A DNA stretch of 60,064 nt from a bacterium (GCA_030149525.1 JASBRJ010000167.1:1-60064), one strand, 5' to 3'; counted from the stretch's first letter, positions 1-60,064 are shown. A program made the numbers and translations. The notes: generated by a model not told the origin, from the letters alone.

Positions 1-1
1 T

Positions 2-547
2 GCCGTCGATCTTTCGCAGGCCATGCTGGAGCGGGTTCAGGGTCTACTTCCCCAGATGGAGACCCGGACTTGCGACATGACGACGCTTGATTGTGCAGAG
101 ACATTCCCGTTGATCTGTGTGCACGACTCTTTCTGCTACCTTCAATCCTCCGAGCAGGTGGCTTCGCTCTTTGGTTCCGTCAAGCGTCACTTGCAGTCAG
201 GCGGGCTGGCCCTGGTCAAAGTGGATGCCGTCAAGGACTCTTTTTCCGGTCCCTACCGGTATCTGACCAACTTTGAAGATGAGGACTTTGATCTCACCCT
301 CACCCACTATGAGTGGGACCCTGATCCTAAAGACAGCCTCTTGGAAGTCATCTATCTGTTCCTGGAGCAGCGCGAGGGCAAGGTCACCACTCGAGAGGAG
401 AGGCATCATCTTGGCTTGTTCTCTCAAGCGGAACTAGTGGCCCTGGCGGAAGGAGAGGGCCTGGAGGCGCGCTTTCATGTCTTGGAGCCGTGGGACGAGG
501 AGCGAGACAATCTCCTTTTGGTTCTGTTACATCGAGAGGTGTGGTAA
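2..547 (+). CDS. SAM-dependent methyltransferase, C-terminal part (cut by window edge)
   Basis: The frame is open from the first bases of the window, so the gene starts upstream and only about 181 residues are seen. The first residues read AVDLSQAMLERVQ. VDLSxxML is the usual second motif of class I S-adenosylmethionine methyltransferases, where the acidic residue contacts the ribose of SAM. Later a hydrophobic strand (LICVHDSFCYL) and a helix with a GG turn fit the rest of a Rossmann fold. The GxGxG loop must lie outside the window. A start at the ATG at 23 would cut the fold, so I treat the gene as 5'-partial. The C-terminal half is acidic (EDEDFDLTLTHYEW). Substrate unknown. It ends 66 bases before the efflux operon. 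Confidence 0.75.
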   Translation, partial: AVDLSQAMLERVQGLLPQMETRTCDMTTLDCAETFPLICVHDSFCYLQSSEQVASLFGSVKRHLQSGGLALVKVDAVKDSFSGPYRYLTNFEDEDFDLTLTHYEWDPDPKDSLLEVIYLFLEQREGKVTTREERHHLGLFSQAELVALAEGEGLEARFHVLEPWDEERDNLLLVLLHREVW

Positions 548-613
548 GGCGGTTCACCGGGGTATAGGGGAAAGAATCGTCTTCCACCTCGAGAAGACCC
601 GGAACGGATCGCA

Positions 614-2200
614 ATGTCTAGCGAAGCAGAATCGAAGAGTGTATGGCCCAGGGTAATAGGAGCAATCGTTCTCCTTTTGGTGGCGGTTGCCGCCTATAAG
701 ACCTTTGGCAAAGGCGACGAACAGGTCTCCTACAAAACATCTACCCTGGAGCGCAAAACGGTGAAGGCCTATGTTGCCGCCACCGGAAAAATCGAGTCCA
801 CCACGACGGTGACGGTGGGCGCACAGGTGAGTGGACCGGTATCGGAGGTTCTGGTGGACTTCAACTCTCCGGTGCGGAAAGGGCAGACCCTGGCCAAAAT
901 CGATCCCAGTGAGTTTCTGGCTCGAATCAACGCCCAGCAAGCCAGCCTTCAGTCGGCTCAGGCCGGCTTAAGCAGCGCCCAGGCCAGTCTGTCGGGCCAG
1001 GACGCCTCGGTGCGCCAGGCGGAAGTTGAGGTTCGAGCAGCAGAGCTAAGACTCCAGCAATCCGAGGGGCAATTGGCAGCTTCCAAAGCCGGGGTGGCGA
1101 ACGCAAAGGCCGCTCTTGAGAGCCGTAAGGCCGAGCGAGCCAACGCCCTTCTCTTCTACCAACGACAAGAAGATCTTGTGAAACGAGAGTTGGTGGCCCT
1201 GTCCGAGCGGGATCAGGCGCGCACGAACTATCTGGTAGCCTCGGCCAGCGTGGAAACGGCTGAGGCAGCCATCCAGCAGGCGGAAGCCCAGTATGCCCAG
1301 AGCGAAGCCCAACTACTGAGCGCCAAGAACGACATTAAAGCCGCTCAATCCAGGTTATCGCTCGCCCAAGCCCAACGTCAGGCAGCCTCGGCTCAGGTCA
1401 GTTCTGCTCTCGCCTCCGTGGCTCAAGCCCAGGCGGCGGTGGCTCAGGCCAAAGTGGATTTAGACCGCACCACCATCACTTCTCCCATTGACGGAGTGGT
1501 GATCAATCGAAAGGTGGATGAAGGCTCTACGGTAGCGGCTCAATTTCAGGCCCCGGAACTTTTCACCATCGCCCGGGACCTGGACAAAATGCAGGTCAAA
1601 GCCGAGGTCTCAGAAGCCGATATTGGTCGCGTGACCGATGGGGCGCCGGTGAAATTCGGGGTGGATGCCTACCCCGGTCGAGAGTTTGAAGGACGGGTTA
1701 TCCAGGTGCGTTCAGCGCCTGTCACCGACGAAAAGAACGCCTCCTCAACCGTTGTTGTCTACGGAGTTCTTGTCACCGCTAACAATCCAGAGCATCTTCT
1801 CAAGCCGGGCATGACCGCTACCGTTGAGATTCTGTCGGAGAAGATGGAAGAGGCTCTGGTCGTACCCGGTCAGGCCCTCCGTTATGTGCCCTCCTCCGAG
1901 GAAGAGAAAGACAAGAAGAAGGAAGGACGAGGCCGTGGCGGCGAGAGTCCTTCTCCCAGCCCCACGCCTGATGACGGTGAGAAAGAGGGCAAGGCGAAGC
2001 TTGAGCCCGGCACCCGTCGAGGAACGGTCTGGGTGTTGGAGTCGGAGGATGGGGAGCCTCAACGACGCGATATCATCACCGGTATTTCGGTTGAGGACGA
2101 AGTCGTTGTCGTCTCCGGCGAACTCAAGGAGGGAGACAAGGTGGTTGTCTCCGAGGAGGGCGGAAAGAAGAAGCGCTCGCGTTTTCGACTCTCTTTCTAG
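614..2200 (+). CDS. MacA-like periplasmic adaptor (HlyD/RND family)
   Basis: Membrane-fusion protein of 528 residues linking an inner-membrane MacB-type transporter to an outer-membrane channel. An N-terminal membrane anchor lies at about residues 13-28. A lipoyl half follows (TVGAQVSGPVSEVLVDF), then a very long Ala/Gln/Ser-rich helical hairpin at about 105-285, then the second lipoyl half (TTITSPIDGVVINRKVDEGS) and beta-barrel domains. The hairpin is longer than in compact MacA proteins and is built from repeated SAQA/AQAQ heptads. An unusual charged, Ser/Pro-rich insert (about residues 430-470, with KKEGRGRGGE and SPSPSPTP) sits near the C-terminus, probably an exposed linker. Two bases separate it from the ATPase gene, so the four transport genes are one operon. 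Cargo unknown. Confidence 0.9.
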   Translation: MSSEAESKSVWPRVIGAIVLLLVAVAAYKTFGKGDEQVSYKTSTLERKTVKAYVAATGKIESTTTVTVGAQVSGPVSEVLVDFNSPVRKGQTLAKIDPSEFLARINAQQASLQSAQAGLSSAQASLSGQDASVRQAEVEVRAAELRLQQSEGQLAASKAGVANAKAALESRKAERANALLFYQRQEDLVKRELVALSERDQARTNYLVASASVETAEAAIQQAEAQYAQSEAQLLSAKNDIKAAQSRLSLAQAQRQAASAQVSSALASVAQAQAAVAQAKVDLDRTTITSPIDGVVINRKVDEGSTVAAQFQAPELFTIARDLDKMQVKAEVSEADIGRVTDGAPVKFGVDAYPGREFEGRVIQVRSAPVTDEKNASSTVVVYGVLVTANNPEHLLKPGMTATVEILSEKMEEALVVPGQALRYVPSSEEEKDKKKEGRGRGGESPSPSPTPDDGEKEGKAKLEPGTRRGTVWVLESEDGEPQRRDIITGISVEDEVVVVSGELKEGDKVVVSEEGGKKKRSRFRLSF

Positions 2201-2202
2201 CC

Positions 2203-2928
2203 ATGAGCCTCGTTGAACTCAAGAATATTCGACGTGTCTATCGCTCCGCCGGCGGGGTGGAGGTCCAAGCCGTTAAAGGGATTGATCTTGTCATCGAAGC
2301 GGGGGAGTTTGTGGCCATCATGGGGCCTTCGGGTTCGGGCAAGTCGACCACCATGAATACCCTCGGTTGTCTGGACCGACCCACTTCGGGAAGTTATCTC
2401 TTGGACGGTCAGGAAGTGGCCCGGATGAACCGAGACGAGTGGGCGCGCATTCGCAATCAGAAGCTCGGCTTCGTGTTCCAAGGTTTCAATCTGCTGGCCC
2501 GCACCACCGCTCTCGAGAATGTGGAGCTGCCGCTTCTTTATCAGGGCGTAAAAAGTACCAAAGAGCGGAAAGAGCGGGCTTTGGAAGCGCTGGCTTCCGT
2601 GGGTCTTGCCGAGCGATCCCATCATGTGCCAAGCCAGATGTCCGGGGGCGAGCAGCAGCGAGTCGCCATTGCCCGAGCGCTTGTGACAAGACCGGTTCTG
2701 ATCCTGGCCGATGAGCCCACTGGAAACCTTGACACCAAAACATCCGATGAGGTGATGGAGCTTTTCGAGAGTCTCCATCAGCAAGGCCAGACGATCGTGC
2801 TCGTCACTCATGAGCCGGATGTGGCCCTGAAGTGTCGACGAGTGATTCTCTTTCGTGACGGCTTAATTATCGGCGACGGCGATCCCGGTGAGGTGTTGGG
2901 AACGATAGCCAAGGGAGTCATTTCGTGA
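2203..2928 (+). CDS. ABC transporter ATPase, MacB/LolD type
   Basis: Stand-alone ATPase of 241 residues that would power the two permeases that follow. Walker A is GPSGSGKST at 41-49, the signature is MSGGEQQR at about 146-153, Walker B is [12 protein letters not shown] at about 166, and the H-loop is VLVTHEPDV. The TGNLD sequence after Walker B is typical of the LolD/MacB/FtsE subfamily, which works by mechanotransmission and not by a classic transmembrane cavity. Its stop overlaps the GTG start of the next gene (GTGA), which implies coupled translation. Confidence 0.93.
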
Positions 2929-4133
2929 GCCCCATTCTCACCTTCCGCATCGCTCTCAAAGCCCTCACGGCCAATAAACTTAGAACTCTTCTCACGATGT
3001 TGGGCATCATCATCGGGGTGGGGGCGGTGATCGCCATGCTGAGCATCGGAAGCGGTGCCCGCTACATGGTAGAACAGCGGATCCAGAGTCTGGGCACCAA
3101 CGCCGTCTTTATCTGGCCCGGCCACCGTCGGGGACGAAATCGTGGGGCCGACGGTAACGAGGCTCGACTGACCGTGGAGGACTGGCAGGCTCTCGAGAAG
3201 CTTCCCGAGGTCGCTGCCGCGGCCCCGATCGTTCCCACCGGCGGCGAGATCGTGTACGGCAACGCTAACTGGAGTTGCACCATCTACGGCACAACACCGG
3301 TCTATATCTATCAGAAGGACTGGCCGGTGGCGTCAGGCAGACTTTTCAACGATCGAGAGATTCAGTCTGCCGACAACGTGGCAGTCATCGGAGAGCAGGT
3401 TCGCAAAGAGCTTTTCGGCTCGGCCGACCCGGTGGGCGAGACGATTCGTATCAAGAACCGACCCTACAAAGTGATCGGATTGATGACGGAGATGGGGGTG
3501 AGTGGATACGGGAACAAGGACAACACCGTTTTCGTTCCTTACACCACTCTGATGAAGAAGCTTCAGCGCACCGAGTATCTGCGCTTTTTGTCTTTGAGCG
3601 CCCACTCTCGAGAAGAAGTGAAGAGGTTAGAGAAGGTCGCTGTAGATTTCCTCAACCAACGGCACAATATCGAGGACCCGGATAACGGGGGGTTCGGCGC
3701 TTTTAACCAGGCCGAAGCAACCGAGGCTGCCGACAAGAGCACGGCGATTTTCACCATGCTTTTGGGGGGAATCGCCTCCATCAGTCTGGTGGTGGGCGGG
3801 ATCGGGATTATGAATATCATGCTGGTGTCGGTGACGGAACGAACCCGTGAAATCGGGATCCGAATGGCCGTTGGCGCCCGTGGACGCGATATTCTGGCAC
3901 AATTTTTAGTGGAAGCCATGGTCTTGTCGCTCTTGGGAGGGGCGGCCGGGATTCTGCTCGGTTCCGGCCTGGCTCGAATCATCGCAAGTTTTGCCGGCTG
4001 GCCTCCCATCGTTTCGGCAGGTTCGGTGGCACTGGCCTTTGGTACCTCGGCCGGCATAGGTATCTTCTTCGGTTTCTATCCGGCCTACGCCGCCTCCAAG
4101 CTTGACCCGATCGAGGCTCTCCGTCACGAATGA
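2925..4133 (+). CDS. MacB-type ABC permease, first copy
   Basis: Permease of 402 residues without a fused ATPase. An N-terminal membrane helix ([19 protein letters not shown]) is followed by a large periplasmic MacB_PCD domain (about 45-270) and three C-terminal FtsX helices. The conserved cytoplasmic loop [27 protein letters not shown] is intact. The protein ends in [12 protein letters not shown], the standard end of MacB permeases. It starts at GTG inside the stop of the ATPase gene and shares an ATGA overlap with the second permease. With an adaptor upstream, a MacAB-like tripartite exporter or peptide/lipid efflux pump is the best reading. Confidence 0.92.
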
Positions 4134-5335
4134 CCCCCTGGCTCACCTTAAAAGTCGCGGTGAAAGCCCTCACTCGCAACAAGTTACGAACCTCTCTGAC
4201 CATGTTGGGAATCATCATCGGTGTGGCTGCGGTTGTTGCTATGTTGAGTATCGGAGCCGGGGCCCAGTCGGCGGTGGAGAAGAACCTCTCGGCTATGGGA
4301 GTCAATACCATTGAGTTGGCTCCGGGCTTTCGCCGGGGACGATCTCGCGGGGCGGGAGGCTCGGAAAGAAAGCTGGTGGTGGCTGACTGGAAGGCTCTTG
4401 CTCGTCTTCCCGAGGTGAAGCACTCTTTTCCCCAGGTCAATCAAGGATCCCAATTGGTTTACGGCTCCTCCAACTGGAACAGTACGGTTGTGGGGACAAG
4501 CCCTGCCTACTTCCTGATTCAGAGTTGGGATGCCGATAAGGGCAGGCTCTTCACCGAATCCGAGTCCAATGGCGGTGCTCTGGTTTGCGTTTTGGGCAAA
4601 AAAGTGGCTCGAGAGCTTTTTGGAGGCACCAATCCGGTGGGGGAGACCGTTCGCATCAAAGGCTTCCCCTTTCGAGTGATCGGCGTGCTTTCAGAGAAGG
4701 GGGGAGGTGCTTGGAACAACCGAGACGACACGGTCGTGGCCCCTTATCTTGCCGTCATATCTCGTCTGAAAGGCAACGACGATCTGAACTCTATCACCGT
4801 TCAGGCGCACTCTGCCGAAGAGGTGGAGAAGCTTGAAAGCACCGCCATCGATTTTCTCAACGATCGCTATCGAATCACCGACAAGAAGGCCGGTTTTCAG
4901 AGCTACAACCGTGCCGAAGCAGCCTCGGTGGTGGGAGACAGCACCAAGGTTTTTAGCATGCTGTTGGGCGGTGTTGCGTCGGTCAGCCTCCTGGTCGGCG
5001 GGATCGGGATCATGAACATCATGCTTGTTTCTGTGACCGAGCGTGTGAAAGAGATCGGTATTCGTATGGCCGTAGGGGCCCGAGGTCGAGACATTCTGAG
5101 TCAGTTCATCTCCGAAGCGGTTCTCATTTCGGTGGCCGGTGGTGCGGTGGGGATCGCTTTGGGAGGAGCCATCTCCCATTGGGTTTCCAAGCTCGCCGAC
5201 TGGCCTTTCATTGTGAGCACCGACGCCGTGGCTCTCGCCTTCTTAACATCAGCCGGAATCGGAATTTTCTTCGGTTTCTATCCCGCCTATCGAGCCTCGA
5301 AGCTCGACCCCATAGAAGCTTTGAGAAAAGGATAA
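4130..5335 (+). CDS. MacB-type ABC permease, second copy
   Basis: Permease of 401 residues with the same architecture as the upstream copy: an N-terminal helix, a periplasmic domain, three C-terminal helices and a closing DPIEALRKG. The two copies are close paralogues. The FtsX loop is almost identical ([33 protein letters not shown]), and both begin a charged segment after RRGR, so a tandem duplication is clear. With a single ATPase gene, the two products may form a heterodimeric permease instead of the usual MacB homodimer; that is inference. The ATG overlaps the previous stop by four bases. Confidence 0.92.
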
Positions 5336-5338
5336 GTC

Positions 5339-6217
5339 ATGTCTTCACTGCGCGGAATTATCGCTCACCGGGGGGCTTCTGCCTGGGCGCCGGAAAACAC
5401 GATGGCGGCCTTTGAAAAAGCGGTAGAGTTGGGAGCGGACGGGATCGAAGTGGATGTGCAGCTGACCGCCGACCGTGTTCTGGTGGTCATGCACGATGAT
5501 ACCCTCGACCGCACCACCAACGGAAACGGTCCCCTGAGTCGAAGAACACTGGCCCAGCTCAAGGACCTGGACGCCGGCTCCTGGTTCGACCCGAAGTTTG
5601 CCGGAGAGCAGATACCCACTCTGCAAGAGGTTCTGGTGTGGGCGAGAGGACGATGCCGGGTCGATATTGAGGTCAAGACCAGGACAGCCCGGGAGATTCC
5701 GGTGCAGGACTTCGCTCGCCTTATCTCCGACGCTGAAATGGAAGCGCAAGTGGCTATCACATCTTTTGAAAGAGACTTTGTGGAATCGCTTCAGCGTCAT
5801 TGTCCCGGGCTTGAGGTCGGTTTGCTGATTTCACCGCTGCCTCCCCTCAAACTGGGCCTTCTTCGGGGAGGGCTGTCGGCTCTAGCGGTCTTTCTGCTGG
5901 CCCACAAGCTTTGCTGTTGCCTGCCGACTGCTCTTTCTGCTGCTCTGGTGGGAGGCTTTCTCGCCCTTCTTCTCACCTGGCTGAGGGAAATCGACAAACT
6001 TAGTGAGGTCGCCGAGCGCCTGCAAGCAGACGCCCTGCTTCCTCATTGGCTCGTCTTGAGTCGAAGTTTGGCAGTTGTTGCCAAGGCGCGCGGTCTTACC
6101 CTGGTGACCTGGACTGTGAATAAAGGCTTTCTTGCCCGCTATTTTCAGAAGCTCGGAGCGGACGGAATCATCACCGACAAGCCCGATCTTATTTCAGGTC
6201 CTTACGAAAGAACTTAG
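5339..6217 (+). CDS. Glycerophosphodiester phosphodiesterase family protein
   Basis: Hydrolase of 292 residues expected to cleave glycerophosphodiesters to glycerol 3-phosphate and an alcohol. The catalytic motifs IAHRGASAWAPENT and DGIEVDVQLTADRVLVVMHDDTLDRTTNG are complete, with both catalytic His residues and the metal-binding E/D pair. The C-terminal GADGIITDKPD closes the barrel. Unusually, a hydrophobic stretch at about residues 175-220 (with LCCCLPTALSAALVGGFLALLLTW) sits inside the barrel where most family members have a soluble loop, so the enzyme may be membrane-attached. It lies three bases after the permease operon and may be co-transcribed. Its 3' end overlaps the convergent neighbour by 29 bases. 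Confidence 0.88.
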   Translation: MSSLRGIIAHRGASAWAPENTMAAFEKAVELGADGIEVDVQLTADRVLVVMHDDTLDRTTNGNGPLSRRTLAQLKDLDAGSWFDPKFAGEQIPTLQEVLVWARGRCRVDIEVKTRTAREIPVQDFARLISDAEMEAQVAITSFERDFVESLQRHCPGLEVGLLISPLPPLKLGLLRGGLSALAVFLLAHKLCCCLPTALSAALVGGFLALLLTWLREIDKLSEVAERLQADALLPHWLVLSRSLAVVAKARGLTLVTWTVNKGFLARYFQKLGADGIITDKPDLISGPYERT

Positions 6218-7358
6218 CGTAGAAACCCTGGGAGACCACGGTGAAGACTCGGTCATCGGTGGCAGCGATGTCGAAGCCACGGATCTCTAGATTGTCTTTG
6301 AAGCTTGAGATCATCTCCGGTTCGCCCCATTTGCCTTTCTTCTGTCCTACATACCAGAGCTCGAAAGCTCCTTTGACCGGGCGAAGGAGGGCCACGTGGA
6401 GGTTCTTGTCCTCATCCATGTCGCTTTCCATGAGAACGTTGGAAGTGGAGAAAGGAAGCTTGACCGACTGACTGTCCGACTTCCAGCTGGTATCGTTACT
6501 GGTGTAGGCTTCCAGTCCGTCGCCGACTCCTACGGCCAACCGAGAGGGCCCGTAGGGGCGGCTGGCCACGGAAAAGCAATTGTTGTAGCTGCCGCGTAAG
6601 AAGGTAACACCCTCTTCGATCTTTCCGATCAGTCCTTTGACGTAAGCGGTGGAGAGCCCCGCTCCATTGTTGAAGACTACGGAGAAGCCTTTCTTGCCTA
6701 GGGTTCCTACTTCGGTTCGGTCGGCGCCGTTGGCCACCTGTCCTACCAGCACCCCCTGAGGTCTAAGACTTGAGGAGATGTCGAAGTTGGCAGCCCTTAC
6801 GTTGCCGTACTCGCGGATCCAACTCAAGGCAAACTCCGGGCGATTAGAACCCTGCCGGCCTTCAATGGCAACAGCCGTACCACCGGTTTTTTCGGCATTG
6901 TAAGAGTCGATCTCCACGGTGTTGCTCCAACTCCATCCTTGATCGGAAGAAACGGCAAGAAGAACTTCGTAGGCGTCGTTGCCCTGTCTGAGGGTTCGCT
7001 GGAAGAGAAGTCCCATGAGGTTCCGTGTTTTGCCCAGGGCGATCTTTCTCACCCGGCCCTTGTTTTTACCAAAGAAAGGGGCGCGAGGATCATTCCACTG
7101 CGTGTCTCCACCGTCGATGTGGGTGTGAAAAATCTCCGGAGTTCCGATGTCGTCGGTGGTACCACTCCAAATCATGTGAACTCGAGAACCCATAGCCAAG
7201 AGGCGCGGCTCCATGAAAAGCCCTTTGCCCGTATTGGGGCGAGGCAATTTCGTCCAAGAAGGATGGAGGCGACTCTCTTCCTCGGCCTGGCCTAAAACCG
7301 GGCCGAGGCTCAGGGCCAGAAGAGTGAAAAGACAGATCAGATATTTGGGCAGTGACAT
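6189..7358 (-). CDS. Secreted sialidase-like beta-propeller protein, function unknown
   Basis: Protein of 389 residues with a clear signal peptide (hydrophobic core LICLFTLLALSLGPVLG, cleavage likely near residue 24). One canonical Asp-box (SSDQGWSW, about 137-144) and repeated strand patterns such as HMIWSGTT and FALSWIREYG suggest a BNR/sialidase-type propeller. I do not see the arginine triad or a convincing catalytic set, so enzymatic activity is not supported. It is probably an exported binding or scaffold protein. The gene converges on the phosphodiesterase gene with a 29-base overlap of coding ends. Confidence 0.7.
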   Translation of the reverse strand: MSLPKYLICLFTLLALSLGPVLGQAEEESRLHPSWTKLPRPNTGKGLFMEPRLLAMGSRVHMIWSGTTDDIGTPEIFHTHIDGGDTQWNDPRAPFFGKNKGRVRKIALGKTRNLMGLLFQRTLRQGNDAYEVLLAVSSDQGWSWSNTVEIDSYNAEKTGGTAVAIEGRQGSNRPEFALSWIREYGNVRAANFDISSSLRPQGVLVGQVANGADRTEVGTLGKKGFSVVFNNGAGLSTAYVKGLIGKIEEGVTFLRGSYNNCFSVASRPYGPSRLAVGVGDGLEAYTSNDTSWKSDSQSVKLPFSTSNVLMESDMDEDKNLHVALLRPVKGAFELWYVGQKKGKWGEPEMISSFKDNLEIRGFDIAATDDRVFTVVSQGFYAKFFRKDLK

Positions 7359-7392
7359 GGGCGTGACCTACAAGATAGAACGCCCAGTCCCT

Positions 7393-8157
7393 TCATCGCT
7401 CGCTCAGTTTGAGGATGTACTCCTGAAGAATGTCGCCGTCTTTCTCTTCCGTTGGATTGAAGCGGCAGGGGAAGAGATCGAAGTCTTTTCCTTCCTTCTT
7501 GACCAACCGGAGGACGGTGCCTGAGAGTGAGAGGATAGGAAGGTCCTCGAACGGTCCCACGATTAAGCTGAACTGTGCATCTTTCGGTAAAGGGGTCTTC
7601 GATTTGATGAGAGCCCCGCCCATTCCGAGATTGAGGAGCTCTACGCTCTGAGTAGTGCGGTCTTCGTCGTCTAAAGTGAGTTGACCCGAGATCTCCGTGG
7701 TGGCTCTGATATATTCCCGGCGTTGGGTGCCGTCCTCGGAATAGCCGAACTGGTTGAGCAGTGATTCGAGCCAGTTCGGGTCTTCTTCAATGCCGCTGGG
7801 AAGGGCGAGACCGGCGCGAATCTGACCGTGTCGTTTCCTCGTCCACCGAACCTTGGCCATAAAGGGGGTGGTTCGGTCCAACATCTCTTCTTCGGGCGCT
7901 TTCAGGGCTAAAGTCAGGCCTTTGACCAGGCGGCTTTCGGTTTCGAGTTGCAGGCCCTTCTTAGAAATATCAACCAAAAAACCCCGGCCTTTTTTGCCGT
8001 TCTCATCCACGAACTCGACTTCGCAGCGGCACTCGATTCTGGGTGTCCGGCGTTTGTCTTTGGTGCTCAGGTCCTGGGTGACCATAAAGTTTATGGAGGA
8101 CAGCAGCCGAGCCAGCGGACCCTTTTTCTGTTCGCCTGTATGTTTCTCTTGCTTCAT
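7393..8157 (-). CDS. Tandem double PilZ-domain protein
   Basis: Predicted cytoplasmic c-di-GMP receptor of 254 residues. The first PilZ domain has KRRTPR (RxxxR) followed by LVDISKKG (DxSxxG), the full ligand-binding signature. The second starts at RREYIR (RxxxR) but has LLNLGMGG in place of D/NxSxxG, so it may bind weakly or not at all. I chose the ATG at 8157 because it shares ATGA with the stop of the upstream trhO gene; an alternative start upstream would add nine residues inside that gene. There is no membrane segment. A second protein with the same two-PilZ layout lies at 31590-32366. Confidence 0.85.
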   Translation of the reverse strand: MKQEKHTGEQKKGPLARLLSSINFMVTQDLSTKDKRRTPRIECRCEVEFVDENGKKGRGFLVDISKKGLQLETESRLVKGLTLALKAPEEEMLDRTTPFMAKVRWTRKRHGQIRAGLALPSGIEEDPNWLESLLNQFGYSEDGTQRREYIRATTEISGQLTLDDEDRTTQSVELLNLGMGGALIKSKTPLPKDAQFSLIVGPFEDLPILSLSGTVLRLVKKEGKDFDLFPCRFNPTEEKDGDILQEYILKLSER

Positions 8158-8996
8158 TCCGGTGTGCGCCTTCCGTCGTTGCAATCGTGTTGTCCGCCGT
8201 TGATGGGGGTCGGTCCCCCACAGGCCTTACAAATGGTGTACTTTTGAGTCGGTCTCAGTTCGGCATCCAGGGCGACCCTATCGTCAAATACGAAGCATTC
8301 TCCCTCAAATCCCGCCTCCCGGGGGCTACTTAAGTAGCCGATAATACCGCCTTTCAGTTGGAGAACCTGTGTGAACCCCCGCTGTTCGAGGTCGACTCTC
8401 GCTTTCTCGCAGCGGATCCCGCCGGTACAGAAGATGGCCGTAGGTTTGTCCGGGTCCAGAGTTCGCCCCACCTCGCGGTCGAGGTAGCGGGAGAACTCTT
8501 TGAAAGTGGTGGTGCCGGGGTCGATGGCTTCAGGAAAGCTGCCGAGCCTCGTTTCGTATCGGTTTCGAACATCGATCATTTGAGCTTCCCCGTTTCGGAC
8601 TTGAGCTCGGATGTCGTCCCATTGTCGGGGCGTTATTTGCCCCTCAAAATTGGTCTCTGGAGTGCGCTCAGGATGAAGCGCCGCCACGATCTGTTTCTTG
8701 ATCGGCACCTTCCAGTGTTGGAAGGGTCGGCTCTCGCTCAGACTGTCTTGAAACGGGATCCCGGGGAACTCTTGCTCGACCACCTGAAAGAAAGATTCCA
8801 CCTGTTGAGCCGCTCCGGAGATAGTGGCGTTGCAGCCTTCTTCGGCCAGCAGGATTGAGCCCAGGATGGAGTGTTGCTCTCCCGCCTGGAGCAGCAGCTT
8901 TTGCAACGGCAACAGCCGAGAAGCGGGGATCTTCTGAAATTGATAAAAGGTTCGGACGGTGAAAACTTCAGGTTGTGGCGGAGCCGACTTGCCCAT
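8154..8996 (-). CDS. trhO: tRNA uridine(34) hydroxylase (rhodanese family)
   Basis: Protein of 280 residues matching TrhO (YceA), which hydroxylates wobble uridine 34 in tRNAs on the prephenate-independent, O2-dependent route to 5-hydroxyuridine. The N-terminal ferredoxin-like domain has LLLAEEGCNATISG. The rhodanese domain has the catalytic loop CTGGIRCEKAR with Cys190. A C-terminal KACGG precedes a short tail, so the usual C-terminal Cys pair is partly reduced. It is followed by the PilZ gene with a 4-base overlap. The functional link to PilZ is unclear. Confidence 0.92.
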   Translation of the reverse strand: MGKSAPPQPEVFTVRTFYQFQKIPASRLLPLQKLLLQAGEQHSILGSILLAEEGCNATISGAAQQVESFFQVVEQEFPGIPFQDSLSESRPFQHWKVPIKKQIVAALHPERTPETNFEGQITPRQWDDIRAQVRNGEAQMIDVRNRYETRLGSFPEAIDPGTTTFKEFSRYLDREVGRTLDPDKPTAIFCTGGIRCEKARVDLEQRGFTQVLQLKGGIIGYLSSPREAGFEGECFVFDDRVALDAELRPTQKYTICKACGGPTPINGGQHDCNDGRRTPE

Positions 8997-9068
8997 AACC
9001 GAAGCTTCTTTCCACGCCTTCCATCAGCCTGCCGGAGGAACAAAACGTCGTTCTCTGAAACATCGACG

Positions 9069-10223
9069 ATGCCTACGCACCTGTCCCAAAATTCGCGCGA
9101 GCTTCGACCCTCGGTTTTCAGTCAATTGATCCCTAAGATCAAAGAGTTAGGGGACCGTTGTATCCCTCTCCACATCGGAGATACCTACCGCCTACCCCCG
9201 CAGGCAGCCTTAGATGCTCTCAGGCAGGCTGCTAATCTGGAGATGGACAGCACTCGATATTTTCGATATACCCACCCCTTCGGACAGGCTGAGCTGTTGC
9301 AGGAGTTGGTGGTCAAGTTGGAACGGGATAACGATATGAAGGTGACCGATCAGTGCCTTCAAGTCACCTGCGGCGCGACTCAGGGCCTCTCTGCCATCGC
9401 CCAAACTTTTCTCGACCCCGGCGATGAAGTGATCGTCCTATGCCCCCACTGGCCCCTCATCCGCGGCATCATCAAGACGGTGGGAGGGAACGTGGTCAAC
9501 GCACCCTACGCCGAAGCCGTCGCCGACCCCAGCGCCGTGCTGGATCCTCTTGTGACGCCGAGAACCAAAGCCATCTATCTGGCTAATCCGAACAACCCCG
9601 ACGGCCGCCTTCTCAACCACGACGAGGGCCGTCGACTCTACGACTACGCCGTTTCCAAGGACCTCTACATTTGGAGCGACGAGGCCTACGAGCATCTGGT
9701 TTACGACAACAATCCCAAAGTGTCTCTGGCCCACTTCGACAACGACAAAGAAGACAAACGCGTAGTCACCGTCTTTACCTTCAGTAAGAGCTTCGGAATG
9801 GCCGGTCTTAGGATCGGTTACGTGGTCGCTCCCGAAGATGTTATGGCCGCCCTTCGAAGAGTGAGCACTCACCAGGTCTACGATTTGAGCGAACTCAATC
9901 AGGCGGCTGTTCTAGCCGCCCTGACCCAGCCTCAGGAAAGCTACCAGGCCTATCTTGCCGAGCAAGTTGCCGAGTATCAGAAAGCCCGAGATCTTTTGCA
10001 CTCGGCCTTTCCCGACGCTCCTTTGCCTCCGGGAGGCGCTTATATCTTCGTGCCTTTCTCGTCTCAAGAAGAGGCCTGGAAGCAGATGCTTGCCTGGTTG
10101 GAAGAGGGAGTTTCCTCGGCGCCTGGGGAGGCTTTCGGCGGCCTTCATCCTCACTGCTTGAGGCTTTGCTTCACCGCCGTTCCCTACGACCGACTGGAGA
10201 AAGCTGTCCAGACACTCCGTTGA
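9069..10223 (+). CDS. PLP-dependent class I/II aminotransferase
   Basis: Fold-type I aminotransferase of 384 residues. The Schiff-base lysine is Lys240 in FSKSFGMAGLRIGY. The substrate/PLP motif NPNNPDG and the Tyr-containing WSDEAYEHLVYD block are present. The ATG at 9069 matches the family N-terminus; the frame is open further upstream but that part runs antisense into trhO. The family also contains C-S lyases and methionine, aspartate or aromatic aminotransferases, and the sequence alone does not tell which this is. Its stop overlaps the TTG of the next gene (TTGA), so the pair is probably translationally coupled. Confidence 0.87.
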   Translation: MPTHLSQNSRELRPSVFSQLIPKIKELGDRCIPLHIGDTYRLPPQAALDALRQAANLEMDSTRYFRYTHPFGQAELLQELVVKLERDNDMKVTDQCLQVTCGATQGLSAIAQTFLDPGDEVIVLCPHWPLIRGIIKTVGGNVVNAPYAEAVADPSAVLDPLVTPRTKAIYLANPNNPDGRLLNHDEGRRLYDYAVSKDLYIWSDEAYEHLVYDNNPKVSLAHFDNDKEDKRVVTVFTFSKSFGMAGLRIGYVVAPEDVMAALRRVSTHQVYDLSELNQAAVLAALTQPQESYQAYLAEQVAEYQKARDLLHSAFPDAPLPPGGAYIFVPFSSQEEAWKQMLAWLEEGVSSAPGEAFGGLHPHCLRLCFTAVPYDRLEKAVQTLR

Positions 10224-10825
10224 GTGGTGGGCTTATCGTCATTCTGACGGGGGGGGTCTCCCGCCGTATGGGGCAGCCCAAGGCTCTTTTGCCCCTCTAC
10301 CCGGGCGCCGGGATCAACTTTCTGCAACGGATCGAGTCTCTCACCGAAGGCCTCGGCGCCCAAAGGGTGGTGGTTTCCAGTCTTCCCTCCGAGCAACTGT
10401 GTACTCAACTCCCGGTGGTTCCCCAAGAGAGGCCCGAGTTGGGTCAGCTTTGCTCCTTGCTCCTGGGTTGGCAAGCTTTCGGAGAGGACAAAGATTGGGT
10501 TATGTCTTTCCCCGTGGACCACCCCTATGTCAGGCGGTCCACTGTGGAGAGTTTGGTTGAGGCCGTCAAAGCTTATCCCCGGGCAAGCATGTGGTGCCCC
10601 TCTTACCGGAAAAAGGGCGGTCACCCGGTGGTGTTCGCCAAGTCTTTGAGACCAAAGCTTTTGTCTAGTCCTTTGGAGTTGGGGGCGCGGCCCGTGGTGA
10701 GAAGTTTAGGAGAAGCCCGTCGGTGGGTGGAGACGGAAGACCCGGCTGTGTTGTGGGACGCCGATACTCCGGAACTGTATCAGCGGTTCTCCCACATGTT
10801 TCTGGCCGAGGAGCGGTCCCTTTAG
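10220..10825 (+). CDS. MobA-like nucleotidyltransferase
   Basis: Protein of 201 residues related to the MobA/MocA family, which attaches GMP or CMP to the molybdenum cofactor. The N-terminal LTGGVSRRMGQPKALLPL is the nucleotide-binding G-G-x-S-x-R-M-G-x-x-K signature. FPVDHPYV holds the metal-binding Asp, and GHPVVF is the conserved substrate motif. I set the start at TTG 10220 because it gives the family's usual short N-terminus and a 4-base overlap (TTGA) with the aminotransferase stop. The GHPV motif fits MocA/PucB-like members as well as MobA. No other cofactor genes are nearby. Confidence 0.8.
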   Translation: MSGGLIVILTGGVSRRMGQPKALLPLYPGAGINFLQRIESLTEGLGAQRVVVSSLPSEQLCTQLPVVPQERPELGQLCSLLLGWQAFGEDKDWVMSFPVDHPYVRRSTVESLVEAVKAYPRASMWCPSYRKKGGHPVVFAKSLRPKLLSSPLELGARPVVRSLGEARRWVETEDPAVLWDADTPELYQRFSHMFLAEERSL

Positions 10826-10842
10826 ACTGCGAAGAGCCTTAG

Positions 10843-11757
10843 ATGGAAGAAACACTCGTTCTCCGCCGCGTTCTCAGTGAAGGGATCGAAGAGCAGGTGG
10901 CCCGACTTCGCGAACAATCGCTGGGAAAAAGGTTCTTGGAACTCGGTGTCTTCGGCACTCTGTGGGGCCTGGGATTATGGCTGTCGGCCTCCGGACACTT
11001 CTGGGGGATCGTCTTCACCGTAGCGGCTCTCAACGCGTTCGTCCTTCTGCTCCATGAAGGGATGCACAACACGCTCTTCGTGAATCGTTGGGCCAACGAT
11101 CTTCTGTCCGCAGTTTTGGGAAGCACGGTAGGCATCTCCTTTACCGCTTACAAAATCATGCATCTTCGCCACCACGATTTTCTGGGAGACGAGCGCGACC
11201 CCGACGACTATCACAACTACACGGCGTCACCTCGCCTGGTGTGGTTTCTTCATGGAGCCAGGGTGTTGTGCGGCTCTTTGATGTATCTTTTTCTCATCCC
11301 GTTCTACGCCTCACGCTACGCCACCAGCCAGGAAAAGGCGAGAATGATGGGGGAGTACGCTTTCATCATTTCGGTCTATGCGGCTCTTCTCTCCCGTCTG
11401 GAGGGAGCGCAGTTCTTCGCTCTCCATGGGGCGCCGCTCTTGCTGGTGGGCTGGTTGGTCAATCTGAGAGGGTTCACTCAACACGGTCTAGCCGTTGCCG
11501 AAGACCCCCTTCTAGCCAGTCGGTCCGTTCATGCTCATCCCGTAGTGGCGTTTCTTCTCCTCAATGAGAACTTCCATTTAGAACATCATCTCTTTCCCGA
11601 AATCCCCAGCTACAATTTGCTCAAGCTGCACAAGCTGATCTGGCCGCGTTTGCCGAGGGCGGTAAAAAACGACTCCTACAGTGAGTTCTTATTGGCCTCT
11701 CTCAAGCAGGCGACTCACCTAGACGAATCTCCTATCGGAATCGTCGAAAAGTCTTAA
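10843..11757 (+). CDS. Fatty acid desaturase family protein
   Basis: Integral membrane di-iron enzyme of 304 residues. Three histidine boxes are present: HEGMHN, HLRHHDF and HLEHHLFP. Hydrophobic helices lie around 40-65 and between boxes one and two. Such enzymes insert double bonds into acyl chains or hydroxylate lipids with O2, so this supports an aerobic life style. It sits 17 bases after the MobA-like gene on the same strand. The third box NENFHLEHHLFPEIP is like those of acyl-lipid desaturases; a carotenoid ketolase or hydroxylase is possible but less likely. Confidence 0.85.
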   Translation: MEETLVLRRVLSEGIEEQVARLREQSLGKRFLELGVFGTLWGLGLWLSASGHFWGIVFTVAALNAFVLLLHEGMHNTLFVNRWANDLLSAVLGSTVGISFTAYKIMHLRHHDFLGDERDPDDYHNYTASPRLVWFLHGARVLCGSLMYLFLIPFYASRYATSQEKARMMGEYAFIISVYAALLSRLEGAQFFALHGAPLLLVGWLVNLRGFTQHGLAVAEDPLLASRSVHAHPVVAFLLLNENFHLEHHLFPEIPSYNLLKLHKLIWPRLPRAVKNDSYSEFLLASLKQATHLDESPIGIVEKS

Positions 11758-11788
11758 CAGATCCTGGCGATCGGCCGATGAACCCCAT

Positions 11789-12226
11789 GTGGACGACTTA
11801 TTAAAGCCAATATTAGAGGCTTGCAGAGAAGCCTTGGGGATGTGGACGGGTTGTGAGCTTGAAGAATCACCACCAAGCGTTCAGACTCTCGATCTTATCG
11901 CAAGCATAACTGTTGACGGAAACCCTGGCGTAGAGTTCTGGGTGGGGTCTACTCGAGAAGCTCTCAGCGAACTTTATGAACAAGCCATGGGAATGCCCGC
12001 GGATACCGACGAGGAGATCGCCGATATCCTGGGGGAGTTGGCCAATCAGGTCCTGGGACCGGCGGTGGCGATGATGCCCGACATTACAAAGCCGAGCACA
12101 CTCTCCATTCCCCATTTCGTGACCGAGACTCCCAGCCCGCCGGTGCGCACTCTACGGGCCGGAAGTTCGGTTTTTTTGATAGGTGTGGCCGCTAAGGTTG
12201 AAGCCACGCTCAGCCCTGCCTGCTAA
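11789..12226 (+). CDS. CheX-like (CheC/CheX/FliY family) protein
   Basis: Protein of 145 residues. The segment ADILGELANQVLGPA contains D79-x3-E83-x2-N86, the active-site pattern of CheC/CheX/FliY phosphatases that dephosphorylate CheY-P. There is only one such motif, as in CheX, and the length fits CheX. No other chemotaxis gene is close. In bacteria without flagella, stand-alone members can act on other response regulators, so the partner is unknown. The start is GTG at 11789. The ATG two bases upstream is in another frame, and no strong ribosome-binding site is visible. Confidence 0.7.
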   Translation: MDDLLKPILEACREALGMWTGCELEESPPSVQTLDLIASITVDGNPGVEFWVGSTREALSELYEQAMGMPADTDEEIADILGELANQVLGPAVAMMPDITKPSTLSIPHFVTETPSPPVRTLRAGSSVFLIGVAAKVEATLSPAC

Positions 12227-12234
12227 ACGACCGT

Positions 12235-14535
12235 TTATGGTCTGAAAGACTGCAGGTGATCCTCGAAAGTGGCCTTGAGCGCTTGCTTGTCGGTGCCGTC
12301 GAAGTAGATCTTCGTCTTGGCGTCGGTACCTGAGGGACGGATACAGATGTCCCGAATTCCGTTGTCGTTATCGGTGAACCAGAACTGCAGACCGTCGGAC
12401 CACACGGAGATGCTCTCCAGGGCCGACCACAACCCTTTCAGGCCTGGAATAGCTTCGGTGAGGGTGGCTTTGACTTGATCCAGGCTCTTTTCGCCAGATT
12501 CTAGACTTCTAGCCAGCTTTTCAAACCAGGCATTGAACTCAACTCGCTCGGCGATGCCCTCCTTTTTGGCCGCCGCCAACTCCTTAGGATCGAAGATGGC
12601 CTCGTTGTAGTGAACGATGTCTCCTCGATATTCCATAGGATTTTTGACGTTGGACTCCTTGAACACTCGAGCGAGCATTCGGTTGAGGAACATCTTTTCA
12701 GGATTTTCGGCTCCACCGTCGAGGTAGAGACGCGCGGCAAGTGACACAGCGGAAACACAGGCTTCTCCACTGGACTTCTCCCTAACGGCCACGATGGATT
12801 GACCCAGAACGTTGGGAATGGGTTGGTTGGGTCCACCGATCTTCCCGCCTGACTCCTCACCGGCGTGGTGAAGCTTGGGCTTTTTGCCCAAGTTCACTTT
12901 CTGGCCCGCCTCGGCGGTCACCACGACGTCTTCACCGTTGCTTTTCTCCATCTGCTCTTCCACCTGGCGAACGATGTGGGCGATCTCTTTGAAACCCACC
13001 GGGACGCGCACCACAGGGATGCCGTGATGCTCGGCCCACTCGTCCCAGGCCAGGGCCGACACGTAGGTGTGGACGTCGAAAGGATTGGTCTTATCCCAGC
13101 TGCCGTCTTCTTGCGCGATGAGGCGATCATTTTCGGCCAGCAGGAGGAAGAATTGGTTGGGGCTGAGGATAGCAAAAATTCGCTCCTGGTTGAGGGATAT
13201 GTAGCTGACTCCCAGATCGATGAGAGCTTTTTCTTCCGATTTTGGGAGCACCTGACCCACCACGAAACGGTCGGCATCCGGGTCGACGTTGAAGACCATA
13301 CGACCCACCGGGGTGTCGGCTAGAATCTCTTCGTAGCCCGCACTGGCCACGACGGCGGGCACGGAGGCATCCACGCTGTCGTGGACTACTTCAAGACCGC
13401 TCCCGTCCTTTTTCTTAGCCACTCGGAAGCCGATATTGTGAAAGAAGCTATCCTCTTCGGTGCGGATGTAGCCACCCTCGAAGACCTTCTCGATGCCCAG
13501 CTCTCGAAAGATAGCATCGAGTGACTTGTAGCCCGAACCACCAAAAAAATCGAGATTGAGACGCATGCCCTGATCGGCGGCTTTGTTCACTTTGGCCAGA
13601 GCCGCTTCGCTGGCGGGACCGGTGCGCAGATAGTCTCCGTAGATTTTAGCCAGTCTCTCATAGCTGAGGGTGCGGATGAGGTTCTTGTCGTTGCGGGCGG
13701 CGAGCTTGATCGTGTAGCCGCTGGTTTCGGCCTCTTCCAGGATGGAGAACAGGTGCTCTACGATTTTTGCGTAGAGGGGCGGAAGAAACTGGGCGCCGTC
13801 TGGAGCGAGAATCTTGTCCGATTGTTTTTGCGGAGCCCCGTGGCTGGAGGTGAAATAGTCGCCCCCTGATAGTCCGAGATAGTAGACAAGAAAGCTCCAC
13901 AGATAGATATTCGAAGTGTCTTTGCAGTGGGGGTCCTCAGTGAGCAAGACAGGCAATCCGTGAGCCGCATACACTCGGGACATCAGATCGGTGAAACGCG
14001 GCGTGTTGGAGCGAACCTCTCCGCCCACGGCTCGAACCGGGACGCTTCGAACCAGGTCGATCACCTCGTCCAGACTTCGTCCGAAGATCTCTTCTACCAC
14101 CTTGGCCGAGCTGCCCAGAGCGGCCCGAACCTCCTCGGTGGAGGCCCGGGGGATCTCTTTCATCTGTTCGGCTTGAAGCTCTTTGACCAATCGGGTTTGG
14201 GCTTCGGCCAGCAAGCAGAACATGTATTCGTTAATCCGATAGCGGTGGTCCCAGGGACATAAAACATTTTGGTTTTCTCGGACCCCAGCCGTGGAAACCT
14301 TGGCCTCTTCGGCAAAAACTTCGATCTGTTGGCGCAGATTGATCTTCTTGGCGATTTCCGGAGTGAAAGTGAAGGTTGAGGCTTCGTCCGACTCAAGATC
14401 GAAAGGAGGGTTGTTCTGGAGATTCCAGTTGGCGTTTTCCCATTCTTCCAGGCTTTGTCGGGTTTTCTCGATGTAATACTCCCGCATCTGTTGTCCGGTC
14501 ATATCAGGGCTCACTGTTAATTGTGCTGAACTCAT
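12235..14535 (-). CDS. Large phosphohexomutase (phosphoglucomutase/phosphomannomutase superfamily)
   Basis: Protein of 766 residues carrying all four superfamily loops in order: a phosphoserine loop written TSSHGAP (usually TxSHNP), the metal loop DPDADR, the sugar loop GEESGG and the phosphate loop RPSGTDAK. It should interconvert sugar 1- and 6-phosphates. It is about 200 residues longer than typical family members, mainly from an N-terminal extension of about 170 residues that I do not recognise. I start at the ATG at 14535, which has AAGGAG nine bases upstream; the GTG at 14556 in the same frame would place that ribosome-binding site inside the gene. The altered serine loop is the odd point. 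Confidence 0.85.
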   Translation of the reverse strand: MSSAQLTVSPDMTGQQMREYYIEKTRQSLEEWENANWNLQNNPPFDLESDEASTFTFTPEIAKKINLRQQIEVFAEEAKVSTAGVRENQNVLCPWDHRYRINEYMFCLLAEAQTRLVKELQAEQMKEIPRASTEEVRAALGSSAKVVEEIFGRSLDEVIDLVRSVPVRAVGGEVRSNTPRFTDLMSRVYAAHGLPVLLTEDPHCKDTSNIYLWSFLVYYLGLSGGDYFTSSHGAPQKQSDKILAPDGAQFLPPLYAKIVEHLFSILEEAETSGYTIKLAARNDKNLIRTLSYERLAKIYGDYLRTGPASEAALAKVNKAADQGMRLNLDFFGGSGYKSLDAIFRELGIEKVFEGGYIRTEEDSFFHNIGFRVAKKKDGSGLEVVHDSVDASVPAVVASAGYEEILADTPVGRMVFNVDPDADRFVVGQVLPKSEEKALIDLGVSYISLNQERIFAILSPNQFFLLLAENDRLIAQEDGSWDKTNPFDVHTYVSALAWDEWAEHHGIPVVRVPVGFKEIAHIVRQVEEQMEKSNGEDVVVTAEAGQKVNLGKKPKLHHAGEESGGKIGGPNQPIPNVLGQSIVAVREKSSGEACVSAVSLAARLYLDGGAENPEKMFLNRMLARVFKESNVKNPMEYRGDIVHYNEAIFDPKELAAAKKEGIAERVEFNAWFEKLARSLESGEKSLDQVKATLTEAIPGLKGLWSALESISVWSDGLQFWFTDNDNGIRDICIRPSGTDAKTKIYFDGTDKQALKATFEDHLQSFRP

Positions 14536-14548
14536 CTCTTCAATCTCC

Positions 14549-15733
14549 TTATTCACTCGCTAAAACTTTTCCGCGGCAGGGGGCAAGACCCACTCCGGGG
14601 TGGCCTCCGTAGAGGGTGATGGTGTCGCCGTCGAGCAAGAATGTCCGCTGCTCTGGACCTACCGAAAACGGTGCCTTTCCGCCCTCCGTGCGTTCTAAAA
14701 GACAGCCTTCGGCTCCTTTCTCGGGTCCGCTCACCGTACCTGTGGCGATGACGTCTCCGGCTGTTGTGATGGTGCCGTTGGAGCTAAGGTGGGCCACCAT
14801 TTGAGCGGCCGACCAGGCCAGATTCTTGAGGTTGGAACGGCACACTGTGACGGTGTCTCCAGCCGCAGTGGTGAGGTCGGCCTGCAGAGGAAGATCGAGG
14901 TGGTGGGGCTCACTTTCGGCCAGATGGGGCAGAACCTGGTGAGCCGAGTCGGTATTCTTGCATCTCCAAGCTTTGAGCGCTTCCAAGGGCGTGATCCAGC
15001 TACCCACGGTGGTGGCGAAGCTCTTGCCTAGAAACGGTCCCAGCGGTTTGTACTCGAAGGCCTGAATGTCGCGGGCCGACCAGTCGTTGACCAGCATCAC
15101 CCCGAAGATTTTCTGCCAGGCCTCTTCCGGGCTCAGACGCCCATGATGGCCGTGGAGAACGAACCCTACCTCCAGTTCGTAATCCAGGCGCTGAGAATCC
15201 CCAAAGCTCGGTGGCTCGCCTTTTCTGATCCCTTGCGGTCGGGGGATGGGCCGGCCGGAACCGAAGAGGGTGGAGGAACGACCATGGTAGCCGATGGGCA
15301 GATGGAAGTATTGCTCCGGCAAGGCGTTTTCCGGCCCTCTGAAGAGGCATCCCACACGGAAAGCGTGGTGTCGACTACAGTAAAAATCCACGAAGTCACG
15401 GGCCTCCACAGGGCAGAGAACCCGGCTATCGTCGAGAGGGTAGGGTTGCAGTTCCATTGTCGCACCGGGGGCTTCAAGATGCTCGTCTGCGGCCAGAAGC
15501 TCCTTGACTCGGGCTCTGAGGTCACTTCTGTGACTGGGCGAGAGGCGAAGAAAGGGGTTCAGGTTTCGGCTGCGGGTGATCTCTTCGCCCACGGTGAGAA
15601 GTTTGTGGCGGCGCAACCCCTCCAAACTGACGGCAAGGTCTCGGTAGCGGACGCACAGATGAGGCTGTTCCTCTTGAAAATCTACGATTCCGTAGGGAAG
15701 ATGTTTGAGGGAAAATGGGTCTTGTATGATCAC
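14549..15733 (-). CDS. fahA: Fumarylacetoacetase
   Basis: Enzyme of about 394 residues that splits 4-fumarylacetoacetate to fumarate and acetoacetate, the last step of aerobic phenylalanine/tyrosine breakdown. Family motifs seen: HLPYGI near the start, the catalytic-site YHGRSST, the metal-binding LDYELEVGF, VLVNDWSARDIQAFEY and the C-terminal TGTVSGPEKGAEGCLLE. The start is unsettled. GTG at 15733 gives a family-like N-terminus and leaves the hairpin at 15755-15786 outside the gene; TTG at 15799 would add 22 residues encoded by that hairpin. Neither has a clear ribosome-binding site. No other tyrosine-degradation gene is in the window. Confidence 0.92.
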   Translation of the reverse strand: MIIQDPFSLKHLPYGIVDFQEEQPHLCVRYRDLAVSLEGLRRHKLLTVGEEITRSRNLNPFLRLSPSHRSDLRARVKELLAADEHLEAPGATMELQPYPLDDSRVLCPVEARDFVDFYCSRHHAFRVGCLFRGPENALPEQYFHLPIGYHGRSSTLFGSGRPIPRPQGIRKGEPPSFGDSQRLDYELEVGFVLHGHHGRLSPEEAWQKIFGVMLVNDWSARDIQAFEYKPLGPFLGKSFATTVGSWITPLEALKAWRCKNTDSAHQVLPHLAESEPHHLDLPLQADLTTAAGDTVTVCRSNLKNLAWSAAQMVAHLSSNGTITTAGDVIATGTVSGPEKGAEGCLLERTEGGKAPFSVGPEQRTFLLDGDTITLYGGHPGVGLAPCRGKVLASE

Positions 15734-15754
15734 AACCGTAGTTTGGTGAGGAGC

Positions 15755-15786
15755 AGGGAGACCTCCTTTGATACGGAGGTCTCCCT
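15755..15786. promoter_or_regulatory. Perfect 12-bp inverted repeat between divergent fahA and aat
   Basis: AGGGAGACCTCC and its exact complement GGAGGTCTCCCT flank an 8-base spacer (TTTGATAC). The element fills the gap between the two divergent genes. No run of T follows on either strand, so it is not an intrinsic terminator. It could be an operator for a dimeric repressor or a structured leader of fahA. On the minus strand it also carries AAAGGAGG, a strong Shine-Dalgarno-like sequence, but 28 bases from the GTG start. Confidence 0.6.
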
Positions 15787-15813
15787 CTCGAGGAAGCAAA
15801 GTCTATAAACACC

Positions 15814-16428
15814 GTGACCGAAGACAGTCTTGTTGCGATTACGCCTGTGGTGGTGGCCTCCGATCTCGAGAAAGCCTACGCCCAGGGGCTCTTTCCCTGG
15901 TCGGGTCGTCCGGCTCATTGGTTCTGTCCCCATCCCAGAGCCGTCTTTGAGTTGGAAAAGATCCATTTTCCTCGCCGGCTGCTCCGGCTGGTTCGAAAGA
16001 AGAGTTTCCACATCACCTATGATACGGCGTTCGAGCGCGTTATGAGGCGATGCCAGGAACATCACCGTGAGTGTTGGATTGATGACGACATCGTGAGGGC
16101 CTTCTGTGATTTCCATGCCATGGGATACGCTCACAGTGTTGAGGTCTGGCAGGATGGGGACCTTGTGGGAGGGCTGTACGGAGTTCATATGGGGCGGATG
16201 TATGCCGGGGAATCTATGTTCGGCAGGGTGAGCAACGCCTCAAAGGTGGCTTTTTATCATCTTGTGAAAAAGCTTGAGTCTCTGGAGGTGGAACTGATGG
16301 ACGCTCAGGTTCTGAATCCGAATACCGAACGCTTCGGCGCTGTGGAGATTCCGCGACAGGTTTTTCTAGAGCGACTCGCCCTGGCACTCCGAGATGGTAT
16401 CCAAAGTCGAAGTTGGAGAGAAACATGA
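15814..16428 (+). CDS. aat: Leucyl/phenylalanyl-tRNA--protein transferase
   Basis: Enzyme of 204 residues that transfers Leu or Phe from aminoacyl-tRNA to the N-terminus of proteins with Arg or Lys, marking them for ClpAP (N-degron pathway). Family motifs seen: AYAQGLFPWS near the N-terminus, CWIDDDIVRAF, HAMGYAHSVEVWQDG, GGLYGVHMGRMYAGESMFGRVSNASKVA and DAQVLNPNTERFGA. The start is GTG at 15814. The ATGA at its 3' end is shared with the next gene, so the two are likely one transcript. This gene is mostly found in Gram-negative groups. Confidence 0.94.
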   Translation: MTEDSLVAITPVVVASDLEKAYAQGLFPWSGRPAHWFCPHPRAVFELEKIHFPRRLLRLVRKKSFHITYDTAFERVMRRCQEHHRECWIDDDIVRAFCDFHAMGYAHSVEVWQDGDLVGGLYGVHMGRMYAGESMFGRVSNASKVAFYHLVKKLESLEVELMDAQVLNPNTERFGAVEIPRQVFLERLALALRDGIQSRSWRET

Positions 16429-16778
16429 AAGAGGAAGAGTTAGACGGGTTCGAGATCCTTTATGGCACCTCGGCTCGAGATAACGATAAAATTTCCACCG
16501 AGTTGGCCGAAGGTCAGGATTTTTGGTTTCATGCAGCGGGATACGCTGGAAGTCATGTGATTGTTCGGAATCCCCAGGGATTGAGCGACTTGCCGAAGCC
16601 GGTGGAGAAGCGGGCGGCAGAGCTTGCCGTTTTAAATAGCAAGGCCAAGAACGCTCGGGGCAAGATCGAGGTTCACTTAGCCTTTGCTCGAGACGTGAAG
16701 AAGCCGAAGGGGTTTCCTCCTGGGAAAGTTCTGCTCAAGAACTATCGGTCGTTGAAGGTTTACAGTCCCCATTCCTGA
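16425..16778 (+). CDS. Stand-alone NFACT-R (DUF814) RNA-binding domain protein
   Basis: Protein of 117 residues covering just the NFACT-R domain. The motifs DNDKIS, FWFHAAGYAGSHVIV and the KARGK-like AKNARGKIEVHLAFARDVKKPKG are diagnostic. In RqcH/Rqc2/NEMF this domain binds tRNA or the ribosome in quality control of stalled nascent chains; the single-domain form is known in several bacteria. I start at ATG 16425, which overlaps the aat stop (ATGA); there is an in-frame ATG 12 bases upstream but the overlap is more typical. A link between N-degron tagging (aat) and stalled-chain handling is attractive but unproven. Confidence 0.85.
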   Translation: MKEEELDGFEILYGTSARDNDKISTELAEGQDFWFHAAGYAGSHVIVRNPQGLSDLPKPVEKRAAELAVLNSKAKNARGKIEVHLAFARDVKKPKGFPPGKVLLKNYRSLKVYSPHS

Positions 16779-16788
16779 AGTTTCCTAT

Positions 16789-17274
16789 ATGGAAAAGATT
16801 TCTTGTCCCGTTTGCCGTGGAACCCAACTCGACTTACTGAAAGATCGTCAAAGCGGTCTGGAGGTGGACACATGCCCAAATTGTCTTGGGGTCTGGTTTG
16901 ATGCCGCTGAACTGAAACAGTTTTACTCTTCGCCGGATCTGCAAAAGAGGTTGACGCCAACCGGGGGCGGTTCGGTCCATCACACCTACGAGATTTCGAG
17001 TAAGGCCCGAGCTTGCCCGCGCTGTCGAAAAGCCATGGACCGGCCCCATGTGGGTGGTATCGCTCTGGATGTTTGCCGAAACTGCCGGGGGGTCTGGTTC
17101 GATCATGGTGAGTTGCGAAAAATCACCGAAATTCATAAGAGTCGAGGACTCAAAGGTGACGAGGTCGTGACGGAGCAGGTTCGAGAAGGGATGCGAGGTG
17201 AGAGCAAAGGAGGCGGCACTTTGGAAGTGCTGAGTTGGTTTCTCAACTCCTTCCTGGGCTCTAAGATTCGCTGA
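16789..17274 (+). CDS. Double TFIIB-type zinc-ribbon protein
   Basis: Protein of 161 residues with two zf-TFIIB modules. The first is CPVC at residues 5-8 closed by CPNCLGVWFDAAEL; the second is CPRC closed by CRNCRGVWFDHGEL. The GVWFDxxEL ending is the family hallmark. The remaining C-terminus is charged and then hydrophobic (LEVLSWFLNSFLG). Function is unknown in bacteria; metal-dependent binding of protein or nucleic acid is assumed. It is ten bases behind the NFACT-R gene and is followed by a strong terminator. Confidence 0.85.
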   Translation: MEKISCPVCRGTQLDLLKDRQSGLEVDTCPNCLGVWFDAAELKQFYSSPDLQKRLTPTGGGSVHHTYEISSKARACPRCRKAMDRPHVGGIALDVCRNCRGVWFDHGELRKITEIHKSRGLKGDEVVTEQVREGMRGESKGGGTLEVLSWFLNSFLGSKIR

Positions 17275-17295
17275 CAGCACCACCTGTTTTTCAAG

Positions 17296-17330
17296 AAAAA
17301 AGACCGCGCCGAGCGCGGTCTTTTCTCTTC
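17296..17330. terminator. Bidirectional intrinsic terminator
   Basis: A 12-bp perfect stem (17298-17309 with 17313-17324, core AGACCGCGC/GCGCGGTCT) with a 3-base loop is flanked by an A-run on the left and a T-run on the right. It can stop transcription from the plus-strand zinc-ribbon gene and from the minus-strand gene that ends at 17347. Confidence 0.9.
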
Positions 17331-17346
17331 TAGTCGATGTTCGTTT

Positions 17347-18531
17347 CTAACCGTTTTTGGGCATCAGTCGAACTCGATTGAGTTCGTAGGTTTGAGGCCA
17401 CCAATCGAACATTCTTTCGGTCTTGCCGTCTCTCACGTAGGAGGAGACGTACTGCCTGTGTTTCAGAGACAACTCGGTGATGTTGTGCTCTTGGAGGGAT
17501 TTCACTTCGCCTTTTTGAGGGCGAGCGTCCGAGTTGAGGTCGGTCCAAACGGCTAGTCCGGCAAGCTCGTCGCCGGAGATTTTACCGTTGCCGTCCGCGT
17601 CTTTAGTCCTGAGCGCTTCGTAGCCGTTTTTGAATCCGCCGGCAGTTCCGAAAAGATTCGTACCATTGATACTGCCGTCGGCGTTGGGCTGACAAAGCAT
17701 TCCATCGCTTGGTCCCGGCCATTCCATCAGGACCGGAAAACGGTCACCGTGGAAATCGAAGAAGGCCATCCTGTCTTTGTTGAGCTTGGTGTGCGGCAAC
17801 CATTGGCCACCGGAGGCTTGAATCGCACCGTCGCCGTCGATATCGAGGAGAAGCGGGCTGATAGTCCGGAGGGCGGAAACCGACCACACCGCTACGGAAT
17901 TGTATTCGGTGGTCGTTGTGGCGTCGAGAAAGGTTGTGTTGGTCGTGACTTGGTTGACGTCGACGTTTACGTCGTTAGGACCGATAGCGATCCAGGTTTG
18001 GTAGTTGCTGGGATCTCCGATGTAATCGACACCGAACTGTGCACCGTTGGAGTCGACCGTCTGGTTGAATGAGGAGGTCTGGCCTGTGACGTCCTCGGTG
18101 TAAGTCTGGGACACTTGGTCCAGGTAGCTGTCGGTTTGTTCGTCTTGGGTGATGGTGAAGGCTACGTTGCGCCGCCCCGGTACGTAACTCAGGTCGGCGA
18201 GTTGGGTCTTGACGTCGGCCAGCGCTGAAGCGAATTCTGCCTCGGAGACGATGACCTCAACTTCCCAAAACTTGGGAATCTTGTCTTCCGGTTTTGCTTT
18301 TTTCCAGATGTTCCGCTGTTCGACCGTGCCCATAATATGGTACAGGTTCTCCAGAATCACATCGTTGAAAATTTCGTTGATTTCTGTGAGGTTGACGGTC
18401 TCGGCCGTCACGTTCACGTTGACGTTGGAATTGCCACCAGGCACGCCGGCAGCGGCGGGTAGAGCGGTTATGACACTAGCGAGTCCAACCGCTACGAGTC
18501 CTTTTCTAAATCTCTTGAACAAGTGTCTCAT
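17347..18531 (-). CDS. Secreted protein with EF-hand/dockerin-like calcium loops
   Basis: Protein of 394 residues. After a basic start (MRHLFKRFRKG) comes a signal core ending in ALPAAAG. The mature N-terminus is rich in Asn/Val/Thr (SNVNVNVTAETVNLTEINE). Two calcium-loop-like stretches are seen: DIDGDGAIQASGG and DADGNGKISGDELAGLAVW, the second a good EF-hand loop followed by DLNSDARPQKGE. No enzymatic domain recognised. I start at ATG 18531, preceded by GGAGG at ten bases; the frame is open 36 bases further up. It ends just before the shared terminator. Confidence 0.72.
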   Translation of the reverse strand: MRHLFKRFRKGLVAVGLASVITALPAAAGVPGGNSNVNVNVTAETVNLTEINEIFNDVILENLYHIMGTVEQRNIWKKAKPEDKIPKFWEVEVIVSEAEFASALADVKTQLADLSYVPGRRNVAFTITQDEQTDSYLDQVSQTYTEDVTGQTSSFNQTVDSNGAQFGVDYIGDPSNYQTWIAIGPNDVNVDVNQVTTNTTFLDATTTTEYNSVAVWSVSALRTISPLLLDIDGDGAIQASGGQWLPHTKLNKDRMAFFDFHGDRFPVLMEWPGPSDGMLCQPNADGSINGTNLFGTAGGFKNGYEALRTKDADGNGKISGDELAGLAVWTDLNSDARPQKGEVKSLQEHNITELSLKHRQYVSSYVRDGKTERMFDWWPQTYELNRVRLMPKNG

Positions 18532-18683
18532 GTGGGTGCGCCCTCCAAGGCTTTCTGATTCAACCACGTCTTGCTCTGTGAGAATGAGCGTGGTGGCAAA
18601 TCCCTAGACTCCCTGCTTATATAAGTTATCCTTTGGGATGTTTAGCCCTTTAGTAGTTTTGTACTAACTGTTGAAGAAATGTT

Positions 18684-19787
18684 CTACCGGTCGCCGATTT
18701 TGTAGAGAGTCAATCCGTTGGCTCCCACATGGCATGCCAGGGAGCCGTCGGAGGACAAGCGCATCCACCCTGGGGGGATGGTTCGTGCCGTACCGTTGCG
18801 ATCGGTGAGCAGAGGTTTGAGTTCCCAGTTTTCGCTCTCTCTTGCATAGAAGGGAACGAGTCTTTCGGCTTCCGAGTCCATCTGTGAAGTGAGAGCGGTT
18901 TCGCCGTTGCGAGACAAAAAGATGTATCGATAATCCTTGTCGCTTGATGCGATGGTCTTGGTGGAGCCCGTAGCGGCATCGTAGAGGGCCAGCTCACATG
19001 GTCCTCCGTCGGTTCGACGGGTAGAGAAAAGCAGGCGACCGGAGTTCACCCAGAAGCCAAGATATTTCCAGGCCCGGTCAAACTCTGCCACTCGGCTCCC
19101 GTTCCAATAGGAGAGAATCGTGGTCTGGGGATACTTCTGCCCGAAAAAGGCGGCCTTGTCACTCACATAATTGGCAAACCAGAGCCTTTCCAGGCCTTTT
19201 TCCAGAGTGGAGATATCGGGCCCGCGCTGGAACCTTTCTCCCTCCTGGGCATCCGGTCTCAAGGTTGCTACGGTTCGAGTTTCCACGAAACGATTTTTGT
19301 CGTAAGGTCGGCCCGAGACAAACAGCTTTCCTCCCTCCGTCCAGAGAACAGGAGGGTCGGCCCGAAAACCAGCTTCTCCCCACTCCGGCTGCATCAGGGG
19401 CGAGACCGATCGGTCATTCAGATCGACGGTGTAGAACGTCGTTCCGCGATTGCCCAAAACCACAAATTTGGAATCATCGGGAGTGAACTCCCCTTGTTCT
19501 AGAGTTTTGAGGGGAAGCTCCACTTTTGTAGCTTCTCCAAAGCTGCCGTCTCTGTTGATCGGAAACAGCCATAGCCGGTAAAAGACACCTCGCTTCTTGT
19601 CCTCGAACTCCGCTCGGTCAAAGGCTGCCAGCGTTCGGTTGTCGTGGGAGAAGACGATAGGCTGAAGATTGGCAGCGTTGACCCCGGCGTTTCGCAGTTG
19701 CGAACTGGTGAATCGCTCTTCAGCAGAAAGGCCCAGGGTGAGTAGAGCAAACAGGAGCAGAATGGGGGAGATTCTAGTTCTGGTCAT
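18684..19787 (-). CDS. Secreted beta-propeller-like protein (TolB/WD-like), function unknown
   Basis: Protein of 367 residues with a signal peptide (MTRTRISPILLLFALLTLGLSAEE). The body shows repeated strand units of the TolB/PD40 kind, such as PIVFSHDNRTLAAFD, GEFTPDDSKFVVLGNRG, RLLFSTRRTDGG and WMRLSSDGSLACHVG, suggesting a propeller of about six blades. No lipobox or catalytic motif. The start at ATG 19787 has AAAGGA about 12 bases upstream. The gene lies in a run of minus-strand exported proteins. The 152-base gap to the next gene downstream (18532-18683) shows AT-rich sequence likely to hold that gene's promoter. Confidence 0.68.
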   Translation of the reverse strand: MTRTRISPILLLFALLTLGLSAEERFTSSQLRNAGVNAANLQPIVFSHDNRTLAAFDRAEFEDKKRGVFYRLWLFPINRDGSFGEATKVELPLKTLEQGEFTPDDSKFVVLGNRGTTFYTVDLNDRSVSPLMQPEWGEAGFRADPPVLWTEGGKLFVSGRPYDKNRFVETRTVATLRPDAQEGERFQRGPDISTLEKGLERLWFANYVSDKAAFFGQKYPQTTILSYWNGSRVAEFDRAWKYLGFWVNSGRLLFSTRRTDGGPCELALYDAATGSTKTIASSDKDYRYIFLSRNGETALTSQMDSEAERLVPFYARESENWELKPLLTDRNGTARTIPPGWMRLSSDGSLACHVGANGLTLYKIGDR

Positions 19788-19830
19788 AGAGGATGTCCTT
19801 TTCCGTTTGTGGAGCAAACCCCTGGAGCTT

Positions 19831-20292
19831 CTACGAGGGGAGTGCGAGGAGGCTCAGGGTGGAGGTGAGCTCGGCGGGTTCCGAGGTTAAATGAACATTG
19901 TATTCGTGGAAAAGTTTTCCGGCCAGGGTGGAGATCTCTTCGTGTGTGGGTTGAGAGACCTTGTCATGGCAAATCACCATGGTGGGAATGAAGTGGGGGA
20001 GGGGCGCTTCCAGACCGGGGATGTTGAGGTGAAGGCTGGGATGCAGAAGCACCTGTCGGGTCACTTTGCGCGGGTTGCGGGCCGTCCAGTGGGCGGCGGG
20101 GATGGCTCCGTGTCGTGAGCCTATGAGAAAGAGCGGCTCATCGTGAGAAAGTTCGTCGAGGGTTTCAAAGATTTCAAGGCCCACCGTGGGCCAATAGACG
20201 ACCTTTAGGTCGGGGACTCGGTCCTGAAGCGTCTCCACCTGTTTCTTTTGAAAGTACTTGTGGTGGTCGTCGCCGATAAAAACAATAGACAT
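19831..20292 (-). CDS. Small hypothetical protein, possible alpha/beta fold
   Basis: Protein of 153 residues, no signal peptide. Alternating strands and helices (SIVFIGDDHH, LKVVYWPTVG, PLFLIGSRHGAIPAA, TMVICHDKVS) suggest a single alpha/beta domain. The central GSRHGA resembles a hydrolase nucleophile turn but does not fit GxSxG, so I do not call it a hydrolase. A good ribosome-binding site (GGAAAGGATAGG) precedes the ATG at 20292. It is separated from the upstream gene by a terminator and so probably has its own promoter in a very short space, or receives read-through. Confidence 0.6.
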   Translation of the reverse strand: MSIVFIGDDHHKYFQKKQVETLQDRVPDLKVVYWPTVGLEIFETLDELSHDEPLFLIGSRHGAIPAAHWTARNPRKVTRQVLLHPSLHLNIPGLEAPLPHFIPTMVICHDKVSQPTHEEISTLAGKLFHEYNVHLTSEPAELTSTLSLLALPS

Positions 20293-20320
20293 GGCCTATC
20301 CTTTCCCAAATTGGCGGCCC

Positions 20321-20355
20321 AAAAAACAAGGGCGACATCTCGGATGTCGCCCTTG
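20321..20355 (-). terminator. Intrinsic terminator after the stalk-domain gene
   Basis: A 13-bp perfect stem (20327-20339 with 20343-20355, CAAGGGCGACATC and its complement) has a 3-base loop and, read on the minus strand, is followed by six T. It lies directly downstream of the gene ending at 20381. Confidence 0.9.
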
Positions 20356-20380
20356 CCTGAAAGCGTTCGTTTCGTCGAGG

Positions 20381-21103
20381 TTAGGGAGTGGTCCAGGGAT
20401 GAGGTGTGTACATCGGAAACGCAGCCGGAGGCACGTTCACCTGGAGGTAAGGGGAGTTGGCGGGGTCGAGTTGATTGGCCCAGTACATCTTGTGTTTGAG
20501 CCAGCGCTGAGCGTAGGTCACTTCCTGCGCGGTCTTCATGGCGCCTATGACGGCTTCTTGGATCCCCTCGGTGCTGGGGGGGGAAGCTACGGTCGCGCTG
20601 GGCGGAGCGGCTACGGGAGCTTCCGGACCGGGGTCTCCGGCGCTCACACCGGGGTTGGCCCGGGCCGGACCGGTGGCGGCACCTCCGGTGGGTGTCGATG
20701 CGGTGTTCATGTTGGATGTTGGGCTCAGGTTCCTGGAGTACAGCACGAGCCCTCGGGTCTGATCGGTTTCCACTTGAGACCCTGAGGCCAGAGCAAAAGC
20801 TTCTGCGGGTAGGAAGGGGCGACCGTTTCGCAGCGCAGGAACGAACTCCACGGGGCTGCCGGCCAGGCGCACCGAGCTGTCGGAGAAACTTACGATACGG
20901 ACACCGGTCGCTTCGGACAATACGTCTACGGGAAAGTAAGGCAGGCCCTTTTCGATGACGGAGGGAGCTTTGTACAGCATTCCGTTGACGTAAAGTTGGT
21001 AGTCTTGTTCGGCCCAGCAGGGACTGCTGAGTATGGCCAGCACCAGGCAAAGGTAGAGGTATTTCAAGCTCTTCAAAATAGTGTTCCTTCCGGAAGAAGC
21101 CAT
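20381..21103 (-). CDS. Secreted protein with copper-amine-oxidase-N/stalk-like domain
   Basis: Protein of 240 residues with a signal peptide ending near CWAEQ. Residues about 30-115 (YQLYVNGMLYKAPSVIEKGLPYFPVDVLSEATGVRI, and NGRPFLPAEAFALASGSQVE) resemble the 'stalk' or copper amine oxidase N-terminal-like repeat often found in surface proteins. A low-complexity Pro/Ala/Gly/Thr linker follows (about 135-185), then a short C-terminal segment rich in Pro and aromatic residues. No catalytic domain. The ATG at 21103 has AAGGA 11 bases upstream; an in-frame ATG at 21115 overlaps that site and is less likely. Confidence 0.65.
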   Translation of the reverse strand: MASSGRNTILKSLKYLYLCLVLAILSSPCWAEQDYQLYVNGMLYKAPSVIEKGLPYFPVDVLSEATGVRIVSFSDSSVRLAGSPVEFVPALRNGRPFLPAEAFALASGSQVETDQTRGLVLYSRNLSPTSNMNTASTPTGGAATGPARANPGVSAGDPGPEAPVAAPPSATVASPPSTEGIQEAVIGAMKTAQEVTYAQRWLKHKMYWANQLDPANSPYLQVNVPPAAFPMYTPHPWTTP

Positions 21104-21176
21104 GTTCGGTTTCATCCTTGTCTAGTTTCCCTCGCCGGAGAGTGTCAAACGTTTCCGGGTTGTTAACATCGCACTA

Positions 21177-22835
21177 ATGTTGCCCTTCGCCCTCGCCATA
21201 TTGAGCGGTCTGCTGCTCTGCGCCGCCTTACCACCCTACGACGCGTGGTGGTGTGGGTGGTTTGCTCTGGTCCCGCTTCTCCTGGCCCTGGAACGCGCAA
21301 CCCTGCAGAGAGCCGCCATTCTCGGTTTGCTGGCCGGGTCTGTCACCAATCTGGGCGCATTCTACTGGTTGGTCCCGGTGATGCTGAACTACAGCAGTCT
21401 GGGATTTTTCTCCTATCCGGTCATGCTGGGAGCGGCCGTCTATCAAGGCATGCCACTCGCTCTTTGGGCCATGGTGCTGCGGACCGGTTGGGCGGCCACA
21501 GGCTGGAAGCGCGGGTTCGGATTTGTGGTGACGGCCTTGGCTTATCCGGCTCTGGAATATTTCTATCCCATTCTTTTCCCCTGGTATCTGGCCGACACCC
21601 AACACACGGTCGTTTCCGTTTTGGGTTTGGTGGAAATGGGCGGATGCGGTTTGCTTTCTGTTCTGATTGTCGTCGTGAATCTGGTGTTGGCAAGGCTGGC
21701 AGTGGGAGCGTCCCGACAGGAGGAGACAGAGCACTTGTGGCCGGCTCCTTGTAGCGCACGAGAGTTGACCTTTCTGACCTTGGGGACATTCACGGGCCTT
21801 TGTCTCACGGTCTTTTATTCAGGCTACCGCAATTCTGCCATAGAAGAGCAGATCGCCCGAGCGGAGAGTCTTCAAGTGGGTCTGGTTCAACCTAACCACT
21901 GGATCGAGGAAGGCTCTCCTTTGGAAGATCTGTTCGACTATCAGAGGATGACTCTGGACCTGGTCGAGTCTCAACCGCTCGACCTTGTTGTTTGGCCTGA
22001 GAGTGCGGTGCGGACGCCGCCGGGTCTGTTCGTCTCAGATCACGGACCGGGGGGCAGCGGGGAGCCGGGCTTGCCTCTAGATGTGCGGGAAATTCGGCAG
22101 AGCTCGTCTGAGCCGGGTCCGCAGTTTGCGGCCGATAGAGCCCCTTTGAGAGAACGATTGAGCGTCCAGAGAGGACACCAGACTCCCATTCTTTTCGGAA
22201 CCGCTCTACTGGATGCGGACCCCCAGGCGCAAGAGCCTGTTCCTGGAAGGCCCCCCACCTACAATTGTGCGGTTCTGGTGGATGAGGCCGGCAAGGTAGC
22301 GGGAACAGCGGCCAAGGTGAAGCTCCTCCTCTTTGGAGAGACCGTTCCCCTGGCCTCCTACTTCCCCTCACTCTACCGCCTCATCCCGCTGGCCAGTGCT
22401 CTGCTCCCGGGAGACGGCCCCACGACTTTAGAATTCCGGCAAGCTCGCCTCGGAATCATGATCTGCTATGAAGACATTCTGCCCTGGTTCCATTTTCGTC
22501 TCGCTCAACACCATCCGCAAGTTCTTTTGAACCTTACCAACGATGCCTGGTTCGGGAAGACGGCCGAAGCGGAGGCACATCTCGCTTTGGCCAAACTTCG
22601 TGCGGTGGAGGGGCGAGTCTATCTGGTCCGAGCCACCAGCACCGGAGTGAGTGCCGTGATCGATCCTTTAGGGCGTGTGGTGGGACGAATCGAGCAGGAT
22701 GAGCGGGCTACTCTGAAACACAAAATCGCCCTCCTGGACGTTCGAACAGGATTCGAACGATGGGGCGATTCGGTGGCCTGGCTCGGCCTCTTCTGCCTTT
22801 TGAGTTTCCTGGTTGTTCGGCGAACTACGCGTTGA
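21177..22835 (+). CDS. lnt: Apolipoprotein N-acyltransferase
   Basis: Integral inner-membrane enzyme of 552 residues that N-acylates the lipidated cysteine of lipoproteins. Several N-terminal helices are followed by a periplasmic nitrilase domain. The Glu-Lys-Cys triad is complete: Glu275 in WPES, Lys382 in KVKLLLFGE and Cys430 in MICYED. A C-terminal helix follows. Compared with the E. coli spacing, about 40 extra residues rich in Gly, Pro and Ser lie between Glu and Lys (about 283-330). Its presence implies a diderm with triacylated lipoproteins; the peroxidase lipoprotein at 43820 is one candidate substrate. The 3' end overlaps the convergent TerB-like gene by 11 bases. Confidence 0.93.
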   Translation: MLPFALAILSGLLLCAALPPYDAWWCGWFALVPLLLALERATLQRAAILGLLAGSVTNLGAFYWLVPVMLNYSSLGFFSYPVMLGAAVYQGMPLALWAMVLRTGWAATGWKRGFGFVVTALAYPALEYFYPILFPWYLADTQHTVVSVLGLVEMGGCGLLSVLIVVVNLVLARLAVGASRQEETEHLWPAPCSARELTFLTLGTFTGLCLTVFYSGYRNSAIEEQIARAESLQVGLVQPNHWIEEGSPLEDLFDYQRMTLDLVESQPLDLVVWPESAVRTPPGLFVSDHGPGGSGEPGLPLDVREIRQSSSEPGPQFAADRAPLRERLSVQRGHQTPILFGTALLDADPQAQEPVPGRPPTYNCAVLVDEAGKVAGTAAKVKLLLFGETVPLASYFPSLYRLIPLASALLPGDGPTTLEFRQARLGIMICYEDILPWFHFRLAQHHPQVLLNLTNDAWFGKTAEAEAHLALAKLRAVEGRVYLVRATSTGVSAVIDPLGRVVGRIEQDERATLKHKIALLDVRTGFERWGDSVAWLGLFCLLSFLVVRRTTR

Positions 22836-23211
22836 AGGATTCTGCGGCCCGGATAGCTTCTTTGCGAAGCGTTTCCATGTCTTCAGGGGAGATCTCCAGT
22901 TCCTGACCCTTCTTCTCGATGAGGTCGAACTCAGCGAATCCTAAAGCACCGTCGATGAACGACATGGTGAGAAGCGCCCGCATGACGTTGTGGCGGCTGG
23001 CCTTGTCGGGGAGGACGGCTTTGAGCCCGTCGCCCGATGCTTCCTTCGAGGGCGGGCCGAGCACGCTCTTGAGTTCTGCGATCTCTTCCTCGGAAGCGCC
23101 CATTTGCATGCAGGTGGAAAAGAGTAGCGCTCTTTCCTCGTCGGTGACTTCTCCGTCGGCCCAGGCCATTTCGGCTAGACTCTTGATGATTTCTCTCTTC
23201 TGAGACTCCAA
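22825..23211 (-). CDS. TerB-like domain protein
   Basis: Protein of 128 residues, all helical. MAWADGEVTDEERALLFSTC has the Asp/Glu pattern of TerB-like metal-binding domains, repeated in the second half as MSFIDGALGFAEFDLIEKKG. The start is TTG at 23211 with AAGGAG seven bases upstream; no ATG or GTG fits. It follows the sigma factor gene by 15 bases and is likely co-transcribed with it. TerB-like domains occur in tellurite resistance and in many stress or membrane-linked proteins, so no specific role is given. It could modulate the sigma factor. Confidence 0.75.
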   Translation of the reverse strand: MESQKREIIKSLAEMAWADGEVTDEERALLFSTCMQMGASEEEIAELKSVLGPPSKEASGDGLKAVLPDKASRHNVMRALLTMSFIDGALGFAEFDLIEKKGQELEISPEDMETLRKEAIRAAESFNA

Positions 23212-23226
23212 ATTTTTTCTCCTTGG

Positions 23227-23868
23227 TTACTTGGTTGGTGAAGTTTGAATTTCGGGTGCGGTGAGATGCGAACGCAGAGTTTTGAGAGCGCGGTGCATCT
23301 GCGACAGCACTGTCCCTACCGGCCGTTCAATGAGGTTGGCGATCTCTTTGAAAGAGAGTCCGGCATATTCACGGAGAAGCACGACCTCTTGTTGTTCGGT
23401 AGAGAGGTTCTTCAGGGCGCTCCTGACCCAGGCGGTGTCCAACCTGTATTCGATATGGTCGACCAGGTCGGGGTGGTTGGATTCTAAGTCGGAGATGGGA
23501 AGATCTCGGTAGGTTCGCCGCTGACGGTCTCTGGCCAAATTTCTGGCGATTTGGTAGACGTAGGCGGAGAACTTTCCGCTCGGTCGGTAGCGGTCGAGAG
23601 AGGTGAGGAGCTTGCTGAACGTCTCTTGCAGGAGGTCTTCGGCCCAAGCTGAGCCGACTTCTCCGTTCAAAAACGAGAGTAACCGCCGGGAGTAGCGATC
23701 GTAGAGCTCATCGAAGGCCCCAATCCGGCCTTCAAGGTATTCCAAAACGAGTTGATCGTCGCTTATGGTTTGCTGCTGACTCAAATTAAAATGCCTTTTT
23801 CGAGAGTGAACACACTTTTCGATATGCCGCATTACTCCGGGCCTGCCAAAACTCCTGGGATGAGTCAT
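23227..23868 (-). CDS. RNA polymerase sigma factor, ECF type (sigma-70 family)
   Basis: Protein of 213 residues with sigma region 2 (GRIGAFDELYDRYSRRLLSF, then DLLQETFSKLL and YQIARNLARDRQRR) and region 4 (LSTEQQEVVLLREYAGLSFKEIANLIERPVGTVLSQMHRALKTLR). There is no region 3, as expected for ECF factors. The ATG at 23868 has GGAG seven bases upstream, giving a 33-residue N-terminal extension before the usual start near SDDQLVLEYLEG; a TTG inside the extension is an alternative. It is paired with the TerB-like gene. No classic zinc anti-sigma is adjacent. Confidence 0.9.
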   Translation of the reverse strand: MTHPRSFGRPGVMRHIEKCVHSRKRHFNLSQQQTISDDQLVLEYLEGRIGAFDELYDRYSRRLLSFLNGEVGSAWAEDLLQETFSKLLTSLDRYRPSGKFSAYVYQIARNLARDRQRRTYRDLPISDLESNHPDLVDHIEYRLDTAWVRSALKNLSTEQQEVVLLREYAGLSFKEIANLIERPVGTVLSQMHRALKTLRSHLTAPEIQTSPTK

Positions 23869-23913
23869 AAATTCTCCGGAAGGAATGCCCTATCTCGGGC
23901 ATAATGCAAGCGC

Positions 23914-24672
23914 ATGGTTACGGACCGCAGACGCTTGGAACTGCTAAAAAAATATTTTGGGCAACGGGTTGCGGAGATTCTTTCCACCTACTCTGCCGAG
24001 CCTCCGGACGACCGGCAATTGCTGGCTCGAGAGCGGCTGAAGCTCGCTGTCTCAACGGTCTGCTCTCACTATCCTGAAGGGGCCTCCATTCTCGATCTGG
24101 GCTCGGGCTGTGGATTGGGTGCCGCGACTCTGGCCGAGTTAGGCTACGAAGTGACGGCTGTGGAGCTGATTCCGGAGCTTTTAGAGGAGGCCAAAAGCCG
24201 CACGGAAAGTCGCGTGAACTGGGTAGAAGGTCCCTTCCACGACCGGGTGGCGAAAAAAGCGAGCTTCGATGTTGTACTGTCCCTGGGGTTTCTGGAGTAC
24301 CAGGAGCGGGCAGGGAAAGAGCTTGTCAAAATGAGACGGATGCTCAAGCCCGGAGGCGTTCTGCTGCTCAGCGTGCCCAATACGATTTCCGCTAACTTCA
24401 AATTTGGACTGGATCGAGCTTTCTATCGTTTGACCAGAGAGCCGGAAAACATCCCCGTCCGCCACTCCTTCACTCCGGAGCGTCTCCAACGTCTTCTCGG
24501 AATGGCCGGCTTCATCTTGAACGATTACGTCTGGTTGCCCCACGGGGAAGGGGGAAAGCCACTTTCTCTGGAGCGGGGGCGCGATTTCTGGGAGCATCGA
24601 GTTCGGTGGCGAACGGCTCCGGAGTTTTTCTCCTTGAGCCGAACATACCGTCCCGAGGACACTGCCGTCTAA
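23914..24672 (+). CDS. Class I SAM-dependent methyltransferase
   Basis: Protein of 252 residues. The SAM-binding loop ILDLGSGCGLGAATLAELGYEVTAVE is complete, with the acidic residue at the end of the second strand. FDVVLSLGFLEY and MLKPGGVLLLSVPN give the later motifs of the UbiE/COQ5-like group. The family is broad and the substrate cannot be told. The gene is divergent from the sigma factor gene, with only 45 bases between the starts, so their promoters must overlap. Confidence 0.85.
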   Translation: MVTDRRRLELLKKYFGQRVAEILSTYSAEPPDDRQLLARERLKLAVSTVCSHYPEGASILDLGSGCGLGAATLAELGYEVTAVELIPELLEEAKSRTESRVNWVEGPFHDRVAKKASFDVVLSLGFLEYQERAGKELVKMRRMLKPGGVLLLSVPNTISANFKFGLDRAFYRLTREPENIPVRHSFTPERLQRLLGMAGFILNDYVWLPHGEGGKPLSLERGRDFWEHRVRWRTAPEFFSLSRTYRPEDTAV

Positions 24673-24721
24673 AAAAACGACCGGAAAGTGCCTTGACACC
24701 TTAGCAGCCGGCTTTCGGGTC
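24671..24721 (-). terminator. Probable terminator of the dihydrouridine synthase operon
   Basis: Read on the minus strand, GACCCGAAAG (24712-24721) pairs with CTTTCCGGTC (24679-24688) with one mismatch, and seven T follow at 24671-24677. The loop is long (23 bases) but has some internal pairing. It fills the convergent gap between the methyltransferase and dus genes. Confidence 0.5.
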
Positions 24722-25782
24722 TAGACCCGGACGAACAGGAACTTCTCCACCAATCCTGAGGGATCTTCGCTGTCCCAAATCTCTGCCGCCAGGGTGGCTC
24801 GCTCTTGCTCCTCGGCCTTCCCGGGAAGGTTCAGCAGAGGTTCGCTGAGGGCCCGCGTTTGGATCAGGGGATGCTCGGCGGCGGCTTGGGCCCAATCAGA
24901 CTCTGGAAGTGGACGGTAGCGAGAAAACCAATCCAGATGCCAGGCCAAAAAATCCAGGCCGCGGCGCCTCCCTAGTTCATCCCGGCCGAAGTGGTCCTTG
25001 AGGTACTCCGCAAAACGGCAAATGATATCCCACTGCTCCTGGGCTGTGGGAAGCCACTCTTTACCTTCGATGAGCTCCTTGAAGATCCACGGCTTGGTAA
25101 GGGCGCCTCGGGCGATCATTGCCCCTGCGAGAGGCGAGTTTTGCAGACGCAGGTCGGCCTCCATAGGGGTCAGGATGTCGCCGTTGCCTAAGACCGGCAG
25201 GTCGACCTCGGAGGCTACTTCTGAAAGAAGGCCCCAATCGGCCGACCGAGAGTAACGCTGTTCCCGGGTGCGTCCGTGAATCACGATAGCTTGAACGCCC
25301 GCTTCGACGGCCACGCGAACCGTGTCGCGTATATTGATTTTGTCCTCACTGAAGCCGATGCGCAGCTTGACCGTCACGGGGATGTTCACAGCCTGAACCA
25401 TCGCTTCAAGGATCGTTGATAGCTTGGACACCTTTTGCAGCAGGCGCGCGCCCATGCCCTTATTGACTGTGTCGTAGATGGGACATCCGCAGTTCAGGTC
25501 CACGTAGGTCGCCCCCACGTCCTCTGCCATCTTAGCGGCATCGGCAGCGAGCTTGGGCTTGCTGGCGGCGATCTGAACCCCGAAGTTGTCCTCCACGGAA
25601 TGGCGTCGCAAAAGAGCCGGTTCTCGGCCTCGACGCTTCACGATTTGGTGGGCGTAGACCATTTCTGAACAGGTGGCCGTGGCTCCAAATTCTCGACATA
25701 AGCGCCGGAAAGGAAGGTTGCCGCCTCGGGTGAGGGGAGCCAGAGGAAACCGGCCCAGGATATTGGTTCTTGTGTTGTCCAA
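24721..25782 (-). CDS. tRNA-dihydrouridine synthase, Dus3-like
   Basis: FMN-dependent TIM-barrel enzyme of 353 residues that reduces uridines in tRNA. N-terminal LAPLTRGGNLPFRRLCREFGA is the FMN-site segment, and YVDLNCGCPIYDTVNKGMGARLL holds the catalytic Cys. VTVKLRIGF, IVIHGRTREQRYS, VLGNGDI and MIARGALTKPWIF are the expected later strands. The segment around the catalytic loop (KGMGARLL, then a helix and VKLRIGF) looks more like the Dus3 group than DusA, DusB or DusC. The start is TTG at 25782, four bases after the TPR gene stop. It is the last gene of a four-gene minus-strand cluster. Confidence 0.87.
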   Translation of the reverse strand: MDNTRTNILGRFPLAPLTRGGNLPFRRLCREFGATATCSEMVYAHQIVKRRGREPALLRRHSVEDNFGVQIAASKPKLAADAAKMAEDVGATYVDLNCGCPIYDTVNKGMGARLLQKVSKLSTILEAMVQAVNIPVTVKLRIGFSEDKINIRDTVRVAVEAGVQAIVIHGRTREQRYSRSADWGLLSEVASEVDLPVLGNGDILTPMEADLRLQNSPLAGAMIARGALTKPWIFKELIEGKEWLPTAQEQWDIICRFAEYLKDHFGRDELGRRRGLDFLAWHLDWFSRYRPLPESDWAQAAAEHPLIQTRALSEPLLNLPGKAEEQERATLAAEIWDSEDPSGLVEKFLFVRV

Positions 25783-25786
25783 GCAG

Positions 25787-28700
25787 TTACCCGAAAGCGC
25801 GTTCGGCTTTCTTTCTCGTCATGGCGGCGAAGTCGTCTTTACCGATCTCTTCGTAGGTCTGGGCCAACTCCTCATAGGACTCGGGAGAGGGGGCCGCTTT
25901 GATGTATTTTTGGTACTGGATGACAGCCATGGTCTCGGAGCCGCTCTTGCGGAAGGCGCGGGCCAGAAGCAGCAACCAAACCGCCTCGTCGGGCTCGGCC
26001 GAAGACTTCTCCCGCAGGGCGGTTGTGAGAGAGCGCATAGAATCGGAGTCCAGGAAGAACTGAAAACAAGCAGCCTCCACAGCAGGGTCTTGGGGAGCCG
26101 CAAAGAGAGCTTCCTGGGCTTCCTCGGCACTGCTGTAGCTTGCTACCGGCGCGGCTGTCGTTGCCGCAGGGGACTCTGCGGCAGGTGCCGGTTCGGGAAC
26201 GGCAGCGGGGGCAGGCTCGGGGGCGGGTTCCGGGGCAGGCGAAGCGGTCACGGGCTCGGGAGCGGCGGCAGCCGGTTCGGAGGTGGTAGCCTGCGGCTCA
26301 GGAGCGTCTGAGCTCTCTAGTTCAGAAGCAGTGGTCTGGGCCTGGGGCACGACCGGTTCGGGTGTCGGCGCGCTCTCGACGGCTACGGGTGCTTCAGCGG
26401 GCGCCGCGGATGCGGTCGGTTGAGCAGTTTCAGGCGACACTTCTGCCACGGGGGCTTCGGCCTCAACCGGACTCTCTTCTACCGGCTCCGGGTCCACTGC
26501 AGGAGCAGGCTGGGTAAGGCTTTCGGTCACCGGTGGAGAGGGAGCGGCATGGGGGGCCGTGGGAACGGGGTCGGCGGCGATCGGTTGAGCCGCCACCGTG
26601 GGGGTTGAGGTCACGGTTGAAGGGGCGGCCTCAGGCGGCATTTGGGGTCTGACCGGGGGAGCACTGGGAACAGCGGCGGCGGCGGCTGCCGCTGCCGCCC
26701 GTTTCGCCTGGTTCTCTTCCCATGAGCTTCGGAACTGCTGCATGGCGTTCTGTTCTTGCTGGAGGTAGACGGAAAGCAGGTCTCTTGCCGCATGATCTCC
26801 CTGCTCGTCCGACCAGGTCATCCATTCCTGATAAACCCCTTCCAGCTTGGCTGCAAGTGCGGCCGCTGTGGGTTGTCGCCGCAGGCCCTCCCTCAACAAA
26901 CTGACGGCATGGGCAAACTCATGGCACGATTTCAGCCACTCGGCCCAAGCCAACTCGACTTTTTGCAACACGTTCAAAACCGGCTCAGAACCGGGGGCGT
27001 ACAAAAGAGCCGTTTTGAGCAACCGGCTGGAGGCTCGATACTGCTGTTGCTGAGCCAGAGATTGGGCCGATTGAATCAGGGCTCGAAGGAGTGTCTCGTT
27101 ATCTTGAGCGGTGCCGCTTTGGGTGGCCGGGTCCGGCGGTTCGTGGGCCAGGGCACTGGAGACCATCAGGTGGGCGATCGTCTCTGCGTTGAAGAGTCCG
27201 CTCGGCGACTGAGTGAGCGCCTCGTGGAAATGAAGCTGTCTTCTAGTTTGGGGATCAAAATCAACGGCCATAGGGATCGGCAGAAGTTCCTTTCTGGGGC
27301 TTTCGGGTTCGGCGACTGGGGTGGGAGGTGCAGGGTCTTCAGAAGGTGTGGGTTCCGACACCGCCGCTTCTCCCTGAGCTGCCGCGTCGACACTCTCGGC
27401 AGTCGGTTCTAAGTTCTCTTCCCCGGCCACGATCTCGTCCGAGGAAGCCTCTTCTGGGGCAGAGTCTACTTGGGGCTCGGGGCTAGGCTCCTGTTGTTGC
27501 TCAACAAGAGGCTCCTGCAGCGACTCCGTGGCCACGGCCTCTTGAGCAGAGCTAGGAGGGGCGGTTGCTAGGGGAGGCTCCTGAGACGTTTCTGCTTCGG
27601 GTAAGGGGATCTCAATGCTCGGTTCGGCCACCGGCTCCTCAGTCTGTTCTGAGGGAGGAAGCTCCAAAAGCGAACCGGCCAGCGCGGCCAGGACATCGTC
27701 GTCTTCCGTCGCTGCTTCGGCGGAAACGGGTTCGGCTTGAGCCGTCGGCACTTGCGACTCCTCCGCCGGAGGTTCTGTTACCGCTGGTGCGGGGTCGGCG
27801 GAATCGGCCACCGGTTCCGGTACCAGCACGCCTGGCTCGGCGTCGGTAGTGGTCGGCTGGACTTCTAGCGAAGCCTCTGCGGCCGAAGGCTCGGCAAACA
27901 GCGACTCTGTTTCCGTTGAGGTCGCCTCGGCGTGGGGCTCGCTTGATTGCTGGAAAAGAGAAGCATCGATGGCCGACGTGTCTAGGGACTGCTCTTCCGG
28001 GGGAGCAAACAGGGCAATCTCTTCGGGTTCAGGTGTTTCTGTTTGAAGAGAGGTGTCGAAGAGGGGAACCTCTTGCGACGCCTGCGTTTCGCCTGCGGGG
28101 AGAGTCGAATCGAGAAGAGAGAGGAGCGGGTCTCCGGGGGCGGCAGCGGTTGCCGGATCGGCGGCCGGCAAGGGCTCGCTGGAGGCCACCATCTCCGCCT
28201 CGGCTTTATCCAGGCGCAGCAACTCGGCGGTGGCTTTCTGAGAAAGTTCGGCGTTGGTCGAAGTGACGACGTAACGCCACACCTCGCGAGCTTTCTCTAC
28301 TTCACCTTCGCCTTCCAGCTGGGAGGCCACGAGGGGCAATCGGGATAGCTTGTTGCTCTCCAGAAACTCCAGATACGCCGGGCGTTCAATTCCCCGTTTG
28401 GTAAATTGATAAAGGTCCTGATGGAAAGACTGAGCGACTTCGGTCAGGCCTTCACGATAAGCTGAGTGAAGGAAATTTAGGTACAGCTGAGCTTTCTGAA
28501 AATCGGAGCGCTGGGAGTCGATGAGAGACCGGCACTCTTCTTTCAGAGTATCGGGCCCATCCTCACAAGTGCGAAGCCAGCCGCGGGCCGCCAGACTGTG
28601 GCTCGGGTCGGCGCTGAGAGCTTGCCGATAGAAGTCTCGACCGACGTCGGCCAGGCCTTTCTTCTCGTAAGCTCCCCCCAGGCCCACCAGCGTTGAGATG

Positions 28701-30151
28701 AGGGGTTGGTCGGTCTTTTTGATGGTTTCTTTGAGGAGCGGCAGGGCTTCTTCTTCTTTGCCCATCTGCAGTAAAGCCAGACCCTGACAGGCGATGACTT
28801 CTGCATTCTCAGGGGCCAGTCGCGCGGCCAGTGAGAAGGCTCTGTGGGCTCTTTCCGCTTCGTCGACGCTGAGCAGAGAGCGACCCCAGGCGACCTGAAC
28901 TTCCCGTTCGTTAGGGTTGTTCATGGCGGTTTCTTTGAGGACGTTCTCCGCTTCCTGGCAACGCCCGGCATCCATGAGAGCGTAGCCGTACTTGAGGCGC
29001 AAAAGAAAAGACTTAGGATTGGCTTTCACGGCATCTTCGAGGAATTTGACCGCTTGCTCGTTTTTATTCAGCTGCTTGAGGACATTCGCCGCAGCCAGGG
29101 TTTGCTTAACCGATTGGCCTGGAGAGGCGAAGACGCCTCGTTTCTGCAGTTTGGCCTCGGCAGCCAGCGGGTCACCGTTTTCGATGCAAACTTCCACCGC
29201 TCTCAAGAGAAGATTCTCGTTGTTAGGAGCGTTTTCGCAGGCCTTGTCCAGTGCTTTTTTCAACCGGTTGGTCTCACCGGTGGCCCCGGCAAGCTCGGTG
29301 AGTTCGTCCCAGTCGGTGAAGGAATCAGGGTATTCGTCTAACGCCTTGAACAGAGTCTCCATGGCTTCATCGTAACGATAGGTGCCCTTTTGACAGGTTG
29401 CCAACTCGCCATAGAGTTCAGCCGAAGCTTTACCGCGTAGGGAGATCGCCTCGGTGATCCGACTCTCGGCGTCTTCAAATCGCCCCTGACCCACGAACAC
29501 GCGGCCCAGGTAAAGATGGGGGATCCACGCCTTGGGGTCGGAGTCATGGGCCTTCTTCAAATGGCGAATGGCCAGAGCGGTTTTCCCCTTCTCCTGCATT
29601 TTCGCACCCAAGACCGCACGCGGTAGACAGCCGTCGGGGGCTTCCTCCAAGACCTCTTCGATCAAGCCGATCGTCTCGTCGAGATCCTTTTCCTGGAAGT
29701 GGGCTTCAAATTTCTTGTAGACGTCGTAGTCTTCCGGATTGGCTTTCCATCGACCCAGGACAGAGCGATCAATAAAATCGGGACTGTTGAGAATTTCTGC
29801 CACCCTGGCCAGATTTTCCCAGGGCTCGGTGAGAGTAGGATCGACCGTGGTTTCAAACTGCAAATGGTTGAGAGCCGAGGCTCTAGCCAATGTGTTGACA
29901 TCGTCGGGTAATCCAAAGCCTTCTTCGAATCCGTCCAGGCGGGAGCATTCCTCCAGCAGGGAGACGGCTTCAGGCCCGCGAGCCTGACAGGCGATCACGA
30001 GCGCTTTGAGATACTTCCAGATAACGACATCCGGCTGTTTGGCGAGATTGTCTTCGATGAGGGGAAGAGCCTCTTCGTGTCGAGCCTCTTCTAAGAGTGG
30101 GAGGACTTTATCCAGTCCTTCAATGTCGGTTGCCGCTGTTAGGCTATCCAT
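25787..30151 (-). CDS. Very large TPR protein with long disordered Pro/Glu/Ala segments
   Basis: Protein of 1454 residues without signal peptide or membrane segment. Residues about 1-670 are TPR-type helical repeats (for example GRFEDAESRITEAISLRGKA, AQKGTYRYDEAM-like units and KNEQAVKFLEDAVKANP). A long segment rich in Ala, Glu, Pro and Ser follows (about 670-960), then a folded helical part (about 965-1150), a poly-Ala run and a second Ala/Pro/Glu-rich linker (about 1160-1345), and a final TPR-like domain ending in KKAERAFG. The start ATG at 30151 overlaps thrC by eight bases; an in-frame start 69 bases upstream lies inside thrC. It is probably a scaffold for protein complexes. Opposite-strand open frames here come from its biased composition. 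Confidence 0.8.
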   Translation of the reverse strand: MDSLTAATDIEGLDKVLPLLEEARHEEALPLIEDNLAKQPDVVIWKYLKALVIACQARGPEAVSLLEECSRLDGFEEGFGLPDDVNTLARASALNHLQFETTVDPTLTEPWENLARVAEILNSPDFIDRSVLGRWKANPEDYDVYKKFEAHFQEKDLDETIGLIEEVLEEAPDGCLPRAVLGAKMQEKGKTALAIRHLKKAHDSDPKAWIPHLYLGRVFVGQGRFEDAESRITEAISLRGKASAELYGELATCQKGTYRYDEAMETLFKALDEYPDSFTDWDELTELAGATGETNRLKKALDKACENAPNNENLLLRAVEVCIENGDPLAAEAKLQKRGVFASPGQSVKQTLAAANVLKQLNKNEQAVKFLEDAVKANPKSFLLRLKYGYALMDAGRCQEAENVLKETAMNNPNEREVQVAWGRSLLSVDEAERAHRAFSLAARLAPENAEVIACQGLALLQMGKEEEALPLLKETIKKTDQPLISTLVGLGGAYEKKGLADVGRDFYRQALSADPSHSLAARGWLRTCEDGPDTLKEECRSLIDSQRSDFQKAQLYLNFLHSAYREGLTEVAQSFHQDLYQFTKRGIERPAYLEFLESNKLSRLPLVASQLEGEGEVEKAREVWRYVVTSTNAELSQKATAELLRLDKAEAEMVASSEPLPAADPATAAAPGDPLLSLLDSTLPAGETQASQEVPLFDTSLQTETPEPEEIALFAPPEEQSLDTSAIDASLFQQSSEPHAEATSTETESLFAEPSAAEASLEVQPTTTDAEPGVLVPEPVADSADPAPAVTEPPAEESQVPTAQAEPVSAEAATEDDDVLAALAGSLLELPPSEQTEEPVAEPSIEIPLPEAETSQEPPLATAPPSSAQEAVATESLQEPLVEQQQEPSPEPQVDSAPEEASSDEIVAGEENLEPTAESVDAAAQGEAAVSEPTPSEDPAPPTPVAEPESPRKELLPIPMAVDFDPQTRRQLHFHEALTQSPSGLFNAETIAHLMVSSALAHEPPDPATQSGTAQDNETLLRALIQSAQSLAQQQQYRASSRLLKTALLYAPGSEPVLNVLQKVELAWAEWLKSCHEFAHAVSLLREGLRRQPTAAALAAKLEGVYQEWMTWSDEQGDHAARDLLSVYLQQEQNAMQQFRSSWEENQAKRAAAAAAAAAVPSAPPVRPQMPPEAAPSTVTSTPTVAAQPIAADPVPTAPHAAPSPPVTESLTQPAPAVDPEPVEESPVEAEAPVAEVSPETAQPTASAAPAEAPVAVESAPTPEPVVPQAQTTASELESSDAPEPQATTSEPAAAAPEPVTASPAPEPAPEPAPAAVPEPAPAAESPAATTAAPVASYSSAEEAQEALFAAPQDPAVEAACFQFFLDSDSMRSLTTALREKSSAEPDEAVWLLLLARAFRKSGSETMAVIQYQKYIKAAPSPESYEELAQTYEEIGKDDFAAMTRKKAERAFG

Positions 30152-31586
30152 GGCTCTTCGCCTTCTCCTTGGCTTGTAAGAATACCCCCTCCGCACCCAG
30201 CTCGATGCCCCTGGCCACAAATGTTTTCAGCGCTTCAGTGGAGGGAGGCAGATGAAACAGTCTCTCCGGAAGCTCACAAAGGGCTTTCAGCTTGGGATGC
30301 TCCAGTCCCGCCGTGTCCTGGGGGACGGATTGTTTGAGAATGTCGGGAAACTTGGCCGGGTTAGCAGTGGCCACCACTATCCGCTCAAGTTCCGGACCGA
30401 ACTGATGATCGGTTTGCTGCATGGCCCACCAGGCCGTCGCTGTGTGAGGATCGAGGAGTCTTCCCGTCTTCTTCAGCACCTCAGCTGCCGTCTCCAGTGT
30501 CTTTTCATTGGAACAAGAAAGGGCGACCCACTTCCCGTCCTCCGGTGGCGCATAGCTCAGTGAGCCGTTATTTTTGAACTCGGTCATCAGTTCCCGAACC
30601 CGTTGACCGTCTTGACCCACCAGAAGGTAGAGAAAACGCTCGAAATTGCTGGCGATCTGGATATCCATAGCCGGAGAGTGAGTGGCTCTCGCCTCACCCC
30701 TTTGATAGACACCGTTTTGGAAAAAGTTGGGCAAGATGTCGTTTTCGTTGGAAGCCAACACCAAGTGGGCGATGGGAAGCCCCATGCGTCGAGCGTACTC
30801 GGCGGCTAGAATGTTGCCGAAATTGCCTGTGGGAACGGCGAAAACGACCGGTCTTTTGGAGGGCGCTCCTTCCGTCTGCAGATAGGCGGCAAAGTAGTAA
30901 ACGACCTGGGCTGCGATGCGAGCGAAATTGATGGAATTGACAGCCCCGATTTTATGCTTGCGTTTGAAGTCGAGATCGCTTGCCAGCTCTTTTACCATCT
31001 GCTGACAGTCGTCGAACGTACCGTCGACGGCAATATTGAAGATACTGTCGTTAAGAACGGTAGTCATCTGCTGCCGTTGCAAGGGAGCTATCCGCCCGTC
31101 CGGGTGGGTCACGAACAGCTTCACCCGGGGGACGTCTTTGACCCCGTAAATCGCGGCGCTTCCGGTGTCGCCGCTGGTGGCGGCCACGATGTTGAGTTCT
31201 TCGCCTCGCTCTTCCAGGATAACGCCGAACAGACGCCCCAGAAGTTGAAGGGCAACGTCCTTAAAGGCCAGAGTGGGACCATGGATCAATTCCAGAAGCT
31301 GGTATTCTCCCACCCTTGTGAGTGGGGCGACCTCGGCTCCGTAGTTGTCTCCGTAGGCCTCCTTGCAACACCTTTCCAGCTTAGCCGGGTCCATGTCCGG
31401 AGCCAAATGAGAGAGCAGCCGAAAGGCAAGCTCCGGATAGGGCAAGCCGATCCAGCCCGGCCACTCCCGGCTCAGGTCGGGCAGAGCTTCGGGGACCAGC
31501 AGTCCGCCGTCGTCGGCCAGTCCCTCGAGAACGGCCTCACTGAATGTACGGGGCGTTGAGTCGCCCCGGGTAGAAATGTATTTCAT
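30144..31586 (-). CDS. thrC: Threonine synthase
   Basis: PLP enzyme of 480 residues converting O-phosphohomoserine to threonine. The N-terminal MKYISTRGDSTPRTFSEAVLEGLADDGGLLVPE is characteristic of the long (E. coli/yeast-type) form, and the length agrees. The PLP lysine is Lys109 in GPTLAFKDVALQLLG; ATSGDTGSAA and the glycine-rich FAVPTGNFGN bind the cofactor phosphate. GGAG lies about 12 bases before the ATG. It sits three bases after a double PilZ gene and overlaps the TPR gene. No other threonine genes are here, so the cluster is not a biosynthetic operon. Confidence 0.94.
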   Translation of the reverse strand: MKYISTRGDSTPRTFSEAVLEGLADDGGLLVPEALPDLSREWPGWIGLPYPELAFRLLSHLAPDMDPAKLERCCKEAYGDNYGAEVAPLTRVGEYQLLELIHGPTLAFKDVALQLLGRLFGVILEERGEELNIVAATSGDTGSAAIYGVKDVPRVKLFVTHPDGRIAPLQRQQMTTVLNDSIFNIAVDGTFDDCQQMVKELASDLDFKRKHKIGAVNSINFARIAAQVVYYFAAYLQTEGAPSKRPVVFAVPTGNFGNILAAEYARRMGLPIAHLVLASNENDILPNFFQNGVYQRGEARATHSPAMDIQIASNFERFLYLLVGQDGQRVRELMTEFKNNGSLSYAPPEDGKWVALSCSNEKTLETAAEVLKKTGRLLDPHTATAWWAMQQTDHQFGPELERIVVATANPAKFPDILKQSVPQDTAGLEHPKLKALCELPERLFHLPPSTEALKTFVARGIELGAEGVFLQAKEKAKSHG

Positions 31587-31589
31587 GAT

Positions 31590-32366
31590 CTAAATCTCCA
31601 GGTCTCCGCCGACACTTTGGGCCCAGTTGACCAGGTTTTCCTCATCTAGTTCGCAGTCCGGATCGAAGGCGACCCGGTAAAAAGTCGAGCCGCTGTGGCT
31701 GTGGGCGTCGACCACACATCCCTGGAGCGAAGACATATCGTTGTCCACCTCCGGCTCTTGAAAGCTTGAGCTGAGTTCTAAATGGACGCCTACGGGAATC
31801 TCATCCGTCTCGCCGCGAGCCAGGAGTCCGCCCGGCGCGATGTCCAGGAGGGTCAAGTCGTAGAAGCGACTGTCGTGACTGAGTCGCGCCCGCAAGTTTT
31901 GCCCCTGGTCTCCGTCGAACCGGATACGGCGATAGACGCGACGCTGCACGACGATGTCTTTATCCGGCTTGCGCCTCAGCAGTAGATGACCCAACCAGGA
32001 GTTGAGGACCTCAAGAACCGAGCCCTTATGAATCAGCCCAAACTGATACCATTCCCGCTCAGAGTCTTGATTCTCCATCTGTCCGCCTACCCACACGACC
32101 TGGAACTCCAGGATCTTGTGCAGGGGGTGATTTTCCAGCATACCGGAAAACGGGATGATCCCTATATCCTGTCCTTTGACCAATCGTGCCGGGGTAGAAA
32201 GGCGAGCTCCGCCCAGAGACAGATCGGAAATAACGGCGGGTTGATCGTGGGCGTGGTCGTCTTCGGCGGTGTCGGCAATCCGAACCTTGGCCTCTACATG
32301 AAGCCGAGGGAAGTCGCGATGGTCCCGTGTTGAGGTCTTCTTTGTCTGGCTGCTACTGTCGGCCAC
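31590..32366 (-). CDS. Tandem double PilZ-domain protein
   Basis: Protein of 258 residues with two PilZ modules. The first has RDFPR (RxxxR) and ISDLSLGGARLS (DxSxxG). The second has RRVYRR (RxxxR) and LLDIAPGGLLA (DxAxxG). Both retain the c-di-GMP-binding pattern, unlike the second module of the similar protein at 7393-8157. The start is GTG at 32366 with AGGAA just upstream. It is the first gene of the minus-strand cluster PilZ-thrC-TPR-dus and is divergent from the GH13 gene; the 80-base gap between them holds a candidate operator. Confidence 0.87.
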   Translation of the reverse strand: MADSSSQTKKTSTRDHRDFPRLHVEAKVRIADTAEDDHAHDQPAVISDLSLGGARLSTPARLVKGQDIGIIPFSGMLENHPLHKILEFQVVWVGGQMENQDSEREWYQFGLIHKGSVLEVLNSWLGHLLLRRKPDKDIVVQRRVYRRIRFDGDQGQNLRARLSHDSRFYDLTLLDIAPGGLLARGETDEIPVGVHLELSSSFQEPEVDNDMSSLQGCVVDAHSHSGSTFYRVAFDPDCELDEENLVNWAQSVGGDLEI

Positions 32367-32397
32367 TCCACATTCCTTTCCGCCCCTCGATTTTCAT

Positions 32398-32414
32398 GTA
32401 ACAAAGAGTTAACC
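32398..32414 (+). promoter_or_regulatory. Candidate PhoP/PhoB-like direct repeat upstream of the GH13 gene
   Basis: GTAACA at 32398 and TTAACC at 32409 are separated by exactly 11 bases start to start. Two similar and better repeats occur at 38251 and 41158. OmpR-family regulators such as B. subtilis PhoP bind TT(A/C/T)A(C/T)A units at 11-base spacing. A TACATT at 32435 could be the -10 element, which would place transcription start almost at the ATG (32447), where no clear ribosome-binding site is seen. This copy is the weakest of the three. Confidence 0.4.
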
Positions 32415-32446
32415 ATTTCGAAGGCCTGCTCCTTTACATTTGATGC

Positions 32447-35332
32447 ATGAAGGTCCGTTTATCTAACAATCAGTTCATCTCTCAGAAGAAATCCTCGGCA
32501 AAACAGACTATAACATTCGAGGTAGACGCCCGTTCACTTCAAAATACCGATTCGGTCAGCCTGAAAGGCTCCTTCGATCCCGCCACCGGTCTCTTCGACC
32601 CAAAGTGGAATGAAGGCAAAAGTCTTCCCATGCGGGATGACGGCAAGGGCGGCGATCGACAGGCCAACGACGGAATTTTTACGCGCCAGGTCCAACTCGA
32701 TGGTTCCAACGGAAAAGACTTCTGGTGGGGCGCCGAAGACGGCAAGGGCCGTTATTTGGTGACGACCGAGGGTGATCCTCGGGTCACTCTTAATGACAAG
32801 GACGGACAAACCGCTCGTCTGGCGCCCCTGCAACTCGATCATTACGGACTTCAAGAGCACAACGGGGCAGCCTCAGTGACCGCCTGGTCTCCCTCGGCAA
32901 AGGCTATGAGCCTGGAGCTTTTCGACAGTCACGGAAAAAAAGTCGGGGAGCGTCCGCTCACCCGCGATAACAGTGGCGTGGCCGGCACCGAGAATGACTG
33001 GACCGTCGATCTGGGAGCCTCCAAAAAAGACCTCGATGGATTCTCGTACCTTTTAAAAGAGATCGATGCCAACGGCAAAGAAACGAGATATATCGACCCC
33101 TTTGCTCGGAAGCTGGTGGGTCAGCAAAAAGGACTTGAGCGAATTTTCGTGGACCCCATCGGCGGCTTCGAAACCGGCTGGTACGACGACTCGGGTAAGG
33201 GAGGTCCGAACTACGCGGACAACCTTCAAATGGGCCGTTTCAGTGTCGATGGTGCCCAGGGTGCCGACGAAATGTTTCTTGTTCTCAAGGACAAGAACGG
33301 CAACCCTTTGTCCAAGCAGCAGCTGCAGAGTCGTTTGGGTGAGGTGGGATTCACCTCCTATGAAAACGCACGGCCGGAAGACCGACGCGACTTCGACGTT
33401 CTCACCAACTGGCAACTGGCCAACAGCCCTTCCATCGAACCGTATGTCACCAGCGACGAGATCACCCAGGACGGCAAGATTCCCCTGCGCCGCGTTGAGG
33501 AAAAGACCGGTGACGGCGGCTGGATGGGCGTTGTTCATAATTTTGGCGCCCTGGAAGGCCTCAAGTACGAATTTCATGGCTACAAGAACGGTCAGTTGGT
33601 CGCCGACAAGAATGGCAACGGCGCTCTTGAGCCTGAGGAACTGAAGGCCACGGTCTACAACGAGAAGGAGAACGAGATCTCTCCCCGGCCAGGATCGGCA
33701 CGCCGCGCTTTGATTTCCGATTTCGATTATCAACCCCGTCACTTCGACAAGCCTCGCCTGGAATCCGACCCGCTCAAGCAGGTTATCTACGAAGCGCATG
33801 TAGGGTCGTTTTTGACGGCACCTGAGAACCCTATTCAGGCGACCTTCGAAGACCTCACCGAGCGTCTGGACTATTTCATCGATCTGGGAGCCACCGCTCT
33901 GGAACTGATGCCGACCTCGGAATTCGGGGGCAAAAAAGACTGGGGATACACGACCGATCACTACTTTGCCGGCGCCGACGGTTACGGATTCAGCATCCCC
34001 GCCGCCAAAGCCCGGGAGGAAGGACTGCTTCCGGCCGATTCTCCCCACGCACCGGATGAAGAAGTCTTCGTCAACGGTACCGACGCGGTGAAGTGGTTTG
34101 TCGACAAAGCGCATGAGCGAGGGCTCAACGTCTACGGCGACGTGGTCTACAACCATGCCTCCGGCAAGGCCGACGGCGATAACCCTCTTAACAGTATAGG
34201 TGGCGAGAACTCCGACTTCTTCCGCTGGCCCGACGGTCACTTTCATGAGACCCCTTGGGGACGCAAGCCCGACTTCGCCGACCCCTTCGTGAAGCAGTTC
34301 TTCACCGATCACGCCGCCTCACAGCTGGTAGAATACGGTTTCGACGGTCTGCGCTTTGACTTCACTCAGGTTCTTCACAACACGGGTGACGATTTCCAAC
34401 GCAACGCCGGACAGGAAACCCTCCGGCAGATCCAACGTGGCATGGAATTGGTTCGCCCCGGCAACTACTCTGTGGCGGAAGACTTTTCGGGCGACCCCAT
34501 GGTGGCCACAGAGCTTGGCAAATCTCGCTGGGACGGAACCTTCGAGCGAAAAGGTATGGGATTCGACGCCGTCTGGAACGACCGGTTTCGCGACGACCTT
34601 TTTCACGCTGTCGAAGGCAAGCCCGGTGCCGCCGACCGTCTGATGGACGCCCTGCTCGGCCATCACGGCGTTCCCAGTTGGAACAACGGTGTTCTGTACG
34701 CTCACTCCCACGATGAAGTGGGCAATAGCGGTGAGTGGTTGGGTCGCGGAGCCGCCGGGACCAAAGCCGACGAAGGCGTTCTCTCGGAATTGCCTCGGGC
34801 TAAAGCTCGCACCGGTGCGGCTTTGACTCTTCTCGGTCCCGGGGTGCCCATGCTTTGGCAGGGTGAAGAGTTTCTGGCTAACAACGACTTCAAACATGGC
34901 TTGACCACCACCTGGGGACAGGATACCAAGTGGTTGGAGGGTACGGATGAAGAGAAGGCTACCGCCGTTTCTCAGTCGCGTAAAGGCCATCATCGCCTTT
35001 ATCGAGACCTTATCAACCTCCGGAAGACCTCCGACGCGTTCTTGCCTGGAGCGCCCATCAGCAGAGTCCTCACCCATAACGACGATCGCGTTATCGGATT
35101 CCGCAGAGATTCCGCCGACGGCAAGGATAGCTTCCTCGTCTTCAGTCACCTCGGCGACGGTCAGCGGGACGGGTATCCTGTGCAGCTACCCCCGGGTGAA
35201 TGGAAAGAAGTTTTCAATACCGACGCCGAGTACTACGGTGGCGACAATGTGGGCAACGGTGGAGCGACCCTGGCAGGCTCTGCCGATATGACCCTGCCTG
35301 CGGGCGGCACCGTTGTGTTCAAGAAGGTCTAG
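32447..35332 (+). CDS. GH13 alpha-glucan enzyme (branching-enzyme/maltooligosyl-trehalose hydrolase-like)
   Basis: Protein of 961 residues. Catalytic regions of GH13 are present: DVVYNHAS (about 565), GLRFDFTQ with the Asp nucleophile (about 637), AEDF with the acid/base Glu (about 678) and AHSHDEVGN (about 753). The histidine-aspartate-glutamate form HDE in place of NHD is found in branching enzymes and their relatives. About 370 residues precede the barrel and include beta-rich carbohydrate-binding-like segments (SLKGSFDPATGLFDPKW, VTAWSPSAKAMSLELFD). There is no signal peptide; the first 20 residues are polar (Asn, Gln, Ser, Lys). An EF-hand-like stretch DKNGNGALEPEEL lies near residue 388. 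Likely role: glycogen or storage-glucan metabolism, or export by an unknown route. Confidence 0.85.
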   Translation: MKVRLSNNQFISQKKSSAKQTITFEVDARSLQNTDSVSLKGSFDPATGLFDPKWNEGKSLPMRDDGKGGDRQANDGIFTRQVQLDGSNGKDFWWGAEDGKGRYLVTTEGDPRVTLNDKDGQTARLAPLQLDHYGLQEHNGAASVTAWSPSAKAMSLELFDSHGKKVGERPLTRDNSGVAGTENDWTVDLGASKKDLDGFSYLLKEIDANGKETRYIDPFARKLVGQQKGLERIFVDPIGGFETGWYDDSGKGGPNYADNLQMGRFSVDGAQGADEMFLVLKDKNGNPLSKQQLQSRLGEVGFTSYENARPEDRRDFDVLTNWQLANSPSIEPYVTSDEITQDGKIPLRRVEEKTGDGGWMGVVHNFGALEGLKYEFHGYKNGQLVADKNGNGALEPEELKATVYNEKENEISPRPGSARRALISDFDYQPRHFDKPRLESDPLKQVIYEAHVGSFLTAPENPIQATFEDLTERLDYFIDLGATALELMPTSEFGGKKDWGYTTDHYFAGADGYGFSIPAAKAREEGLLPADSPHAPDEEVFVNGTDAVKWFVDKAHERGLNVYGDVVYNHASGKADGDNPLNSIGGENSDFFRWPDGHFHETPWGRKPDFADPFVKQFFTDHAASQLVEYGFDGLRFDFTQVLHNTGDDFQRNAGQETLRQIQRGMELVRPGNYSVAEDFSGDPMVATELGKSRWDGTFERKGMGFDAVWNDRFRDDLFHAVEGKPGAADRLMDALLGHHGVPSWNNGVLYAHSHDEVGNSGEWLGRGAAGTKADEGVLSELPRAKARTGAALTLLGPGVPMLWQGEEFLANNDFKHGLTTTWGQDTKWLEGTDEEKATAVSQSRKGHHRLYRDLINLRKTSDAFLPGAPISRVLTHNDDRVIGFRRDSADGKDSFLVFSHLGDGQRDGYPVQLPPGEWKEVFNTDAEYYGGDNVGNGGATLAGSADMTLPAGGTVVFKKV

Positions 35333-35340
35333 GGGCGGCC

Positions 35341-35389
35341 CACCGGAGGTTGAGGGCAGGAGAGCTCATCCTCCGGTGAAAACGCCCTC
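35341..35389 (+). promoter_or_regulatory. Two crossing inverted repeats in the gpmI leader (possible pseudoknot)
   Basis: CACCGGAGG (35341-35349) pairs with CCTCCGGTG (35370-35378), and GAGGGC (35352-35357) pairs with GCCCTC (35384-35389). The second helix starts inside the loop of the first and ends outside it, the order of an H-type pseudoknot. Its last strand ends two bases before the gpmI ATG. No T-run follows, so it is not a normal terminator of the GH13 gene. No ribosome-binding site is visible in the usual place. Confidence 0.4.
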
Positions 35390-35391
35390 CT

Positions 35392-36933
35392 ATGGAAAAG
35401 AAACCTTGCGCACTCATCATTCTAGACGGTTTCGGCCTGGCCGATCCCACCGATTTTAACGCCGTTCACCTGGCCCGGACTCCTAACTTTGATCGCATTT
35501 GGCAGAAGGGTCCCAAGACCCAACTGATTGCCAGCGGAGAGGCTGTTGGCTTGCCGGAGGGACAGATGGGAAACTCCGAGGTGGGGCATTTGAATCTGGG
35601 CGCCGGCCGCGTGGTGATGCAAAGTTTGTCTTACATCAACCATCTGCTCGACACCAGTGAATTTTTCCAGAATGAGCCGCTCAAGAACGTTATGGGAGCT
35701 GTGGGCCCGGAGAACGCTCTTCACATTATGGGATTGACTTCCAGAGGCAGGGTTCACAGCGCCCTCAATCATCTTTTCGGCCTGATTGAAATGGCTCTGC
35801 AAGAAGGCGCCCGGCCGGTTTACCTCCACCTTTTTACCGATGGCCGAGACTGCGCCCCGGATAGTGGACGAGGCTTCGTTCAAGAAGTGGTGGACTTCAT
35901 TGCTCCTAAGGAAGGTGTCGCCGTCGCCTCGGTGAGCGGTCGCTACTTCGCCATGGACCGGGACAAGCGATGGGATCGAGTGGAGAAGGCTTACAACGCC
36001 ATCGTCGACGGCGTCGGTGCCCATAAAGCGAAGTCGGCAGTGGCGGCCGTGGAAGCGGCCTACGAACGGGGGGAGACCGATGAGTTTATCGTCCCAACCG
36101 TGATTGTGGACGAATCGGGCGAGCCTGTCGGACCTATGCAAAACGGCGATTCCGTGATTTTCTTCAACTTCAGAGCCGACCGAGGCCGCGAGATGACCTA
36201 CGCGCTCATGGGAGACGAAGATTGGGACGGATTCCATCGAACTCGCCGAGTTGAGGATCTCAAGTATTGTTCGCTCACAGAGTATGATGAGGCTTGGAAT
36301 CTTCCCTTTGCCTTCTCCGCCCCCGAGGTGACCGAGCCTTTGGCTGAGGTCCTCAGTCGCAACGGGCTCACCCAATACCACACGGCGGAAACGGAAAAGT
36401 ATCCCCACGTCACCTACTTTTTCAATGCCAAGATCGAGGAACCGTTCGAAGGTGAGACGCGGCATCTGGTGCCTTCTCCCAAGGTGGCAACCTATGACCT
36501 TCAACCGGAAATGAGCGCTCCACAACTGGCTTTCGACACGGCCGCCCGAATCAGGGAGGGCAAAGATGACTTCATCCTGATCAACTTTGCCAACCCTGAT
36601 ATGGTGGGACACACCGGTGTTCTGGAGGCAGCCATTGCGGCTTGTGAAGCCAGCGATAAAGGTTTGGGGGAAGTGATAGAAGCTTTGGAGGAGCGTGGGG
36701 GATGTTATCTCGTGGTGGCAGACCACGGAAACGCGGATGTTATGAAAGAGGCCGATGGGAGTCCTCACACCGCCCACACCACAAATCCCGTTCCCTGCGT
36801 TCTGGGAGGGCACCACAAGGTGGCCGCTCTTCGAGACGGCGGCCGCTTGGGAGACGTTGCCCCCACCTTGCTGGAACTGATGGGCTTGGATCAGCCGGAA
36901 GTCATGACCGGTCGGTCACTTATTCAGAAGTAG
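35392..36933 (+). CDS. gpmI: 2,3-bisphosphoglycerate-independent phosphoglycerate mutase
   Basis: Mn-dependent enzyme of 513 residues that interconverts 3- and 2-phosphoglycerate in glycolysis. ILDGFG gives the first metal ligand (Asp12), and MGNSEVGHLNLGAGR holds the phosphoserine nucleophile Ser62. Later motifs are HLFTDGRDCAPDSG, SVSGRYFAMDRDKRWDR, FFNFRADRGREMT, NFANPDMVGHTG and DHGNADVM. Length and order match the family exactly. Its 3' end overlaps the convergent ankyrin gene by 14 bases. Confidence 0.95.
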   Translation: MEKKPCALIILDGFGLADPTDFNAVHLARTPNFDRIWQKGPKTQLIASGEAVGLPEGQMGNSEVGHLNLGAGRVVMQSLSYINHLLDTSEFFQNEPLKNVMGAVGPENALHIMGLTSRGRVHSALNHLFGLIEMALQEGARPVYLHLFTDGRDCAPDSGRGFVQEVVDFIAPKEGVAVASVSGRYFAMDRDKRWDRVEKAYNAIVDGVGAHKAKSAVAAVEAAYERGETDEFIVPTVIVDESGEPVGPMQNGDSVIFFNFRADRGREMTYALMGDEDWDGFHRTRRVEDLKYCSLTEYDEAWNLPFAFSAPEVTEPLAEVLSRNGLTQYHTAETEKYPHVTYFFNAKIEEPFEGETRHLVPSPKVATYDLQPEMSAPQLAFDTAARIREGKDDFILINFANPDMVGHTGVLEAAIAACEASDKGLGEVIEALEERGGCYLVVADHGNADVMKEADGSPHTAHTTNPVPCVLGGHHKVAALRDGGRLGDVAPTLLELMGLDQPEVMTGRSLIQK

Positions 36934-37657
36934 CTTCTTTGAGGGCTTTGACGATCCGGTTGTAATCACCGGCGCGGTAGCGCTCAGCCATCTGCAGCGC
37001 TGTCTTGTTGCTGCGGTCGGTGAGTGAAGCATCGGCTCCCGCTTGAAGCAACGCTTCCACGGTGTCGGCATGACCTGCCATCACGGCTTTATGAAGCGGA
37101 GTCTTGCCGTCTGAGGAAGCTCGGTTGACGTCGGCACCCTTCTCTGCCAGGAGTTTCACTACTTCGGTGTTTCCCTTGGAGGCGGCAAGATAGAGAGCGG
37201 TTTCTCCCCGGGTGCCGGTCATGTTGATCAAAGCGCCTTTTTCCAGCAAAACTTCGACCACCTCGGCGTGCCCTCCGATGGCGGCGTGGTGGAGCGGTGT
37301 ATAGCCGGCTCCGTCCTTACTGCGGACGGATTGGGGATCTTTTTCTATAGCTTCTGAGACGGAGTCTGCTCTACCGTCGGCGGCCGAGCGATGCACCGAG
37401 CCCGCTCCTGCTGCCGAGGAAGAAGAGCTGGAATTGGCGGGTTGGCTCTGCTGACCCTGACTTTGGGTCGGTTGCTGGTTTTGATGGCTCTGATCCCGGG
37501 CGTCCCGAGCCTGACCCTTCACCTGATGGGCTCTGATGGAATTGAGGTTGGGAGAAAGATTGATTTGGGGGGGCAGCACGGGCCCCTGGGCTAGACAGGT
37601 TGAGCACAGAATTCCACTGAGCGATAAAGAGAGGAAGATTGTCTTGGGGGATTTCAT
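36920..37657 (-). CDS. Secreted ankyrin-repeat protein
   Basis: Protein of 245 residues. A signal peptide (MKSPKTIFLSLSLSGILCSTCLAQ) leads into a Gln/Ser/Asn-rich linker (about 45-85, including a run of six Ser). Three clear ankyrin repeats follow (YTPLHHAAIGGHAEVVEVLLEKGA, ETALYLAASKGNTEVVKLLAEKGADVN, KTPLHKAVMAGHADTVEALLQAGAD), plus a degenerate cap at each end. Periplasmic or extracellular protein binding is likely. The start ATG at 37657 has GGAGG upstream and shares ATGA with the preceding gene, so the two are translationally coupled. Confidence 0.83.
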   Translation of the reverse strand: MKSPKTIFLSLSLSGILCSTCLAQGPVLPPQINLSPNLNSIRAHQVKGQARDARDQSHQNQQPTQSQGQQSQPANSSSSSSAAGAGSVHRSAADGRADSVSEAIEKDPQSVRSKDGAGYTPLHHAAIGGHAEVVEVLLEKGALINMTGTRGETALYLAASKGNTEVVKLLAEKGADVNRASSDGKTPLHKAVMAGHADTVEALLQAGADASLTDRSNKTALQMAERYRAGDYNRIVKALKEATSE

Positions 37658-38205
37658 GGACGCATGGCCTCCAGTTTCTGCCGAAATTCGGCGTAGAGCG
37701 CTTCGTCTTTGGCGCGCTGCTTGTCGTCGTTGAGGTCGATATGACCACATTCCAGTCGTGTTTCCAATCGACCGGCCATTTCATTGTACATTACGGCCTG
37801 GCGACCCTGGCCCCGGTCGATGGATTCGGAGGAAAGCTCTCTGAGACATCCGATCATATCCTCGTAGAGGTACCGCTGTTGGTGGCCGTCGACCAGTTCG
37901 CTAAATTCATCGCAAATGTAGCTTTGCTCGTTGGCTTCCGGTGTATGTTCAAGCTTCTCTAAGAGACGCTCTAGTTGAAGACAAAAAAGACGTGTGCGAG
38001 TGAGTGCCGCCTTCGTTTTTCCCACGAAACGCTCGGATTGGCGAACAGCACGCTTCTCCAGCCACCTCGCCAGCTCTCGAAGAACTTCGCGGCTATCCTC
38101 GGTGAGGGAATTGGAGGAGTCTTTGGCGAGGTGAACAGAAATAGCGCGCAGTGTTTGGATGGTCTGCATCTGCTGTTCGGCCATCTGGTCCTGATTCACT
38201 CGCAT
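37654..38205 (-). CDS. Hypothetical helical protein coupled to the ankyrin gene
   Basis: Protein of 183 residues, charged and almost entirely helical, with no signal peptide or membrane helix. Heptad-like patterns (LRELARWLEKRAVRQSERF, LFCLQLERLLEKLEHTP) suggest a coiled coil. I recognise no family. Its stop overlaps the ATG of the secreted ankyrin protein (ATGA). The gene begins at 38205, divergent from the low-complexity gene at 38342, so the 136-base gap with the three-unit direct repeat lies between them and could control both. Confidence 0.65.
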   Translation of the reverse strand: MRVNQDQMAEQQMQTIQTLRAISVHLAKDSSNSLTEDSREVLRELARWLEKRAVRQSERFVGKTKAALTRTRLFCLQLERLLEKLEHTPEANEQSYICDEFSELVDGHQQRYLYEDMIGCLRELSSESIDRGQGRQAVMYNEMAGRLETRLECGHIDLNDDKQRAKDEALYAEFRQKLEAMRP

Positions 38206-38250
38206 GATTCCAGTTTTCGACCAGGTGGATCCACGAACCTCTCACCAGAA

Positions 38251-38278
38251 TTTACAAAAAGTTAACATGAAGTTAGCA
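38251..38278 (+). promoter_or_regulatory. Three-unit 11-base direct repeat, PhoP/PhoB-like operator
   Basis: TTTACA (38251), TTAACA (38262) and TTAGCA (38273) repeat with an exact 11-base period, that is one helical turn, as in operators of OmpR-family response regulators. A TATAGT at 38311 followed by GGAGG and the ATG at 38342 gives a plausible -10 and leader. The same pair of units occurs at 41158 with nearly the same distance (44 and 45 bases) to a TATAGT/CATAGT box. Confidence 0.55.
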
Positions 38279-38341
38279 TTCATGTAGTCGTAAGAAGCGG
38301 AAGCATCCGATATAGTAGGTTTAAAGCAAGGAGGCTAGAGT

Positions 38342-39940
38342 ATGTTTGGAATGGGTAGTATCGGTAACTTTCTACCGATGCTCGGATCGATAGGATCCGG
38401 CTTTGGCGGCGGCGGACTATTAAGTCTTGGCTTCACATTACTTTCCGGGCTCATCACCAACATCGGTTCGCCCAGGAACCCCGGTTTTGAGAATTTTGCC
38501 AGTCACCCCGGCTTCAATAATAACGACGTTCATCCGGGCTTCGGCACCATGGGAGGCGGCCCCAACGCTGCCACCGTAGGCTCTGCTGCAGGCTACTTCG
38601 GGAACGCTTACTCCAGCGATTATTCCATCCTCCCTCAGACCCCCTCGGGGCAGTATTATGGAAACGCCGGCTACTCTTACGGTAACCACGGGGTGACCTA
38701 CTCACCGAATCAACCTGTTTCTTACAGCAATCATCACTACGGAAACAGTGTGACAAATTTGCAGTTCGGTGGAAATTTCGGCGGCTACATGGACAGCTAT
38801 AATTCCGTCGTCCTCCCGCAAGCTCCATTCTTCCCTTCCTATCAGCACGGTCAGAACCACGCGATGTACGGAAGCGCCCCCGCACCCTACCAGCAGAGCT
38901 ACAGCCCGGTTATGAACCACTACGGCTTCGGCTCGCCCCAACAATACAATCCAGCGGCTACGCTCTACGGTCACCAGAACGGTTCGGTGAAGATGACTTA
39001 CGGTCAGCCTCACTACAACACGACCTACGGCGGGCCCCAGGGCGGCGATAAGGTCGTGCATCACCACCACCATCATCACGTTCACCTGCATGTTCACGAG
39101 CAAGAAGCTCAGAATCCCCCCGCCGACGGTCAGAACAAAGACTACGGGAAGACCACGGAAACTCCAACCGAAAACAAAACAGCTTACACCAAGCCGGAAA
39201 CCAAGCAACAGAAAACCGAGACGGAGCAAAAGTACTCCACGGCCACGGATTACACCGACACGGAAACCGATGTTGCTTATGAGAGTCCTAAGACTCCCAA
39301 GGCGCCGGAAACACCTCCCAACAATTATCAACCTCAAGTGCCCGATCCGGACTGCCCTCCCGGTCACGAGCCCAACGCTTACGCCCCCGAACCACAAGTG
39401 CAAGCTCCCGGTCCCTTCGACCAGATCGGCTTCGGAGGTATGAATGCGGCTGGAGCAACGGCTCAAGCCGTCACAGCCCACCAGACAACTTTCGGCAGAG
39501 TTCCCCATGTCAATACCGACGCTGAATGGGGGCAAGCCTCTCGTGCGGTGGCCGAACGGATCACCGGCGGCGACTCCGGCCAATACCACTTTGGTGGCCG
39601 CGACCCCAGAGTGAACTGGGACGGCATGGGTCCTGAGCGAAACGCTGTCTGGCATGTCTTTCAACAGAATGAGACTCTTCGTTTCGACGCTTCCAGCGGA
39701 CAGTTTTACGAAACCAAGTCCGACGGCAGCAAAGTCGACATGTTCCACATCTCTTCCGTGTCCAGCATAGAGCGGCAAGCTGGAGGCGATCACCGCTACG
39801 CTTTCGAGATGGTGGGAGATTTCCTCAACAACCGAGGACTTGGAGCCCCTAACATGAACGTAGGGGTAGGCACGACCAATGTTAGAACACCAGAATCAAC
39901 CATTATCCGCCAGCCGGTCACCGCGCCCGGATTCGGCTAG
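38342..39940 (+). CDS. Low-complexity Tyr/Asn/Gly/His-rich protein with a seven-histidine tract
   Basis: Protein of 532 residues that I do not recognise. Residues 1-45 are Gly/Leu-rich and hydrophobic (GSIGNFLPMLGSIGSG, GLLSLGFTLLSGLI). Three spaced (N/H)PGF motifs follow (about 45-67). Residues about 80-235 are rich in Tyr, Asn, Gly, Ser and Gln, a prion-like composition. A tract of seven His is continued by VHLHVH (codons 39059-39097). Then comes a Thr/Lys/Glu/Pro-rich linker (about 255-340) and a folded C-terminal region (about 385-515, RAVAERITGGDSGQYHFGGR, NAVWHVFQQNETLRFDASSG). No classical signal peptide. GGAGG lies nine bases before the ATG. It is preceded by the direct-repeat element and is likely regulated by it. 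Confidence 0.75.
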   Translation: MFGMGSIGNFLPMLGSIGSGFGGGGLLSLGFTLLSGLITNIGSPRNPGFENFASHPGFNNNDVHPGFGTMGGGPNAATVGSAAGYFGNAYSSDYSILPQTPSGQYYGNAGYSYGNHGVTYSPNQPVSYSNHHYGNSVTNLQFGGNFGGYMDSYNSVVLPQAPFFPSYQHGQNHAMYGSAPAPYQQSYSPVMNHYGFGSPQQYNPAATLYGHQNGSVKMTYGQPHYNTTYGGPQGGDKVVHHHHHHHVHLHVHEQEAQNPPADGQNKDYGKTTETPTENKTAYTKPETKQQKTETEQKYSTATDYTDTETDVAYESPKTPKAPETPPNNYQPQVPDPDCPPGHEPNAYAPEPQVQAPGPFDQIGFGGMNAAGATAQAVTAHQTTFGRVPHVNTDAEWGQASRAVAERITGGDSGQYHFGGRDPRVNWDGMGPERNAVWHVFQQNETLRFDASSGQFYETKSDGSKVDMFHISSVSSIERQAGGDHRYAFEMVGDFLNNRGLGAPNMNVGVGTTNVRTPESTIIRQPVTAPGFG

Positions 39941-39961
39941 AAACCAAACGAGGAACTCCCT

Positions 39962-40570
39962 CTGAGTTCCAAACCTTATAAAAGCCCTAAGGTCGAGTTC
40001 GTCACAAGCGCACCCGACCTTAGCTTTTGTCCAGATTTAGGGGGCAAGCCGGAGTTTGCTCTGCTGGGGCGATCCAACGTTGGAAAGAGTTCTTTCATTA
40101 ATAAGCTCACCAAACGTAAGCGGATCGCTCATACCAGCAATACACCCGGTAAGACCCGTCTGCTGAACTATTACCTCATCGACGACGCCTGGGCCCTGGT
40201 GGATTTGCCGGGCTACGGATTCGCCAAGGTCTCCAAGAAAGAGCAGGCGCGTTGGCGCAAGGCGCTCGAAGAGTATCTCTCTCAACGTGAGTCGTTGTTG
40301 GGAGTTCTTCAGTTGATCGACGGTCGCCACGGTCCTCAAAAGAACGACATCGAGATGAACCGTTGGGTCTTAGAAGCCGGTCTTCCGGCCGCTATCGTGA
40401 TCACCAAGGCGGATAAGGCGAAGAAGTCGACCCATCAGAAGACGCTCGCTGAAACCCGAAAAGCTGTCTCCTCGGCTCGAGGATACTATCTCTTTTCTGC
40501 TGAGACGGGATTTGGGGCCGAGGAGATATGGCACGCTCTCAAGGACTGGCGCAAGGCTCCCGACGGATGA
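39962..40570 (+). CDS. engB: Ribosome-biogenesis GTPase EngB (YihA/YsxC), apparent CTG start
   Basis: GTPase of about 202 residues needed for large-subunit assembly. G1 is GRSNVGKSS, G2 has the TSNTPGKT segment, G3 is VDLPGYGFAK, G4 is TKAD and G5 is FSAETG. The frame is open from the stop of the previous gene, but contains no ATG, GTG or TTG before the G1 loop. The conserved N-terminus KVEFVTSAPDL must be translated, so the start lies upstream of it. CTG at 39962 is preceded by GAGGA at a proper distance and gives a normal length. The first in-frame GTG (40199) would delete the P-loop. CTG is therefore my inferred start. Confidence 0.9.
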   Translation: MSSKPYKSPKVEFVTSAPDLSFCPDLGGKPEFALLGRSNVGKSSFINKLTKRKRIAHTSNTPGKTRLLNYYLIDDAWALVDLPGYGFAKVSKKEQARWRKALEEYLSQRESLLGVLQLIDGRHGPQKNDIEMNRWVLEAGLPAAIVITKADKAKKSTHQKTLAETRKAVSSARGYYLFSAETGFGAEEIWHALKDWRKAPDG

Positions 40571-41136
40571 AGTGCCTGCAATGTCAAACCGATAATCCGC
40601 CACGTTCCACCCGATGTCAAAAGTGTGGCTCGCCGCTGATCCCTGGAGCCGACGACCCGACGGCGTCCAGTGTCGGTTTGAAAGAGGGAGTCGATTATCC
40701 CCATCCCACCCATCACTACGACACAGAGCAGATCCTGGTGGCGAGGGAGTTGGTGGATGCTCTTCTCGAAGGTGAGGACTGTTTCGACGAGTTGGAAGAT
40801 CATCTCCACCAGATGAACGACAATTTCAAGCAGTTCGAGCAGCAGTACGCTGCCAACATGCAAAAAATGCTGGTCCAGGAAGCCGGCAAGCACCCCGAAG
40901 ATGATTACAACACCAAGCTATCCTACGTTCTCAGGACGGGGCTGAAGGTTTTCGACGAGGGCCAGCAGGCGTTCCGCACCTTTTTTGAGACCGAGTCCGA
41001 GGACGCCGACGAACTGGAAGCCGCTTTTCACAAGGTGAGAGACGGAAACGATTATGTTTGTCTGGCGCTTGAGATGGCTCAGCAGCGACTGGCCGAGTTG
41101 GAAGCCGTCATAGAAGCGCGTGAGTCCGAGGAGTAG
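40567..41136 (+). CDS. Zinc-ribbon protein with helical C-terminus
   Basis: Protein of 189 residues. The N-terminal MKCLQCQTDNPPRSTRCQKCG is a zinc-ribbon/double Cys-pair module. The rest is acidic and helical (ELVDALLEGEDCFDELEDHLHQMNDNFKQFEQQYA and a C-terminal coiled coil). Family unknown. The ATG at 40567 overlaps the engB stop (ATGA), which suggests coupled expression and maybe a role near the ribosome; the latter is inference only. Confidence 0.75.
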   Translation: MKCLQCQTDNPPRSTRCQKCGSPLIPGADDPTASSVGLKEGVDYPHPTHHYDTEQILVARELVDALLEGEDCFDELEDHLHQMNDNFKQFEQQYAANMQKMLVQEAGKHPEDDYNTKLSYVLRTGLKVFDEGQQAFRTFFETESEDADELEAAFHKVRDGNDYVCLALEMAQQRLAELEAVIEARESEE

Positions 41137-41157
41137 TTGGGCCGCTTTTTTCCGGAG

Positions 41158-41174
41158 TTTACATCCTTTTAACA
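41158..41174 (+). promoter_or_regulatory. Two-unit 11-base direct repeat, PhoP/PhoB-like operator
   Basis: TTTACA (41158) and TTAACA (41169) have the same sequence and spacing as the first two units at 38251. CATAGT at 41219 lies 45 bases after the last unit, against 44 at the other site. The element lies in the 112-base gap before the gene at 41249, which has its own strong ribosome-binding site. Confidence 0.5.
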
Positions 41175-41248
41175 CTAAGTCGCTCCCGTTCCCTCTCCGT
41201 CCCACATCTGTGGGTCATCATAGTGAAAATGAACAAGGAGAATTTCAA

Positions 41249-41716
41249 ATGGGACTTTTAAGTGGAGCCTTCAACGCCGTCAAAGGGGCGGCCCGCATCG
41301 CCACCGCACCGATTCGCACGGCGGGCAAAATTGCAGGGACCGGACTTGCCACGGCGGGTGGGGTTTTACAGAACGTCGCCGAGGGTGACTTATCCGGGGC
41401 AGCGCAAACAGCCAAGCAAGGTTTTAAGAGCCAGGTCGGCAACGTGGGCGGCTATTTCTCCGATCATGTTACCGGAGTGAAAGAGATCGCCGGTGGTCAT
41501 GTAGATTTCTTGAAAGGCGGAGTCGGTCTTATCGGCACACCCATTCAAGGCGCCGCTCGTCTTGCCGGTAACAGCCTCGCCTCTACGGGAAATGTGGTTT
41601 CCGAACTTGCCACCGGAGACTTCAAGGGACCCGGCCAAGCGTATTCTCAAGGGGTAGGAAATCAGTTTGGAATCCTGGGAGACACGGCTAAGCAGCAGTT
41701 GAATAATTTGGTTTAG
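41249..41716 (+). CDS. Gly/Ala-rich protein made of two internal repeats, function unknown
   Basis: Protein of 155 residues made of two copies of a unit of about 55 residues. In each, a T-P-I segment is followed by AG..LA..G.V, A.GD..G..Q and a GNVGG/GNQFG ending (compare AGTGLATAGGVLQNVAEGDLSG with AGNSLASTGNVVSELATGDFKG, about half identical). The composition (Gly, Ala, Val, small polar) and weak amphipathicity suggest membrane association or self-assembly. No signal peptide. I start at ATG 41249, preceded by AAGGAG; the frame is open further upstream but crosses the direct-repeat element. Not recognised. Confidence 0.72.
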   Translation: MGLLSGAFNAVKGAARIATAPIRTAGKIAGTGLATAGGVLQNVAEGDLSGAAQTAKQGFKSQVGNVGGYFSDHVTGVKEIAGGHVDFLKGGVGLIGTPIQGAARLAGNSLASTGNVVSELATGDFKGPGQAYSQGVGNQFGILGDTAKQQLNNLV

Positions 41717-41774
41717 CATAGTGTGAGCCGACAACGGTAGATGAAAGCTGGTCTCGATTTCGAAGACCACGAAA

Positions 41775-43016
41775 ATGTCTACCGTTTTTCTTTTTTTGCT
41801 CCTGGCAGTCTATTTTTACTGGCTTAAGAGTCCGAGGCTGACTCATCCGACGGTCACCGCAGATTTGATAGAGTCCATTGAGGGGTGGCTTTCCGAGCGA
41901 CGCCAGGCGACGGAGTTACGAGATGTCAATGGATATTTGAATCCTGTATTTCTACCTCTGTGGGGTCGAGGACGCGATCGATTGGTGGGTTGCGAGACCG
42001 AAAGAATCGTTCGAGACTGGGCTCAGTATGGAGCGTTTCACGAGAACAAGCAGCACGATCACCTGAGGCTTCAGAGTTGTGAGGACTACCTCGAGCGACG
42101 GCGGGGCTTTCGCGAGTTGCTCGATCCGTTGACCGAAGCACTTGATATGCCACGCTTTTTGATGCCTGAGCGTAGCCTGATGGAGTCGTCGATGGAAGTC
42201 ACCTCCGTAGTATTCTTGCAGGGCGGCCTCGTGGCATCGGCAGAGTCGTATCTCACACAAGGGAGAGTGAAAGAGGCGTTCTCGGCTCTCGTCCTCGGCC
42301 TGAGGTTGGCTAAAATACTCGGGGAACAGCCTGACATGACCGTAGGTATGGTGTCGGCAAGAAACCTTCGAGTAGGCTTGATCGCCTTTGGAGGGCTTAT
42401 CGAGCCGTCCTACAGCGATTCAGAGGACTGGCGAGATCTATCGCAACTTTGTCTTTCCGCTCGAAATTCTGAGGACCAGGTCATCTTTTATTTGCAACTG
42501 GCCATGTGGGAGCTTGTTCAAAGCATGTCTGCTAACGATGCGGACGAGCCTTACAGTTATTTGAAATCCGCCATAGGTCGACTCGTTGGCTTTCCGGGAA
42601 ACTTTCTCAGAGCGAACCTTAACGAATGCACACATCTTATTCTAGAGCTTCAAAAATACGGGAGAATTTTGCCACAAGAGGGCTCGGCGTCTGCCTCTGT
42701 CCTTGGCCAGCGGCAGACGTATCAACGATTCTTATCTTCCTTGGCAGACATTTACGCGCTGCTTCAAGGGCTTGGGGCCGCTTCGGCCTTACTGGCCGAC
42801 TATCATAGGTCTGGAAAATTCATCGTGGACTTGAGCGAACTGGATGAGCCTAGAATTTCGAACGGCATGACTTGGAGCCACGAACCGGGCGTTCTCACAA
42901 TCTCTCGCTCTCTTCTCAAATCAACCCCTCGCGGGGTCTGCCCTCAGAGTCTGTTTCCCAATTCCTGGATAGAGCCCACTTCTAACGGCTACCGATTTCT
43001 TCTTCGAGGTCGTTGA
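41775..43016 (+). CDS. Hypothetical single-pass membrane protein
   Basis: Protein of 413 residues with one N-terminal membrane helix (TVFLFLLLAVYFYWLK, about 3-18), then a mainly helical, probably periplasmic domain. The C-terminal part (about 345-405, SGKFIVDLSELDEPRISNGMTWSHEPGVLTISRSLLK) looks beta-rich, a layout reminiscent of short processed-protein descriptions at the end of the membrane protein at 57961-59493. No family is recognised. The ribosome-binding site is weak. The 247 bases after it (43017-43263) hold no gene I can support, although the frame stays open past the stop for about 65 codons. Confidence 0.65.
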   Translation: MSTVFLFLLLAVYFYWLKSPRLTHPTVTADLIESIEGWLSERRQATELRDVNGYLNPVFLPLWGRGRDRLVGCETERIVRDWAQYGAFHENKQHDHLRLQSCEDYLERRRGFRELLDPLTEALDMPRFLMPERSLMESSMEVTSVVFLQGGLVASAESYLTQGRVKEAFSALVLGLRLAKILGEQPDMTVGMVSARNLRVGLIAFGGLIEPSYSDSEDWRDLSQLCLSARNSEDQVIFYLQLAMWELVQSMSANDADEPYSYLKSAIGRLVGFPGNFLRANLNECTHLILELQKYGRILPQEGSASASVLGQRQTYQRFLSSLADIYALLQGLGAASALLADYHRSGKFIVDLSELDEPRISNGMTWSHEPGVLTISRSLLKSTPRGVCPQSLFPNSWIEPTSNGYRFLLRGR

Positions 43017-43263
43017 GGTACAGGACATGGTAGAAGAAACGCCAGGAGTTCCGCGGACAAGTCCCTTTTCGGTATTTTTAGGGGTGTTCCAATCGAGGCG
43101 ATGGATCCTGTGGTGGAGGCGTCCTTTTGGTCCGGCCTCGGATTTGAACTGCAAGCCAATGTTGTTGTGCGGGACCCCGCTATTCTCGATTTCTTCGTGT
43201 TGAGCGATTAGCCCACATTCTCTCCACACTCTTTCCTTATCCTGAGCTCACAAGGAGTGAGAT

Positions 43264-43785
43264 ATGAAAAAGAGTTGTTGTCTTATGTTTTTGCTGTTGC
43301 TTCTGGGAGCCGCGGCCCAAGCCCAGCCTGAAGAGATGTCTATGAGGGGGCGCGAAGGTCCACCTCACCGTGGCCCCGGGGGGGAGAGGCCGGGTCCGCC
43401 CGGACCTTTGCGATTGGCTGATCTGGATCGGTTGGTGGAGCCCCTTGGATTGGATCCCGAGCAGATGGAAAAGATGCGCTTGATCCTGCTGGAGACCGGC
43501 AAGGAGTCACTCATCCGGGAAGGACGAATCAAGGTGCTTGACTTTACCATCAAAGCAGAGCTTATGGCCGAAGAGGTGAATAACCAAGAGATCAGGGCAC
43601 TTCACGAAGAGCTTTTTCGTCAGAAGTCTGCCGCTGCGTGGGCTCAATTGGAAGCGGAGATGGCTATCAAGAAGGTTCTGACACCGGAGCAAGCGAGAAA
43701 ATATCGTTCCCAGCGCAACGGTCCGCCCCCACCTCCTGACAGACGACGCCGGCCTGGCGACCGGCCGGAAAAGGAGATGGAATAG
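43264..43785 (+). CDS. Spy/CpxP-like periplasmic protein
   Basis: Protein of 173 residues with a signal peptide (MKKSCCLMFLLLLLGAAAQAQ). A Gly/Pro/Arg-rich segment (about 28-48) precedes a helical region with two LTxxQ-like motifs (LGLDPEQMEKM and VLTPEQARKY), typical of Spy/CpxP/ZraP chaperones and metal sensors. The C-terminus is again Pro/Arg-rich. The ribosome-binding site AAGGA lies in the 5-base loop of a CTCAC/GTGAG hairpin (43247-43261). It is 34 bases upstream of the peroxidase gene, so envelope or oxidative-stress protection is plausible. Confidence 0.8.
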   Translation: MKKSCCLMFLLLLLGAAAQAQPEEMSMRGREGPPHRGPGGERPGPPGPLRLADLDRLVEPLGLDPEQMEKMRLILLETGKESLIREGRIKVLDFTIKAELMAEEVNNQEIRALHEELFRQKSAAAWAQLEAEMAIKKVLTPEQARKYRSQRNGPPPPPDRRRRPGDRPEKEME

Positions 43786-43819
43786 GAGATTCAACTCCGG
43801 CGAATAAATTCTGGGGGCA

Positions 43820-45457
43820 ATGCAGCTGAAATCCAGGGGGATTTCCATCGCGCTTCTCACGTCCTTGTGTTGGGGGCTTAGTGGTTGTGGGGATTCCAAT
43901 AGAAACAATTTTGTCGTTACGGGCTCCCAGCCTCAACCGGTTCTGGTCAGAACACTGGACGGGACAAACAACCGTGGGGATGACTCCGGGATGGCGCCGA
44001 GCCGTCTGCTTCGAGGCACTCCCGAGGCCTATGCCGACGGAGTAGCCGCACCGGCAGGTGCGGGACGCAAGTCGGCTCGAGAGATCAGTCAACTGGTGGC
44101 CCGTCAGACCGGGCTGATGCCGGATTCCCAGGGGCGCAGCGATTTCGTCTGGAGTTGGGGTCAGTTTATCGACCACGATATCTCTCTGACCACCACAGGC
44201 CTTGAGAGCTTACCCATCGCTGTTCCGCTGGGCGATATCTTTTTCGACCCTACCAGCACCGGCATTCAAATGATACCGTTCTCTCGTTCGAAAGCCGAAG
44301 ACGGAACAGGCACCAGCACCTCCAATCCGCGCCAGCAGCGCAACGAGATAACAGCTTTTCTCGATGGTTCTATGGTCTACGGCTCCGATTCGGTGAGGGG
44401 GAGCGCGCTGAGGACATTCCAGGGCGGAAGGCTTGCCATGAGCGATGGAGACATGCCACCTCTCAATGCCGCCAACCTGGAGGTGGACAACGCTCTCAAC
44501 GCCGATCCCACGAGTCTTTTTCTCTGTGGTGACATACGGGCCAACGAGCATCTGGCTCTCACCTGTCTTCATACCGTCTTCGTGCGCGAGCACAATCATT
44601 GGGCGAACCGGTTTGCTCTTGAAAACACCCATTGGACCGACGAGCAGATTTTTCAAATGGCTCGTAAGGTGGTGGGCGCGGAGATCCAGGTGATCACCTA
44701 TGAAGAGTTTCTCCCTGCGCTGCTGGGCGCCAACCCGCTTCCTGCTTATCAAGGGTTTAACGAGGCGGTGGATCCGGGTGTCGATGTCTTATTCTCCACT
44801 GCCGCCTATCGTATAGGCCATACCATGGTAGGCAACCAATTTCTTCGCATCGGAGCTGACGGGAACGCTATCCCTCAGGGCCATTTACAGGTCCGGGACG
44901 GCTTTTTTCGCCCCGAATTGTTGGCCGGTGGCGGCGGAGTCGATCCTGTATTGCGGGGGCTTGCCGCCAATCGAATGCAGACGGTGGATCCTCATATCGT
45001 CGACGATTTGAGGAACTTTCTCTTCGGTCCCCCAGGTGCCGGCGGATTCGATCTCGCTTCCCTGAACATTCAGCGGGGGCGCGACCACGGACTGACCGAC
45101 TACAATACGATCCGGGCGTTCTTTGGTCAGGCTAAAGTGACATCCTTTGCCGAAATCACAACGGATGTCACCCTACAGAGTCAACTGGCCGCCGCTTACA
45201 GTTCGGTGGATGATATCGACCCGTGGGTCGGCCTACTTTCCGAAGATCATGTGCCTGGAACGGCCACCGGACCGACCCTTCGAGCCATCCTCATAGACCA
45301 GTTCAAGAGGTTGCGGGACGGGGATCGCTTCTTCTACCTCAACGACACGGCTCTCGCTGTCTTAATGCCGGAGATTCAAAGCACAACGCTCAGTCAAGTG
45401 ATCGCAAGAAACACCGGAGCGACTCTTCAGGACAACGTGTTTTTCGTAGCGCCCTGA
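43820..45457 (+). CDS. Animal-type heme peroxidase, predicted lipoprotein
   Basis: Protein of 545 residues in the peroxidase-cyclooxygenase superfamily. A lipoprotein signal ends in LSGC, with Cys23 as the lipidation site. The distal His is His119 in WGQFIDHDIS, with the following Asp for calcium. The proximal His is His334 in YRIGHTMVG. REHNHWA and NIQRGRDHGLTDYN are further hallmarks. It would oxidise halides or phenols with H2O2 on the outside of the inner membrane or in the outer membrane. Such enzymes occur in several bacterial phyla. Its Cys would be N-acylated by the lnt product. It follows the Spy-like gene closely. Confidence 0.92.
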   Translation: MQLKSRGISIALLTSLCWGLSGCGDSNRNNFVVTGSQPQPVLVRTLDGTNNRGDDSGMAPSRLLRGTPEAYADGVAAPAGAGRKSAREISQLVARQTGLMPDSQGRSDFVWSWGQFIDHDISLTTTGLESLPIAVPLGDIFFDPTSTGIQMIPFSRSKAEDGTGTSTSNPRQQRNEITAFLDGSMVYGSDSVRGSALRTFQGGRLAMSDGDMPPLNAANLEVDNALNADPTSLFLCGDIRANEHLALTCLHTVFVREHNHWANRFALENTHWTDEQIFQMARKVVGAEIQVITYEEFLPALLGANPLPAYQGFNEAVDPGVDVLFSTAAYRIGHTMVGNQFLRIGADGNAIPQGHLQVRDGFFRPELLAGGGGVDPVLRGLAANRMQTVDPHIVDDLRNFLFGPPGAGGFDLASLNIQRGRDHGLTDYNTIRAFFGQAKVTSFAEITTDVTLQSQLAAAYSSVDDIDPWVGLLSEDHVPGTATGPTLRAILIDQFKRLRDGDRFFYLNDTALAVLMPEIQSTTLSQVIARNTGATLQDNVFFVAP

Positions 45458-45464
45458 TCCGAGT

Positions 45465-46553
45465 CTAAAGACCCGGGTCGATATACCAATGCACTCGATT
45501 TTTACCCAGAGCCTTGGCTTTGTACATCGCTTCATCGGCCACTCGGATAAGTTGTTGTCGTGCCGATTCTGAAGATAAACCGTCCGTGGGCATCTGACTC
45601 AAACAGACGACCCCCACAGAAGCTGTGACCATGCGCTCCAAAACAATCTTCTGTCCGGCTTCGGTCTTGCAAACCAACTCGGCTGCTTCGATGGTTCGTC
45701 GCAGGGACTCCGCCAATTCGTTCATAGTAGCCGTGTCCGAATGGGGGACGACCGCAACGTATTCATCTCCGCCGTAGCGCGCGCACACCGCCCCATACTT
45801 GGAAGCGACCTGTCCGATCATTCGACCGATTTCGGCTAAAGCCTGAGAGCCGATAAGATGGCCATGGGTGTCCACCACGGCTTTGAAGTGATCAAGATCC
45901 AGAAAGATGAGGCCCAGGTCGTGCTGATACTCCAGGCAGTCTTTGATCATTCGAGCAAGGTAGCTGTAAAGGTATCGATCGTTGTAGAGCCCCGTGAGAT
46001 GATCTTTGAGGGCGACATCTTCTTGCCGTTTTGCCTCCATCATCAGTTGCATCGATTGAGTGAGATATTGAGAAAAAACCTTCAGCAGATCCAGATCTTG
46101 CTGCTTGAATCCATCGCCTATCCGATTGAGTAGACTCAGCACCCCCACGGACTCGCCAAAGGCGCTCAAAGGGACCACCAGAAGAGATTCTGTTTTGTGG
46201 GCGGTTAAGCGATCGATCTCTTGGTAGAAGTTGTTGTCGGCGGTGGGCGAATTTGTGAGGAATGGGACTCCGGTCTTGTACACTTGCCCCGCGATGCCCG
46301 TGCCGGCGGGAAGGATCGTCCCCGGCAATTTAGAGGCGCCCATGCCGAAGGAGGCTACAAAAATGAGAGCGCCCTCTTCATCGGGATGGCTCAACATCAA
46401 AGAGCCTGCTTCGCAGGGCACGAAGCTCTGCGCGCAGGCCAAAGTTTCGGTAACCACCTCTCGCATACACAGTTCCGACTGAGCACCGGGAAGCCGAGTC
46501 GCGATAGGGCGAATCAGATCCCGGAGTTCTTCGGTGGAGAGGCAGGACGTCAT
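45465..46553 (-). CDS. GAF-GGDEF diguanylate cyclase
   Basis: Protein of 362 residues. A GAF domain (about 28-168, with LPAGTGIAGQVYKTGVPFLTNSP) senses a small ligand. The GGDEF domain starts near DHLTGLYNDRYL and has the active-site loop GGDEY (261-265) and DLDHFK. This should make c-di-GMP from two GTP. The usual inhibitory RxxD site five residues before GGDEY is absent, so product inhibition may be lost. It partners in function with the two PilZ proteins in this window. The ATG overlaps the stop of ettA by one base (TAATG). Confidence 0.9.
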   Translation of the reverse strand: MTSCLSTEELRDLIRPIATRLPGAQSELCMREVVTETLACAQSFVPCEAGSLMLSHPDEEGALIFVASFGMGASKLPGTILPAGTGIAGQVYKTGVPFLTNSPTADNNFYQEIDRLTAHKTESLLVVPLSAFGESVGVLSLLNRIGDGFKQQDLDLLKVFSQYLTQSMQLMMEAKRQEDVALKDHLTGLYNDRYLYSYLARMIKDCLEYQHDLGLIFLDLDHFKAVVDTHGHLIGSQALAEIGRMIGQVASKYGAVCARYGGDEYVAVVPHSDTATMNELAESLRRTIEAAELVCKTEAGQKIVLERMVTASVGVVCLSQMPTDGLSSESARQQLIRVADEAMYKAKALGKNRVHWYIDPGL

Positions 46554-48190
46554 TACACGTTAGCGGTTCGCTTTTGACGATTTTCTTCGTATTCGGAGTA
46601 GTTGCCGTGGAAGAACGTCACTTCTCCGTCGCCCTCGAAGGCAAGGATGTGAGTGGCGATTCGGTCCAAGAACCAACGGTCGTGGGAGATAACCACGGCA
46701 CAACCGGCAAAGTCCAGCAAGGCTTGCTCCAGCGAGCGAAGCGTGGCCACATCCAGGTCATTGGAAGGCTCGTCCAGCAACAAGAGATTGCCGCCCTGGT
46801 GGAGGAGTTTGGCCAAGTGCACTCGGTTTCGTTCACCACCGGAGAGCTCCCCGACTTTCTTCTGCTGGTCGGAGCCGGTGAAGTTGAATCGTGCGGCGTA
46901 AGCCCGTGCGTTGACGGTCTTGTTTCCCAGTTTGATCTCGTCCACTCCGTCGGAAATCTCTTGCCAAACCTGGCGATCGCCTTCCAGGTGCTCGCGGGTC
47001 TGGTCCACGTAAGCAAGCTCCACGGTATCACCGATTTTGATGACCCCTTCGTCGGGCTGTTCTTTGCCCACTATCATTCGGAACAGAGTGGATTTACCGG
47101 CTCCGTTAGGGCCGATGACACCTACGATTCCACCGCGAGGTAGGGCGAAGCTCAAGTTTTTGATCAAGTGTTTGTCGCCGAAACTCTTGCTGACGTTCTC
47201 AAATTCCACAACCAACTGGCCCAACTCCGGTCCGGGCGGAATCACTAGCGTGTTCTCGGGACGCGTTTCGTCGTCGGCGTTGGCTTTGGCCAGGATCTCT
47301 TCGTAGCGTTTGACCCTGGCTTTGTTGCGCTGGCGGCGGTCGCCGGAGGACATCTGAGCCCATCGCAGCTCTCGCTGCAGGGAGCGTCGTAGAGCACTCT
47401 CGGTCTTTTCCTTTTGAGCCAGCTGCTTCTCTTTTTGCTCAACCCAGGAAGAGTAGTTGCCCTTCCAGGGATAGCCGTGTCCGGAATCCATCTCCAAGAT
47501 CCAACCGGCAGCCTGGTCTAAGAAGTAACGATCGTGAGTGATGAAAACGACGGTTCCTTCGTAGTCGATGATGTGCTGCTGGAGCCAGGCCACAGACTCT
47601 GCGTCCAGGTGGTTGGTAGGCTCGTCCATGAGCAGAAGGTCGGGCTTCTGAAGCAGAACCTTACAAAGCGCCACACGACGCTTCTCACCACCGGAGAGGT
47701 GCTCGACCCCTTCGTCCAGCGGCGGCAGATACATATACTGAGCGGCCATCTCGATAAAACGGTCGATTTCCCAACCGCCGGCGGCTTCAATTTTGTCCTG
47801 GACCTCACCCATTCGCGTCAGCAGTTTTTCCATGTCGTCCGGATCCACGACTTCGGCCAACTGGGCGTTGATTTCGTCGAATTCCTTGAGCATGGCTACA
47901 AGTTCCACGGCACCCGAGCGAATGTTCTCCCGAACGGTCATGCTGTTGTCCAGTTGAGGTTCCTGAGGGACGTAGCCCACAGTAATACCGTCGGCAGGCT
48001 CGGCGTGACCTTCGTACTTGTCGTCCACACCGGCCATAACGCGCAGAACAGTGGACTTACCGGCTCCGTTGGGACCTAGAACGCCAATCTTCGCGCCGGG
48101 GTAGAAAGAGAGATTGATCCCTTTAAGAATTTTCTTGTGATCGATGGTCTTTTCCAGACCGTGCATGGTGTAAATGAACTGGTGAGACAT
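46553..48190 (-). CDS. ettA: Energy-dependent translational throttle protein EttA (ABC-F)
   Basis: Soluble ABC-F ATPase of 545 residues that binds the ribosomal E site and gates elongation in response to ATP/ADP. N-terminal QFIYTMHGLEKT and YPGAKIGVLGPNGAGKST (Walker A about 39-47) are the EttA hallmarks. HLSGGEKRRVALCKVLLQKPDLLLMDEPTNHLD gives the first signature and Walker B, and a second full cassette follows (GPNGAGKSTLF, ELSGGERNRVHLAKLL). The start is ATG 48190; an in-frame TTG at 48229 overlaps the previous gene. Length matches E. coli EttA. Confidence 0.95.
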   Translation of the reverse strand: MSHQFIYTMHGLEKTIDHKKILKGINLSFYPGAKIGVLGPNGAGKSTVLRVMAGVDDKYEGHAEPADGITVGYVPQEPQLDNSMTVRENIRSGAVELVAMLKEFDEINAQLAEVVDPDDMEKLLTRMGEVQDKIEAAGGWEIDRFIEMAAQYMYLPPLDEGVEHLSGGEKRRVALCKVLLQKPDLLLMDEPTNHLDAESVAWLQQHIIDYEGTVVFITHDRYFLDQAAGWILEMDSGHGYPWKGNYSSWVEQKEKQLAQKEKTESALRRSLQRELRWAQMSSGDRRQRNKARVKRYEEILAKANADDETRPENTLVIPPGPELGQLVVEFENVSKSFGDKHLIKNLSFALPRGGIVGVIGPNGAGKSTLFRMIVGKEQPDEGVIKIGDTVELAYVDQTREHLEGDRQVWQEISDGVDEIKLGNKTVNARAYAARFNFTGSDQQKKVGELSGGERNRVHLAKLLHQGGNLLLLDEPSNDLDVATLRSLEQALLDFAGCAVVISHDRWFLDRIATHILAFEGDGEVTFFHGNYSEYEENRQKRTANV

Positions 48191-48225
48191 GCGGCAACGG
48201 TTCTGGAACGCTGAGTCTTTCCCTG

Positions 48226-49902
48226 TCAATCAAATTTGATATCGGGGATCTCTTTGCTGTGGAGCCAGGCTTGGAAGAAGTCGGACAACTGTCCGCCGTT
48301 GTATTGATTGATAACCTCAGCCATTTCCTCAGAGGAAAGACTCTTGCCCTTGTACTCCTGGGCAACATGCTTGAGGCTGGCGAAGAATTGCTCGTCGCCC
48401 ACCTCTTTTCGCAAGGCGTGCATGGAAAGCTCCATGCGTCCGTAATTCTCCTGGCTTATGAGCTTGTCGTCGTCGGGACAGGCCATGGTGTCGGTAAATT
48501 TGTGTTGTTTCAGTTGGGCGTGGAGCGCCTTGAGACTTTGCTCGACCCGCTCTCCTTCGCCTTTGTGTTCTGCCCACAGTCGACCGGAATATCGGCCGAC
48601 GCCTTCGGAGACCCAGATGTCCTTGGGGGTTTTCTTGGTCACCGAGTTGCCGAACCATTGGTGGGAAAGCTCGTGAAAGATAGTATCCTCGGCTTCCTCA
48701 CCGTAAATACCGCTCTCCTCGAATATGGAACGGGTTTGGGCTTCAAAGGCCAGGGGGTACTTTTTTTGCTTTTCAAACACTCTTTCGCCGTCGGTGAAGC
48801 GGAGTCGCTCTTTGTCGGCGGGAAGGTCGGTGACGATAGCGCTGTAGGTGGAGAAAGGGTACGGACCAAGTTTCTCACTGAGAAGCTCCATCATCTCTTC
48901 ATGGCGGGCGAAGCTCTTTCGGACTCTTTCCTCGGCGCCTTTGGGATGAATGACCTCGAAATTGTCACCGACCTTGGTGGTGGTGTACTTCTCTTTATCG
49001 AAGACGTTGACTGAAGCCAGATAGGCGGCCATCTCCTCGGAACGGAAAATGTAGGCGGTTCCCCCTTCCGTTGGTTGTTTTTCCACCAGTTCTCCGTTGG
49101 CCGCCGCCATGAGGTTATCAGGTACTTCGAGCTGAAATTCGTAGGGCGCCTTATTGGAGGGATCGTTATCGGTGGGCATCCAACTGGAGGCAAAGTCCAG
49201 TCCGTTCATGGTGACCACCCGGTCCGGGCCGGTCAACCAACCCGCGTCGGTAGGTAGGCTAGGGTGGGATTGGGCAGTAGGTTGGCCCTCGAAGCTCACG
49301 TTGAGACCGAATTCTTCTCCCTCGGTGAGGGCTCTCTGAATCAGAAGCCCCCGCTCATTGCGTTGAAAGGAGAGCGGCTGGTCTTCATGGTCGAAGACAA
49401 AAAGTTTGTTCGGGTAAACATCGAAATCCAGGACGATTTCGTCGGTGTCTTTTTTGGCTTGGAGCTTTATCGAGCTGTCGACCCGCTCCAACTCCATGTT
49501 CTCCTGAAATTTGAAGCGATGTTTGAAATGAAGAGCTTTCCAGGCTTTCGGTTCGACGGGCGGTGGGAGAGGTACATCTCTGTAGGGGCCTTTGGTCTCT
49601 TCCGAGCCCTGATACCAAAGAGCACGGACCTCTTCCGGCTCCACTTTTCCGTTGGGTGGTTCAACGACTGTCTTCTTGAAGCCTAACCAGCCGAGAATTC
49701 CGTCTCGACGGACTCGCCGCTGTTGAGGAGCGTCGCGCCACAAGCCCATTTCTCCCAACATGCCGCCATCGTACTGCTCCCACTGGGCGTCGGGTCCGCG
49801 ATGGAAGAGGATTTCTTCCTGACCGTCGACCTCAACTGCGGTTTTACCGTCGGGACGGGTCCGGAGTTGGTAGATGGGGATTTTGTTGGGTTGGATTTCC
49901 AT
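48226..49902 (-). CDS. M1 family zinc aminopeptidase-like protein
   Basis: Protein of 558 residues in the M1 clan. HELSH at 410-414 and Glu433 give the exact HExxH-x18-E zinc site. Tyr and Ser-rich STYSAIV follows the usual LGPYPF. The GxMEN motif typical of true aminopeptidases is not present before the zinc site, and the N-terminal 130 residues are not family-like (Pro/Glu-rich, with GGMLGEMGLWRDAP). No signal peptide, so it is probably cytoplasmic. Substrate unknown. It is in the six-gene minus-strand run, before ettA. Confidence 0.85.
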   Translation of the reverse strand: MEIQPNKIPIYQLRTRPDGKTAVEVDGQEEILFHRGPDAQWEQYDGGMLGEMGLWRDAPQQRRVRRDGILGWLGFKKTVVEPPNGKVEPEEVRALWYQGSEETKGPYRDVPLPPPVEPKAWKALHFKHRFKFQENMELERVDSSIKLQAKKDTDEIVLDFDVYPNKLFVFDHEDQPLSFQRNERGLLIQRALTEGEEFGLNVSFEGQPTAQSHPSLPTDAGWLTGPDRVVTMNGLDFASSWMPTDNDPSNKAPYEFQLEVPDNLMAAANGELVEKQPTEGGTAYIFRSEEMAAYLASVNVFDKEKYTTTKVGDNFEVIHPKGAEERVRKSFARHEEMMELLSEKLGPYPFSTYSAIVTDLPADKERLRFTDGERVFEKQKKYPLAFEAQTRSIFEESGIYGEEAEDTIFHELSHQWFGNSVTKKTPKDIWVSEGVGRYSGRLWAEHKGEGERVEQSLKALHAQLKQHKFTDTMACPDDDKLISQENYGRMELSMHALRKEVGDEQFFASLKHVAQEYKGKSLSSEEMAEVINQYNGGQLSDFFQAWLHSKEIPDIKFD

Positions 49903-49951
49903 AATGGTTTGGGTGATTATAGCAGCAAAGGCTTGAAAAGATGCTAAAAAT

Positions 49952-51445
49952 CTACGACTTTTTCCCGTAGACCGTCAGAGCATCCTCGTGGAAGAGAACC
50001 TTAAACCCGTTTTCCTTCAGAAGATAGTGGCGCTTGATGTAGGCCTCGGAGTCTCTCATCCCTTCTCCCAACACCACAAGCCGAACTTTGCCGCTTGAGA
50101 TCAAGGCCTCCGTCTGTTTATCGGTGAGGAACTGATACTCGTTGGCCTGGGCTTCGGAGAGGCGGGGGAAGATGTTCAAAGAGTGGGGGAAATTGTTCTC
50201 TGTTTTGGGGAACATCTCACGTTCGGTTCCGAAGGCGTAGCCGGGGCAACTGACCAGGATCTTGTCTCCCGGCTCGGTGTTCTGTTGGATGGTTTCCCTC
50301 AGTTCGGCATGGGTGCTCAGACGACGACGGATATGTCCTATGGCTTTCTCGTAATAGGGCGCTTCAAGGCCAAACGAAAAGGCCAGGTGAAGAGGGAGTA
50401 GGATGAGATAGCACCCTACGGCAAGACCCAGAAAAACTCTCCAACTCTTATCTTCCAACGCCTCTTTCATCCAGGGCAGACAGGCCAGGATAAGAAACGG
50501 CACGGCCACGCAGAAGTACTCGTTGAAATTCGGGGTGGGAAGGAAAGAGACGAAAATGAGACTCGCTCCCACCAGCAAGGGAACAGCGCGAACTTTTTTC
50601 GTGTAGGCTGCACTCCCAAAAAGGAGAAGTCCCAGGGCGTTCTGATACCCCACGACTCCATCACCTCGCTGGAGCCCCACGAGCTTCATCAGGTTGATCC
50701 ACTTTTCCTCAAATCCCCCCACCAGGCCCGCACTCGTGCGGATGTTGTGATACCCGAAGTTCCCGAAATAATAGTTTTCCGGGGTGAGGGCGAGGTAGAT
50801 GAGGTTGGGAGCGAGAGCCAGCCCGAGACCGAGCAGATAGGGGAGAGCGCCTCTTTTCCAGCAAAAAAGCCCCAGAGTACCGGCGCCCACCAGAAACATG
50901 AGCCGGATATCGATAGTGAGTCCGGCCAGAAAGCCTGCGCCTAGGAACAGTTTGGCCGTTCCCTCTTCTTGCTCGCGGGCCCGCATGACCTGCATAGTGG
51001 CAAGCGTCAGGCCGAGGGCGGTCAGGCCATAAGTCTTGGCCAGAGGATACCACTCCTGAACAAAGGCCGAACCGGCATACAGAATCGCGGCCAACCAGGC
51101 CACTCTGAGGGACCGGGTCTGCTGAAAAGAAAAGGCGAAGAGAGCGCTGCCTAAGGCCGTCGAGATCAACGCCCCCAGAAGACGAGCGCTCGTCCAGCTA
51201 TAACCGAAAAGCTTGAGCCACAGCCCGTAAATATAGGGCAGAAGAGGCATCTGGGTGTAGAAAAAGTCCCGGTAGACGATCTTGCCTTGATAGACAAAGC
51301 GAGAGGCGGTGAGGTAGTAGCCCTCGTCCAGGTTCACCAGTAGGGAGAGCGAGGTCAGTGTGAAGCCCGCCAGCATGAGGACGGTGGCGGCCAGGAGATG
51401 TTTTCGAAATCCTGTTCCTAACGTATTCCGTAGAACGTCTTCCAC
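49952..51445 (-). CDS. GT39-type polyprenyl-phosphate glycosyltransferase, ArnT-like
   Basis: Multi-pass membrane protein of 497 residues. The first luminal loop has LDEGYYLTASRFVYQGKIVYRDFFY, with the DE motif of the GT39/GT83 (PMT/ArnT) family, followed by about ten hydrophobic helices and a C-terminal soluble domain (about 400-497). It should transfer a sugar from an undecaprenyl-phosphate donor to a protein or lipid on the outer face. The start is GTG at 51445, so its first 28 bases overlap the end of the secreted peptidase gene. No donor-synthesis gene is nearby. Confidence 0.82.
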   Translation of the reverse strand: MEDVLRNTLGTGFRKHLLAATVLMLAGFTLTSLSLLVNLDEGYYLTASRFVYQGKIVYRDFFYTQMPLLPYIYGLWLKLFGYSWTSARLLGALISTALGSALFAFSFQQTRSLRVAWLAAILYAGSAFVQEWYPLAKTYGLTALGLTLATMQVMRAREQEEGTAKLFLGAGFLAGLTIDIRLMFLVGAGTLGLFCWKRGALPYLLGLGLALAPNLIYLALTPENYYFGNFGYHNIRTSAGLVGGFEEKWINLMKLVGLQRGDGVVGYQNALGLLLFGSAAYTKKVRAVPLLVGASLIFVSFLPTPNFNEYFCVAVPFLILACLPWMKEALEDKSWRVFLGLAVGCYLILLPLHLAFSFGLEAPYYEKAIGHIRRRLSTHAELRETIQQNTEPGDKILVSCPGYAFGTEREMFPKTENNFPHSLNIFPRLSEAQANEYQFLTDKQTEALISSGKVRLVVLGEGMRDSEAYIKRHYLLKENGFKVLFHEDALTVYGKKS

Positions 51446-52299
51446 TCGGCTTCCAGCTGTTTGGCGTCCTTGTTGAAGACCTCTTTGAGAGCCTCGTCCA
51501 CCGACTTTCCGGGGGCCGCTTTCAAAACTTTGGCCACGGCGTCGTTTCCGTATTTGGCGGTCATGAAGCTGACGATGGAGGAGAGAAGATCTCCGAAATC
51601 TCGATAGGAATCGACATCGTTGTTGTTTCTCTCAGCGGTGAGCGCAGCCCATGAGGCATCTTTGCTTCGGTAGCCTTTGAGATACTGGCGATACTCATTC
51701 ACTCCCATACGCGAACCGGCGGGCAAAACCGTTTGCTCGATGTTTTCGGCGATGGCCTCCAGAAACCAGGACCATTCGCCACCATAGATTCGTTGGAAAG
51801 CGAACAGATGGTTCATCTCGTGACGAGAGGTGCCTTCCACTTCCCAGGTGGGGTAGGGGCGCGCGTGTTGTTGGCTCCCCAGGTTGACCAGGCACATTTT
51901 TGTTCCTGAAAGAGCCAGACCGGCAAACTTACTGGCGTTGCCGATGCGCGAACGGAACTTAGGATGGGTGTGGGCCGGGTCGGTCATGGGGAAAAAATAG
52001 AACTCCAACGGACCGGCCGCTCTAAAACCCACGAAGCGGGCGTTCACATCATAAGAGGAATCCAGCCCGTCTACCACCGGGATGACGTAGTCCAGGTCGT
52101 CTCCGCTCACGTAAGCCAGGCAGTAACGCGTCTTCTTCGTGTACCAGTCGTCTCCCAGTAAGCCATCTACCTTGCCGACTTTGGTCCAACCCTCGGGGGG
52201 TCGCCGCCGGTCGGCCAGGGCGGTAGATGTTAGGAGAAAAAGGCTCAGCCCGATCAGCACCAGGCCGCCCAAGCGCGTTCGCAAGGAAGTGGCGTCCAC
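51418..52299 (-). CDS. Secreted HExxH metallopeptidase-like protein
   Basis: Protein of 293 residues with a signal peptide (GLVLIGLSLFLLTSTALAD). The zinc motif is HEMNH at 160-164, followed by WSWFLEAIAE. Glu181 and Glu185 are candidates for the third ligand, so it fits a gluzincin of the peptidase MA type, although the spacing (16 or 20 residues) is not the M1 value of 18. The start is GTG at 52299 and overlaps the stop of the upstream gene by one base. The next gene overlaps it by 28 bases. Confidence 0.7.
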   Translation of the reverse strand: MDATSLRTRLGGLVLIGLSLFLLTSTALADRRRPPEGWTKVGKVDGLLGDDWYTKKTRYCLAYVSGDDLDYVIPVVDGLDSSYDVNARFVGFRAAGPLEFYFFPMTDPAHTHPKFRSRIGNASKFAGLALSGTKMCLVNLGSQQHARPYPTWEVEGTSRHEMNHLFAFQRIYGGEWSWFLEAIAENIEQTVLPAGSRMGVNEYRQYLKGYRSKDASWAALTAERNNNDVDSYRDFGDLLSSIVSFMTAKYGNDAVAKVLKAAPGKSVDEALKEVFNKDAKQLEAEWKTFYGIR

Positions 52300-52748
52300 T
52301 AGTTGAGGCCTCCTCCGGTTCTTCCGCGACTTCGTCGGTCGTTCTCTCCGAAGGGGGGAGCGGCCAACACTCCCAGGGATCGCTTGTGTTGACCGTCGAT
52401 GAGGACCTCCACCGAGTAGGCACCCGGGGCGGGCAGAACAACCTGCTGTAACGGCACCACCAGGGGCAAAATTAAGGTTTCGCCCGGACGACCGTTGTCC
52501 GGATCGGGGGCGATAGCGAAGTCGGCACTCACGTTTCCGATCTCCTTACCGTCGGCGTCGATCATAACAACTTCCAAAGTGTGCTCGGAGTCCATTTCCG
52601 TTGGGTGGACTTCAAACAAGAGCCCCAGGGTGACTCCAAGAGGTGCCGGATACTCCTCTCTCCACAAGCGGTTGATACCGCCTCCCAATATATGGAGAAG
52701 TCCTTCACGGACCGTGGCAAAATCACAAAGCATGGCATCTAGTTTCAT
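52299..52748 (-). CDS. DUF6941-like protein
   Basis: Protein of 149 residues. The N-terminal MKLDAMLCDFATVREGLLHILGGGINRLW is characteristic of the DUF6941 family, whose members start with 'CDFA...G.L...GGG...'. The rest is a beta-rich domain with short Ig-like strands (HTLEVVMIDADGKEIGNV, GAYSVEVLIDGQHKRSL). Function unknown. Upstream of the ATG at 52748 the frame is open for 125 codons but is antisense to the RapA-like gene, so I use the family start. First gene of the minus-strand run. Confidence 0.8.
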   Translation of the reverse strand: MKLDAMLCDFATVREGLLHILGGGINRLWREEYPAPLGVTLGLLFEVHPTEMDSEHTLEVVMIDADGKEIGNVSADFAIAPDPDNGRPGETLILPLVVPLQQVVLPAPGAYSVEVLIDGQHKRSLGVLAAPPFGENDRRSRGRTGGGLN

Positions 52749-52808
52749 GTCGCTTCGGTTCAGCTTTTTCAAAGCAGGATCCTTCCCAACCCGTGAGAAC
52801 CGGCGCGA

Positions 52809-55505
52809 ATGCTTACTTCTGCCTTTGCTCCAGGCCAACGAGTGGTGGCTCCGGCTGAGCCGCAACTTGGTCTGGGAGTGGTCACCGAGGTCGGTGGCCG
52901 TCGATTCCAGGTTCTGTTTCCCAAAGCCGATGTCCAGAGGACTTACAGCAGCGATACGTCTGCGGTTCACCGGTTCAAGGCCAAAGTGGGGGACACCATC
53001 ACAACTCAATCCGGCGAGGAATATCGGGTTTCCGCTCTCTTGGAGACGGACGGAATCGTCTCCTACCAAACCACCGATGGGGCCGAAGTTTCGGAAATGA
53101 CTCTGTCGGTGGACCTCAAACATTCCGACCCTTTCTCAGCTTTAGCCGTCGGCAAGCCTGGTTCACCCCGTACATTTGTTTCTCGAGTGACGGCTCACAA
53201 TTCCCAGAGCTTCGGACGCTCTCAGGAGCACCGAGGCCTGGGGTCTGCACGAGTGGAACTTCTTCCCCATCAACTTTTCGTCACCGAAAGAGTTTCTCAG
53301 ATGTGGCGCCCTAGAGTTCTTCTGGCCGACGAAGTGGGCCTGGGCAAAACTATCGAAGCAGGGCTCATCGGCATCCGTCTGGCGGCTTTGGGCCGCGCTC
53401 GCTCGGTAGCGGTTGTTGCTCCTCGGGCTCTGGTAGGTCAATGGTTGGCGGAGTTTTATCGACGGTTCGCCCGGCCTCTGACCCTGTTTGATGCGGAATT
53501 GGAAGAGCTGCCTCAGGACGTCCTAATCCCGGCCGACGATCTGGATTTTCTGCCTGCTGATTTCCAACGCGAACTTCTCATTGTAGACGAGGCCCACCAC
53601 TACTACGACGACGAGGCGCTGAAAGTTCTGGCCGGGCGCTCGGGTGCGGTGCTCTTCTTGACCGCCACACCCTCGCTCGGGGGAGAAGAAAGTCTCTTTC
53701 GCCTGCTCAACCAACTCGATCCCTGGCGTTATCCCGATGCCGATGCACTCAAGGCCAAAGGAGGCGAGTGGGCTCAAGTGGCCGATCTGGCGCGTCGCGT
53801 TGAGAGTGGTGAGAATGAGAAGACTCTGGAAAGAGAGTTTCAGAAAGCTTTTCCCGGAGAAGCCGATCTGGCTCAACTGGCCGCCAAGGGCGAGTCCGAG
53901 GAGCTTCTTCAGCGACTGGTGGACCGCCACGGCCTGGGACGAAGCCTGATTCGCAACCGCAGGGCCCGACTCCATGATCTCTTCTCCGGCCGCGACGTGG
54001 TGAGCTACGAACTGGAGGACGATCTCGGACTTTTCCTCATCGATCATCTTCGAGAACTCAAGAGTCAGGGCAAGAAGGTTTTGGTCATGGTGGAGTCCAC
54101 CGAGGATGTGAATCGCTGGGCCCGACTTCTCAACGAAAAGACCACTCTCTCGGTGGCTCGTTTCGACGAAACGATGTCGCTTTTGGAGCGAGATCGCCAG
54201 GCCGCCTGGTTTAACCGAGTGGTGGCCGCACCGGGTGAGGAGGAACCGGCCTCCGTGCTTCTTTGCTCCGAGGTAGGGGGGGAAGGGCGCAACTTTCAGG
54301 TGGCCCATCATCTGATTCTCCTCGATCTCCCTCGTCATCCCGATAAACTTGAGCAGAGGATAGGTCGTTTGGACCGCATCGGCCAAACCGAGCGCGTGAT
54401 CGTTCATGTTCCTTTGCCCCAGGGAGACGACCGGCGCGCGGTTCGCTTCGCCTGGCTCCACGACGGCCTAAACGCTTTTGCGCGCCCGCTGGCGGAAGGT
54501 CAGATCGCTTACGAAGAGTTTGGGGAGGAGTTGAAAGAGTTCGAAAAGCGGGGCATCGATCACGAGGAATTCGGCAGTTGGCTTCAGAGGGTTCGTCTGT
54601 GGACAGAAAAAGCTCAAGAGCGGGCCGAGCAATCGGTGGACCCTCTCATTGACCGAATGTCTTACAGTCCACAGCAAGCCCAAGATTTGGCCGCAAAAGC
54701 CGCCGCCGAACAGGAGGCCATGTCGCAGCACCTGCAGGAGGTTCTTCCCGATCTGCTGGACTCTCTCGGCGTGATGCTGGAGGCTCGAAGCGAAAAAGGT
54801 CTCTACTTCATCAAGTCGGGTGATATGATGTTCGTCGAGGCGCTGCCGGGACTCCCCCCAGGTGGAGCCCTTGTCACTTTCGACCGGACCCTTGCTAATC
54901 GTCGAGACGATGTGGAGTTTCTCCACTTTGAACACCGGTTGGTGAGAAATACCCTGGACCTCATTCTCGACGAGGGTGTGGGAAAGGCCACCGCTGCCAG
55001 ATGGAAAGGCGCTCCTAAAACCACAGTCTGTTTTCAGTTCTTGTTCGTTCTGGAGATTGAAGGACCCGAGTATCTCAGTCTCAGTCGTTATCTGCCGGCG
55101 CAGACTCAAGTTGTCACGGGAGACCTGGCCGCCCAGGTGGTGGAAGGTTGGGAATTACCCGGAGGAATCGCCGTGGAAGAGCGAGCGCTTGAGCGACTCG
55201 GGCCCGACGTGGTGGAAACCCTTCTTGTTCGGACTCAGGATTTGCGCCCCCGGTTGAGAGCTCAGGCCGAAGAATTGCTGGAATCCAAGACGTCAAGTCT
55301 CAAGGCGCAGGCCGCAGCCAAGGCCGAGTCGTTTTTCGCTCGAGAGGCTGCCCGACTACAGCATCTGCGAGAAAACCAGGAAACGGCGGAGGTCGTCGAG
55401 CAAGCACTACAAGAGCTTGAGAGTCAGCACACCGAAGTGTTGGAGTGTCTCAAGAAAGCCGACTGGCGCTTCGACGCCGTTCGCATGATCCTTTGCCAGG
55501 AGTGA
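52809..55505 (+). CDS. rapA: RapA-like SWI2/SNF2 ATPase
   Basis: Protein of 898 residues. N-terminal Tudor-like domain (FAPGQRVVAPAEPQLGLGVVTEVGGRRFQVLFP) is typical of RapA, the RNA polymerase-associated ATPase that recycles polymerase after termination. The helicase core has LLADEVGLGKTIEAG (Walker A about 173), DEAH at about 260, LTATPS and LEQRIGRLDRIGQ (motif VI). The C-terminal region has the coiled-coil and RapA_C parts. It is slightly shorter than E. coli RapA (968). The start ATG at 52809 lies 60 bases from the divergent DUF6941-like gene. Confidence 0.88.
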   Translation: MLTSAFAPGQRVVAPAEPQLGLGVVTEVGGRRFQVLFPKADVQRTYSSDTSAVHRFKAKVGDTITTQSGEEYRVSALLETDGIVSYQTTDGAEVSEMTLSVDLKHSDPFSALAVGKPGSPRTFVSRVTAHNSQSFGRSQEHRGLGSARVELLPHQLFVTERVSQMWRPRVLLADEVGLGKTIEAGLIGIRLAALGRARSVAVVAPRALVGQWLAEFYRRFARPLTLFDAELEELPQDVLIPADDLDFLPADFQRELLIVDEAHHYYDDEALKVLAGRSGAVLFLTATPSLGGEESLFRLLNQLDPWRYPDADALKAKGGEWAQVADLARRVESGENEKTLEREFQKAFPGEADLAQLAAKGESEELLQRLVDRHGLGRSLIRNRRARLHDLFSGRDVVSYELEDDLGLFLIDHLRELKSQGKKVLVMVESTEDVNRWARLLNEKTTLSVARFDETMSLLERDRQAAWFNRVVAAPGEEEPASVLLCSEVGGEGRNFQVAHHLILLDLPRHPDKLEQRIGRLDRIGQTERVIVHVPLPQGDDRRAVRFAWLHDGLNAFARPLAEGQIAYEEFGEELKEFEKRGIDHEEFGSWLQRVRLWTEKAQERAEQSVDPLIDRMSYSPQQAQDLAAKAAAEQEAMSQHLQEVLPDLLDSLGVMLEARSEKGLYFIKSGDMMFVEALPGLPPGGALVTFDRTLANRRDDVEFLHFEHRLVRNTLDLILDEGVGKATAARWKGAPKTTVCFQFLFVLEIEGPEYLSLSRYLPAQTQVVTGDLAAQVVEGWELPGGIAVEERALERLGPDVVETLLVRTQDLRPRLRAQAEELLESKTSSLKAQAAAKAESFFAREAARLQHLRENQETAEVVEQALQELESQHTEVLECLKKADWRFDAVRMILCQE

Positions 55506-55512
55506 AGAAACC

Positions 55513-56748
55513 ATGAATGTCCTTGTCCTCAACTGTGGCTCGTCCACGGTCAAATTCCAGCTCATTGAGACCGATCTAGAGATCATGGCTCGCGATGCCG
55601 ACCGGCGCCTGGCCCAAGGGATATTAGAGCGGATAGGCGGCAAGTCCCAGATCACCATGAAGGTGGACGGCAACGTTGTGCTTCGAGAGTCTCGACCGAT
55701 TCGAGATCATCGCCAGGCGGTAGATGAGATCGTTCGCTGGGTGATTTCCGAGGAGTCGGGGATCGATGAGATTCACAGCCCCTCCGATATACACGCGGTG
55801 GGACACCGGGTGGTTCATGGGGGAGAAAAGTTCAAAGCTTCCATGAAGATCACCGAAGAGGTTCTCTCTGGGATTCGCGACTGCATCGATCTCGCACCCC
55901 TTCACAATCCAGCAAATCTCAAGGGCATAGAGGCAGTCACCCGACTGTTGGGTGCCGGTATGCCCCAGGTCGCCGTCTTCGACACCGCTTTCCACTCCAG
56001 CATGCCGGCTCATAACTACCTCTATGCCGTGCCCTATCACCTCTATCGCCGGCACTCCTTGAGAAGATACGGCTTTCACGGGACCTCTCATCGCTACATC
56101 AGCTACCGTTATCGAACGCTTGAGCAAAGGAAGAAGGAAGATGTGAAGATCATCAGCCTTCATCTTGGCAACGGCTGCTCAGCGTGCGCCATTGAAAACG
56201 GAGAATCCCTCGACACCTCCATGGGCATGACGCCTTTGGAAGGTCTCATTATGGGCACTCGAAGCGGCGATCTCGACCCCTCTCTGGTGGAGTTTCTCAC
56301 CGAGGTCGAAGGCTACTCCGTCGGTGAGGTCGACACCATCCTCAACCGGAATTCCGGCCTGTTGGGAGTTTCCGGGCTCACCGGAGACATGCGAGATCTT
56401 CTGTTCGAGCGAAAAGACACCGGCGATAGGCGAGCCGGGCTTGCCATCAAAATGTTCTGCACACGTATTCGCAAATACATCGGCGCTTATCTCGCTCAGC
56501 TTAACGGGGCTCAGGCCATCTGCTTTGCAGGTGGCATCGGAGAAAACTCTGCAGAAATTCGGGAAGAAGTTTGTGTGGGCCTGGAGAGTCTGGGGATTCA
56601 CATCGATGTAGATAAGAATCGGAACTTACCGCAAGACGCTCGGGGGACGGTCATTTCAAAAGAGGACTCACCGGTGAAAATCTATGTCATACCCACCGAC
56701 GAGGAATTGCTCATCGCTCGAGATGCTGTGCGCTGCATCGAGCACTAG
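55513..56748 (+). CDS. ackA: Acetate kinase
   Basis: ASKHA-fold kinase of 411 residues making acetyl phosphate and ADP from acetate and ATP or the reverse. N-terminal MNVLVLNCGSSTVKFQLIE holds the first phosphate-binding segment. HRVVHGG, FDTAFHSSMP, YGFHGTSHRY, LGNGCSACAI, DTSMGMTPLEGLIMGTRSGDLDP and CFAGGIGENS are all in place. It is seven bases after rapA and is probably co-transcribed. No pta gene is visible. Its stop abuts the convergent cvfB-like stop with no spacer. Confidence 0.95.
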   Translation: MNVLVLNCGSSTVKFQLIETDLEIMARDADRRLAQGILERIGGKSQITMKVDGNVVLRESRPIRDHRQAVDEIVRWVISEESGIDEIHSPSDIHAVGHRVVHGGEKFKASMKITEEVLSGIRDCIDLAPLHNPANLKGIEAVTRLLGAGMPQVAVFDTAFHSSMPAHNYLYAVPYHLYRRHSLRRYGFHGTSHRYISYRYRTLEQRKKEDVKIISLHLGNGCSACAIENGESLDTSMGMTPLEGLIMGTRSGDLDPSLVEFLTEVEGYSVGEVDTILNRNSGLLGVSGLTGDMRDLLFERKDTGDRRAGLAIKMFCTRIRKYIGAYLAQLNGAQAICFAGGIGENSAEIREEVCVGLESLGIHIDVDKNRNLPQDARGTVISKEDSPVKIYVIPTDEELLIARDAVRCIEH

Positions 56749-57384
56749 CTAGTCGGTCAGGCGGATCCCGTCCTCATCGATAAAGATGTCTCTATGCTTG
56801 AAGAGCCTGCCGATGGCCATCTTAAACTTTTTCTTACTGACCCCGAAGAGTTGGTAAATCTCTTCCGGGTCACTCTTGTCGTTGAGAGGTAGAAAACCCC
56901 CTTGGGAGCGGAGTTCTTCCTTGATCACTTTACCGAGGTCGGTCGTCCCCCGCGTTCCCCTGAGTTGGGTGATGAGGTCGATCTTGCCGTCGTCGCGAAT
57001 CTTTTTGACAAAGCCTGTGGTGCGCTGGCCGATTTCGAGATCTTGAAACACCTCGTTGTAATAGAGAATCCCTCGATGTCTCCCGTCGATAATAGCATCG
57101 TAGCCCAGTTGTCCCTCTCCGGCGATGAGGAGTTCTACCTTCTGATTCGGTTCCAGTTGATCGGGGTCGTGATCGATGTACCGTTCCCATTTCATGGAGG
57201 CCATCGGTCTTTCAAAGACTCGCTCGTCGGTGGTGATGTAGACCAGGACCATGTCGCCTTTTCTCACTTCGTAGCGTTGCTCTTCGGCGGGAAGGTGAAG
57301 CAGTTCCGGTTGACCCCACTCGAGCATGGCCCCGTCTTTTCTTGTGCGGGCGACTTTCAGGGTCGCAAATTGATCCATTTCCAT
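56749..57384 (-). CDS. S1-type RNA-binding protein, CvfB-like
   Basis: Protein of 211 residues. It matches the CvfB/YitL group: tandem S1-like barrels (FATLKVARTRKDGAMLEWGQPELLHLPAEEQ and LEIGQRTTGFVKKIRDDGKIDLITQ) and the C-terminal winged-helix-like FGVSKKKFKMAIGRLFKHRDI. Length is below the usual 280-300 residues, so one S1 domain is missing or shortened. In Firmicutes CvfB affects virulence regulators; here a general RNA-binding role is inferred. Confidence 0.85.
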   Translation of the reverse strand: MEMDQFATLKVARTRKDGAMLEWGQPELLHLPAEEQRYEVRKGDMVLVYITTDERVFERPMASMKWERYIDHDPDQLEPNQKVELLIAGEGQLGYDAIIDGRHRGILYYNEVFQDLEIGQRTTGFVKKIRDDGKIDLITQLRGTRGTTDLGKVIKEELRSQGGFLPLNDKSDPEEIYQLFGVSKKKFKMAIGRLFKHRDIFIDEDGIRLTD

Positions 57385-57418
57385 CGGAACGCCGTTTCGA
57401 CTTTTTCTGTAGCTTCCT

Positions 57419-57964
57419 TCATTCCGAGCTCAGGTTCAGACGCTCTCGAAGGCGAGCCCGGGCGGTGCTCAGTTTTGATTTGACCGTTCCCACCGGGAGC
57501 CTCAGGGTGTAGGCGAGGTCTTGGTAAGAGAAGTCCAGCAATTCCCTCAAGATGAGCAGATCGCGATCGGCGCGTTCCAAGCGGTTGAGTGCGCGATTGA
57601 GTGTCACCCGGGCGGCTACCTGGTCGGACTCATCGCTTACGGCGACTGCCACGTCCTTAAGTTCCTGGTGGGGAGTTTCCGGACGCAGCTTGTAACAGAC
57701 ATGAAGGCACATTCGGCTAAGCCACGGGATGAAAGCTCCGGGCTCTCTCAGTTGATGGAGATTCCGAAAGACCAGCAAGTAGGTCTCCTGCAAAGCATCC
57801 GCCAGTCTCTGCTCTCCCACGATAGGGAAGGCGATCTTCTTGAGCAGGTTTTCGGTTCGTTCGACCAGTTGCTCGAAAGCTAGAGGCGAGCCTTGGCGAG
57901 CTTTGACGACAACTTCCGTGAGGTCGGTCTTTTGCGTTTCCATAGTCTTCACCAGGGCGTTCAT
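57419..57964 (-). CDS. RNA polymerase sigma factor, ECF type
   Basis: Protein of 181 residues with sigma region 2 (SPLAFEQLVERTENLLKKIAF, ADALQETYLLVFRNL, PWLSRMCLHVCYKL) and region 4 (LERADRDLLILRELLDFSYQDLAYTLRLPVGTVKSKLSTARARLRERL). The start is ATG at 57964, overlapping the stop of the membrane protein gene upstream (ATGA); an in-frame start 21 bases earlier is less likely. Because the membrane gene comes first in the operon, the pair may be a sigma factor and a membrane regulator. Confidence 0.92.
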   Translation of the reverse strand: MNALVKTMETQKTDLTEVVVKARQGSPLAFEQLVERTENLLKKIAFPIVGEQRLADALQETYLLVFRNLHQLREPGAFIPWLSRMCLHVCYKLRPETPHQELKDVAVAVSDESDQVAARVTLNRALNRLERADRDLLILRELLDFSYQDLAYTLRLPVGTVKSKLSTARARLRERLNLSSE

Positions 57965-59493
57965 CGGGCCATCCGCATCTGCCACCGTCGATCCTGATTG
58001 CTCAGATAGACGGAGCCGTCGAAGTCTTCACGGAGTTCCCAATCACTTGGAAGATCGGGCAGGTGAACCCTGTCGGTGGGAAGCCGGCCGTGGTTTTTTT
58101 GATAGAGTCTGGCCCGGGTGGACCAAAGAAGAAGCTCCAGGCAGATTTTATAATCCTCAGGCAAAACGAGGGGGCCGGCATCGTGAGGGGCTCCTCCCGA
58201 ACAAAGGCGCGCTATGGATCTGCTGAAGGCTAAGGCTTCCACCTTGTGGTGGGGTCTCTCGCTCAACTGAGATTTGAGCTGGAGCCACTGTTCGATCCGC
58301 TCTTGCACCGAACGTTGCTTGAGTAGTCGTTCTGGGGTAGCCCCTCGACGGTCCAGCCAACTGTAGAAGGAGAACTTTCCAAACTCGCGTTCTCGCTGAG
58401 CAAGGCAACCCAGCAAGAAATAGTCGGTGGACTGTTCGGAGGAAGGGAGGGACTCTTGAAGTTCCAGGAGTCGGGTTTCGAGTTCCTTGAGTTCGGCTGC
58501 GGAGAGTTCGTCGCGGGCCAAGGCCAAGCCCAGAAAACGGTTCCCGTCGTTGGAGCTCGGATGCTGACCACGGGCAAAGCCCACAAGCATCTCTTGCAGT
58601 CGGAGTTCCACTTTATGAGATGAGTTCTCTCCCAGCCTCTCGGAGTCGAAGATGTGTCTGATCTCATAGGAATCGGGGGTGGGGAGTTGGCCCTGCCTTA
58701 ACAGTTCCAGGGCCTGTTCCGTGTAGTTCTCCGGGTGGTGTAGGTTCAAATCGCTCCAGCGCTTGTTATTGGCCGATGAAAAGGCAGGTAGCCACGGATT
58801 TTTGGGAGCGGCGGCGGTGAGGCTCTTCTGCCATTTCATCACCTCTTGGGAAGGGAGGGCGGAGAGGAAAAGTCCGCTGTAGAGGAGCGGCGGAACCAGA
58901 AGCAAGCCGAGGGCAAGAATCCGGCGACCCGGCGGATATTTCGGGCTGTCGTACCAGGGAGTCTGTTTCAGGACAATGTTTGTCCACCCCTTGAAGGCCA
59001 AGAGTGTGAGAACGGAGAGGAGAAAAAGCGGAGTGGATAGAGTCAGGTGGAGGTGAACGATACCCGAATCGAGGACCTGCTCTAGAAAGGAGAGTCTGAG
59101 AGGACTCGGTCTGAGAGTGGCCTCGGCACAGCCGATGACCGTGGAGACGAGAAGGCCCAGAGCAAAGAGGGCAACGATATCTCTGACTCGCTTTAGATCG
59201 GTGAAGTCGAAGAGGGGGTAGAGAAGGTAAGCCAGGGCGAACGATAGGGGGATAAAGGCGAGCTGAATCGTTGCGTAGTGGCGGTCCAGGTTCAGTCCAA
59301 ACGCTGAAAAGAGAGCAATGTAGAAAGCCAGGGGCAAATATCCGGATACGATGGCATCTCGAAATTTTTCTATGGTCTGCCGACCGGAAAAGATGGCGGG
59401 CATGACGTTGGACTTGACCTCCGGTGTCGGGGTGACAAGAGCTTGTTGAGACAGCTCCTTCCAAAGGTCGCCGGCTACAGTTTCTTCTTCCAT
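57961..59493 (-). CDS. Polytopic membrane protein upstream of an ECF sigma gene
   Basis: Protein of 510 residues. A soluble N-terminus of about 45 residues (MEEETVAGDLWKELSQQALVTPTPEVKSNV) is followed by about six membrane helices (to about 240) and a large soluble C-terminal domain, mostly helical. The extreme C-terminus has YQKNHGRLPTD, DLPSDWELREDFDGSVYLSNQDRRWQM, a layout seen in pseudopilin-like and related exported proteins. I do not see a zinc anti-sigma motif. Translational coupling with the sigma gene makes an anti-sigma or sensor role possible, but this is inference. Promoter and leader must lie in 59494-59648. Confidence 0.7.
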   Translation of the reverse strand: MEEETVAGDLWKELSQQALVTPTPEVKSNVMPAIFSGRQTIEKFRDAIVSGYLPLAFYIALFSAFGLNLDRHYATIQLAFIPLSFALAYLLYPLFDFTDLKRVRDIVALFALGLLVSTVIGCAEATLRPSPLRLSFLEQVLDSGIVHLHLTLSTPLFLLSVLTLLAFKGWTNIVLKQTPWYDSPKYPPGRRILALGLLLVPPLLYSGLFLSALPSQEVMKWQKSLTAAAPKNPWLPAFSSANNKRWSDLNLHHPENYTEQALELLRQGQLPTPDSYEIRHIFDSERLGENSSHKVELRLQEMLVGFARGQHPSSNDGNRFLGLALARDELSAAELKELETRLLELQESLPSSEQSTDYFLLGCLAQREREFGKFSFYSWLDRRGATPERLLKQRSVQERIEQWLQLKSQLSERPHHKVEALAFSRSIARLCSGGAPHDAGPLVLPEDYKICLELLLWSTRARLYQKNHGRLPTDRVHLPDLPSDWELREDFDGSVYLSNQDRRWQMRMAR

Positions 59494-59648
59494 GTTCTCT
59501 CCTTTTCACCGCAGGGGTCTTTACCAGAAAAGAAATGACCGTAGGCGGCAGTCTAATACTAAGGAGTCGTGTGCCATCGATTTTGTTCGAATTTTTTTTA
59601 CCGAATATTTTCGGGGTATTCAGGCCTCGGTCTTGAAGAGCACCTGTG

Positions 59649-60064
59649 GTGAGTCATGTCTTTCTCACAAACGCAGTTGATCAAGGTTTTACTTGCCACT
59701 CTTGTGGCAAATGCTGTGAAGCGCCCTGGCGAGTAAGGTTGTCTCGCGAAAGAGGGCGAAGAATCCGGTCTTTGCGGGCTTTTCAAAAGCTCAAAGAGCG
59801 AGGCTATCAACCTCTTCCCATATACGGTCAGGAGCACCGGTTGGGACACTTTGCCGACGGGTCTTGCATGTTTTATGAAGACCACGGCTGTGCCGTCCAC
59901 CGAGAGGACGGATTTCACGCCAAACCCACGGTTTGTCAACTCTACCCGCTGTCCTTGGTCAACACACCGGACGGCTATTTCATCTCTTTAAGCTTCTCCT
60001 GTCCCTCTGTAGTCCAGGGCGGGGGAGAGCCGCTTCGCCAACAGATTGAGAGTGTCGACCGGAC
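59649..60064 (+). CDS. YkgJ-type zinc/iron-chelating Cys-cluster protein (3' end cut)
   Basis: At least 138 residues, cut by the window edge. The pattern FTCHSCGKCCEAPWRVRLS, then GSCMFYED, GCAVH, KPTVCQLYPLS and FSCPSV matches the CxxCxxCC...C...C cluster of the YkgJ/DUF (zinc- or iron-chelating) family. I start at GTG 59649 in the frame that has these cysteines; the ATG at 59656 is in another frame and stops quickly. Partner and substrate are unknown. It is divergent from the membrane-protein/sigma operon. Confidence 0.82.
   Translation, partial: MSHVFLTNAVDQGFTCHSCGKCCEAPWRVRLSRERGRRIRSLRAFQKLKERGYQPLPIYGQEHRLGHFADGSCMFYEDHGCAVHREDGFHAKPTVCQLYPLSLVNTPDGYFISLSFSCPSVVQGGGEPLRQQIESVDR

Follow-up and report, generated by a model that had tools for sequence, protein, structure and literature searches.

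What recognizes the 11-bp-period direct repeat that precedes two unusual genes in the 60,064-nucleotide stretch of bacterial DNA analyzed here (the window), and what might the products of genes behind such repeats do together? The first copy is a putative operator of three units, TTTACA-N5-TTAACA-N5-TTAGCA, on the + strand at 38251..38278 (TTTACAAAAAGTTAACA at 38251-38267 and the third unit, TTAGCA, at 38273-38278), with a score of 23.9 on a matrix derived from the strong sites. It lies upstream of a + strand gene (38342..39940) for a 532-aa protein that consists of a Gly-rich hydrophobic N-terminus, a Tyr/His-rich low-complexity middle and a conserved C-terminal domain. Searches of Pfam and PHROG returned no match for this protein, and relatives occur in 8 other genomes of the same order. 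The second copy, TTTACA-N5-TTAACA (TTTACATCCTTTTAACA; 41158..41174, + strand; matrix score 27.7), has orthologous sites in the sister genus and precedes a + strand gene (41249..41716) for a 155-aa Gly/Ala-rich helical protein with an internal duplication. The structure of the latter, predicted without an alignment, contains three long helices (pLDDT 76), and fold comparison gave no convincing match. Both sites, including the third unit, stand where the first-pass annotation had placed them. The -10-like boxes that it had described are also present, TATAGT at 38311..38316 and CATAGT at 41219..41224 on the + strand, although they start 43 and 44 bp past TTAACA rather than at the 44 and 45 bp given earlier.

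A third, weaker copy (GTAACA-N5-TTAACC; 32398..32414, + strand) had been proposed before the gene at 32447, whose product carries the alpha-amylase domains of a glucan enzyme. We did not accept this copy as a member. Its matrix score of 6.9 is at background level, where scores of at least 6 are reached by ~525 forward sites versus 442 in the reversed control, and it differs by one mismatch from DTWACA-N5-DTWACA, a level at which 175 matches compare with 58 in the control, so that its sequence alone would allow either view. The copy is only 32 bp from the start codon, and a -10 box at the usual distance would thus lie within the coding sequence. Of the undescribed gene set suggested initially, the Tyr/His-rich and the duplicated Gly/Ala-rich proteins share the operator, whereas the glucan enzyme was not counted as a member. 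Some other sites, such as those of L074, L085 and L119, are separated from a start by 39-55 bp, and a second geometry may therefore exist. Eight loci (L051, L061, L062, L072, L074, L085, L103 and L119) form a possible second class of sites, TT(G/A/C)ACA-N5-TTAACA and similar, located ~39-55 bp before their genes. Several of the encoded proteins begin with sequences such as MNVT or MQIS, and a few contain a DxVxIS motif.

Genome-wide distribution and conservation of the repeat

From the window alone the motif cannot be shown to be real, because the 16 matches found in it with up to 3 mismatches equal the number in shuffled sequences (15.6). The genome-wide comparison with chance that had been called for earlier gives a different picture: the exact TTTACA-N5-TTAACA pair occurs 27 times in the 8.27-Mb genome, far above chance, versus once for the reversed pattern. 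When the spacer was varied from N1 to N12, 27 matches fell at N5 and the eleven other lengths together yielded 4. N5 alone is favored, as expected of a genuine operator whose units recur every 11 bp.

The surroundings of the sites were examined in about 1.3-1.5 Mb of DNA, in stretches that were chosen because they held sites. Although this DNA is ~92% coding, only 1 of the 26 strong sites tested is located inside a gene, and the other 25 are intergenic. A -10-like hexamer begins 39-48 bp past the site in 16 of 27 cases, compared with 4% of controls (p=8e-16), the controls being single half-sites that are likewise followed by a gene start. A smaller excess is found in the next 10 bp (6/27, p=0.008) and none in the other 10-bp bins. 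The spacing of TATAGT and CATAGT in the window is therefore a regulon-wide feature. Furthermore, a start codon preceded by a Shine-Dalgarno sequence lies 64-129 bp downstream of 19 of the 27 sites (control, 23%; p=2e-7), and three further strong sites (on C15, C368 and C356) are inverted relative to the gene that they serve.

The repeat is also retained at several orthologous promoters. The matrix scan detected a previously unlisted site, TTTACATTTTTATAACA (TTTACA-N5-ATAACA), 86 bp before a gene on C105 whose product is a paralogue of the 41249 protein (57% identity, nearly equal length). Orthologues of the 41249 gene in four sister-genus genomes carry TTAACA-N5-GTAACG or a close variant in a conserved block ~105 bp before the start, and in 3 of 7 relatives the promoters of this family contain no recognizable pair. 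The 38342 orthologue in the sister genome G002 is preceded by TTTACA-N5-GTAACC at -108. The second unit has thus changed from TTAACA to GTAAC(C/G) in the sister genus, which partly explains why the exact box is hardly enriched there (1-5 copies). The variant TTWACA-N5-GTAACS was rejected as a genome-wide motif of the sister genus, given its weak enrichment (1-4 copies versus 0-2 in the control); several of its copies do fall at orthologous promoters. In two sister genomes (L324 and L326), TTAACA-N5-GTAACG is located ~100 bp before an rpsT-like gene (ribosomal protein S20).

Could the repeat simply be a pair of AT-rich hexamers that happen to fall in promoters? The count inside the window equals the expectation of such an origin. 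However, the genome-wide excess, the single favored spacing, the fixed -10 distance and the conservation all stand against it, the spacing test rules it out, and we give it practically no credence. The existence of the regulon is well supported.

Target proteins and a second flagellar-type export cluster

The proteins encoded downstream of the sites mostly lack a family match, and they resemble one another in composition. Because the DNA had been fetched for holding sites, the neighboring genes were used as the control. Gly-rich proteins account for 14 of 48 targets versus 40 of 1377 neighbors, and Met-rich helices are found in 8 of 48 versus 11 of 1377, whereas a Sec-like N-terminus, assigned by a crude rule, is present in 2 of 48 targets versus 324 of 1377 neighbors. 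Seven targets share a module in which an amphipathic Met/Leu/Gln-rich helix is followed by GF/W-x-x-F-L-G-G. A regular expression for this helix module recovered six of the seven and no other match among 1419 called genes, and a six-frame profile search of the genome with the GFSSFLGG module ranked the same seven at the top, the next match having E=0.017. The profile search missed a further member, L059, which turned up via its upstream site. A second group of targets is characterized by NINI-type strings, Met-rich helices and Cys/Gly tails. Wall-hydrolase domains form the C-terminus of three of the ~50 targets, namely CHAP/Amidase_6 (L049), Peptidase_M23 (L098) and SLT+Amidase_3 (L078).

A phage origin of the targets was rejected, given that PHROG matches were very weak only. 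L059, which has no Pfam match, also belongs with L267, L263, L269, L261 and L266 to a set of proteins from three genera of the order. These combine a helix module of the GWxGxLGG type with a middle part of low complexity and a common C-terminal domain that contains 'TDVQTIGAIT'. At L093 (C49:1-14721), boxes on the - strand at 6892, 9974, 10878 and 11748 each lie 81-82 bp before a gene. The genes of this cluster are small and nearly identical (MINTNNGKVFAPHIQNKG...), apart from one that is unrelated.

One site heads a flagellar operon. In this genome, TTAATATTCTGTTAACA (TTAATA-N5-TTAACA) is located 99 bp upstream of flgB in the C267 operon flgB-flgC-fliE-fliF-fliG-fliG-fliH-fliI-fliJ, in which flgB and fliE were confirmed by NCBIfam and the remaining gene names were read from the sequences. 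In four sister-genus genomes, TTAACATACGAGTAACC or TTAACATAAGAGTAACC (TTAACA-N5-GTAACC) is found ~55 bp before flgB, the flgB frame having been read by eye in one of them (L329). The site in the sister genome G001 stands at the head of an unbroken cluster that runs from flgB to flhA, and in the stretch fetched from G003 the gene order is identical as far as the beginning of flhA. A small helical protein of 85 aa, encoded at the cluster's end in this genome, has an operator variant upstream of its gene, and an 81-aa helical protein occupies the same place after the G001 cluster. The flgB-to-flhA cluster contains no flagellin, cap or motor genes.

The genome encodes a second full-length flhA (on C177), which lies near fliD-, fliS- and motor-like genes and is without a box. 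At least two full-length flhA-type genes are present in each of five sister genomes, and two systems are therefore normal in these bacteria rather than a result of contamination. Both full-length export gates of this genome exceed the FlhA cut-off but not that of SctV, and an injectisome, the non-flagellar type III system, was rejected because the gates are of the FlhA rather than the SctV type. The nearest FlhA from a named source, a partial sequence in a rumen metagenome genome, shows 66% identity. Eight proteins of this genome (on C144, C176, C238, C30, C89, C83, C231 and C28) match FlhA (FHIPEP) only in part, mainly over the cytoplasmic half at its C-terminus. The sister-genus genomes contain 11-19 FHIPEP matches each, with many more partial ones than here, and the FlhA-C-like paralogues thus constitute a striking expansion. 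In both genera, a homocysteine-methyltransferase-like gene adjoins the flhA of the second cluster (L116:3933-5795 and L332/L333).

Candidate regulator and competing explanations

Which regulator would bind the box? Read as its reverse complement, TGTTAA-N5-TGTAAA, the motif conforms exactly to the WalR/YycF consensus TGT(A/T)A(A/T/C)-N5-TGT(A/T)A(A/T/C) (PMC5405149), which VicR shares (PMC3595261). In the fetched DNA, which is biased to sites, the corresponding TGTWAH-N5-TGTWAH box occurs 69 times versus 0 in the reversed control. The direct repeat with an 11-bp period shared by these unusual genes has the form of an OmpR-family operator, as the first-pass annotation had suggested. Given the exact match to the WalR/YycF consensus, the binder is likely to come from the WalR/MtrA/PhoB clade of OmpR-family response regulators, an assignment that is a reasoned guess rather than a finding. 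The search for a regulator gene, also suggested earlier, gave 22 matches to the OmpR-type DNA-binding domain in the genome, 16 of them in proteins of response-regulator size, and none could be tied to the box. An autoregulated regulator was rejected, as no good box lies directly before any of these 22 genes. Equivalog models were scored for one of the 22, the response regulator L236, whose gene is followed by a PAS-type-kinase-like gene. YycF scored highest (288 bits, cut-off 340), followed by MtrA (264 versus 300) and PhoB (253 versus 296).

Both window sites match DTWACA-N5-DTWACA, the reversed consensus of WalR/YycF (VicR) of the Bacillota, a member of the OmpR family, exactly, and a few peptidoglycan hydrolases are among the targets, as they are for WalR. 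The system described here differs from WalR/YycF in the fixed 39-48 bp to the -10 box, in having a flagellar operon as a target and in that the majority of its targets lack Sec signals and belong to no known family, many of them being rich in Gly or Met; moreover, the candidate L236 stays below the YycF equivalog cut-off. MtrA of the Actinomycetota recognizes repeated GTAAC units and controls cell-wall genes. These units resemble the sister-genus form TTAACA-N5-GTAACG, whereas the target set is different and L236 falls short of the MtrA cut-off. In Legionella, PmrA and CpxR place one box before many unrelated genes for Sec-less proteins, as is observed here, and their regulons serve the type IVB system and eukaryotic hosts. 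The machine linked to the box in the present case is, in contrast, a flagellar-type export cluster.

Regulation by phosphate, as first suggested for this locus, would require a PhoP/PhoB orthologue to bind the box at phosphate limitation and the targets to store or scavenge phosphate. The Pho box of B. subtilis PhoP/PhoB is built from TTHACA-type units with an 11-bp period. The repeat has the same unit type and period, and L236 also scores on the PhoB model; judged by sequence, however, the box fits WalR/YycF at least as well as PhoP. Phosphate transport or phosphatase genes (pst, phoU) were looked for among the targets and none was seen, the sole PhoU-domain match lies in a 539-aa frame that looks like a Na/Pi transporter fusion, and flagellar flgB is a target. 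A Pho regulon is accordingly very improbable in our assessment.

The flagellar operon itself suggests another explanation, in which the box belongs to a motility or cell-cycle regulon of the CtrA type and controls a second flagellum. The Gly/Met-rich proteins would then be structural accessories of that flagellum or of the envelope rather than exported cargo. CtrA of the Alphaproteobacteria controls flagellar operons through the box TTAA-N7-TTAA, with sites located mostly at -35 (PMC11264516). The TTwA-N7-TTAA within the repeat resembles that box, and the flgB operon is under the repeat in two genera. However, the repeat lies off -35, ~60 bp upstream of the start and with the -10 box 39-48 bp past it, its targets exceed the known flagellar parts by far in number and diversity and include wall hydrolases, and no CtrA-level regulator was identified. 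Taken as a whole, this explanation appears unlikely. Alternatively, the box may simply answer wall stress as part of a WalR-like envelope regulon whose targets act at the wall, with flgB as an incidental member and export by another route. The exact WalR box and the CHAP, M23 and SLT+amidase targets agree with such a regulon, as WalRK regulons contain peptidoglycan hydrolases (PMC4478028), but just three clear wall enzymes are seen in ~50 targets, the flgB site is kept across genera and a box is also found before the terminal gene of that cluster. We therefore regard this combination as rather doubtful.

A proposed regulon and a possible flagellum-derived export route

We propose that an OmpR-family response regulator, most probably a member of the WalR/MtrA/PhoB clade, uses TTTACA-N5-TTAACA as its operator. 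The phosphorylated regulator would occupy the two units, spaced by 11 bp, as a head-to-tail dimer ~50-65 bp before the transcription start. From there it would switch on a sigma-70-type promoter that has its -10 box 39-48 bp beyond the site. That it activates rather than represses is suggested by the upstream location of the site. A few sites would face the other way, and the regulon would comprise roughly 50-70 promoters. We consider this account, taken as a whole, to be probable.

The WalR-like regulon may also co-express a flagellum-derived export machine with its candidate substrates. We infer both the identity of the regulator and the export of the products, the latter on the basis of shared regulation, synteny and missing Sec signals; that the products leave via the second flagellar-type cluster is a possibility to which we attach roughly a third of our belief. 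It is similarly conceivable, although we advance it tentatively, that the second flagellum-derived machine is a dedicated secretion system in this family of large-genome bacteria and that one WalR-like operator switches on both the machine and its secretome. The latter would consist of dozens of Sec-less proteins assembled from helix modules rich in Met, linkers rich in Gly and C-terminal domains of various kinds, wall hydrolases among them. The peptidoglycan-hydrolase targets, together with the link to the flagellar-type export cluster, point to a role of the targets at the cell surface or outside the cell rather than in storage.

The box provides a DNA signature for a large regulon, not described before, in a little-known lineage, and it brings together dozens of proteins that have no other features in common. 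The link to the second cluster raises the question of whether flagellar machinery has been turned to general secretion, with a regulated cargo of its own. If so, such a secretion system would fall outside the known injectisomes.
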